From Desulfurococcaceae archaeon (GTDB lineage Archaea > Thermoproteota > Thermoprotei_A > Sulfolobales > Desulfurococcaceae), in NCBI GenBank assembly GCA_020833225.1, contig JAJHQS010000011.1, positions 1-38,552 of the forward strand: a stretch of DNA of 38,552 bases. The letters run 5' to 3'. The position numbers were made by a program, and so were the translations under genes. Shown piece by piece: positions 1 through 38,552 of this stretch. The notes beneath the pieces were generated by a model. The model worked only from the letters and a program-made list of their open reading frames with translations. It was not told the DNA's origin and did no database searches. How positions within the stretch are numbered: the stretch's first letter is position 1; the number at the start of each line of letters is the position of its first letter.

Positions 1-153
1 CCCTGCTATTATAGACATGGTTTATTTAAACCAGAACACAGCACTATAAAGATATCTAATAATACACTATACTATGAGTTTACATTAAAACGCGGAATGT
101 ATGCAACTATAGTCCTCAGAGAGTTATTTAAAGATAATCTTGTCTTAAGCTAA
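1..153 (+). CDS. truD: tRNA pseudouridine synthase TruD (Pus7 family), C-terminal end only
   Basis: The window opens inside a plus-strand reading frame (frame 1, no stop) that closes with TAA at 151-153. The last 50 residues include LKRGMYATIVLRELFK, which matches the conserved C-terminal segment of TruD/Pus7 enzymes (a G-x-YAT-hydrophobic-R-E pattern). TruD converts a uridine in tRNA to pseudouridine (position 13 in bacterial and archaeal substrates). The start, the catalytic Asp and the insertion domain lie outside the window. The gene ends 2 nt before the stop of the convergent KH-domain gene. The call rests on the short tail motif only, so it is good but not certain. Confidence 0.7.
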   Translation, partial: PCYYRHGLFKPEHSTIKISNNTLYYEFTLKRGMYATIVLRELFKDNLVLS

Positions 154-155
154 GA

Positions 156-653
156 TCACTCAAATATTATTCTCGTTTTAATTCCACTCATCTTCTCAAT
201 TAGAGCCTCATAGTGTTCTCGGGTATGTATGAGGTGTTTCTTATCTCTACGCGAAACTCTAATATTTAATATCTCTGTCCCATCAGGTATCCATACTCTA
301 TTTATACCCACAACTGTAACTGGATACATGATTTGCTCAATAAGTCTTCTAAGATCAGGGATGTACTCTATTACTTTAACTCTTTTATGAAGCTCTTTTG
401 AAAGCTCATGTTCCAGCACACTTAACTCCGAAGCCTCAAAGCTATTCCTTATGAAAACAAAGACCTCATCATCAATATGAATAGACTTTACATATTCACC
501 TTTTCTTAGAAATTTTAACTTCTCCTCTAACTCAACAAGTGCTCTCAAAATCTCTAATTCTTCTTTTTCAACAACTCCGCTTTCAATCTTATACTGACAG
601 TGAGAGCAATATACACCGCTCTTAATACAGATCTTGTCTAAAGGGTATTTCAA
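156..653 (-). CDS. Archaeal KH-domain RNA-binding protein, NusA-like (transcription elongation/termination factor family)
   Basis: The protein opens with a Cys-rich element (KICIKSGVYCSHCQYKIESG) that in this archaeal family sits at the very N-terminus, followed by a helical stretch and a KH-like fold with an I-x-V-G-x-N-R-V segment near residues 112-125. The family is annotated as NusA-related or as a KH-domain protein; RNA binding is known from the fold, and a role in transcription is inferred. I chose TTG at 653 because family members begin a few residues before the first Cys and because GGTG lies 8 nt upstream. An in-frame ATG at 686 and a TTG at 695 would add 11 to 14 residues; a TATA-like TTTTAATAC near 708-716 would fit a leaderless start at 686. 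Its 3' end meets truD. Confidence 0.65.
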   Translation of the reverse strand: MKYPLDKICIKSGVYCSHCQYKIESGVVEKEELEILRALVELEEKLKFLRKGEYVKSIHIDDEVFVFIRNSFEASELSVLEHELSKELHKRVKVIEYIPDLRRLIEQIMYPVTVVGINRVWIPDGTEILNIRVSRRDKKHLIHTREHYEALIEKMSGIKTRIIFE

Positions 654-756
654 TACAGTTACACCACAGTTAACAATCCAAACCATTACACACAAATATT
701 GAGAAAGATTTTAATACTTTTTTTCCTAATATGTACAAGTGGAGATGCTTTGTAGT

Positions 757-904
757 GGGCCCGTAGCTCAGCCAGGCAGAGCGGCGGACTCTTTAGAGGC
801 CGAAGCTCCAGACCGTATCTACGGGTCAATTGACCATTTAAGGGATGAAAGAGGTCTGGAGAGGAGTGACCCGTAGGTCGGGGGTTCAAATCCCCCCGGG
901 CCCA
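757..904 (+). tRNA. tRNA-Lys (CUU), with a 74-nt intron after position 37
   Basis: The acceptor strands GGGCCCG (757-763) and CGGGCCC (897-903) pair fully, with discriminator A904. The D stem is GCTC/GAGC (766-769, 779-782), and the T arm is GGGGG, loop TTCAAAT, CCCCC (880-896). The anticodon at 791-793 is CTT. An intron interrupts the anticodon loop. The canonical boundary gives intron 795-868, supported by a 4-bp helix between CTCT (789-792) and GGAG (863-866). Inside the intron CTCCAGACC (806-814) pairs with GGTCTGGAG (853-861). Odd points: with this boundary, position 37 would be U and pair 31-39 would be A-C, so the splice sites may be more complex (see findings). Confidence 0.85.
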
Positions 905-974
905 CTACATGTAATATTTTGTTCTCTTTTCACGTCAAATTTTTAAAGTCTAAAAGTAAACACCACAATGATGG

Positions 975-1048
975 GGGCCCGTCGTCTAGCCTGGTAGGAT
1001 GCCGCCCTGACGAGGCGGAGGTCCGGGGTTCAAATCCCCGCGGGCCCA
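975..1048 (+). tRNA. tRNA-Val (GAC), no intron
   Basis: A 74-nt cloverleaf: acceptor GGGCCCG (975-981) with CGGGCCC (1041-1047) and discriminator A1048. The anticodon arm has stem CCGCC/GGCGG around loop CTGACGA, giving anticodon GAC, which reads GUC/GUU valine codons. The T arm has the standard TTCAAAT loop. No intron is present. It lies 70 nt after the tRNA-Lys gene and 47 nt before the cdc48 start, so its transcription may run into the cdc48 leader. Confidence 0.93.
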
Positions 1049-1095
1049 TCTCTAATATTTTCGTAGTGTGCTTATGTAAGGTGTTAGGTGATCTA

Positions 1096-3288
1096 ATGCG
1101 AAGATCTACTAGGATAGCTTTGCGAGTTGAAATGGCAGACTCTAGTGTTTTGTGGAGCGGTATTGCTATATTAGATCCCGAGGTGATGAAGAAGTTTAAT
1201 ATTAAGAATGGCGACTTACTCTTAATAGAAGGTAGTGGCTTAGCTGCTGCATTAGCTAGAGAAGGAGGTTTAAGTGAGCAAGGAAAAGGTGTTATAAAAT
1301 TAGATGAGCTCTTATTGAAAAATATTAAAGTAAATATAGGTGATGTTGTTTACGTAGAGAAAGTTGAGCAAAAATATGCTCAAGTAGTGAAGCTTGCCCC
1401 TATAAACTACTATGCACCAATAGATTCTGCTATAGCTAATAAGATTAAACAAGACTTGATCTCTTACCCGCTCTGCGAAGGAATGGAGATAAGAGTATTA
1501 ATAGAGGGTGTTAGTTTACCATTTAAAGTTATAAGTATTAAACCACGCACTGCAGCTATCGTAACAGAAGAAACTGAAGTCTTAGTTTTTGATGAACCCA
1601 TAGGAGAAATACCCAGAGTAACTTTTGAGGATATTGGAGGATTAGAAAGCGTTATTGAGAAGATACGGGAAGTAATTGAAATACCCTTTAAATATAGAAA
1701 GATCTTTTCAAGAATCGGAATAGAGACTCCAAAAGGGATATTACTACATGGCCCACCAGGATGTGGTAAGACGCTCATTGCGAAAGCCCTGGCTAACGAG
1801 TTAAACGCGCACTTTATAGTTATAAACGGACCAGAAATTATGAGTAAGTTTTACGGCGAATCAGAACAGAGACTAAGAGAAATATTTAAATTAGCGAGGA
1901 AAAAAGCTAAGAAACGTCCAGCTATAATATTCATCGACGAGATCGACGCTATTGCTCCTAAACGAGATGAGGTTACAGGTGAAGTAGAGAAGCGAGTAGT
2001 AGCACAACTACTAGCACTTATGGATGGTCTTGAGAGTAGAGAAGGCGTCATTGTCATAGCTGCAACTAATAGACCCAATGCCATAGATCCCGCATTACGT
2101 AGACCAGGAAGATTTGATTACGAAATAGAAATACCTATGCCTGATAAACGAGGAAGATATGAAATACTACTAATACACACGAGAAATCTTAGAGAACTAG
2201 GTCTATTAGCACCAGACGTAGATCTCGAGAAACTAGCTGAAATAACACATGGCTTCACAGGTGCAGATCTAGCTGCACTCGTAAAAGAGGCCGTTATGAG
2301 AAGTGTGAAGAGAGCCATTGAAGAGGAGAATAATAGAGATCAAGAGGAAATACTCTCAGCCATACAAGTTAAATTCGAAGACTTCTTAGTAGCATATAAG
2401 AGTATTGTACCAAGTGGTTTAAGGGAAGTATATGTTGAAATACCAGAAGTGAGGTTTAGCGATATTGGAGGATTAGAGGAAGTTAAACAAATATTACGTG
2501 AAAATGTAGAATACCCGTTAAAATACCCTGAACTTTACGAGAAATTCGGTATAAAACCACCTCGAGGCGTTTTACTATATGGTCCACCAGGATGTGGTAA
2601 GACATTATTAGCTAAGGCGGTAGCAACCGAGAGTGGTGCTAATTTCATTGCTATTAGAGGGCCAGAAGTACTCAGTAAATGGGTTGGAGAATCTGAGAAA
2701 GCTATACGAGAAATATTTAGAAAAGCTAAATTACACTCACCAGCGGTAGTCTTCATAGATGAAGTTGACGCTATAACAGCCGCTAGAGGATATACCTATG
2801 ATAGTGGAGTATCAGAAAGAATAGTAGCTCAGTTAATAACAGAAATGGATGGAATACAAGAATATAAAGGAGTAGTAGTATTAGCTGCAACTAATAGACC
2901 AGACTTAATAGATCCAGCTCTTTTAAGGCCAGGTAGATTCGATAAACTCGTATATGTTCCACCACCAAACTTCAACACAAGATTAGAAATACTAAAAATA
3001 CTCACAATTCATTTACCACTATCACCAAACGTGAATTTAGCAGAACTTGCACGAGTGACCGAGGGTTATAGTGGAGCTGACTTAGAAGCACTAGTGAGAG
3101 AAGCTGTAATGATCGCACTAAGAAGGGATCTAAATATAAAGTACATTGAGAATGTACATTTCCAGGAGGCTTTAAAAGTTATAAAGCCTAGTCTAAATGA
3201 TAACCTTATAAAGTTCTACGAAGAGTGGGGTGCGAGGATCAGGCAGCAATTACCAAGAAGTGGTGTAAAACCACCTATTTACACGTAG
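1096..3288 (+). CDS. cdc48: Cdc48/VCP/p97-type AAA+ ATPase (VAT), two AAA modules
   Basis: A 730-residue unfoldase with the classical layout: an N domain (about 1-175), D1 with Walker A GPPGCGKT at 219-226 and Walker B IIFIDEID at 277-284, and D2 with Walker A at 496-503 and Walker B VVFIDEVD at 551-558. Both modules carry aromatic pore loops (KFYGE, KWVGE) and NRP[18 protein letters not shown] arginine-finger segments. The hexamer threads folded proteins and can feed the archaeal proteasome. The C-terminus ends I-Y-T, which fits the HbYX proteasome-docking pattern. ATG at 1096 has AGGTGAT upstream; an open frame runs back through the tRNA-Val gene to 919, but that extension is not coding. 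The downstream winged-helix gene starts 10 nt after the stop and is probably cotranscribed. Confidence 0.97.
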
Positions 3289-3298
3289 AGGTGATCTT

Positions 3299-3538
3299 GT
3301 GAGAAATAAAAACGGTGTTTGGAAACATATGCCATTACATAGAATAATCTTAGAGATCGTGTTTTCGAGATCTGAGGGGTTAAGTGAGAGTAAATTAGAA
3401 GATATAATGAAAAAAGAATATGGAGTTGAAGTAACTAAGTCAGAATTATATCATGCATTAATGAAGCTTGAACTTCAAGGCCTAATACAAGTGGAAACTG
3501 TAGGTAAGGAATTCCTAATAAAACCTGTAAAAACATGA
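3299..3538 (+). CDS. Small winged-helix (wHTH) protein downstream of cdc48
   Basis: A 79-residue protein. The helices HRIILEIVFSRSEG, SESKLEDIMKKEYG and KSELYHALMKLELQG, followed by a hairpin (LIQVETVGKEFLIK), give the pattern of a single winged helix-turn-helix domain with nothing added. The start is GTG at 3299, with GAGGTGAT 5-10 nt upstream; this Shine-Dalgarno begins at the last base of the cdc48 stop codon, so the two genes look translationally linked. DNA binding is inferred from fold pattern only. A role in regulating, or working with, Cdc48 is possible from context but unproven. It could equally be a protein-protein interaction wHTH. Confidence 0.7.
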   Translation: MRNKNGVWKHMPLHRIILEIVFSRSEGLSESKLEDIMKKEYGVEVTKSELYHALMKLELQGLIQVETVGKEFLIKPVKT

Positions 3539-3632
3539 ACCACACGATAATTAATTCAAGTAGCTAATCATAGATCTAGTTTTTAAATATAATAATTCGT
3601 AAAAACACAGTGTAACTGTGTAGAGTGGAAGT

Positions 3633-4691
3633 ATGGGTGTTGACCTCAAAGATCTCATAACAGAAGACATTAAGATTAAAATAGGAGATCTACGCTTATT
3701 GAGAGGCAAAGTTATTGCTATAGATGCCTATAATGCTCTTTATCAATTTCTCACTGCAATTCGTCAACCTGACGGTACACCCCTCATGGATAGTCAAGGT
3801 AGGGTTACAAGTCATCTTAGTGGGCTCTTCTATAGAACAATAAACATAGTTGAGAACGGTATTAAACCAGTGTATGTATTTGATGGTAGTCCACCGGAAT
3901 TAAAAGCTAAAGAGATTGAGAGGAGAAAAGCCGTTAAAGAAGATGCCGTTAAGAAGTATGAAGAAGCCGTTAAAATAGGTGATCTAGAATCTGCAAGGAG
4001 ATATGCCGCAATAGCCGCAAAGCTCACAATAGATATGGTTCATGAAGCTAAGAGGCTACTCGAAGCAATGGGAATACCCTACGTAGATGCACCAGCTGAG
4101 GGTGAGGCTCAGGCAGCTTATATGGCTAAAGTGGGAGACGCCTATGCAACTGCTTCCCAAGACTATGATAGTTTACTCTTCGGATCTCCAAGACTAATTA
4201 GAAATTTAACTATTAGCGGCAAGAGGAAACTACCTAGAAGAGAGGAGTATGTTGAAATTTTACCTGAACTCATAGAACTCGACAAGTTACTAAAAGCTTT
4301 AAGTATTACTCACAGTGCACTAGTAGATATAGGAATACTTATTGGAACGGACTATAACCCCGATGGCTTTGAAGGTATTGGATCTAAAAAAGCATATCAG
4401 TTAATTAAGACTTATGGAAGTATTGAAAGAGTGCCGAAAGGGCTTTTAAAGTCTCCAGCTTCTGTTGATGTAATGAGTATTAAGAATTATTTTTTAAACC
4501 CACCAGTTACGAAGAACTATAAGTTAGAGTGGAAAGCACCAGACGAGAAGCTTGTACTCGAAGTTCTCGTTAAAGATCACGACTTCAACGAGGAAAGAGT
4601 CAAATCAGCACTTGAAAGATTACTAAAAGCATATAGAGAGCATTTGAAAGGTGAGCAGACTGGTTTAGCAAAGTGGTTTATTAAGAGATAG
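3633..4691 (+). CDS. fen: Flap endonuclease 1 (FEN-1/Rad2 family)
   Basis: A 352-residue structure-specific 5' flap nuclease for Okazaki-fragment maturation and base-excision repair. The N-terminus MGVDLKDLI and the acidic metal-site motifs are visible: IAIDAYNALYQFL, YVFDGSPPELK, PAEGEAQAAYMA, SQDYDSLLFG and GTDYNPDGFEGIGSKKA (the helix-hairpin-helix entry). The length is typical for archaeal FEN-1. The C-terminus carries a PCNA-interacting box, QTGLAKWF, at 342-349. The promoter is probably the AT-rich TTTTTAAATATAATA near 3580-3594. The 3' end overlaps the convergent pcm gene by 11 bp. Confidence 0.97.
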   Translation: MGVDLKDLITEDIKIKIGDLRLLRGKVIAIDAYNALYQFLTAIRQPDGTPLMDSQGRVTSHLSGLFYRTINIVENGIKPVYVFDGSPPELKAKEIERRKAVKEDAVKKYEEAVKIGDLESARRYAAIAAKLTIDMVHEAKRLLEAMGIPYVDAPAEGEAQAAYMAKVGDAYATASQDYDSLLFGSPRLIRNLTISGKRKLPRREEYVEILPELIELDKLLKALSITHSALVDIGILIGTDYNPDGFEGIGSKKAYQLIKTYGSIERVPKGLLKSPASVDVMSIKNYFLNPPVTKNYKLEWKAPDEKLVLEVLVKDHDFNEERVKSALERLLKAYREHLKGEQTGLAKWFIKR

Positions 4692-5361
4692 TGTATTTCC
4701 ATCCATATTCTCCAATTAGTGGAACGAATACACACTCAATACCCCATTTTTTATATAGCTTACCTCCTCTTCTCTCAACAATCAATAACCTCTGCATATA
4801 TAGATCTCCAACCGGAATCACCAATCTGCCATTCTCAGCTAGCTGTTCAATTAATGGCGGTGGCACTGTAGGTGCAGCTGCTGTTACAATGATCTTATTA
4901 AATGGGGCTTTCTCAGGGTAACCTAATGTCCCATCACCAACAAGTACTGTGACATGATCTATATAGCCGGCTTTAGCGAGATTTCTCTTAGCAAATTCAG
5001 CTAATTCGGGAATTCTCTCAATAGTATATACGTGTCCTCTGTGCATAGGATCTTGCCTAGCTACAATTTCCGCTAAAACAGCTGCCTGATAACCAGAGCC
5101 CGTACCTACTTCTAATACAATGTCTCCCGGCTCTGGATCTAGTTCCTCTGTCATAATAGCAACCATGTGAACTGCGCTTATAGTCTGCTTGTAACCGATT
5201 GGAAGAGGTGAATCTACATACGCGTACTCTCTCAGCTCCTCAGGTACAAAGAGCTCTCGTGGTACACTTAATAATGCCCTTATAACCTTAGAGTTCTTTA
5301 AGTACCCAGCACTAATTAAAGCCTCAATAAGGCGCTTTCTCTGAACTTCAAAACTACTCAA
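4681..5361 (-). CDS. pcm: Protein-L-isoaspartate O-methyltransferase
   Basis: A 226-residue enzyme that uses SAM to methylate L-isoaspartyl residues in damaged proteins, initiating their repair, which matters at high temperature. Diagnostic segments are FVPEELREYAYVDSPLPIG, the TISAVHMVAIM helix, SAM motif I VLEVGTGSGYQAAVLAE, YTIERIPELAEFA and the acidic GDGTLGY loop. The start is TTG at 5361, with AGGGG upstream; no better ATG exists nearby. The 3' end overlaps FEN-1 convergently by 11 bp. Length and motifs are normal for the family. Confidence 0.95.
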   Translation of the reverse strand: MSSFEVQRKRLIEALISAGYLKNSKVIRALLSVPRELFVPEELREYAYVDSPLPIGYKQTISAVHMVAIMTEELDPEPGDIVLEVGTGSGYQAAVLAEIVARQDPMHRGHVYTIERIPELAEFAKRNLAKAGYIDHVTVLVGDGTLGYPEKAPFNKIIVTAAAPTVPPPLIEQLAENGRLVIPVGDLYMQRLLIVERRGGKLYKKWGIECVFVPLIGEYGWKYTIS

Positions 5362-5446
5362 AATAATAACCCCTATCTCTCCACTAGCTATATTGTAAAA
5401 GCGGGTTTAAGGCTCTGTAGTATAAGATTAAGTTGGGCGTTTAAAA

Positions 5447-5917
5447 ATGGTGTTCTTTGAAATCATCAAGGCTCGTGGACATCCACATATTAAAGCATCT
5501 CATAAGACCACGTTAGAGGTGACAAAAGAACCTAATTTAACTCCTCGCGGTGACTGTATAATTGGTGTTTCTGCTGACAAGGCTGTTAAAGAGCTCTGCG
5601 AAGAGTTTAAGAATTGTATTCATAGAGATAATGCTATTTTAATTGCTGTTATAAGAGCTCACGACCTGTGGGATATTATTCTCGCTCAGGGAAGCTCTCG
5701 CCTGCTACTAACTAGTGACACTAAAGTTATTTTGAGGAAAAGCACATATATAGAGCCTGCCACTTTAGGAGTAAGAGCCAGCAAAGCAGCTAGTGATCTC
5801 AGGAGAGATCTCGTAGAGAGACTCAGAGATCCATCAACAATAATTGAGGTAGAATTATATTGTTTCGGGCTTGACGAGATCACATCTATATATAAATACT
5901 CCAGGAGAATATTCTAA
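5447..5917 (+). CDS. DUF371 family conserved archaeal protein
   Basis: A 156-residue protein with the hallmark N-terminal motif of DUF371: a RGHP-x-I-x-ASHKTTLEVTKE stretch, then TPRGDCIIGVSADKA. The family is widespread in archaea and its function is not established; the strongly conserved polar residues suggest an enzyme or nucleic-acid binding protein (inference). ATG at 5447 begins just upstream of the conserved block. The C-terminal 21 codons overlap the end of the convergent Trm5-like gene by 63 bp, an unusually long antisense overlap for this window. Confidence 0.85.
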   Translation: MVFFEIIKARGHPHIKASHKTTLEVTKEPNLTPRGDCIIGVSADKAVKELCEEFKNCIHRDNAILIAVIRAHDLWDIILAQGSSRLLLTSDTKVILRKSTYIEPATLGVRASKAASDLRRDLVERLRDPSTIIEVELYCFGLDEITSIYKYSRRIF

Positions 5918-6838
5918 TACACTGACACATTCTTTAAAATACCATGTACTCAGTCTCCTTATGATTTCCTGTTTAACGTCTTTATATGGCTTTGAGAGAA
6001 CATAGAGATGAAGTATTCCTCCTGGTTTAAGAAGTTTTGTATATGTTTCAATGTATTCTAAACTTTGATGTGGTAAGTCTGCTATTACCCTATCTATGCT
6101 ATGTTCTCTTAGAAAACTTGGAAGCTCCCGCGTATCTGTATTAAGGGGGATTATAGTTCCCTTAAGCCTTTTCTTATTTAATAATATGTTCTCGACTAAG
6201 AGCTCATACGCTATAGGATTTAAATCATTTGCAATTACAAGTGAGAGTTTTAGTGTAGCTATATGTAAAGCAAATCCTCCAATTCCACAAAAAGCATCTA
6301 ATACAACTTCACCACTTTTAACCATAGTAGCTACTCTATAATGCTCCTCTGCAAGTCTCGAATTATAATAGACATCACCTAATTTTACTTTAAATAGAAC
6401 ACCATATTCCTTGACTACTACTTCCTTGATCTCTTCACCCCAAAGCAATCTTAGCACTGGTCTCCGGTATAAGTCACAAGTTTCTTCTTTAACCCATATA
6501 GCTTTAACTCTCGGATACACTGCTTTCACTTTATAAATAAGGTCTTCCACGCTAATGTGATCTAAGACATTTCTACGCACGATAACAATGTCTCTGATAT
6601 AATCCAGAGAAGGCATTTTAACATATGTAGGAGTTCTTCTCCTCGGGGGATTACATTCTATAATTGGAAGGTCTTTTAGAAGGTCTTCTACTAAATTTGT
6701 GTGTTCAACCTTAATGGGTATTAAGACTTGGTTGTCTGAGCGTGTGATCTTATATTCGCCGCTTAGAAACCCCAACTTTTTAATAATCTCTAAGACTTTG
6801 CTAGCACGAGTTTTATCCACACTTATACACAATGGCAC
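5855..6838 (-). CDS. Trm5/TYW2-family tRNA G37 methyltransferase (class I SAM enzyme)
   Basis: A 327-residue protein with the Trm5 layout: an N-terminal domain (1 to about 75), a linker domain with a RRR-x-PTYVKMPS-like segment, and a C-terminal Rossmann methyltransferase with VVLDAFCGIGGFALHIA (motif I), the VIANDLNPIAYELLVENILLNK helix and ADLPHQS in place of the usual NLP. Trm5 makes m1G37, which prevents +1 frameshifting; archaeal paralogues (Taw22, Taw2) act in wyosine synthesis on tRNA-Phe. I cannot assign the subtype from motifs alone. GTG at 6838 has GGTG 10 nt upstream. The 3' end overlaps DUF371 by 63 bp. Confidence 0.82.
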   Translation of the reverse strand: MPLCISVDKTRASKVLEIIKKLGFLSGEYKITRSDNQVLIPIKVEHTNLVEDLLKDLPIIECNPPRRRTPTYVKMPSLDYIRDIVIVRRNVLDHISVEDLIYKVKAVYPRVKAIWVKEETCDLYRRPVLRLLWGEEIKEVVVKEYGVLFKVKLGDVYYNSRLAEEHYRVATMVKSGEVVLDAFCGIGGFALHIATLKLSLVIANDLNPIAYELLVENILLNKKRLKGTIIPLNTDTRELPSFLREHSIDRVIADLPHQSLEYIETYTKLLKPGGILHLYVLSKPYKDVKQEIIRRLSTWYFKECVSVLEYSPGVFIYRCDLVKPETI

Positions 6839-6939
6839 TACAAGAACTCACCGCGTGAGAAATTTCACTAGTAATCTCCATGTTATTTAAGAGTGTTTTT
6901 GTAGTTTTAAAATAATGAGTGCTTATGGTGGAAGATTAA

Positions 6940-7776
6940 TTGAGAGTAGCAATAGTAATATATAAGCCTGTTCCACGGTGCATTGAACTTCTAAAAGACC
7001 TGGTAAACTCGCTGAGAAAGCACGAGATATATGTTGAAGTATACACTGTTGACGACATTATTAACTTGATTAAAAAACATAATAGTATCCGTGATGATGT
7101 CGATGTAGTTTTTAGTATTGGGGGTGATGGAACTTTTCTAAAAGCCGCTAAGCTCTCATTACTCTATAATAATATCCCTGTTCTACCTTATCCGTGTGGG
7201 AGGAGAAATTTCTTCTACGAGGAGTTTTTGAAAACATCTCTTAGTGAACTAGTTGAGAGTTTTATGAGCGGTAATTACTCTATTGAGTTTTGCCCAGTTT
7301 ACAATGCATGTACACACACCACCTGCGAAGTGTTCATTAATGAGGCCGCTATTGTAAACAGTAATTTAGGTAAAGTAGCGAAATATGGGGTTAAAGTAAA
7401 ATCACCATTAGTAGAGAGCGATTTTATACTCGAAGGAGATGGCGTATTATTGAGTACGGCTGCAGGTTCCTCGGGCTATAATCTATCTGCTAGAGGTCCT
7501 CTTATAAGTCCTTTCACAGATTTACTTATAATAACACCATTAAATACGCTTCAATTAGGCTTTCCATCAATAGTTCTGCCTCGTATTAGCGTAATTGAGA
7601 TCACTATATTAAACACGTCTATTCTATATGTAGATGGAGATCATGCAGGAATACTTGAAAAAAACTCTTCCGTTAAAGTCACACCTGGATCTAAATATGT
7701 AAAAATAATACGGTTTTCTCATAGCAGAGACTTGGTGAAAACTATACTTGCAAGACGAGCATTCTTCTACTATTAA
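6940..7776 (+). CDS. nadK: NAD kinase
   Basis: A 278-residue cytosolic kinase that phosphorylates NAD to NADP. The family signature GGDGTFLKAA lies at 61-70, and the second conserved region VLLSTAAGSSGYNLSARGPL is the NAD-binding loop, followed by ITPLN and VDGDHAG. The usual GxLGFL after the GGDGT region reads PCGRRNFFYE here, and NEAAIVN replaces the common NE-x-x segment, so it is a divergent member. TTG at 6940 has GGTGG 9 nt upstream; the nearby ATGs are out of frame or run into a stop. Its last 29 bp overlap the NOB1 gene. Confidence 0.9.
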   Translation: MRVAIVIYKPVPRCIELLKDLVNSLRKHEIYVEVYTVDDIINLIKKHNSIRDDVDVVFSIGGDGTFLKAAKLSLLYNNIPVLPYPCGRRNFFYEEFLKTSLSELVESFMSGNYSIEFCPVYNACTHTTCEVFINEAAIVNSNLGKVAKYGVKVKSPLVESDFILEGDGVLLSTAAGSSGYNLSARGPLISPFTDLLIITPLNTLQLGFPSIVLPRISVIEITILNTSILYVDGDHAGILEKNSSVKVTPGSKYVKIIRFSHSRDLVKTILARRAFFYY

Positions 7777-8281
7777 GAAACTAGCCGTAGTTCTCGATAC
7801 AAGCGCTCTACTAGCAAAATATTATAGGCTATTACCAAGAGCCATGATGGATGTTTATACGACAAGTCTAGCTGTTAGTGAAGTTCGGGATCTCGAGAAT
7901 CATCAAGCTCTCCTAGAGGCAATAGATATAGGTCTAATTAACATCACTGATCCTGAAAAACAATATGTCAACACTATTCTACTAGAAGCAAAGAATACAG
8001 GGGCTTTGAGTAAGCTCTCTACCACAGACATCTATATAGCTGCACTCGCCCTCATGTTGAGAGAAAAGTATAGTAATGTAATAGTTATAACCGATGATTA
8101 TGAACTTCAAAATTTACTACTCGATATTAAAATATCCTTTAAACCACTAAAAACTACCGGGATAACTCGATTTATAAAATATACTGTGTATTGTCCAATA
8201 TGCTACTATACACCTAGTAACCCAGGAGAAACCACTTGCCCTCTCTGCGGAGTTAAATTAACTAGAAAACCCGCTCTTTAA
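7748..8281 (+). CDS. nob1: Ribosome-maturation endonuclease NOB1 (PIN domain plus zinc ribbon)
   Basis: A 177-residue protein. The PIN domain shows VVLDTSALL (Asp17), SEVRDLE (Glu45), TTDIYIAAL (Asp94) and ITDDYEL (Asp116/117), the acidic metal site. A C-terminal zinc ribbon follows: Cys149-x2-Cys152 and Cys164-x2-Cys167. This architecture is that of NOB1, which cleaves the 3' end of pre-16S rRNA. The TTG start at 7748 lies inside nadK, with GGTG 10 nt upstream, and no other start precedes the PIN core, so the 29-bp overlap seems real and implies translational coupling. Confidence 0.9.
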   Translation: MQDEHSSTIKKLAVVLDTSALLAKYYRLLPRAMMDVYTTSLAVSEVRDLENHQALLEAIDIGLINITDPEKQYVNTILLEAKNTGALSKLSTTDIYIAALALMLREKYSNVIVITDDYELQNLLLDIKISFKPLKTTGITRFIKYTVYCPICYYTPSNPGETTCPLCGVKLTRKPAL

Positions 8282-8290
8282 TCAATAATG

Positions 8291-9448
8291 TTATTTCACA
8301 AGTATAGCTATAAAATACCCCGGCATGTCATTTAATAGCGGAGAATATCTATAAGCTACCATATCTTTATAACAAACTCTCTCAGCATATGGTACATTTA
8401 CTTCTAGCTCACTACTTGAAAAACCTAACTCCTCGATTGCATAAACAATATTTTCTTCGTTTTCTTTAAAAGTTATTGTACATGTTGAGTATACTAATAA
8501 ACCACCTGGCTTTAATAGTTCTTTCGCAGCTTTCAAAAACTGTTTTTGATACTCAGATAAGTTGACAACGACGCTCCACTTTTTCGACTCTACGAGAGGG
8601 CGTACTCCTAAGTTACTACATGGAGGGTCTATTAGAACTTTACTAACTTTACCATGTAGATTTAGATCTAGGTGTAAATATCTAGAGTCCCATGGAATAG
8701 CCATCACATTAACGTCTAATTGAAGTCTACTAAGCGTGGATCTCAACTCCAAGATCTTAGATATACTCCTATCAATAGCAAGTACACGTGCTCTTCCACG
8801 TGATAACTGAACAATATGGCTAGTCTTACCGCCAGGCGCAGCATTCATGTCAACTATTAGTTCACCTGCGCGTGGATTAAGAATGTGAGAAGTTATAATA
8901 CTAGGTAAGCTCTGCGAATAGATCAATCCTCTTGCATAAACATAAGTCTCTGTTATCTTAGGTGCTTTATAGGGTGAACTAACATTTATACCCACTAATC
9001 CTCTAGTCATATTTAACATATCACTATATGATACCGCGGTTTTAACACACGCTGCTAAGGCACCTTCCCTAGTTATAGCGAGTAAGAGGTCGCCTTTGCG
9101 AAAATAATCACTTTGTAAAACACCCGGACGATATAAATCTGCACCAAGCATTAAAGAGACAGCTGTTCTAGAATCAACAATAATTCTACCAGAGGCAGGA
9201 CACTCCACATTAAAAGGCCCCTTAACTTCAAAGTACACCGCATCCTCTACATATTCGTCAGGATATGCTACAATCCCCTCCCTCTTAAACAACTCTAAAA
9301 TCTCGTTGCGAGTAGCTCTCAGCGTGTTGACTCTAACATAGAGTCTTCTCGGAGGAGTATATAGACGCTTAATAATACGCTCTGTTAGACTCCCATAGAC
9401 TCTGCTCAGATCTCTAATAATACGCTCATCTAGCTGAGGAACCGCCAC
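8291..9448 (-). CDS. NSUN6-like RNA cytosine-5 methyltransferase with PUA domain
   Basis: A 385-residue member of the NOL1/NOP2/Sun family. A PUA domain sits at about 88-165 (GRIIVDSRTAVSLMLGADLYRPG and GDLLLAITREGALAA), inserted before the Rossmann domain. SAM motif I is DMNAAPGGKTSHI at 200-212. The two catalytic cysteines are in DPPCSN (Cys277) and YSTCTI (Cys323), and a KENEENI segment follows. The PUA-containing archaeal members resemble NSUN6, which methylates C72 in the tRNA acceptor; a tRNA target is inferred. GTG at 9448 starts the protein. It is convergent with nob1, leaving 9 nt between the stops. Confidence 0.88.
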   Translation of the reverse strand: MAVPQLDERIIRDLSRVYGSLTERIIKRLYTPPRRLYVRVNTLRATRNEILELFKREGIVAYPDEYVEDAVYFEVKGPFNVECPASGRIIVDSRTAVSLMLGADLYRPGVLQSDYFRKGDLLLAITREGALAACVKTAVSYSDMLNMTRGLVGINVSSPYKAPKITETYVYARGLIYSQSLPSIITSHILNPRAGELIVDMNAAPGGKTSHIVQLSRGRARVLAIDRSISKILELRSTLSRLQLDVNVMAIPWDSRYLHLDLNLHGKVSKVLIDPPCSNLGVRPLVESKKWSVVVNLSEYQKQFLKAAKELLKPGGLLVYSTCTITFKENEENIVYAIEELGFSSSELEVNVPYAERVCYKDMVAYRYSPLLNDMPGYFIAILVK

Positions 9449-9548
9449 ATTAATACCCCGTCTTAGAGTCTAATGTATTCCTAAAAATCACCCTGTTATT
9501 AAGGCGTAAACTCTAGAATAATTAGAGAGTAAAAATTGAGGTGAAAAC

Positions 9549-9860
9549 ATGTCTACTAAGATTTCTGAGAGAGATCTCGAGGAGGCATTAATGGAGAAAA
9601 CCGAGAAAAAAGTTGATGAAAAGCAGAGGTGGATTAATAGAATAATGAAGAGTGCTAGACAATACCATAAACTCTGTCCATATTTTGATAAGAGAACGAG
9701 GATGTGCTTTATCAGTATGGGTGCCAAGTGTGAGAGAGAAGGGAGATTTGAAACTTGCCCTGTTTTTAAGTCATTTTTAGAAGCAAAGTACGATGAATAT
9801 AAGTCTAAAAATAAACCATTACCACTAGACTTCCAAGATGTTATTTTATCACCATTATAG
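9549..9860 (+). CDS. Small conserved-looking Cys-containing protein, function unknown
   Basis: A 103-residue protein of no family I can name. After a charged, helical N-terminus (1-40) comes a four-cysteine region: CPYFDKRTRMC, then KCEREGRFETCPVF. The spacing (C-x10-C-x8-C-x9-C) could bind zinc or an Fe-S cluster. ATG at 9549 has GAGGTGAAAAC directly upstream, a strong ribosome-binding site. The DUF2283-like gene starts 9 nt after the stop with almost the same upstream sequence, so the two form an operon. It lies divergent from the NSUN6-like gene. Confidence 0.6.
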   Translation: MSTKISERDLEEALMEKTEKKVDEKQRWINRIMKSARQYHKLCPYFDKRTRMCFISMGAKCEREGRFETCPVFKSFLEAKYDEYKSKNKPLPLDFQDVILSPL

Positions 9861-9869
9861 GTGAAAACT

Positions 9870-10097
9870 GTGGAGCCTGCTAGTAGAAAATGCCTCGTAG
9901 AACTACCCACGGATGTTGTTCTTGAGTATGATCACCAAACAGACACATTACATATAATACTAGGAAACATTGAAGAACAATTGGATGAAGAAATACTCAG
10001 TAATGATAGTAGTGTTATCTTTGGCTTAAAAAACAATAAGTTAATTACTATAACTATTTTAAACTTTACTAAAAAACTTGAAGAGTCTTCTATTTAA
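9870..10097 (+). CDS. DUF2283-like small protein
   Basis: A 75-residue protein. The segment VVLEYDHQTDTLHIILGN, followed later by an acidic loop and SSVIFGLKNNKLITITILN, matches the simple beta-rich pattern of DUF2283 (Y-D-x-x-x-D-x-L-x-I). That family's role is unknown. The longer frame starts with GTG at 9861, but the sequence TAGGTGAAAACT before GTG 9870 copies the ribosome-binding site of the preceding gene, so I use 9870. It probably shares an mRNA with the Cys-rich gene upstream. Confidence 0.55.
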   Translation: MEPASRKCLVELPTDVVLEYDHQTDTLHIILGNIEEQLDEEILSNDSSVIFGLKNNKLITITILNFTKKLEESSI

Positions 10098-10187
10098 ACA
10101 AAACTTTAACTCTACACATATTACTCCATTAAATATATATTTATGTGTTATTAGTTAGTCTATTTAAACAGAGGTGATGTATTAGCT

Positions 10188-11264
10188 GTGTATTCTTATC
10201 CACTAGTAGTTAAAGCTATATGGTTTGATGAGAGTTTAAATGAACTTTGCTGGATAAATACCACAAAGCTTCCTCACGAGGAAGAGGTCTTGTGTTCTAG
10301 TGATCCAGCTAGAGTTGCTAAAGCCATAAGAGACATGGAAATTAGAGGTGCTCCGGCTATAGGTGTAGCAGCTGCCCTTGTGGTTGGGGCTTATGCGTTA
10401 AAAATAGCGGGAAGAAGCCTTGAGGAGTTTACAGCCCTTATTAATAACGCTATACACATACTATTAAAAACTAGGCCTACAGCATATAACTTATTCTATG
10501 CACTCACAAAAATGCAGAGATCTCTCAGAGAGGCTCTCAGTAGAACAAGCGATACATATACTCTGGCTAAGAAACTCGTGGAGACAGCTTTAGAAATCTA
10601 CAGAGAAGATGTAGAGGCAAACTTAAAAATAGGAGAATATGGTGCTGAGTTAGTACCTGAGGAAGCCACTATATTAACACATTGCAATGCTGGTGCACTC
10701 GCCACTTCAGCTTATGGTACAGCACTAGCCGTAATTAGAATTGCCTGGTATAAAGGTAAAAAGATCAGAGTAATAGCTACTGAGACAAGGCCTTTACTTC
10801 AAGGTGCACGACTCACCGTCTACGAACTAGTCAAAGAAGGAATACCATTAACTCTTATAACAGATAATTCTGTCGGTTTATTAATGAGGAAAGGAAAAAT
10901 AGACCTTGTTGTGGTAGGTGCAGATAGAATAACACGAGACGGTTATGTCGTAAATAAAATAGGTACTTATATGATTGCTCTAGCGGCTCACAAGCATAAA
11001 ATACCATTCTACGTAGCTGCCCCTACAAGCACCATTGACATAGAGCATACAATAGACCAGGTTATAATAGAGGAAAGAGACCCCGCGGAAGTAAAGTACG
11101 TCATGGGTAAACTAATAACATTAGAACAAGTAAACGTATATAACTATGCATTTGACATAACAGACCCCGAGCTCGTAACATCAATAATAACAGAACTAGG
11201 CATAATTAGACCACCATATAATGAAACAATACCAGTAAATATAGCTAGAAAGCTTACCACATAA
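10188..11264 (+). CDS. mtnA: S-methyl-5-thioribose-1-phosphate isomerase (MtnA / eIF2B-like family)
   Basis: A 358-residue isomerase of the eIF2B-alpha-like superfamily. Family landmarks: RGAPAIGVAAA (53-63), THCNAGALAT with the catalytic Cys166, ATETRPLLQGARLT, GADRITRDG with catalytic Asp246, and NKIGTYMIALAAH. The enzyme converts 5-methylthioribose-1-phosphate to methylthioribulose-1-phosphate in methionine salvage. The archaeal ribose-1,5-bisphosphate isomerase is a related alternative, but the Cys/Asp context and length favour MtnA. GTG at 10188 has GAGGTGAT 9 nt upstream; the promoter is probably TTAAATATATATTTA at about 10130-10144. Confidence 0.88.
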   Translation: MYSYPLVVKAIWFDESLNELCWINTTKLPHEEEVLCSSDPARVAKAIRDMEIRGAPAIGVAAALVVGAYALKIAGRSLEEFTALINNAIHILLKTRPTAYNLFYALTKMQRSLREALSRTSDTYTLAKKLVETALEIYREDVEANLKIGEYGAELVPEEATILTHCNAGALATSAYGTALAVIRIAWYKGKKIRVIATETRPLLQGARLTVYELVKEGIPLTLITDNSVGLLMRKGKIDLVVVGADRITRDGYVVNKIGTYMIALAAHKHKIPFYVAAPTSTIDIEHTIDQVIIEERDPAEVKYVMGKLITLEQVNVYNYAFDITDPELVTSIITELGIIRPPYNETIPVNIARKLTT

Positions 11265-11474
11265 TCTTCATAATACTTAAATCTCCTACAACAAGCATAT
11301 TGCCGAAGCGTAAGAACACTTATTGTATATGCTTTTTCAAACTCTTCTATTCACTAGTGTTATACTAAGTGTAACTTTAAGCAGATCTACTTAAAACATG
11401 AAATTTTTAACTTAGTTGAAATATATTAATTCTCATTTGTACCTAGTTATAAACATGACTTAATACACGTAGTT

Positions 11475-12257
11475 CTATAAGACTTGAAGTCTACTTACTT
11501 CTTTCAACATCTTTTTAAATTCTAAGGCGTTATTAAACATCTTTACATTATTAAATAATACGTAAGTCACTTGAAAATCTTCGTTTTCAATGGTTTCTCT
11601 TAGTTCCAAGAGATCTTCTTCGGTATAATTGTAATTGTAGTTTACTTCACCAGGTCCTTTTCCATGTAATCTTATGTAGAGTATGCCGCGGTGTTTATAA
11701 AGTGGCTTATTTTTAAAAATATCTACTATATGCGTAATTCCATATTTCTCTAGTATTGTTTTAAGTTCTGGCGCCCTAAGCCATTCACCTCTCGGCTCCC
11801 AGCCTAATAACTCGCCATTACGTAGTAGACTTATCGCTTGATCAAAGAACTCGTTAATCCACTTGATACTCTCAGCATTATATGGCATGCTTCCAGGTGT
11901 TTGTAAAACTATGATCTCTGCTTTGAGTGCACGTGCAACTTCAAGAGTTTTCTCCAGTGCTTTAATGTTCTCACTTGTTGGTTTTAAGTAACCATAGTTT
12001 TCTAAGTTACCCTCTACTCTCTTCTTTATTTTACTCCACGTGGGTGAAGTACTTGGGTGTGTTATTACCTGCCATGCTTTAAGCGTAAATTTAAAGTCCT
12101 CTGGAGCCTCTGATCTCACATTTAAAGCCCACTCTACACTAGGTAGCTCGTAAAAAGTGTTCTGCAATTCTACTACTTTGAAGTACTCATAGTATTTTTT
12201 CCTAGCACACGGAAATCCACAACATCCAATATATACATTTCTCATCAAAGAAGTCAT
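11475..12257 (-). CDS. DUF72 (YecE-like) TIM-barrel protein
   Basis: A 260-residue protein. VYIGCCGFP at the N-terminus, VVELQNTFYELPS, FKFTLKAWQVITH, IVLQTPGSMPYN, LGWEPRGEW, YIRLHG and VLFNNVKMFNNA are the strand-end motifs of DUF72, a TIM-barrel family of unknown activity whose fold suggests a metal-dependent hydrolase or isomerase. ATG at 12257 lies 2 nt after the stop of the AbrB-ACT gene, so the two are cotranscribed. The 210-bp region downstream (11265-11474) separates it convergently from mtnA and shows no gene. Confidence 0.85.
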   Translation of the reverse strand: MTSLMRNVYIGCCGFPCARKKYYEYFKVVELQNTFYELPSVEWALNVRSEAPEDFKFTLKAWQVITHPSTSPTWSKIKKRVEGNLENYGYLKPTSENIKALEKTLEVARALKAEIIVLQTPGSMPYNAESIKWINEFFDQAISLLRNGELLGWEPRGEWLRAPELKTILEKYGITHIVDIFKNKPLYKHRGILYIRLHGKGPGEVNYNYNYTEEDLLELRETIENEDFQVTYVLFNNVKMFNNALEFKKMLKEVSRLQVL

Positions 12258-12259
12258 CC

Positions 12260-12667
12260 CTAAGTTAACACTGTAACCTCTACTTCTTTTACTGACTCTA
12301 AAGTTTTAAGCTCACTTATCAGGCTGTCTGTGCTCGCCACACTACTCCTACTAATATCAACGATCATTTCACATTCACCCAACTCTTCTCTCTTCAAAAC
12401 AACACATTTCGTAGACACTATATCTATATTACGTCCTGCTAAGAAATTAGTCAACTCGGCTAACACGCCTACCCTGTCCTCTATTAAAACCCTAATTCTC
12501 ATAAGTTTAGCCGCTATTGGTAAGGGTACTAGTTTTATTTCTTTAGAGTTCCTATCTGCTATCATTAAGAGATACATGCCCTCCCTAATGTTAAAGAGGT
12601 CTCTAATAGAAGCTGGAATAGTAATACGACCTTTAGAGTCGACTTTAACCGTCTCCTCGATAGACAT
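12260..12667 (-). CDS. AbrB (SpoVT-like) DNA-binding domain fused to an ACT domain
   Basis: A 135-residue putative regulator. Residues about 5-50 form a swapped-hairpin AbrB domain (VKVDSKGRITIPASIRDLF, IREGMYLLM). Residues about 57-135 form an ACT domain (IRVLIEDRVGVLAELTNFLAGRNIDI), the usual small-ligand sensor of amino-acid metabolism. The combination suggests an effector-responsive DNA-binding protein; target and ligand are unknown. I use ATG at 12667 rather than the adjacent GTG at 12670. The gene leads a two-gene operon with the DUF72 protein. TATA-like TTATAAAAGG lies upstream near 12717-12726 on the minus strand. Confidence 0.82.
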   Translation of the reverse strand: MSIEETVKVDSKGRITIPASIRDLFNIREGMYLLMIADRNSKEIKLVPLPIAAKLMRIRVLIEDRVGVLAELTNFLAGRNIDIVSTKCVVLKREELGECEMIVDISRSSVASTDSLISELKTLESVKEVEVTVLT

Positions 12668-12738
12668 CACTTCTAACTCACACTCTTAGGCTTCCACGTG
12701 TAGATAACCATTAAAACACCTTTTATAATGAAGCTCTC

Positions 12739-13554
12739 TTAAAATTCAAATGGAACGATTGAGAGCACTTTAACATTATATGGCTTTAGCCTCTCTTCCC
12801 ATAATCTACCAAGCCCCATTATAGCTATAATGTCAACTATTTCAGCTCTAGACTTTTCAAGTATTTGGAGCACGGCCTCTAATGTCCTACCAGTATACAC
12901 TACGTCTGCTAGCACTAAGATCTTATCTTTTCTACTGATAAGATCCTTGTCTACGTAGAGGGATTCTATATCTTTAGGGCTTCTCATTATAGTTATATTG
13001 TAGTATTGTATACCAGGATAACTCCTCCTTTTAACCAATACTACGGGAGCGTTAAATTCTATTGCGAGTAGTGTTGCTATGGGTAATACAGCCTCGGCTG
13101 TTGCTATCACTTTAGTTACTTCTTTACCTACAAGCTCTAGCATTATAATAGTTGCCAAAAGTTTTGAGATATATGGATCTTTGAGAACTCGCAGTAAATC
13201 TATTACTGGACTTTTCTCTCGCTCAACTAGATCTTTTAATAAATAATTTAAATCCACAGAGAGCGCGACTTTGGCTAAGATTTTAACAGCCTGCTCAAAA
13301 CTAGGGAGTATAGAGCCCTTAACATATCTACACAACACCGACTCAGGAAGTCCTGTTAAACTGTAGAGGTCTCTATAAGACATAACTGGTTTTAATAATC
13401 TCAACACGTCTCGAGCCAGTAATCTAAGTTTTAATCTATCAGCCTTACTCCTACTATAAGCTTTCACTATCTTCTCTGCAAGTATATCAACCTCGTGTTC
13501 AAGGGGTCTCCTTATAATAAGCCTTCTAATTTTCGATTTAACTCTCATATACAT
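12739..13554 (-). CDS. HTH-phosphoribosyltransferase regulator (GfcR-like)
   Basis: A 271-residue protein. A helix-turn-helix region lies at about 58-90 (SYRDLYSLTGLPESVLCRYVKG), followed by a type I phosphoribosyltransferase fold. The PRPP loop reads ILVLADVVYTGRTLEAVL (212-229), where the usual paired acidic DD is AD. Fusions of this kind (PurR/GfcR-type) usually act as ligand-sensing transcription regulators rather than enzymes, and the altered PRPP loop supports that (inference). ATG at 13554. The gene is divergent from the orphan/XPB pair, and a 9-bp inverted repeat in the 115-bp shared upstream region could be its operator. Confidence 0.75.
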   Translation of the reverse strand: MYMRVKSKIRRLIIRRPLEHEVDILAEKIVKAYSRSKADRLKLRLLARDVLRLLKPVMSYRDLYSLTGLPESVLCRYVKGSILPSFEQAVKILAKVALSVDLNYLLKDLVEREKSPVIDLLRVLKDPYISKLLATIIMLELVGKEVTKVIATAEAVLPIATLLAIEFNAPVVLVKRRSYPGIQYYNITIMRSPKDIESLYVDKDLISRKDKILVLADVVYTGRTLEAVLQILEKSRAEIVDIIAIMGLGRLWEERLKPYNVKVLSIVPFEF

Positions 13555-13586
13555 ACTCTTTAACCCTCAATACACATCCTTAATTA

Positions 13587-13611
13587 AGGTATTTTAAAAA
13601 TAAAAATACCT
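13587..13611. promoter_or_regulatory. Inverted repeat (candidate operator) in a divergent promoter region
   Basis: AGGTATTTT (13587-13595) and AAAATACCT (13603-13611) are perfect inverted copies separated by 7 nt of A/T. The site lies between the start of the HTH-phosphoribosyltransferase gene (minus, 13554) and the orphan/XPB operon (plus, 13670), and overlaps a TATA-like TTTTAAAAATA. A dimeric regulator bound here would block transcription initiation. That the neighbouring regulator binds it is inference. A/T palindromes also arise by chance in such sequence. Confidence 0.4.
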
Positions 13612-13669
13612 GAGATGAGCGGGGTTTTAAGTACTGAGGTCTTGATGAAAAACCCACGCGGCGATCTCT

Positions 13670-14104
13670 ATGAGTCCCTTTTACATTTTTAGCGAAAAAT
13701 TAGAGAAATTAAATTTAAAATCAACAATAGTAGTCACCGCCTTAGATAGCGCCACTGGCTTAGGCTGGGATTATTTAAAACTATGTGGTTACTGTAGAGA
13801 CCTAGAGTTCTGCTTAATACTATCAATAAGCCCTATGTCCACTAGAAACTATTTCGTCAATGTTGAGGGTTTATATGTTAGTGTTAATGAAGATACACAA
13901 ATAGATCAAAAAATCATGTTGCTTTTTAAACACGCTAATTACATTGTGAAAGAGGGGCATAAAGTGTTATTCTATGTGAAAAAAGAGCGATTACTTGGAG
14001 TCTATTACACACTGTGTAGTAGTGGTGAAGTAAATTGGATCAATTATGACTACCCCTCAAGCGAGGAGTTAGAATACGTGAGTGAGGAAGAGCACTATGA
14101 TTAA
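13670..14104 (+). CDS. Orphan protein translationally coupled to XPB helicase
   Basis: A 144-residue protein that I do not recognise. It has three N-terminal cysteines (CGYCRDLEFC, around residues 39-48), mixed alpha/beta character and a very acidic tail (SSEELEYVSEEEHYD). ATG at 13670. Its last 8 nt overlap the XPB start (ATG 14097), so it is almost surely expressed with the helicase. Archaeal XPB is often encoded beside the nuclease Bax1; no Bax1 gene is visible here, and this orphan occupies the coupled position. A role as helicase partner is an inference from context only. Confidence 0.6.
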   Translation: MSPFYIFSEKLEKLNLKSTIVVTALDSATGLGWDYLKLCGYCRDLEFCLILSISPMSTRNYFVNVEGLYVSVNEDTQIDQKIMLLFKHANYIVKEGHKVLFYVKKERLLGVYYTLCSSGEVNWINYDYPSSEELEYVSEEEHYD

Positions 14105-15764
14105 GCTCAAAACTCGAGAATGGCTTGAAGAAGAAGACTTTAAAGAATTACTAAAAGTTACTGATTACATCGGATTCGAAAATGGATATAAAGTCTTCAT
14201 ATTAAACATTAAGAAGGCTTTACAAAACAACTACACTCTCAGCGATGTTAAAAACCTCATTGAAGAATTAGGTCTCGAAGTTGAAGGATCTTGGAGAGAA
14301 GTTGAGAACGCCTTTAAAGACTACTCTATAACCGTAAGGTGGGATAGTACTAGGGGTTTAGTTAGAATAGAATACCCGGTACTAATAGATAAGCTTGTAA
14401 AGAGTGTTATAGATACTTTTACTTCTACTATTAAATATAGGCGTAGAGTAAATAGTACTACTAATACTGTTCTAATTGAAATAATACCATACTATGCTTA
14501 CAGCCTCATTGCAAAACTTAGAGATCTTGGCCTCGTGATCAAAGATTTAAACGGGTTGTTTACGCCAAAACCTCTAGTAATAAAACCAGAGCTAAAAAAT
14601 ATTTCTCTAAGGAACTACCAGGAAGAGGCCCTCCAGGCTTGGATTAAAAATAACTATAGAGGTATTATAGCACTTCCAACAGGCTCGGGTAAGAGCATTA
14701 TAGCACTTGCAGCTATTACCAATATTGCTGTTAGAACTCTAATAGTAGTATATACCAAAGAGCAGTCATTCCAGTGGCGGGAGTTTTTATTAAAATACAC
14801 AAATATACCGTCAAATATGGTTGGATTATTTTACAGCGAGGAGAAGAAGCTCTCGCCAATAACTATAATAACTTATCAGAGTGGTTTTAGATATATTAAT
14901 CAAATCTCGCCGTACTTTGAAATGATCATAGTTGACGAGGTACATCACTTACCAGCAGAGAAATTCAAGTATATAGCTTTACATAGTCTAGCCCGCTTTA
15001 GAATGGGTTTATCAGCAACGCCTGAAAGAGAAGATGGCAAACATGAAGAGCTCTTCCCCTTAATGGGGGGTGTAGTGTATTATAAGTCTCCCAGCGAGCT
15101 CGTAGAGCAAGGATATTTAGCCCCCTACCAGTTAATAACAATTAGAGTTAAACTAGATAAAGAAGAGCTTTTAAAGTATAAACAATTACGCCAACTATAT
15201 TTACAGTACTCTAAAGGGAAGAATTTTAAAGAAGTACTTGAAGAGGCACGTAAAGGGGTTTTAGATTCTATTGAGGCCCTTAAAATACACAGCGAGCTGA
15301 GAAAATTAATAGCACTCTCTAATTCAAAAATAAATAAAGCAGTTGAAATCGCCATTAAAGAATATGAGAGTGGAAATAAAGTCATAGTGTTCACGCAGTA
15401 CATAGATCAAGCGAGAGAAATAGCTGAAAGGACAAAGGGATTATTATTAATAGGCGAAATGCCTGAAAATGAAAGAAAACGAGTTCTCGAAGTATTTAAA
15501 CAAGCACCACGAGGTATTTTGGTGGTTACGACAATAGGTGATGAAGGTATAGATATACCAGACGCCAACGTGGGCATAATCGTATCTGGAACTGGTTCTA
15601 AAAGACAATTCATACAGCGATTAGGTAGGCTTTTAAGACCAAAAACTAAGGGAACATGTGCAAAACTCTACGAGATCATTGCTGAAAAAACTTCAGAAGA
15701 ATATCAACTAAGAAAAAGACGTAGTGTAATAGATGCCTTCATAGACCTTGAAAACGATACATAA
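14097..15764 (+). CDS. xpb: XPB-family SF2 DNA helicase
   Basis: A 555-residue DNA-dependent ATPase. An N-terminal region (1 to about 170) precedes helicase domain 1: Q-like LRNYQEEALQAW, Walker A LPTGSGKS (193-200), Walker B DEVHH (280-284), LSATPEREDG. Domain 2 has VIVFTQYID, TIGDEGIDIPDANVGII and motif VI QFIQRLGRLLRP. The DEVHH and SATPER-x-DG combination is typical of XPB rather than other SF2 helicases. It unwinds or remodels DNA in nucleotide-excision repair and transcription. An open frame reaches back to GTG 14082, but ATG 14097 with GTGAGG upstream is the better start. Operonic with the orphan at 13670. Confidence 0.92.
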   Translation: MIKLKTREWLEEEDFKELLKVTDYIGFENGYKVFILNIKKALQNNYTLSDVKNLIEELGLEVEGSWREVENAFKDYSITVRWDSTRGLVRIEYPVLIDKLVKSVIDTFTSTIKYRRRVNSTTNTVLIEIIPYYAYSLIAKLRDLGLVIKDLNGLFTPKPLVIKPELKNISLRNYQEEALQAWIKNNYRGIIALPTGSGKSIIALAAITNIAVRTLIVVYTKEQSFQWREFLLKYTNIPSNMVGLFYSEEKKLSPITIITYQSGFRYINQISPYFEMIIVDEVHHLPAEKFKYIALHSLARFRMGLSATPEREDGKHEELFPLMGGVVYYKSPSELVEQGYLAPYQLITIRVKLDKEELLKYKQLRQLYLQYSKGKNFKEVLEEARKGVLDSIEALKIHSELRKLIALSNSKINKAVEIAIKEYESGNKVIVFTQYIDQAREIAERTKGLLLIGEMPENERKRVLEVFKQAPRGILVVTTIGDEGIDIPDANVGIIVSGTGSKRQFIQRLGRLLRPKTKGTCAKLYEIIAEKTSEEYQLRKRRSVIDAFIDLENDT

Positions 15765-16169
15765 TTACAACTTTTAATTTAAAATTATATTGAAACATTT
15801 GATTATATAGCTATATTTCAAACGTTATTTCTATAAGTCACATATAGTCCTATTATATTTAATAACTTGATATGTCTTTTTTACGCAGTATGAATTGCGT
15901 TGTCAAGTCCACTTTTAAATACTAAAGTGCTCTCAGGGATCGCACTTTGATCCTAGCTATGGTATTAGGTAGAGAAAAGGCACATATTTCTACCTAACAC
16001 TCAAAGAGCAATGAAGCTCATAATCCACGAGAATATTACTACTAAGAAGTGTTCTAAAAAGAAGAAGGATATTCATTTTAGTTTTAGAGATTTGTATTTT
16101 CCTTTATAAAGAGTGTTAGGTGTATAGCTTATTGAAAATTATACCTAACACCTAACCTCAGTGATTAAC
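15765..16169 (+). promoter_or_regulatory. Gene-free 405-bp leader with mutually exclusive inverted repeats
   Basis: No gene is visible here. Three complementary sets stand out. AAAGTGC (15924-15930) pairs with GCACTTT (15942-15948), or alternatively GGATC (15937-15941) pairs with GATCC (15949-15953). Four related segments follow: A TTAGGTAGA (15965-15973), B TCTACCTAACACTC (15989-16002), C GAGTGTTAGGTGTATA (16111-16126) and D TATACCTAACAC (16140-16151). A can pair with B, B with C, and C with D, so A:B plus C:D excludes B:C. A TATA-like TTTAAATA lies near 15914 and another, TTTATAAA, at 16103-16110, so C and D could also be operators around a start site. D ends 18 nt before the downstream ATG. 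Either an RNA switch or a protein operator cluster is possible. Confidence 0.5.
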
Positions 16170-16613
16170 ATGAATAAATCCGCGGAAAAATCTGCTAGGC
16201 TCGAAGAAGTAGTCAGAAGATTAGCTGTTAATATTGAGTTATTTAGTCAAGTAGAGAGGTATTATAAAATGTTTGTTAATAGTTATAGAGATCTTGTTGA
16301 AGTATTAAGGAGATTAAAGCTCTTAGAGCTTGTTGACTTCTATAAGAAGTATAAGAATTGTAGTATTGAAGAAACCTGGGTTCTTAATAAGCAGAAAAAG
16401 AAGTACTATTATTATTACTTGAAATGTAAGAAGGGAGGGCCTAGAAGCATTTATCTGGGCAGATCCCTAGGATCTTATAGCACGTTGAGACAAGTCTCAA
16501 AGAGAGCTTTTGAATTAAAACAACTTATAGATAGAGTAGGAGAGTTACTTATAGAATTTGAAAAAGAGTTATTATTATATATGAAGTATTTAAAACAACT
16601 GAGAGAAGTATAA
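16170..16613 (+). CDS. Orphan coiled-coil protein with Lys/Tyr-rich centre
   Basis: A 147-residue protein. The N-terminal (about 1-60) and C-terminal (about 105-147) parts look like long amphipathic helices or coiled coils (LEEVVRRLAVNIELFSQVE; LKQLIDRVGELLIEFEKELL). Between them is a basic, aromatic beta-like stretch, NKQKKKYYYYYLKCKKGG followed by PRSIYLGR, reminiscent of small proteins such as DUF6788 seen in mobile or viral contexts; I cannot confirm membership. ATG at 16170 follows GTGAT closely; a GTG at 16161 is in frame. The elaborate repeat leader directly upstream suggests specific regulation. Codons are strongly A/T-biased. Confidence 0.6.
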   Translation: MNKSAEKSARLEEVVRRLAVNIELFSQVERYYKMFVNSYRDLVEVLRRLKLLELVDFYKKYKNCSIEETWVLNKQKKKYYYYYLKCKKGGPRSIYLGRSLGSYSTLRQVSKRAFELKQLIDRVGELLIEFEKELLLYMKYLKQLREV

Positions 16614-16636
16614 TGTTGTGAGTTAAATACTTATGC

Positions 16637-17314
16637 TTATATTATATTGAATTTTGAACTTTGTGCAGCTAAGTAATCCAATATTATTTTTATCACGAGC
16701 TCGTCCTCTCCAGGTTTTTCACATCTCCTTAGAACTAGTACTTCTGCTCTTTCGCGTTTTTCTATCCAAGCATATGGTAATACATTAGTGTTCACTACAC
16801 AGATAGCTATGACTATCTTCTGTTTTCTTAGCATTTCCTTGTATAATCTATAAGCTCTGATTATATTATTTCTTCCTTTAGTAAAGTACGCTATGCTTTT
16901 CACGGTGAGTGGGAAACATAATAATATGTCTTCGCAGTCTACTTTGTTTTCAACTATAATGTTTTGTTCAATAAGGGTTTTGTAATCACTACTAATTAGA
17001 GCTGTTAGTATGTTTAATAGTTGTTGAGTTTTAAGTTTTACGCTGTCAATCCAAGCATCTCTACTAGTCTTATACACTTTGAACTCTGAATTTTCAAGTA
17101 AAATAATTTCATGGTGCGGTATTATGAATGTAAAAGGTGCTATAGCAATACTATATATTTTTTCACCTGTAGCTATATCTACTACGCTGGGTGTTATGCT
17201 CATGTATAATTCTAAAACTCCTTGTTTAATTAATATATTAAGTAAGCTTAACAACGCATGCGCGGAGAGGGGTTTTAACTCTACAATGAGTGTATTAGGA
17301 TGGAAGTGTGGCAT
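16637..17314 (-). CDS. Hypothetical protein, 225 residues
   Basis: An uninterrupted 225-codon frame from ATG 17314 with normal composition and codon use for this window. I recognise no family. It is mostly hydrophobic beta and alpha segments (LIVELKPLSAHALLSLLNILI; YSIAIAPFTFIIPHHEIILLE; KIVIAICVVNTNVLPYAW) without a clear membrane span or signal peptide. A C-terminal charged strand RAEVLVLRRCEKPGEDE follows. It lies convergent with the orphan at 16170 (23 nt apart) and upstream of alba in the same direction. It could be a restriction-like or nucleic-acid binding protein, but nothing visible decides this. Confidence 0.6.
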   Translation of the reverse strand: MPHFHPNTLIVELKPLSAHALLSLLNILIKQGVLELYMSITPSVVDIATGEKIYSIAIAPFTFIIPHHEIILLENSEFKVYKTSRDAWIDSVKLKTQQLLNILTALISSDYKTLIEQNIIVENKVDCEDILLCFPLTVKSIAYFTKGRNNIIRAYRLYKEMLRKQKIVIAICVVNTNVLPYAWIEKRERAEVLVLRRCEKPGEDELVIKIILDYLAAQSSKFNII

Positions 17315-17378
17315 TGTGTATTTTACGTGGAGGTTTTGATAAAAATACTCTTTTTAATATATATAGTAGTCTTTAAGC

Positions 17379-17669
17379 TTATTCTTTAACTTTTAGTTTT
17401 ATTTCAATTATGCTGACTCTTGCTTCTCTGCCTTGTGGATTAGTTACTGTTTGACTACCAATTTTAATGTCTTCGACGTCTACTTTGCCTGGTAGAAATC
17501 TATTTCTAATTATTTCAACTGTATCTACAGCCTTGCTTATTGCTCTACCTCTAGCTTTTATGTAGATATCTCTTACTCCCTGATGTACTAATGTTAATAC
17601 TGCTATTACATAGTTCATTACTGGCTTCTTACCAACTAATACTGTATTTGCGGTTTGTGGTTGTGACAT
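17379..17669 (-). CDS. alba: Chromatin protein Alba (first paralogue)
   Basis: A 96-residue dimeric DNA/RNA-binding protein. The signature [22 protein letters not shown] contains the Lys-Lys pair (one Lys is acetylated in Sulfolobus), followed by [22 protein letters not shown] and the beta-hairpin [19 protein letters not shown]. The frame opens at GTG 17678, but ATG 17669 has GAGGTGG directly upstream and gives the usual short N-terminus. Alba coats chromosomal DNA and RNA in crenarchaea. It is divergent from reverse gyrase; the 145 bp between them probably carry both promoters. Confidence 0.96.
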
Positions 17670-17814
17670 TCTTTCCACCTCTATTTCTCTTAGTTTTTTA
17701 TACTATTCACACAAATATAGCTAGGCTTTAAAAAGCTTTTCTACAGAGTTTCTGTATTACTCATCCCTTTGTTTTATAAACATCACACTTTACACATATG
17801 ATCACCGGGTGCTT

Positions 17815-20800
17815 ATGGGAAAGTTAATAGTAGTATATGAGAATAACCTCAATAACCTCTCAGAAGATTCTAAAACTTCGCTATTTGAATCCGGCGCTTT
17901 GAGTAACTCAACTATTAATTTACTAAGAGAGATCTTATCAAACACCGAGAAAGAATTCTACGAATTCTTTACTAGAGTTACCTGTGGATTAAATCCTTGG
18001 GGTGCTCAGAAAGCGTGGATTAAGCGGCTTCTTAAAGGAGAAAATACTGTATTAGTTGCTCCTACGGGTGTTGGTAAGACAACACTACTTTTAGTATATG
18101 CGCTTTACAGTGCACTGCACGGGAAGAGAGTGCTCTACATAGTCCCAACGAGGTCTCTTGGTGATCAGGTGTTTGAAAAATTATCTACAATGAGCTCCTC
18201 TATACAAAAAAGCATTAGGATCATTTATTACAACTCCTCACTTCAAAGTAAAATACGTGTATCTATGTTGAACTCTATTATTAATGAAGATTTTAACATC
18301 TTGATCATTACAAGTGCTTTTCTCAGAAAACTACGTACATTATATTCTCGCAATTTAGATGTTATTATTGTAGACGATGCTGATAGTCTAATAAAGAATG
18401 AAAGAAACATATATATACTACTTCAGCTCCTAGGCTACGATCAACACGACATAAACCTCGCTAAGAGGAGAATAGAGTTGCTGAGGAAAATACTTGTAGA
18501 TAGAGTTACAGGCAAAGATACCACTACATTAATTAAAGAGCTTATAGATATTGATGTCGAGTTAGAGAGAGCTCTAAAGAATAAAACCCTTGGACAACTA
18601 GTCGTAGCTTCTGCGACTTCTTACATAAGGAGTTTAGCTGGAAAGATTCTACGAGATCTCTTAAAAATAGATATTAGTGGTATTACTATTTATGGAAGAG
18701 ACATAACAGACACTTACATATATGTAAACAATGTGAGTGAAGTTGTAACAGAGGTTCTTAAGATTATTAAAAAGCTCGGTAAGGGAGGTATAATCTATAT
18801 TTCTCCGAGAAATCCTGGAAGAGATGTTTTCGTAGAGGCTGCCAAGAAAATTCAGGAAATACTAGCTAGTAGTGGTTTTAGAGTTTCGGAGGCTACACCC
18901 GCATCTATATCAAAACTAGTCTCAGGAGAACTTGATTTTCTAGTGGGCTTCTCGTCTTACTATAGTATTAGTGTTCGCGGCATAGATTCTCCCCATAATA
19001 TTAAATACGTGATCTTTCTAGGCACACCAGCATTTTCTAATCCTCTTGAAAAATTCTTAACTAATCCAAATACTTTAGTCAGAGTCGCTCTCGAAATAGC
19101 TGAACAACTTAGAGATCGTGTTCTCACTCAACAGGTCTTAAAGATTAGAAAATCATTACTCTATGCTAGTAGCATGGAGAAGAAACTTATTAGGTATTGT
19201 CTATTAGGCAAGATCCCTGAAAATATGATTCTAGATAAGTCAAAAATACATGAACTCTACATCTCTATTAAGGACCTATATATACAACTTCTCCCAGTAG
19301 TTAAGGGCATAATTGATCTTCGCGGAGTTTTATCTATAGGTATAGTTACACTTATAAAATCAGGAGGAAAATACTTGGCTGTTACACCAGACTTACTGAC
19401 CTATATTCAGGCTTCTGGGAGAACTAGCCGGTTACTTGGAGATAAAATGACCCATGGCTTATCGGTAATCGTAGAGTTCTCTGAGTACTCTAATCTCGTG
19501 AAGTCTTTAGATTTGAAGTTTAAAACTCTAGATAAAGAAATGGGGTTAAAACCTGCTAGCGAAGTAGATTTTGACCATGAGGTCTTATTATTAGAAAGTA
19601 GTAGAATAGGTGATCGTGGGGTTAATAAGTTAAAATACAAGTCTATTTTACTCGTAGTTGAATCACCCACTAAGGCTAAGACTATTGCACGATTTTTTGG
19701 AAAACCAATAGTAAGAAGAGTGGGGGATATCTCTATTTACACTATTCCTGTTAAAATAGGTGATGAAATATTGGAATTTAATATAGTCTCTACACGTGGC
19801 CATATATGTGACCTTACGACTAAGAGTAATATTGGTATTTTTGGAGTAGAAGTAGATGGAGACTCCATAAGATCGGTATATACTACTATTAAGAGGTGTA
19901 AAATTTGTGGAACACAATTCACTGATCTAGACATGTGCCCGCGGTGTGGTAGTAATATATATACTGATTCAAAAGTACTTATATATTTACTTCAAAAAAT
20001 AGGACTTGAAGTAGATGATATTTATATTGCAACAGATCCAGATATCGAAGGAGAAAAAATAGCCTACGATATCTACACCATTATAAAGCCTTTCAATGAT
20101 AATATATGGCGTATTAAGCTTCATGAGATAACTAGGAGTGAGCTTTTAAATGCACTTAAAGAGAAGAAACCTGTTGACTTGAAATTAGTTGAGGCAGAGG
20201 TTTACAGGAGAATTTTAGATAGACTTGTAGGTTTTAGTTTAAGTATGAAGTTACAAGAGGCTTTTAAAAATAAAAATATGGGTATTGGTAGAGTTCAGGG
20301 ACCCCTCTTAGATTTTATTGTGAAGAGATATTATGACCATATTAATAATAGATGTAAGAAGATATGTGTAAGCACTAATATACCATTAAAATTTGTATTT
20401 TGTACTCATATTGATAATGCTGATTTAATTGAGGAGTTAAAAAATGCTAGTAGCGTAGAGCTTATTAAGCTTAGTGAGGACACTATTGAAATTTCCCCTA
20501 AACCCCCCTATACAACCGAAGACCTTCTTATAGATGCTTCTAATAAGCTTGGTTTACAAGCAGAAGTTGTAATGAAGACTGCTCAGGAGCTTTATGAGGC
20601 GGGTTTAATAACATATCACAGAACAGATTGTACATATGTTAGTAATCTGGGTATATCTATAGCTAAAACTTATTTACAAAGTAAGAGCATGGAATCTCTC
20701 TTTACACCTAAGCATTGGGGTGAGCCAGGTAGTCATGAGGCTATAAGACCTGTAAATTCATATGATAGTGAGCAGTTACTTAGAGCCCTTGAAGAGGGTT

Positions 20801-21474
20801 TACTCTCATTAGCAATACCACTTACTTCTCGTCATTTAATGATATATGATCTTATTTTTAGGAGATTTATTGCTAGTCAAATGAAGCCATATAAGGCTAT
20901 TAGATCAAAATTTAAAGTTGTAGTAAGTGATATAGAACTTGGTGAATTAAATGTTCTTGTAGATATTGTTGAACACGGATTTGATCTAGTTGATAAGCCT
21001 AGACTATATAAGGATTTAAAAGGCTTTGAGAAATTATCACTTAATATAAATTCTATTAGAGTTTTTAATTCTAGCAGGGTTATGCTCTATAGCGAGGGAG
21101 ATCTTGTTTCACTTATGAAAAACTATGGTATTGGAAGGCCGAGTACTTACTCTAAGATTATTAGTAGTTTAAAAAGACATGGATATATCCTACTTTCTAA
21201 GACTAGGCAAAAAGTTGTTCCAACTAAGAAAGGTATTATTGTTCATAAATACTTAACAGAGAATTACTCAAAATGTCTTTCAGTAGAACTTACTAGGAGA
21301 ATGGAAGATGTTGTTGAAGCTATTCATACTGGTAAATTAGATATATATGATGCCGTGATCTCTATTCTCATAGATCTCGTTGAAAACGGTGTGTTAGATT
21401 ACTCAATACTTCCTACTAATCTTTATAGCTATATAAGCCTTCATCTTTCCAGCTACGGGCTCACTTCCAATTAG
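17815..21474 (+). CDS. rgy: Reverse gyrase (helicase-topoisomerase IA fusion)
   Basis: A 1219-residue enzyme that introduces positive supercoils using ATP and is the marker gene of hyperthermophiles. The N-terminal SF2-like half has APTGVGKTT (Walker A about 82-90), VDDAD as motif II, SATS and motif VI QASGRTSRLL. The C-terminal topoisomerase IA half starts with LLVVESPTKAKTIARFFGKP (about 612), has a zinc ribbon (Cys695, 698, 708, 711), Toprim ATDPDIEGEKIAYD, and the catalytic Tyr934 in LITYHRTD. The first 80 residues lack the four-cysteine zinc finger found at the N-terminus of many reverse gyrases. ATG 17815 follows GGGTG; TATA-like TTTTATAAA is at 17772-17780. The last 72 bp overlap alba-2 on the other strand. 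Confidence 0.97.
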   Translation: MGKLIVVYENNLNNLSEDSKTSLFESGALSNSTINLLREILSNTEKEFYEFFTRVTCGLNPWGAQKAWIKRLLKGENTVLVAPTGVGKTTLLLVYALYSALHGKRVLYIVPTRSLGDQVFEKLSTMSSSIQKSIRIIYYNSSLQSKIRVSMLNSIINEDFNILIITSAFLRKLRTLYSRNLDVIIVDDADSLIKNERNIYILLQLLGYDQHDINLAKRRIELLRKILVDRVTGKDTTTLIKELIDIDVELERALKNKTLGQLVVASATSYIRSLAGKILRDLLKIDISGITIYGRDITDTYIYVNNVSEVVTEVLKIIKKLGKGGIIYISPRNPGRDVFVEAAKKIQEILASSGFRVSEATPASISKLVSGELDFLVGFSSYYSISVRGIDSPHNIKYVIFLGTPAFSNPLEKFLTNPNTLVRVALEIAEQLRDRVLTQQVLKIRKSLLYASSMEKKLIRYCLLGKIPENMILDKSKIHELYISIKDLYIQLLPVVKGIIDLRGVLSIGIVTLIKSGGKYLAVTPDLLTYIQASGRTSRLLGDKMTHGLSVIVEFSEYSNLVKSLDLKFKTLDKEMGLKPASEVDFDHEVLLLESSRIGDRGVNKLKYKSILLVVESPTKAKTIARFFGKPIVRRVGDISIYTIPVKIGDEILEFNIVSTRGHICDLTTKSNIGIFGVEVDGDSIRSVYTTIKRCKICGTQFTDLDMCPRCGSNIYTDSKVLIYLLQKIGLEVDDIYIATDPDIEGEKIAYDIYTIIKPFNDNIWRIKLHEITRSELLNALKEKKPVDLKLVEAEVYRRILDRLVGFSLSMKLQEAFKNKNMGIGRVQGPLLDFIVKRYYDHINNRCKKICVSTNIPLKFVFCTHIDNADLIEELKNASSVELIKLSEDTIEISPKPPYTTEDLLIDASNKLGLQAEVVMKTAQELYEAGLITYHRTDCTYVSNLGISIAKTYLQSKSMESLFTPKHWGEPGSHEAIRPVNSYDSEQLLRALEEGLLSLAIPLTSRHLMIYDLIFRRFIASQMKPYKAIRSKFKVVVSDIELGELNVLVDIVEHGFDLVDKPRLYKDLKGFEKLSLNINSIRVFNSSRVMLYSEGDLVSLMKNYGIGRPSTYSKIISSLKRHGYILLSKTRQKVVPTKKGIIVHKYLTENYSKCLSVELTRRMEDVVEAIHTGKLDIYDAVISILIDLVENGVLDYSILPTNLYSYISLHLSSYGLTSN

Positions 21475-21663
21475 CACACTATCTAGTTTTATAGACTCTT
21501 TCATTTTACTACTAACAGCATTATATAGATCTACTGCTTTAGATATAAAGTGACCATAACCCTTAATTACAATTGATGACACACCCTCTTGAAACATAAT
21601 AGCAACATCAATTAAATAATTACTAATACTCTTCTTTCCAACTACAATTATTCTCTCATTCAC
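21403..21663 (-). CDS. Alba paralogue 2
   Basis: An 86-residue Alba-fold protein. RIIVVGKKSISNYLIDVAIMFQEG keeps the Lys-Lys pair and the Asn-Tyr of Alba, and IKGYGHFISKAVDLYNAV matches the second helix. Divergence from the copy at 17379 is large, so it is an ancient paralogue, like Alba2 of Sulfolobus, which forms heterodimers with Alba1 (known for that genus, inferred here). GTG 21663 has GGTG 6 nt upstream; longer TTG/GTG starts at 21675 and 21672 overlap that site. It overlaps the 3' end of the reverse gyrase gene convergently by 72 bp. Confidence 0.9.
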   Translation of the reverse strand: MNERIIVVGKKSISNYLIDVAIMFQEGVSSIVIKGYGHFISKAVDLYNAVSSKMKESIKLDSVLIGSEPVAGKMKAYIAIKISRKY

Positions 21664-21675
21664 AGATAACACCAA

Positions 21676-22140
21676 CTATAACAGTTATTGATAAACGTTT
21701 ATTATTAATTAAAATATTCGTTCTCTAAGATACTTCTAAATTTAATATTTTAACTCATATAATATATCTAACCTAAAGTCTCACCCCTCTAATTCAACTG
21801 TATATATCATGAAAACATATAGACTTTTCTACGTAACAGGATGTTCCACCCTTTAATTGCAACTGGAAAACTATGTTATACAGAGACCCCACTTTTTCAA
21901 GTAGAATTCTAAGTTGTAGTAATATAAATGTTGTAGAGTGATTTATTAGTTTGTATAATGATAACTAATATCACATTTGATAATAAAACTAGACTTAACT
22001 AATTTAACATGAAAAAGACTTTTATTTTCTTTCTAGAAGAAGTAAAGGGGTGTGTCTTTTCATAACCTTGTCTGTGGTCTAATAAGATCATTAACCGTCA
22101 GTTTCACCCCTCCTCTTCCACTGGAATTCATAAATCTTAA
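21676..22140. other. Gene-free region of about 465 bp with weakly repeated elements
   Basis: I see no protein-coding gene or RNA gene here. Three similar 22-23 nt segments occur: 21779-21800 (TCTCACCCCTCTAATTCAAC with TG), 21844-21866 (TTCCACCCTTTAATTGCAAC with TGG) and 22102-22124 (TTTCACCCCTCCTCTTCCAC with TGG). Their starts lie 65 and 258 nt apart, close to multiples of 65. A related sequence in reverse orientation (AAGTAAAGGGGTGTGTC) is near 22040. They could be remnants of a decayed CRISPR array or unrelated low-complexity similarity. The rest is A/T-rich. Confidence 0.35.
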
Positions 22141-22152
22141 GGGTATAAAGGA
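22141..22152 (+). promoter_or_regulatory. TATA box of the RNase P RNA gene
   Basis: GGGTATAAAGGA, with an A/T step centred about 28 nt before the first P1 nucleotide (22176), is at the expected archaeal TATA distance. It is preceded by TTAA at 22138-22141, possibly part of a BRE. The match in spacing to the structurally fixed RNA 5' end makes this one of the better-placed promoters in the window. Confidence 0.6.
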
Positions 22153-22175
22153 GTTTCTAAGATAATATTAGTTTA

Positions 22176-22495
22176 GCGGGGCTGGGACTCGCTCACGCTC
22201 CCTGAATAATGAGGGGAGTGAGGAAACACCGTGCACCCGCGGCAACGCGACCCCGTAAGGGGTGCGGGTAGTCCCCGCGGCAACGGCACAGAAACGGTAC
22301 GGCCACTATGAGATGGCTATGACGCGGGCCAGCTCCCGGCAACGGGGGTTTAAACCGCAGAGGACTGTAGTGGAGGCGTTGAAACGGCCGTCCCGCGTGG
22401 TGCAAGGCCCAGATCCGATATGAGACGCCGCGCGATCGGTGTGGGCCGCTTAGACAAATGCGAGTATACAAAACACGGGTTATTCCCAGCCCCGC
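22176..22495 (+). ncRNA. rnpB: RNase P RNA
   Basis: About 320 nt, strongly GC-rich against an A/T-rich background, as expected for structured RNA in a thermophile. P1 is a perfect 12-bp helix: GCGGGGCTGGGA (22176-22187) with TCCCAGCCCCGC (22484-22495). Conserved RNase P elements appear in order: GTGAGGAAAC, the ACAGAAAC block, GTTGAAACGG (P15 loop region), the CAGATCCGATATGAG segment, and TTAGACAAATGC before the closing P1 strand. It is the catalytic subunit that removes the 5' leader of tRNA precursors. Strand is fixed by the ACAGAAAC and GAGGAAAC motifs. The Tsr3 gene ends 9 nt downstream on the opposite strand. Confidence 0.93.
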
Positions 22496-22504
22496 TATTC
22501 ACAC

Positions 22505-23047
22505 CTACATACTTTCTTTAAATATATAACAGGGGTTTTCTATTTTCCAAAAGGTCTTTATTATTTCAACTAATTCACTCTGAGACCTGGTTTTAGAGTA
22601 TGCTTCAAGTAGTTCCTTATTTAGATCATTAAAGGTTTTCATCCACTTGTAAAGTCCCAAGAGCTTCTCATATTCGCTTTTAAAGCCAAGTATAAATAAT
22701 GCTGCTGCAACAGCCTCAATACTTGATAATATGCAGGTTTTTCCATAGTTAATGGGATTTCCAGGTATAAGTGGTGGAAGCTTTACATGTGTACCTTTTA
22801 GGCTTCTAAATTTAGATGGACTTAGTTTATGCCAACTAGCATCAACTACGAGTAACCCATATTTCTCAACTATATCTCGATGCCAAGGACCAAGATATTC
22901 TAAACTATATGGATTTAGTATTAGTAGTGAGTGTTTCAATGTGCGCCTAGAAACTCTCATGGCTATACCTGCTCTAATCATCTTCAACGCGGTATTTTTA
23001 ACTGGATCATCTTCATAAAATAACATAGCATAGATCTTAATTCTCAA
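22505..23047 (-). CDS. tsr3: Tsr3 rRNA aminocarboxypropyltransferase (DUF367)
   Basis: A 180-residue SPOUT-fold enzyme that transfers the 3-amino-3-carboxypropyl group from SAM to a small-subunit rRNA uridine. Family motifs: LLILNPYSLEYLGPWHRDIV, VVDASWHKL, KLPPLIPGNPINYGKT and LSSIEAVAAALFILGF. The N-terminal DPVKNTALKMIRAG replaces the usual DP-x-CTA-x-KL with loss of the Cys. TTG at 23047 is the only start that keeps the first beta strand (RIKIYAMLF). It converges with the RNase P RNA gene, so two ribosome/tRNA maturation genes abut. Confidence 0.92.
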   Translation of the reverse strand: MRIKIYAMLFYEDDPVKNTALKMIRAGIAMRVSRRTLKHSLLILNPYSLEYLGPWHRDIVEKYGLLVVDASWHKLSPSKFRSLKGTHVKLPPLIPGNPINYGKTCILSSIEAVAAALFILGFKSEYEKLLGLYKWMKTFNDLNKELLEAYSKTRSQSELVEIIKTFWKIENPCYIFKESM

Positions 23048-23109
23048 GAGGGATTCACTTTATAAACTATTTATACCCAGTGAGCTAAATATACTTATAG
23101 GGGGAATAT

Positions 23110-23364
23110 ATGTCTAGGGGTAAAGCATCTGCAATAGTTTTAGTTCAAACAGAAATTGGAGCTGAGACTAGAGTTATGGAAGATTTATTAAAAATACCTG
23201 AAGTTAAAGAGGCATATATAGTCTATGGTACATATGACATTGTTGTAAAAGTAGAAGCAGACGCTTTAGAGAAAATAAGAGACATTGTCACAAACAAGAT
23301 CAGGAAGTTACCTGATATAAGAACAACTGTAACAATGATAGTTGTTGAGGAGAGAGTGAAGTAA
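23110..23364 (+). CDS. Stand-alone Lrp/AsnC ligand-binding (RAM) domain protein
   Basis: An 84-residue protein consisting only of the alpha-beta RAM domain of Lrp/AsnC regulators: SAIVLVQTEIGAETRVMEDL, VKEAYIVYGTYDIVVKVEAD, LPDIRTTVTMIVVEE. There is no DNA-binding helix-turn-helix. Such proteins (SraM-like) bind amino acids and may modulate full-length Lrp family members by mixed oligomerisation; that role is inferred. ATG 23110 has a GGGGG tract upstream. It is divergent from Tsr3 with 62 bp between them. Confidence 0.9.
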   Translation: MSRGKASAIVLVQTEIGAETRVMEDLLKIPEVKEAYIVYGTYDIVVKVEADALEKIRDIVTNKIRKLPDIRTTVTMIVVEERVK

Positions 23365-23421
23365 CCTCTATTTTTAATAATTTATTGAAATAACTCTTGA
23401 AATTATTTATAGTAGATTGAT

Positions 23422-24348
23422 TTAAGAGGTTGTTACTATAACGTCTCTCCTGGTAATAATAATCGTGTGTTCAAATTGTGATACATAACCATTTGTTTTT
23501 TCAACTAGAACAGGGTATTTTATAAGTAGTTTTTCTTTCTCTAGGTGTTTCAATAGTTCTAAGTATGTATAATATTCTTCAATATTAGTGACATACCATC
23601 TAAGTGTAAAAGGGAGTGTTAATCTATCTTTATATATTCTCTCATAGAGTTTACTTATATTATTTTTCAATTTAATTTTATCTCGTCTTAATGCATAAAT
23701 AGTGGTAATATCTAGCTCTTTTACAAATCCAGAGCCATTTGTAGCAAAGGGCTCAATAGCATATACACCTTCTAAAAGTCTATGTCTAGCTAAGATGTCA
23801 CCATAATTTGGTATTGTTATACCACTATGTATAATATATCTGTCAATACTATGTCCACTGAGATTTTTAATTGGATTAAATCCATAACTCTTTATAGAGG
23901 ACTCAATAACTCTACCTATTTCAACAGCTCTAATACCAGGACGTATCATTTTAAGGGCGTTTTCAAGTGCAACACGAGCAGCCTCAACTAATCCCTCGTA
24001 TGCTGGACTTAATGCCACTGAAATAGCTGTGTCGGCTATGTAACCGTCTATATGAACACCTAAGTCTATCTTAACAACACCTTGATCTGGTATTAATAGG
24101 GGATCATTGTAGAGGGGGGTGTAGTGAGCTGCAACATAATTTATACCTATATTTACAGGGAATGCGGGTTTTCCACCGAGTTTTTTAATATAATTCTCTA
24201 TAGTAGTAGCTATCTCGCTAATACGCATTCCAGGTTTTACTAGTTTAGCGGCTAGTGTAGTAACTTCTCTAGCTATTTTTCCCGCCTTAATAAGTTTCTC
24301 AATAGCTTCTTCACTGAGAGAGCTCAAAAACGATCGCCAGTAAAACAT
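23422..24348 (-). CDS. map: Methionine aminopeptidase, type II
   Basis: A 308-residue metalloprotease that removes the initiator methionine. The five metal ligands are visible: Asp95 (VVKIDLG), Asp106 (IADTA), His166 (LSGHSI), Glu199 (YAIEPFA) and Glu293 (QFEHTI); His75 in AAHYTP is also conserved. The type II insert (about 225-275) is present. ATG 24348. It is divergent from the UPF0173 gene with a 44-bp shared upstream region. Length and motifs are normal. Confidence 0.95.
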   Translation of the reverse strand: MFYWRSFLSSLSEEAIEKLIKAGKIAREVTTLAAKLVKPGMRISEIATTIENYIKKLGGKPAFPVNIGINYVAAHYTPLYNDPLLIPDQGVVKIDLGVHIDGYIADTAISVALSPAYEGLVEAARVALENALKMIRPGIRAVEIGRVIESSIKSYGFNPIKNLSGHSIDRYIIHSGITIPNYGDILARHRLLEGVYAIEPFATNGSGFVKELDITTIYALRRDKIKLKNNISKLYERIYKDRLTLPFTLRWYVTNIEEYYTYLELLKHLEKEKLLIKYPVLVEKTNGYVSQFEHTIIITRRDVIVTTS

Positions 24349-24392
24349 TTAATTAACTATGCTTTATAAAACTCATATTATGGTGAGAATAT

Positions 24393-25079
24393 ATGGGTGT
24401 AATAAAGTATTTAGGTCATAGTTTTTTTGAGGTAACTCTTACAGGACTTGACGGATCTATTAAAACAATAGTAATAGATCCATGGGTTGAGAATCCTCTT
24501 AGCCCTATTAAATTGAGTGACTATGAGAATAGGAAGCTTGATTATATTCTCATTACACATGATCATGAAGATCATATCGGAGATGCCGTGAAACTTGCAA
24601 AAATGACTAATGCAACTATAGTAGGAATATACGAGGTCGCATTATATGCGGAAGAAGAGGGAGTTAAGGGTATAGGAGGTAATATTGGTGGGGCCCTCAA
24701 AATACCAGATCTAGAAATAGTGCTTACTCCAGCAACGCATAGTAGTAATCGTGGTGTTCCAGTTGGTTTTATAGTGAGAGGACTTGACTTAAGCTTTTAT
24801 CATGCAGGGGATACGGGGCTCTTTAGTGAAATGTCATTTATAGGGGAGCTCTATAAGCCGGATGTGGCAATGTTACCTATAGGTGGACACTTCACCATGG
24901 GTATTCGTGAAGCTGTAAAGGCAGTAGAGTTAATTAAGCCAAAAATAGTGATACCAATGCATTATAATACCTTTCCAGTGATACAAGCGGATCCTCTAGT
25001 GTTCAAAAAATTAGTAGAAGAGTATATGACTGTTAAAGTTGTGGTATTAAAGCCTGGAGAAACTTATATATATCCGTAA
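24393..25079 (+). CDS. UPF0173 metal-dependent hydrolase (metallo-beta-lactamase fold)
   Basis: A 228-residue protein with the MBL-fold signature THDHEDHIGD (55-64), preceded by IVIDPW and followed by THSSNRGVPVGFI, FYHAGDTGLF and IPMHYNTFPVIQ, which supply the remaining metal ligands. UPF0173 members are uncharacterised hydrolases; the substrate is unknown. ATG at 24393, with GGTGAG upstream. No obvious operon partner; TyrRS starts 86 bp later on the same strand. Confidence 0.92.
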   Translation: MGVIKYLGHSFFEVTLTGLDGSIKTIVIDPWVENPLSPIKLSDYENRKLDYILITHDHEDHIGDAVKLAKMTNATIVGIYEVALYAEEEGVKGIGGNIGGALKIPDLEIVLTPATHSSNRGVPVGFIVRGLDLSFYHAGDTGLFSEMSFIGELYKPDVAMLPIGGHFTMGIREAVKAVELIKPKIVIPMHYNTFPVIQADPLVFKKLVEEYMTVKVVVLKPGETYIYP

Positions 25080-25165
25080 CGGTTTTAATAATAATGTTTA
25101 AATGTTGACTATATTAGTTAGATTTTTCTTTAAAGTTTCTTAAGTCTCTCTAGGGATGTTTGTGA

Positions 25166-26260
25166 ATGGATGTTGAGAAGAAAATAGATATAGTTGTTCG
25201 CAATACAATTGAAGTTGTAACTAAAGAGGAGCTCGTAAAGCTCTTAATAGAGAGGGAGAAAATTAGAGGTTATATTGGCTTTGAGCCGAGTGGGCTTATT
25301 CATATTGGCTGGCTTGTATGGATGTTTAAAGTTAGAGATCTTATAGATCTAGGTGTAGAATTTTATATTCTCGAGGCTACATGGCATGCTTATATTAATG
25401 ACAAGTTGGGAGGCGATATTGATCTTATTAGGAAGGCAGCAAGATTTACTAGGAGAGTGCTTGAGGCTGTAGGTGTGCCTGAAACAAGCGTTAAATATGT
25501 TGATGCAGAAGAGCTTGTTGACTCAAAAGAGTATTGGGGTATATTATTGAGGCTTGCTAAGAACACAACTCTTGCTAGAGTTAAACGTGCACTTACTATT
25601 ATGGGGAGAACTACTAGTGAAGCTGAATATGACTTCTCAAAGTTAATATATCCGCTGATGCAAGTAACAGATATATTTTACTTAGATTTAGACATAGCGT
25701 TAGGAGGTATAGATCAGAGGAAAGCACACATGTTAGCCAGAGATCTTGCCGAGAAACTTAAATTTAAGAAACCAGTAGCAATACACACTCCTATAATAAC
25801 TAGTATTAGAGGCCCCTTGAAAAAAACAATGCAATCTGGTGAAATCGAAATAGATGATGTCACCTCTGAGTTTAAAATGAGTAAGAGTAAGCCGGAGACA
25901 GCTATATTTATTCATGATTCTCCAGAAGCTGTGAGAAACAAGATATTATCAGCTTATTGTCCTCCTCGAGTTTTAGAATTTAACCCTGTGATTGAGATAA
26001 ATAAATACTTGCTTTTTCAACAGCCAGGATTTATATTACATATTGAAAGACCTAGCCAATATGGTGGACCAGTAGATATATATACTATAAGTGAGCTTGA
26101 AGAAGCTTATTTACAGGGGAAAATACACCCACTTGACTTAAAGAATGCGACCGCAGAGGCCCTTATAAAAATGTTAGAGAATATTAAGATAAAGCTTTTC
26201 TCTAGTAAAGAGACTGTTAAACTTCTTGAAGACCTAGAGAAAGCAAGAATTACTAGGTAA
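25166..26260 (+). CDS. tyrS: Tyrosyl-tRNA synthetase
   Basis: A 364-residue class I synthetase of the archaeal/eukaryotic type. The HIGH motif reads HIGW (46-49) after GFEPSG, and KMSKS is exact at 237-241. The tyrosine/tRNA-binding region QVTDIFYLDLDIALGGIDQRK lies at 166-186. The length suits the archaeal compact TyrRS without a C-terminal S4 domain. ATG at 25166, preceded by AGGGATG. Charges tRNA-Tyr in the cytosol. The tRNA-Ala gene follows 51 bp downstream. Confidence 0.96.
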   Translation: MDVEKKIDIVVRNTIEVVTKEELVKLLIEREKIRGYIGFEPSGLIHIGWLVWMFKVRDLIDLGVEFYILEATWHAYINDKLGGDIDLIRKAARFTRRVLEAVGVPETSVKYVDAEELVDSKEYWGILLRLAKNTTLARVKRALTIMGRTTSEAEYDFSKLIYPLMQVTDIFYLDLDIALGGIDQRKAHMLARDLAEKLKFKKPVAIHTPIITSIRGPLKKTMQSGEIEIDDVTSEFKMSKSKPETAIFIHDSPEAVRNKILSAYCPPRVLEFNPVIEINKYLLFQQPGFILHIERPSQYGGPVDIYTISELEEAYLQGKIHPLDLKNATAEALIKMLENIKIKLFSSKETVKLLEDLEKARITR

Positions 26261-26311
26261 AATACTATGGTTATTTTTAAACCCCTAATAGTAGTCAATG
26301 TGTATAGTGGT

Positions 26312-26415
<104 letters not shown>

Positions 26416-26465
26416 CAAAACTTTCTTAATAGTTTAAATCTTAAATAATAGTGGTGACCAAATCT

Positions 26466-27560
26466 GTGAGTAGCACAGATCTCTCCACATTGCTACAAGT
26501 GGCTTGGCTTATAATATTTATATTAATCATTACAGGTTTATATCAACGCATACAATTGAAATTATGGATTTTAAATATTAAGATAAGACTTAACACTATA
26601 AAGAGCATATTTGAGGAGGATAAAATTAGAGTAAAAAATATGTTACGTAATATGGGTCTCGCGACATCTGAAGTACTACTTACAAGACTATTAGACTTCT
26701 TTACTATTGAACCAGTTAGCATAGAGCCTACAGATATTATTAAGCGAATGGATCATTTACTTAGACTAACAGAGAACTCTATTAAAAAACTCGTTGAGGA
26801 GGCTCTTCCTAATATTGGTAAAAATGAGCGTAGTTTAGTTGAATCAACTATATCTATTGTTGCAGCAATTGGTTTAATATACAAAATAGTAAGACATTAT
26901 ATTATACAAGGTGAGAGAGAGGAGAATTATATATTAATAATGCAACTTACATATTTAATGCCACAAATTCTCAAAATAACTAAAATATATCACGAAGCTC
27001 TAGATGCATTTATGTATGGTAAACCTATTGGTGACGGTGTAGGTCCACTTGTAGCGTATATGTTAGCTGAGAAGTGTAATGTGACGTCTAAGAGAGTTAT
27101 TGACGATACTAGTGTACTCGAAGCTGTATATAAGGATAGAAAACTCATTATCGTTAAAGCAGAGGGTCCTGGCAGTAATGTAGGACACCCTGGTGCTGTT
27201 ATTAATAGAATTGTTGAAGAGCTTAACGGCAATGTAAACCTGATCTTGACAATTGATGCAGCTCTAAAATTAGAGGGAGAAGACAGTGGATCAATAGCTG
27301 AAGGTGTAGGTGCGGCTATAGGCGATCCTGGACCAGAGAAAATAGCGATAGAGAGGGCAGCATCTAAATATAATATTCCACTTAGAGCCTTGGTTATTAA
27401 GATGGATTTAAGAGAAGCCTTAACAGTAATAAGAAAAAAGATCTATGAGTCCTGTGAAGCAGCGGTATCATATATTGATAGAATAATAGAGGAGTCTACG
27501 ACTAAAGGCTCTACAATAATAATTGCAGGTATAGGCAACACCATGGGAATACCGGGATAA
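26466..27560 (+). CDS. DUF1512 membrane-anchored archaeal protein
   Basis: A 364-residue protein. A single N-terminal membrane segment (about residues 7-28, LSTLLQVAWLIIFILIITGL) is followed by a long soluble domain with conserved patches: YGKPIGDGVGPLVAYML, KAEGPGSNVGHPGAVI, EGEDSGSIAEGVGAAIGDPGPE and IIIAGIGNTMGIPG at the very end. These match the archaeal DUF1512 family, whose function is unknown. GTG at 26466 has GGTGA 9 nt upstream; an in-frame GTG at 26451 would overlap that site. TATA-like AGTTTAAATC at 26431-26440. Topology predicts an anchored domain, probably cytosolic. Confidence 0.85.
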   Translation: MSSTDLSTLLQVAWLIIFILIITGLYQRIQLKLWILNIKIRLNTIKSIFEEDKIRVKNMLRNMGLATSEVLLTRLLDFFTIEPVSIEPTDIIKRMDHLLRLTENSIKKLVEEALPNIGKNERSLVESTISIVAAIGLIYKIVRHYIIQGEREENYILIMQLTYLMPQILKITKIYHEALDAFMYGKPIGDGVGPLVAYMLAEKCNVTSKRVIDDTSVLEAVYKDRKLIIVKAEGPGSNVGHPGAVINRIVEELNGNVNLILTIDAALKLEGEDSGSIAEGVGAAIGDPGPEKIAIERAASKYNIPLRALVIKMDLREALTVIRKKIYESCEAAVSYIDRIIEESTTKGSTIIIAGIGNTMGIPG

Positions 27561-27690
27561 TACATCTCACTATAAATAATAAATACTCCATAGTCTAATC
27601 TCTACTCAACTTTGATAGAAGATTAAAGATTTATAAGCCTAAAACACCTCCCCACTATGGGGAGCATGGTCTCTAGTAGCGGTGATCTAT

Positions 27691-27954
27691 GTGGACAACT
27701 ACACCGAAGTATTTTTATTGGCACTACTTATACTACTGGTACTCTACATGATCTATGAATCATATATCAAGAAGAGAAGAGAGAAAGAATCAACGTATGT
27801 TACAAGAGAAGCATTAATATGTCTAAACTGTAGATATGTTATTGAAAAAGATTTTGAACCAGGGGATTTCATAGGTTTAATAAAAGATACTTGTCCTAGA
27901 TGTGGCGGAAAAATGAAAATTAAAGGCATTTACGGCGTAGAAGTAAGAATTTAA
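27691..27954 (+). CDS. Small membrane protein with C-terminal zinc ribbon
   Basis: An 87-residue protein: residues 7-24 form one membrane helix (VFLLALLILLVLYMIYES), then a basic stop-transfer stretch (KKRREK) and a soluble zinc ribbon, CLNC...CPRCGGKM. I do not recognise a named family. GTG at 27691 has GGTG 6 nt upstream, whereas the in-frame GTG 27682 lies within that site. Upstream, CTCCCC (27648-27653) and GGGGAG (27659-27664) form a 6-bp hairpin in the probable leader, after TATA-like ATTTATAAG at 27629-27637. The stop codon overlaps the A/T box that probably drives 5S rRNA. Confidence 0.65.
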   Translation: MDNYTEVFLLALLILLVLYMIYESYIKKRREKESTYVTREALICLNCRYVIEKDFEPGDFIGLIKDTCPRCGGKMKIKGIYGVEVRI

Positions 27955-27980
27955 AAACCAAAAATGTAATATATGAGAAA

Positions 27981-28111
27981 GGCGCCCGACTCGGCCATAG
28001 TGGCCGGGCAACACCCGGTCTCATTTCGAACCCGGAAGTTAAGCCGGCCACGTCAGGGCGGCCGTGAGGTCCGCGAGGCCTCGCAGCCGCTCTGAGCTGA
28101 GATCGGGCGCC
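27981..28111 (+). rRNA. 5S ribosomal RNA
   Basis: Helix I closes perfectly: GGCGCCCGA (27981-27989) with TCGGGCGCC (28103-28111). The 5S core signatures are present in order: GGCAACACCCGGTCTCATTTC, CGAACCCGGAAGTTAAGCC, and the 3' half with GGTCCGCGAGGCCTCGC, CTGAGCTGAGA. It stands alone, not linked to 16S/23S, as is usual in crenarchaea. A TTTAAAAACC box at 27952-27961, overlapping the end of the upstream gene, is at promoter distance. Exact ends may shift by 1 to 3 nt. Confidence 0.95.
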
Positions 28112-28224
28112 CCTTTAACCTCTTCTAATTAAAATAAAACTTCATAAAGCGCTAGAAGGTTTTGTGTTAATAGCGCTTATAAGTCTCTAATGCAGATTTT
28201 GAAGTAGTGTATTGCGGTGTTATA

Positions 28225-28512
28225 ATGGTAGTGTTTTGTCCGAAGTGTGGTTCAATAATGGTGCCTACTAGAAAAGAGGGGGCTGTATACTTAAAGTGTA
28301 GTAAGTGTGGTTATGAAGTAAAAAGTGAAGGATCCAGAAAATATGACATTAAACACCAGGTAGAGTCTAGTAAACGTGTCTTAACAGCAACTACTAGTGA
28401 GGCTCGAGATACAAAGCTTTCTCCCGAAGATCGCGAGATGCTACGTGAGTATTATGAGATTTTTCTCGAGGAGTTTGAGCGTAGTGAAACAGAAGAACAA
28501 GAATCAGAGTAG
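28225..28512 (+). CDS. TFS/RPB9-like zinc-ribbon protein lacking the C-terminal TFIIS domain
   Basis: A 95-residue protein. The N-terminal ribbon FCPKCGSIMVPTRKEG ... CSKCGYEV is that of archaeal TFS / RNA polymerase subunit RPB9. TFS normally continues with a second (TFIIS) ribbon carrying the acidic hairpin that stimulates transcript cleavage; here the rest is instead an acidic helix (DREMLREYYEIFLEEFERSETEEQESE) with no cysteine. It can dock on the polymerase in principle but should lack cleavage activity (inference). ATG 28225 has GGTG 5 nt upstream. No frameshift is visible that would restore a second ribbon downstream. Confidence 0.8.
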   Translation: MVVFCPKCGSIMVPTRKEGAVYLKCSKCGYEVKSEGSRKYDIKHQVESSKRVLTATTSEARDTKLSPEDREMLREYYEIFLEEFERSETEEQESE

Positions 28513-28647
28513 TCAGATGAGAGGAGATAACTCTTCATCACTCAGAGCCGTCACCAAACATCATTCATGTTTCTTATTCTACTCTTAAGGGTTTTAATAT
28601 TTTCTAATTAAACTAAAATATTTCTTCTAAAAGTAGTAGGTGTGCTT

Positions 28648-30453
28648 ATGGTTAGAGTAGCTGTTATAGATAGAGATTATTGTAAGCCAAGTAAGTGTAA
28701 TCTTGAGTGTATTAGGTTTTGTCCAATTAATAAGAGTAAAAAGAAAAAAGCAATTGATCTTGTAGAGGATAAGAGTAGAGTTGTCATATTTGAAGATATA
28801 TGTGTCGGTTGTGGTATATGTGTTAAGAAATGTCCCTTTAACGCAATATCAATAGTTAATCTGCCAGATGAATTAGAGAAGGTTTTAATTCACCGCTATG
28901 GAGAAAATATGTTTAAACTATACAATTTACCAACTCCTAAAATCGGATATGTATTAGGTATTATTGGACGTAATGGATCGGGTAAGTCTACGAGTATAAA
29001 GATATTATCAGGTCAACTTAAGCCTAATCTTGGAAAATATAATAATCCACCTGACTGGGATGAGGTTATAAGAACTTTTCGCGGGACGGAGCTTCAAGCA
29101 TATTTGTCAAAATTAGCTAACAACGAAATTAAAGCTGTTGTTAAACCGCAGTATATTGAAGCAGCACGAAGAATTCTTAAGGGTACTGTGAATGAGCTAT
29201 TAAAGAGAGTAGACGAGAGAGGTGTTTCTGGCGATCTCATTAAGGCTTTAAATCTTGAAAATATTTTAAATAGGAGTATTAGTGAGCTTAGTGGTGGAGA
29301 GTTACAGAAATTTTTAATAGCAGTGGTATTATCTAAAAATGCAAATGCATACTTCTTTGATGAGCCATGTAGTTACTTAGACATCAGAGAGAGGTTACGT
29401 GTAGCTAGAACTATTATGGAGTTTACAAATCCGGAAGAGAACTATGTTGTTGTAGTTGAGCATGACTTAATGATCTTAGATTATATATCAGATTATGTTG
29501 TGATAATGTATGGTGAACCAGGAGTTTATGGTATATCCTCAAAACCGTATTCTACTAGGGCAGGAATAAATCACTATCTTGCAGGTTATTTACCAGCAGA
29601 GAATATGCTTATACGTGAAGAAGAAGTGAAATTTAAGATCTCTACTAAAGAAAAGCCTGTGGAGGAGCAAAAATACCCTATTTTAGAGTGGAGTAATATA
29701 GAGTTTACATATCCTTCCTCAGGATTTAAACTAGTAGTAGCTGAGGGTAAGGCTTATAGTGGGGAAGTTGTAAGCTTTGTTGGACCAAATGGCATAGGTA
29801 AAACAACGTTTCTGAAAATACTCAGTGGCGAGCTTAAACCAGTATCTGGAGAAGTTCTTATTAAGCCAGGGAATATAGCGATTAAACCACAAGAAGTTTC
29901 ACCAGCAATATTCAGTGAAGAAACTGTTATAGCTAATTTAAAAAGAGCGTCACAGCTAGCGGTAGATCCCACATCGTGGTTATACATGGAGCTCGTTAAG
30001 AGACTTAGAATTAATAAGCTCCTTGAGAGAAACATTAGAGATTTGAGTGGTGGTGAGTTACAGAAGGTAGCTGTGGCAGTAACACTTGCTCAAGAAGCAG
30101 ATGTTTATTTTCTAGATGAACCCTCAGCGTATTTAGATGTTGAAGAGAGGATAACAGTAGCGAGGGTTATTAGAAGGATTGTCGGGGAGAAGAATAAGAC
30201 AGCTATTGTTGTAGAACACGACTTAATGTTAGAGACGTTTGTTAGTGATAGAATAATAGTCTTTTGGGGCGAGCCCTCAGTCAGTGGAGAAGCGTCTCAA
30301 CCCCTAGATCCACAGAGAGGATTAAATGAGCTTTTAAAATACCTTGATATAACAGTGCGGAGAGATCCTGGTTCCGGAAGGCCGAGGATAAATAAGCCTG
30401 GATCTGTTCTAGATAGGGAGCAGAGACAGAAAGGCATATATTACGAGGTGTAG
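28648..30453 (+). CDS. abce1: Ribosome recycling ATPase ABCE1 (Rli1)
   Basis: A 601-residue protein that splits ribosomes into subunits after termination. The N-terminal domain binds two 4Fe-4S clusters with eight cysteines (CKPSKCNLECIRFCP and CVGCGICVKKCP). Two ABC modules follow: Walker A GRNGSGKST with signature LSGGELQKF and FFDEP, and GPNGIGKTT with LSGGELQKV and FLDEP, joined by the hinge. The length is normal. ATG 28648 with GGTG 5 nt upstream replaces the GTG at 28642 within that site. Its neighbours (5S rRNA, TFS-like) are also information-processing genes. Confidence 0.97.
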   Translation: MVRVAVIDRDYCKPSKCNLECIRFCPINKSKKKKAIDLVEDKSRVVIFEDICVGCGICVKKCPFNAISIVNLPDELEKVLIHRYGENMFKLYNLPTPKIGYVLGIIGRNGSGKSTSIKILSGQLKPNLGKYNNPPDWDEVIRTFRGTELQAYLSKLANNEIKAVVKPQYIEAARRILKGTVNELLKRVDERGVSGDLIKALNLENILNRSISELSGGELQKFLIAVVLSKNANAYFFDEPCSYLDIRERLRVARTIMEFTNPEENYVVVVEHDLMILDYISDYVVIMYGEPGVYGISSKPYSTRAGINHYLAGYLPAENMLIREEEVKFKISTKEKPVEEQKYPILEWSNIEFTYPSSGFKLVVAEGKAYSGEVVSFVGPNGIGKTTFLKILSGELKPVSGEVLIKPGNIAIKPQEVSPAIFSEETVIANLKRASQLAVDPTSWLYMELVKRLRINKLLERNIRDLSGGELQKVAVAVTLAQEADVYFLDEPSAYLDVEERITVARVIRRIVGEKNKTAIVVEHDLMLETFVSDRIIVFWGEPSVSGEASQPLDPQRGLNELLKYLDITVRRDPGSGRPRINKPGSVLDREQRQKGIYYEV

Positions 30454-30532
30454 TAGTTTATTTAAAAAATATTAATAATAGAAAATTCACGTTTATTTAA
30501 CCCTTTATTGGTCTTTAGAAATGGTGGGGTAT

Positions 30533-31678
30533 ATGGCTGAGAAAGTTACCTTGTCAGTGATAAAAGCAGATGTTGGGAGTATTGCGGGTCATCATGTTGT
30601 GCACCCTGACCAACTTGCAGCTGCCACGAAAATTCTAGCTGAAGCTAAGCAGAAAGGTGTTATAATAGATTTCTATGTTACCCACGTAGGTGATGATTTA
30701 CAGTTAATTATGACTCATACTAAAGGGCCTGATCACGCCGAGATACATGGATTAGCGTGGAATGCATTTCAGGCGGCAGCTAAAGTTGCACGTGAATTAA
30801 AACTATATGCAGCAGGCCAAGATCTGCTCTCAGAGGCGTTTTCAGGTAATGTGAGAGGTATGGGTCCTGGAGTAGCTGAGCTGGAGATGGAGGAGAGGCC
30901 TTCAGAGCCTGTTATAACATTTCACGCTGATAAGACTGAACCTGGAGCTTTTAACCTGCCACTCTTCAGGGTTTTTGCGGATCCCTTTAATACAGCAGGT
31001 CTTGTGATAGATCCGAAAATGCATGGTGGCTTTATTTTTGAAGTTTATGATGTTCAAGAAGGTAAGAGCGTTCTGTTAAGATCTCCTGAGGAAATGTACG
31101 ATATATTGGCTCTTATTGGAACTACAGGCAGGTATATTATTAGGAGAGTTTATAGGAAAAGCGATAACTTATTAGCGGCTGTTGTTAGTGTAGAGAGATT
31201 GAATTTAATTGCAGGCAGATATGTGGGTAAAGATGACCCAGTAGCTATTGTGAGAACTCAACATGGACTACCAGCAGTTGGCGAGGTTTTAGAGGCATTT
31301 ACATTTCCACATCTCGTAGCTGGGTGGATGAGGGGCAGTCATTATGGTCCACTAATGCCCGTGCCAGCGAGATATGCTAAAGTTACTAGGTTTGATGGTC
31401 CACCAAGAATAATAGCTCTCGGCTGGAATATTAGTAAGGGTAGATTAATTGGTCCAGTAGACCTCTTTGACGATGTTGCGTTTGACGAGACGAGGAGGTT
31501 AGCTCAAGTAGTAGCTGAGTATATTAGGCGTCATGGGCCATTCATGCCACATAGACTTGGACCTGAGGAAATGGAGTATACAACACTTCCAGATGTACTT
31601 GAGAGGTTAAAAGATCGATTTGTGAAAACAGAAGAGGTTAAAGTGATTAAGAAACATAGTGAAATGCTTTCTGGATAA
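30533..31678 (+). CDS. fbp: Fructose-1,6-bisphosphate aldolase/phosphatase (FBPA/P)
   Basis: A 381-residue bifunctional gluconeogenic enzyme of archaea that condenses DHAP and GAP and then dephosphorylates the product to fructose-6-phosphate. Characteristic segments: LSVIKADVGSIAGHHVVHP, THVGDDLQLIMTH, GQDLLSEAFSGNVRGMGPG, FHADKTEPGAFNLP and GSHYGPLMPVP, with many Asp residues for the Mg ions. ATG 30533 has GGTGGGG upstream; an ATG at 30521 is in frame but lies on that site. The triosephosphate isomerase gene begins 33 nt after the stop, so DHAP/GAP supply and use are encoded side by side. Confidence 0.96.
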   Translation: MAEKVTLSVIKADVGSIAGHHVVHPDQLAAATKILAEAKQKGVIIDFYVTHVGDDLQLIMTHTKGPDHAEIHGLAWNAFQAAAKVARELKLYAAGQDLLSEAFSGNVRGMGPGVAELEMEERPSEPVITFHADKTEPGAFNLPLFRVFADPFNTAGLVIDPKMHGGFIFEVYDVQEGKSVLLRSPEEMYDILALIGTTGRYIIRRVYRKSDNLLAAVVSVERLNLIAGRYVGKDDPVAIVRTQHGLPAVGEVLEAFTFPHLVAGWMRGSHYGPLMPVPARYAKVTRFDGPPRIIALGWNISKGRLIGPVDLFDDVAFDETRRLAQVVAEYIRRHGPFMPHRLGPEEMEYTTLPDVLERLKDRFVKTEEVKVIKKHSEMLSG

Positions 31679-31711
31679 TAATTTTTAGTTAACTTTTTAA
31701 AGGTGTTTTTG

Positions 31712-32428
31712 ATGCATGCGGTTAAGCCTATATTAGCTATTAATTTTAAAGCATATTATCCTCAAAGTTTTGGTATTTATGCTCTAAATATTGCAAAAGC
31801 AGCTGTTAAGGTTAAAGAAGAGCTAAGTGATGTAGAAATAATATTAGCTCCTCCATTCACAGAACTTTATAGAGTTATTAGGGAAGTTGAGGGATCAGGC
31901 GTTAAAGTCTTTGCTCAACACGCAGATCCACTAGAACCTGGTGCAATAACGGGTTTTATACCTTTAGAGGGGCTCAAAGATCTGGGCGTTAATGGTGTTA
32001 TTTTAAATCACAGTGAACACAGGTTAAAATTAAGTGAGATATTTTACTTAATTAAAAAAGCAAAAAACTTGGGATTAGAGGTTTTAGTTTGCAGTGATGA
32101 ACCTGAGATAGGGGCTTCTATAGCCCTCCTAGAGCCGGACATGATTGCTATTGAACCACCTGAACTCATAGGTACTGGTATAAGTGTAAGTAAAGCTAAA
32201 CCAGAAGTTATAACTAGAAGTGTGTCACTTATTAGTAGAGTAAATAAACGAGTAAAGATATTAACAGGTGCAGGGATATCTACAGGGGAAGATGTATATA
32301 TAGCTATAAGACTTGGAACAATAGGTGTTCTCGTAGCATCAGCTATAGTTAAAGCCAAAGACCCCTATAACATAATGAGGGAAATGGCTTTTAACTCTAT
32401 TAAAGCACTTAAAGAGAAAAACTCATAA
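31712..32428 (+). CDS. tpiA: Triosephosphate isomerase, archaeal type
   Basis: A 238-residue enzyme interconverting DHAP and GAP; archaeal forms are shorter than bacterial ones, as here. Catalytic residues are visible: Asn11 and Lys13 in INFKAY, His100 in NHSEHR and Glu148 in IAIEPPELIGTG; the phosphate loop GAGIST follows. ATG 31712 has GGTG 6 nt upstream; the GTG at 31703 lies inside that site. It follows the FBPA/P gene directly and is probably cotranscribed. tRNA-Thr starts 28 nt after the stop. Confidence 0.96.
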   Translation: MHAVKPILAINFKAYYPQSFGIYALNIAKAAVKVKEELSDVEIILAPPFTELYRVIREVEGSGVKVFAQHADPLEPGAITGFIPLEGLKDLGVNGVILNHSEHRLKLSEIFYLIKKAKNLGLEVLVCSDEPEIGASIALLEPDMIAIEPPELIGTGISVSKAKPEVITRSVSLISRVNKRVKILTGAGISTGEDVYIAIRLGTIGVLVASAIVKAKDPYNIMREMAFNSIKALKEKNS

Positions 32429-32456
32429 AAAACCTTAAAATAAAGTGTTTTTAGAG

Positions 32457-32557
32457 GCCGCCGTAGCTCAGCCTGGTAGAGCGCCGGCCTCGTATGGTTA
32501 GAAGAATACCGGAGTCGAGAGAGCCGGTGGGCGCGGGTTCAAATCCCGCCGGCGGCT
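32457..32557 (+). tRNA. tRNA-Thr (CGU), with a 27-nt intron after position 37
   Basis: Acceptor GCCGCCG (32457-32463) pairs with CGGCGGC (32550-32556); the discriminator is U, as usual for archaeal tRNA-Thr. The anticodon CGT is at 32491-32493 within stem CCGGC/GCCGG. Intron 32495-32521 leaves a 74-nt mature tRNA. The splice structure is clean: CTCG (32489-32492) pairs with CGAG (32516-32519) between two 3-nt bulges. A TATA-like CTTAAAATA at 32433-32441 lies just upstream, after the tpiA stop. Confidence 0.94.
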
Positions 32558-32698
32558 TAACTAAAGAAACACGCATTATCTAATTCTAGAACTTACAGAA
32601 AAATACCCATCGTCGATGTAAAGGTCTCATACAACTTTCTCTACATCTTTTAAATTCTTATTTTTTAAAGAGATAATTGGAATAGGGGAGATTTAATC

Positions 32699-32782
32699 AT
32701 GAAGTGGCTACTTGAAGAAGAATGGGAAGAAGAGTGGGAGGAAGAAGAGTGGGAAGAGGAGTGGGAAGAAGAAGAGTGGTGA
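32699..32782 (+). CDS. 27-residue Trp/Glu-repeat microprotein (putative)
   Basis: An ATG-initiated frame of 28 codons. After MKWLL the product contains only Glu and Trp: EEEWEEEWEEEEWEEEWEEEEW, with tryptophans at 3, 9, 13, 18, 22 and 27, so that runs of three and four Glu alternate (a 9-residue period). Upstream, AGGGGAG lies at ribosome-binding distance and TTTTTTAAAGAG (32661-32672) at TATA distance, which favours expression. The stop lies 3 nt from the end of the convergent Cgi121-like gene. I know of no family with this pattern. It could instead be a chance purine tract (GAA/GAG/TGG), so expression needs proof. Confidence 0.5.
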   Translation: MKWLLEEEWEEEWEEEEWEEEWEEEEW

Positions 32783-32785
32783 GAG

Positions 32786-33274
32786 CTAGAATAATGAGAG
32801 GACTATATAGGCATTTTTTACTAAGCTACTCATTAAAGGTATCTTCTTTAAGAGGTCTCCTGATTTAAGAGTATTACATTTATGTAGATTAACTGGTTTA
32901 TATTCTACTCCTACTAGGTAATACTGGTGGCTATATTGAAAATAATTAGTGAGTATCTGGATAAGCTCGCTTAGTTGATTAATCCCGGTAATCATAGTTG
33001 CTAATAACAATCCTTTATTTTTAATTCTACTTTGTTTTGAAGCGTAGATTGCATAGTGAAGTATGCCCTGTACTATTTGGTGAATACTAAAGGTAATGGT
33101 TTCTGGCATAATTGTTTGTGGAAGTGTGCTCTCAATATTGCGGGCCTCTAACTCCTCGTTGAGAGTTTTACATAACTTCTCACAGACGTATATATATGCT
33201 TTAATCTTAATTGGTGCTTCTCGCCACTTAATGTGTAATTTTAAATGGTCCTCTTGGAGGAGTAACTCTAGCAA
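32786..33274 (-). CDS. Cgi121-like protein (possible KEOPS subunit)
   Basis: A 162-residue protein. The central helical region QIVQGILHYAIYASK, then GLLLATMITGINQLSELIQIL and a strand YYLVGVEYK, resembles the Cgi121 pattern (helix, Q-I/L near an A/G-rich turn, strand), the subunit that binds the kinase Bud32 and tRNA in the KEOPS t6A37 synthesis complex. The match is by pattern only and is tentative. TTG at 33274 starts 2 nt after the S17e stop, so both genes share an mRNA. If it is not Cgi121 it remains a conserved-looking helical protein of unknown role. Confidence 0.45.
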   Translation of the reverse strand: MLELLLQEDHLKLHIKWREAPIKIKAYIYVCEKLCKTLNEELEARNIESTLPQTIMPETITFSIHQIVQGILHYAIYASKQSRIKNKGLLLATMITGINQLSELIQILTNYFQYSHQYYLVGVEYKPVNLHKCNTLKSGDLLKKIPLMSSLVKNAYIVLSLF

Positions 33275-33276
33275 TT

Positions 33277-33513
33277 TTAACTCTTAACCTCTTCACTTAC
33301 CTCTTTAGTAAAAACCTCTTTAGCTCTCTGAGAAATTGACATCAAGTGTGTTATATAGCCTGCAATCTGATTTCTCAATTTCTTTGAGGGTATTGTAGCC
33401 AGCTTAGAAACCACTAGTTTATTATGCTGAAAGTTTCTCGTAAATAAGTTAGGGTATTTCTCAAGCAAAGATCTCGCAACCCTCTTAATTAACTTAGTTC
33501 TAACTTTCCCCAT
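33277..33513 (-). CDS. rps17e: Small-subunit ribosomal protein S17e
   Basis: A 78-residue archaeal/eukaryotic ribosomal protein: MGKVRTKLIKRVARSLLEKYP, FQHNKLVVSKLATIPSKKLRNQIAGYITHL is the core of the family. Highly basic, binds 16S rRNA. ATG 33513 has GGTG 6 nt upstream; an upstream in-frame start at 33522 lies on that site. TATA-like TTATAAAAT lies on the minus strand near 33535-33545. The gene is first in an operon with the Cgi121-like gene and divergent from the C/D-sRNA candidate. Confidence 0.95.
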   Translation of the reverse strand: MGKVRTKLIKRVARSLLEKYPNLFTRNFQHNKLVVSKLATIPSKKLRNQIAGYITHLMSISQRAKEVFTKEVSEEVKS

Positions 33514-33579
33514 TAAAAGCACCCTAAGCCAGGATTTTATAATAAAAACCTATTTATAAGTTACTCACCAAATAACTAG

Positions 33580-33656
33580 GGTGGATATTGATGATGAAAA
33601 CCACCGATGTAGAGATTTTACACCGTGCCGAAAACTCGCGGGTCTGAATTCCACTG
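33580..33656 (+). ncRNA. Candidate C/D-box guide sRNA
   Basis: A C box ATGATGA (33591-33597) and a D box CTGA (33644-33647) are flanked by a terminal stem GTGGA (33581-33585) / TCCAC (33650-33654), the kink-turn layout of archaeal 2'-O-methylation guides. An internal TGCCGA (33626-33631) may be a degenerate C' box; I see no clear D' box. The guide next to box D would be AACTCGCGGGT. TATTTATAAG at 33551-33560 sits about 25 nt upstream of the stem. The same stretch also encodes an 18-codon frame (ATG 33591, stop at the D box), so a leader peptide is the alternative. Confidence 0.45.
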
Positions 33657-33767
33657 AGTAAGCCTCTATTTCTTTGAGAGTTTTCACGAGAATATAATTA
33701 TATGAAGTAGGAAGAGTTAAATTTCTCTGAATACTTAGGTATTCTTGAATTGAGTAGGTGTATAATT

Positions 33768-35024
33768 TTGAATTTTAAGGTCAAAGATCTAGCGCTTGCT
33801 GAGCAGGGGGAACTTAAAATTAAATGGGCTGAGGTTAACATGCCGGTGTTAATGCTTCTCCGAGATATGTTTTCTGAATCTAAGCCTCTTATAGGTATTA
33901 GAGTAGGAGCTGTACTTCATGTTACTAAAGAAACAGCTGTATTAGTATCAGTACTTAGAAGTGCTGGTGCAGAGGTCTTTCTTGCTGCTAGTAATCCTCT
34001 CTCAACACAGGACGATGTTGCAGCAGCCCTTGTTAAGCGCGGTATTCATGTATATGCTTGGAGAGGACAAACTAAAGACGAATATTATTGGTGTATTAAG
34101 AGAGTCGCTGAGAGCGAGCCTCACGTCGTTATTGATGATGGAGGAGATCTTCACGTTCTCCTACACGAAGAATACGTTGACTTAGCTGGTAAGATTTATG
34201 GTGGAACCGAAGAGACAACTACAGGCGTAAACAGGCTGAGGGCTCTTGAAGCGGAGAACTTACTAAAATACCCTGTAATAGCTGTAAATGACTCTTACAC
34301 AAAGTACTTATTTGATAATAGATATGGTACTGGTCAAAGCACCATCGACGGTATCCTGAGGGCTACAAACATCCTATTAGCTGGAAAAATCGTCGTAGTT
34401 GCTGGTTATGGATGGGTTGGTAGAGGTATCGCTATGAGAGTGCGAGGTATGGGTGCGAGGCGCGTTATAATCACTGAGGTAAATCCAATTAAAGCTCTAG
34501 AGGCTCTCTATGATGGATTTGAAGTTATGTCAATGATAAAAGCTAGTGAAATAGGAGATGTGTTTATTACAGCTACAGGTAATATTGCAGTTATTAGGAG
34601 AGAGCACTTCGAGAGAATGAAAGATGGAGCACTCTTAGCAAATGCAGGTCACTTCAACGTAGAGATCTGGATACCAGACCTCGAGGAGCTTGCTGTGGAG
34701 AAGAAAGAAATTCTACCATATGTTACTGAATATAAATTGAGAAATGGGAGACGGCTTTATCTTCTAGCTGAGGGTAGACTTGTAAATTTAGTCGCAGCTG
34801 AGGGGCATCCAAGTGAGGTCATGGATATGAGCTTTGCTAATCAGTTTTTAGCAGTTAAGTACATAGTTGAAAATAGAGATAAACTACCAGTTAAAGTATT
34901 AAGACTACCACTAGAACTAGATGAAATGGTTGCAAGACTCAAATTAAAAGCTATGAATATTGAAATAGACACTCTTACAAAACAGCAACAAGAATATGTT
35001 CGATCATGGAAGTATGGAACATGA
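33768..35024 (+). CDS. ahcY: S-adenosylhomocysteine hydrolase
   Basis: A 418-residue NAD-dependent enzyme that splits SAH into adenosine and homocysteine and so keeps methyltransferases active. Recognisable: [63 protein letters not shown] and the NAD-binding [10 protein letters not shown]. The C-terminal [10 protein letters not shown] ... [10 protein letters not shown]-type tail is present. TTG 33768 has AGGTG 7 nt upstream; the TTG at 33750 lies before that site. With six SAM-dependent enzymes nearby this fits a methylation-rich window, though not as an operon. Confidence 0.96.
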
Positions 35025-35029
35025 GAAAA

Positions 35030-35103
<74 letters not shown>

Positions 35104-35168
35104 GCTACTATACTATAGTCTTATCTTACAGGGTTTAAATTCTTTCATCGCGGCTTAATAGTTATTCC

Positions 35169-36182
35169 TCATTTCTTTTGGATAGTTGGTTTAAGCAGTG
35201 CAACATACTTACTAACAGCGTCAGCTGCAATAGCGCCGTCAGCTGCTGCCGTTATTATCTGTTCTAATTTATATTTATAAGGACCTCCAGCAGCATCTCC
35301 CACGACATATATCCCTGGGAGAGACGTTGACTTATCAATGTTGACTACTGCACGTCCTTCTTCATCAACTTTAATACCTATTTTTTTGAAGAAGTCTGTT
35401 GGTGGATTTAAGCCTATTTCCACGAAAATACCGCTCACTCTTAAAAAACTCTCCTCATTTGTCTTTAAATTTATAATTTTAACTCCTTCAACAACTTCTT
35501 TGCCAATAATCTCTTTTACAACAGTATCCGTTAGAATTTCTATTTTAGGATTATTCATAGCGGCGTCAACATAGACTTTAAAAGCTCTGAACGAGCTTCT
35601 TCTGTGTATTAAGTATACTTTATTTGCTAAGTTAGCTAGAAATAGTGCCGATGTAAATGCAGAGTTTCCACCACCAATTACGGCGACATCTTTACCTCTA
35701 TATAATGGTCCATCACAAATAGCACAATAGGAGACGCCTTTACCTAAAAACTCATTCTCACCAGGTACGCCTAGTTTTCGCTTTTCGCTTCCAACAGCGA
35801 GTATAATGGCATAAGAGCAAAGAATACTACCGATATTTTTAAGTTTAACACACCAATATAAGTCCCCAGGTTCTCGCTTAAATACATCTAACACCTCATC
35901 TATTACTATTGGAACATTATATTTCTTTACATGTTTTGTAAACCTCTCCACGAGATCGTTCCCCGAGATCTCGGGAAGACCCAAGTAATCATCTACTAAT
36001 GGGGCCTCAGCAACTAGTCCTCCAATAGTTTTAGTAATGATAACGACGTCAAGACCGTATCTTGCACAGTAAAGTGCAGCAGTTAACCCTGCTGGACCTC
36101 CACCTACTATAATTACATCATATTTATCTTTAACAATCTCTCTAGTAATCGGGGTAACAAAAGTACGTAGTCTAAAACTCAC
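35169..36182 (-). CDS. trxB: Thioredoxin reductase (FAD/NADPH-dependent)
   Basis: A 337-residue flavoenzyme. FAD-binding VIIVGGGPAGLTAALYCARYG at 23-43, the redox disulfide SYCAICDGP (Cys153, Cys156), NADPH-binding VIGGGNSAFTSALFLA with HRR at the ribose-phosphate site (IHRRSSFRA), and the final GIYVVGDAAGGPYK FAD motif are all seen. It reduces thioredoxin-like proteins. GTG 36182 has GGTG 6 nt upstream; the longer GTG 36191 overlaps that site. It follows the COG4080-like/methyltransferase/TFE genes on the same strand after a 45-bp gap. Confidence 0.93.
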   Translation of the reverse strand: MSFRLRTFVTPITREIVKDKYDVIIVGGGPAGLTAALYCARYGLDVVIITKTIGGLVAEAPLVDDYLGLPEISGNDLVERFTKHVKKYNVPIVIDEVLDVFKREPGDLYWCVKLKNIGSILCSYAIILAVGSEKRKLGVPGENEFLGKGVSYCAICDGPLYRGKDVAVIGGGNSAFTSALFLANLANKVYLIHRRSSFRAFKVYVDAAMNNPKIEILTDTVVKEIIGKEVVEGVKIINLKTNEESFLRVSGIFVEIGLNPPTDFFKKIGIKVDEEGRAVVNIDKSTSLPGIYVVGDAAGGPYKYKLEQIITAAADGAIAADAVSKYVALLKPTIQKK

Positions 36183-36227
36183 ATATATCACCTACTAGCT
36201 ACTTAAAATTACCTTTTCATCTCACTT

Positions 36228-36686
36228 TTAATTCTTAATTTTACAACCCTTTACTAATTCATAAACCAGTATTCCAGCAATAGCGAGTGAAGGCACACCA
36301 CGAGGTATTTCACTAGGCCATACGACGTTAATATTGCTAATTTCTTTTGGAGAAGGTTCTTGTTCACCCGAGGATATTATAACAGCTTTTTTCTCACTAC
36401 TTGAAATAATACTGTCTAAGCTGGTTAAAACACCACTTTCATCAAAATAATATACGTAGTTACATGCTAACACGTCTATTAGGTCTCTTATTTCGGGTAG
36501 GATTACTAGTGGTTTACTAAGTTTATATGATATCTTATATGCCTCTGGCACTCCTACTTGTGCAGCGGCACCATAGGGTTTTATAATAACTGGTATTAGT
36601 CCGGGAACAGCATATATAGTCTTCAAGAACTCTAAGAGCTTCTGAACACTGCTTGGTGCATAGAGTGCTATGTAGAGAGATCCCAT
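36228..36686 (-). CDS. COG4080-like protein (annotated as RecB-family nuclease or SpoU-like)
   Basis: A 152-residue archaeal protein with a SPOUT/Rossmann-like pattern: LYIALYAPSSVQKLLEFLK, PVIIKPYGAAAQVGVPEAYKISYKL, LVILPEIRDLIDVL, KAVIISSGE and GVPSLAIAGILVYELVKG. These match a small archaeal family that databases variously label RecB-family nuclease or SpoU-like methylase; neither activity is proven, and I see no nuclease motif. ATG 36686 overlaps the end of the m5C methyltransferase gene by 19 bp. The gene is third in the TFE-methyltransferase operon. Confidence 0.6.
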   Translation of the reverse strand: MGSLYIALYAPSSVQKLLEFLKTIYAVPGLIPVIIKPYGAAAQVGVPEAYKISYKLSKPLVILPEIRDLIDVLACNYVYYFDESGVLTSLDSIISSSEKKAVIISSGEQEPSPKEISNINVVWPSEIPRGVPSLAIAGILVYELVKGCKIKN

Positions 36687-37657
36687 AACCCATCACCTGA
36701 TTTAAGCACTTCATATGTATAGAGAGCAATAGCCTTTGCTAAAGGTACAGGCACAGCCTCTCCTACCATATTATATTGTGTGTCCCGGCCTCCTATAAAA
36801 ATAAAAGTGTCAGGGAAACCCATTAATCTAGCCTGTTCTCGCACAGTTAGAAGTCTATTTTCAAAAGGGTGAATAAATCTAGAAGACCCCATAACAGTTG
36901 GTGCAATATCATTAGGATCTAGTCTAATCAAATTCGGTATGGCGCTTTCTGCTCCTTGAAAATATATGAGAGCTTCACCCCACTTCTTACGAACAACTCT
37001 ACGTAGTTTTCTCCAAGGAAACTCTGGTGGAGGGTCGTGATTAGGTATAAGTGGTGTTGGAGGCGGAAGATCTCTTAACACCTCACCCACAATAATTTTT
37101 CTTTGGGCTTTAGGTGGATTTAATAGTATATTAGATATAAAGACTCTTCTTCTTTTACTTGGGGTTTCATAGTGTTCAGCATTAAGTATATTGAAAAATA
37201 TTTGTTTATATCCTATTCTCTTAAACTCGTATATTAAAGCTTCTCGTAAACCATTATCTATAATTGCAGGAACATTCTCCATGATGAATACTCGTGGTCT
37301 ATAAAAACCAACTATTCTTATAAAATGCAGTACTAATTGTCCTTGAGGATCAACATAGAGCCTATCAACAGGGTTACGTAATCTATTAGGATTAGCACCT
37401 GTAAATGGCTCACAAGGAGGGCTTCCAATTATTAGATCTATCTCATCCGGTTTCACGAAATTGTATAGATCGGCTTCACAAAGATCTCGGATGTCTTCAA
37501 CAAGTACCATAGTACTTGGAAAATTCACTTTATATGTTTCAGCAGCGGGTTTAAAATTGTCAATAGCTAAAATAGGCTCAAATTTACCCGTTAAATAAAA
37601 TCCTAGTGAAAAACCACCTGCTCCACAAAATAGATCTATGAATTTAAATGTAGACAT
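36668..37657 (-). CDS. DNA (cytosine-5) methyltransferase
   Basis: A 329-residue enzyme of the Dcm/Dnmt fold. Motif I FIDLFCGAGGFSLGF at the N-terminus, motif IV GSPPCEPFTGAN with the catalytic Cys82, motif VI ENVP (127-130), motif VIII SKRRRVF (168-174), and the C-terminal motif X NMVGEAVPVPLAKAIA are present in the standard order; the target-recognition region is about 185-265. Target sequence unknown. No restriction endonuclease gene is visible next to it, so it may be solitary. ATG 37657 lies 1 nt after the TFE stop, and the 3' end overlaps the COG4080-like gene. The order TFE, methyltransferase is a probable operon. Confidence 0.93.
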   Translation of the reverse strand: MSTFKFIDLFCGAGGFSLGFYLTGKFEPILAIDNFKPAAETYKVNFPSTMVLVEDIRDLCEADLYNFVKPDEIDLIIGSPPCEPFTGANPNRLRNPVDRLYVDPQGQLVLHFIRIVGFYRPRVFIMENVPAIIDNGLREALIYEFKRIGYKQIFFNILNAEHYETPSKRRRVFISNILLNPPKAQRKIIVGEVLRDLPPPTPLIPNHDPPPEFPWRKLRRVVRKKWGEALIYFQGAESAIPNLIRLDPNDIAPTVMGSSRFIHPFENRLLTVREQARLMGFPDTFIFIGGRDTQYNMVGEAVPVPLAKAIALYTYEVLKSGDGLWDLST

Positions 37658-37658
37658 A

Positions 37659-38231
37659 TTAATACCGCGTTTGCTCTACTCTCTTTACGAGATACTCTAC
37701 TCTCTCTATAGCCTCTTTAAGTGTTTTAATACGTATATCTTTATTAGTCTCTTCAATAAGTAAAGATCCGTCATACTGGCAGTGAAAGTCGTTTACAAAT
37801 GCTACTTCAAGTGTATATGTCCTTTTGCACTGGGGACACTCATAAACTGTATTTTCTGCTTCATACTTCATTCGCAACTCTAATTTCTCTTTAGTTTTTT
37901 TTAATTTCTTAGCTACAAACGCCAATAAAGCTGATTTATTTAACCTCCAAACATGTAAAACACTTCCATCAATTCTCACCTTATCGGGGACTACAATAGC
38001 TTCATCGCTAAGATACTGCAGGATTTTACGACCCTCATTAGACTTTATGCCTGTGTCTTGTGAAAGGGTCTCCTCAGCTATGTATCCATTTTCTATGAGA
38101 TAGCTTAGAAGGTCATTTGAACTCTTACCATAAATTCTCGCAATTATAGTTTTTGCTATTTTCAATAAGTCGTTTTCGTCGAGATCACTACTTCCAATCA
38201 TATAACTCTCTCTCTCAGCACTTCTCGTCAA
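37659..38231 (-). CDS. tfe: Transcription factor E, alpha subunit (TFE)
   Basis: A 190-residue homologue of TFIIE-alpha that helps open promoters with TBP and TFB. The winged helix is at about 20-105 (NDLLSYLIENGYIAEETLSQDTG, YLSDEAIVVPD), then a helical linker (KKTKEKLELRMKYEAE) and a zinc-ribbon region: Cys132-x2-Cys135, then Cys151 followed by Asp154 where the fourth ligand cysteine is expected. Either the ribbon binds zinc differently or it is lost. TTG 38231 has GGTGATG 8 nt upstream; an in-frame ATG at 38201 would cut the winged helix close. It is divergent from the thermosome gene. Confidence 0.9.
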   Translation of the reverse strand: MTRSAERESYMIGSSDLDENDLLKIAKTIIARIYGKSSNDLLSYLIENGYIAEETLSQDTGIKSNEGRKILQYLSDEAIVVPDKVRIDGSVLHVWRLNKSALLAFVAKKLKKTKEKLELRMKYEAENTVYECPQCKRTYTLEVAFVNDFHCQYDGSLLIEETNKDIRIKTLKEAIERVEYLVKRVEQTRY

Positions 38232-38510
38232 GATATCATCACCGTTGCTAAATCACTATTAAATAGATAGTTAAAAGTACCTAATTTTTCTTTTCCACAC
38301 GTTTATTTAAAGTAGAAAGAGAAGGACTGAGAAAACTAGCCCCTGTTTTTCATGTATAATTTAAATTTAATCTATAAGAGGTGGAAGTAAAGTAAGCTTT
38401 TAACTATAAAATACTAGAAGGTCTCTAATGGATCTTTATTTAATTGTTGAAATAATATTTATATAGAAGCCTTTTTATCTAGACTACATGGCTATAAATA
38501 GGTGATTCAT
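38232..38510. promoter_or_regulatory. Divergent promoter region between tfe and a thermosome gene
   Basis: No gene of credible length lies here. Plus-strand A/T boxes suitable as TATA elements include AATATTTATATAG (38453-38465) and GCTATAAATAGG (38491-38502). GGTG at 38501-38504 is the ribosome-binding site for ATG 38511. On the minus strand, CTAAATCACTATTAAATAG-like sequence near 38250-38268 could serve tfe. Thermosome promoters in crenarchaea are often heat-inducible, but I cannot point to a defined heat-shock element. Confidence 0.4.
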
Positions 38511-38552
38511 ATGGTTGCTACAACAGAACCCACAGGTATACCTGTTCTGATA
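38511..38552 (+). CDS. Thermosome (group II chaperonin) subunit, N-terminal end only
   Basis: Fourteen codons from ATG 38511 reach the window edge: MVATTEPTGIPVLI. Thermosome subunits begin with a short variable tail followed by G-x-PV-x-I/V-L-K-E-G, which these residues fit. GGTG lies 6 nt upstream and strong A/T boxes further up, as expected for an abundantly expressed gene. With only 14 residues visible the identification is plausible rather than firm. Confidence 0.5.
   Translation, partial: MVATTEPTGIPVLI

Follow-up and report, generated by a model that had tools for sequence, protein, structure and literature searches.

To our knowledge, hardly anything has been described of the regulators that integrated viruses and plasmids carry in the Desulfurococcaceae and neighbouring groups. 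The closest described system is ORF80/Stf76 of the Sulfolobus pRN-type plasmids and the plasmid-virus pSSVx, a winged-helix protein that recognizes TTAA-N7-TTAA sites 60 bp apart. Two palindromic sites lie 5′ of its own gene, one of them overlapping the BRE; the spacing of the sites is conserved among homologues and autoregulation has been proposed (PMC4027180). Further examples are F55 of SSV1 and SvtR of SIRV1, ribbon-helix-helix viral repressors that bind their own promoter and several further sites of the viral genome. The action of F55 belongs to integrated, fusellovirus-like lysogeny, and its sites are tandem ATAGATAG repeats (PMC5569661). Exclusion of TBP/TFB or the polymerase from the promoter has been described for F55 (PMC5569661) and proposed for ORF80/Stf76 (PMC4027180).

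Here we analyse a locus in a window of 38,552 nucleotides (the whole stretch of DNA analysed) from a Desulfurococcaceae archaeon. An earlier note had picked out four segments, A (15965-15973), B (15989-16002), C (16111-16126) and D (16140-16151), ahead of an apparently orphan gene, and had read them as an RNA switch. The four segments are present there with exactly the sequences given. The note overlooked that all of them belong to a single repeat family, of which many other genomes have related copies. A with B, and C with D, form two copies of one 39-base dyad, GTGTTAGGTNNA-N15-TNNACCTAACAC, at 15962-16000 and 16113-16151. Their geometry is identical, with 12-nt arms that are complementary at 11 of 12 positions and separated by 15 nt, and TACCTAACAC recurs exactly in both. 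This exceeds chance expectation: among 2,000 dinucleotide-preserving shuffles of 15765-16169, 54 contain any such inverted repeat and none contains two with the same arm sequence. The features of the locus are as follows.

15765-16636, no strand: gained segment of 872 bp with both dyads and the gene, between an xpb-like helicase gene (14082-15764, plus strand) and a gene at 16637-17314 (minus strand).
15913-15919, plus strand: TATA-like TTTTAAA 5′ of dyad 1, a putative element recognized by its sequence.
15924-15953, plus strand: overlapping small hairpins, present in the window and not found at related loci.
15962-16000, no strand: dyad 1 (A and B), GTATTAGGTAGA-N15-TCTACCTAACAC, arms complementary at 11 of 12 positions, the single arm mismatch being position 3.
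16011-16109, plus strand: 32-codon ORF between the dyads, with no family match, not seen at related loci and probably not a gene.
16103-16110, plus strand: TATA-like TTTATAAA directly 5′ of dyad 2; a transcript start about 25 nt further on would land within dyad 2.
16113-16151, no strand: dyad 2 (C and D), GTGTTAGGTGTA-N15-TATACCTAACAC, ending 9 bp 5′ of GTG 16161 and, as the earlier note had it for segment D, 18 bp 5′ of ATG 16170.
16135-16143, plus strand: AAAATTATA within dyad 2, 26-35 nt 5′ of ATG 16170, a candidate alternative TATA box for a leaderless transcript.
16170-16613, plus strand: gene of the presumed dyad-binding protein, 147 aa from the ATG or 150 aa from the in-frame GTG upstream at 16161, with no Pfam, NCBIfam or PHROGs family above cut-off.

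A decayed duplicate of the 16170 gene between the two dyads was considered and rejected, the alignment being at the level of shuffled sequence (34 of 300 shuffles were as good).

The dyad is most likely the binding site of the adjoining gene's own protein rather than part of an RNA switch. Our preferred reading, to which we give a probability of roughly 0.6, is that the tandem dyads are the operator of the 16170 protein, which would bind both and repress its own promoter, and that gene and dyads together make up a module that came from integrative viruses or plasmids of the Thermoproteota. The protein would bind the dyad as a dimer, and the bound protein may exclude TBP/TFB or the polymerase from the core promoter. 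Crenarchaeal transcripts usually start near the start codon, and a dyad ends 1-26 bp 5′ of the start codon of the gene in the window, in G001, G002 and G114 and at L221; the dyad would thus cover or adjoin the core promoter. A TATA-like sequence lies within the dyad spacer itself in G002 and L221. In elements with 6-13 dyads spread between genes, the same protein family could set the expression or the nucleoprotein state of the whole element.

The association of dyad and gene family is tight, and in heat-loving archaea the two move together within integrated mobile elements. The gene is no orphan: of 214 genomes from the order, 12 have a homologue. Exact dyads were found in six of these 12 and in four of the 202 genomes without a homologue (Fisher P = 1.4e-6). 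Across 84,980 genomes the strict dyad pattern matched 13 stretches in nine genomes, all Thermoproteota MAGs, and the gene is encoded nearby in seven of the nine. Three of these genomes were found by DNA only (L221 from the Methanomethylicota, L222 and L225), and all three encode a homologue (E ~1e-22). Because these new loci came through the DNA and not through the gene, the strict DNA search is an independent test of the link. L221 even copies the layout of the window, with two tandem dyads followed by the gene, whose ATG lies 8 bp on. The strict-dyad exceptions without the gene are a 3.9-kb contig (G030) and a genome whose match resembles an element remnant (G118). When 15 dyad-bearing loci were compared, the gene family recurred at more than four, as no other family did; several gene-bearing loci had been found through the gene, so that counts including them are not independent. 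Four proviral or plasmid-like elements carry the gene and 6-11 dyads together. No homologue was found in the dyad-bearing genomes G024, G118, G123 and G030 (the 3.9-kb fragment), and no dyad of the searched kinds in the homologue-bearing G013, G041 and G081. The earlier note had remarked that the region looks made for its gene and had offered, as its alternative, C and D as operators around a start site; with dyads tied to the gene family across the Thermoproteota, both remarks find support.

Most copies lie on mobile elements. The pattern TGTTAGGT-N-ACCTAACA is present in 8 genomes among 61 relatives, and a reversed-pattern control gave one match overall. The copies are concentrated on single elements, with 10 on a 21.6-kb contig (G035), six in G017 and eight at two contig ends (G002). 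In G010, which has a complete 1.9-Mb chromosome, all seven dyads lie inside one 17-kb element and none elsewhere. SSV-type integrases are found in G010 and G017 and a HerA/VirB4-like ATPase in G002, and we therefore take these elements to be integrated viruses or plasmids. Of 35 dyads, 27 fall entirely outside ORFs of at least 60 aa, though such ORFs cover 82-95% of the sequence, and the remainder mostly overlap over-predicted ORF starts or doubtful ORFs. They sit between divergent, tandem and convergent genes (e.g. between convergent 3′ ends at L150:5762-5919 in G010, L153:1060 in G002 and L146:18931 in G035), and the mix of orientations resembles random intergenic placement. With many dyads away from promoters in this way, simple repression leaves their placement unexplained. 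With a loose pattern, two more lone copies turn up outside the window in its genome, one on contig C69 and one on C80 (L159:9508-9544 and L160:1833-1869), with 13-nt spacers as against 15 nt in the window; these are perhaps remnants of a G002-type element. In viral contigs a loose 16-base dyad pattern gave 119 stretches, and the strict pattern and the protein profile gave no match. A tblastn search of phages and plasmids gave no match. A first protein scan of genome contigs gave none either; the DNA pattern later gave some. The papers in which the dyad sequence turns up are all unrelated.

The AlphaFold model of the 16170 protein (pLDDT 88) opens with three helices (3-17, 22-48 and 51-61), continues with a three-stranded sheet at 64-97 and closes with a long helix at 101-146. 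The sheet bears a conserved Y-rich strand and SIYLG (KKYYYYYLKC...SIYLG), and it is reasonable to suppose from the model that it contacts DNA. Fold searches gave no hit with E < 0.001 and no confident DNA-binding match. Among the homologues, one matches Arm-DNA-bind_3 weakly (E = 0.006) and two weakly resemble DUF6788 (PF20586) where the sheet lies (E = 0.073); the G081 homologue scores 13.7 bits, well short of the curated threshold of 27.2. The window protein itself gave no DUF6788 match, and we found no literature on that family.

How does this compare with the described regulators? Like ORF80/Stf76, the 16170 protein is a small archaeal protein of mobile elements, with two sites 5′ of its own start in the window and at L221. 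However, the site here is GTGTTAGGTNNA-N13..16-TNNACCTAACAC and not TTAA-N7-TTAA. The 12-nt half-sites stand 13-16 nt apart, the dyads 49-151 bp apart, and an element may hold up to about 13 sites. The modelled fold of helices, three strands and a long helix also differs, and no wHTH family matched. The best reading by analogy is that the 16170 family works like ORF80/Stf76 and is unrelated to it in fold and site. No homology to F55 or SvtR was found; their ribbon-helix-helix fold takes some 55-60 aa, whereas the protein here has 147 aa and another predicted fold, and the sites of F55 are not long dyads. We infer that the locus represents an unnamed family of putative DNA-binding autoregulators with tandem operators, i.e. 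a new family of operator-like dyads with their presumed regulator.

The conservation of the dyads also bears on whether they act as DNA or as RNA. Our comparison set comprised 49 unique dyads with 98 half-sites. The half-site 9-mer GTGTTAGGT is nearly invariant, and the arm positions after it hold the consensus AGA. The outer nine positions are too invariant for a covariation test. At arm positions 10-16 the two halves agree no better than in within-genome shuffles, so that the inner stems show no covariation. Spacing is conserved as well. The spacer is 13 nt in G002 and G010, 15 nt in G035 and the window and mostly 16 nt in G017 (15-18), and is usually constant inside one element. Orthologous dyads (G002/G024 and G035/G030) keep their arms while the spacer sequence has been replaced at equal length. 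As the halves are conserved singly without pairing, the spacer keeps its length while its sequence drifts, and dyads occur in every gene orientation, we read the site as DNA and not as an RNA stem.

The RNA switch of the earlier note, in which A:B with C:D would alternate with B:C in the manner of an attenuator or riboswitch, now seems highly improbable. Every proposed pairing is able to form, including the 11 exact base pairs of B:C (15992-16002 with 16111-16121), the leader folds more stably than shuffles (z = -3.3), and L221 likewise has two tandem dyads 5′ of the gene. However, B can pair with C because B and D, like A and C, are copies in a duplicated palindrome, and the two palindromes account for the excess stability of the leader. 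In the thermodynamic ensemble of 15940-16172, A:B with C:D reaches -53.9 kcal/mol as against -51.5 for B:C, and the probability of B:C is about 0.03. An Rfam search of the leader returned nothing near a gathering score. No covariation was found at the inner arm positions of the 49 dyads. Mutually exclusive pairing is not conserved at homologous leaders, as two upstream dyads recur only in L221 and a single one in G001, G002 and G114, and dyads also lie 3′ of genes and between convergent genes. The second pair of exclusive hairpins that the note described does exist (AAAGTGC 15924-15930 with GCACTTT 15942-15948, against GGATC 15937-15941 with GATCC 15949-15953); at nine homologous or dyad-bearing loci no counterpart was found. 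The four segments probably never act as alternative RNA hairpins.

The history of the locus brings in the main rival to an operator. A module has been inserted here: in four congeners neither gene nor dyads stand between the flanking genes, which overlap by 4 bp (G002, G007) or lie 17 bp (G005) or 132 bp (G004) apart. In G001, of the same genus as the window, 706 bp occupy this site; there the gene runs the other way and has a dyad on either side. One gain followed by inversion and two separate gains cannot be told apart. The window locus is a gained cassette, apparently derived from a mobile element. At the orthologous site in G006 there is a 696-bp gap (L211:1325-2020) without gene or dyad, possibly another insertion.

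It could be, then, that the dyads are ends for recombination or transposition, used by or together with the protein, in a palindrome-bounded cassette resembling the REP/RAYT systems or mobile cassettes but with a non-HUH protein. RAYTs are HUH tyrosine transposases, and the likeness lies in short intergenic palindromes that are linked to one gene and able to flank it. A dyad stands on each side of the gene in G001 and G114, the window and G001 cassettes occupy the same gained locus in opposite orientation, five G001 copies are scattered among host genes, and dyad pairs flank toxin-antitoxin-like PIN (VapC-like) modules in two distant genomes (L187:5326-6492 in G001 and L207:4846-6604 in G091). 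Nevertheless we consider this main rival unlikely. No Y1 HUH transposase gene was found; the window protein lacks histidine, and hence an HUH motif, and matches no recombinase or transposase family. There are few dyad copies, and most of them stay on mobile elements; they are scattered between chromosomal genes in G001, as REP elements are, and in G010 all lie in one 17-kb element. Orthologous dyads keep their position between related elements, and neither target duplications nor precise dyad insertions were seen. It is slightly more doubtful that a dyad-gene-dyad cassette of the Thermoproteota moves with a small non-HUH protein, sometimes with toxin-antitoxin cargo and with a half-site that changes with the protein, which would be a new mechanism of mobilization or element maintenance. 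Also improbable, to much the same degree, is that the dyads are partition, packaging or nucleoid sites, where the protein would cover or bridge many of an element's dyads to serve segregation, replication or silencing, with control of its own gene secondary. Such a role would suit the elements with 6-13 dyads in any gene orientation, the arrays of 88-bp period in G017 and, in G002, G035 and G017, the motif GGGGTTTAA/CATGARAGGGG that flanks dyads at about -40. The stand-alone chromosomal copies (the window, G001, G114 and L221) speak against it, as they keep their dyads beside the gene with no element to segregate and no ParA/SegA partner in sight. Dyads between convergent genes, dyad pairs flanking the gene and dyad-flanked PIN modules keep both partition and cassette in contention beside the autorepressing operator.

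Half-site variants track protein lineages, i.e. lineages with other homologues carry other half-sites (GTGTTAGACAGA, GTGTTAGAGAA). G001 has seven dyads, all of the GTGTTAGACAGA type, and none occurs in seven congeners. The homologues of family f6 (G069 and G090) form a separate YWYWY group, and its dyads have the half-site GTTAGAGAA and a total length of about 42-44; G069 has 13 copies in a 26-kb stretch that lies 8.4 kb from its homologue, and G090 has six. A general search for GTGTTAG-N18..42-CTAACAC agrees, with at least two matches in 8 of the 12 homologue-bearing genomes and in 8 of the 202 others; the half-site variants were chosen after looking, so this is supportive and not independent. 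Natural variants (GGTAGA, ACAGA, AGAA) paired with their homologues allow specificity residues to be mapped in the presumed DNA-binding sheet. An apparent one-off RNA switch thus becomes a testable protein-DNA family, and as one family of 150 aa and sites of 37-47 bp can be found together by DNA alone, the elements become recognizable in raw genomes.

Some further observations concern the surroundings of the dyads. In several elements an inward-reading motif (GGGGTTTAA in G002, CATGARAGGGG in G035 and G030) flanks the dyads at a distance of about 37-45 bp, on one side or on both, giving composites of 120-125 bp (L151-L153, L146, L148 and L154); it is absent at the window, G001 and G114 copies. 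The GGGGTTTAA motif may be a promoter, although it also flanks dyads between convergent genes. The linker of the G017 array and of a G002 pair is itself a GGGG..CCCC dyad. Dyads with a different half-site (GTGTTAGGAAGAA and relatives) stand beside an integrase-like gene in G021 (L200:397-965 and L201:5124-5162), on contigs where no homologue of the window gene was found. IS607-like genes (MerR-type HTH and TnpB-like) adjoin dyads in G002 and G024 (L152:11264-11497, L153:6241-7753 and L157:5851-7804). On different contigs of G002, L151:7509-7545 and L153:7811-7847 are exact reverse complements with similar flanks, which suggests that an inversion took place or that they are the two inverted ends of a single element. 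Finally, a 52-bp perfect palindrome in G060 (L206:6527-6578, GTGTTAGGAAGGGGTTTACTAAGGCC...) brings the GTGTTAGG half-site together with the GGGGTTTA motif as a single inverted repeat.
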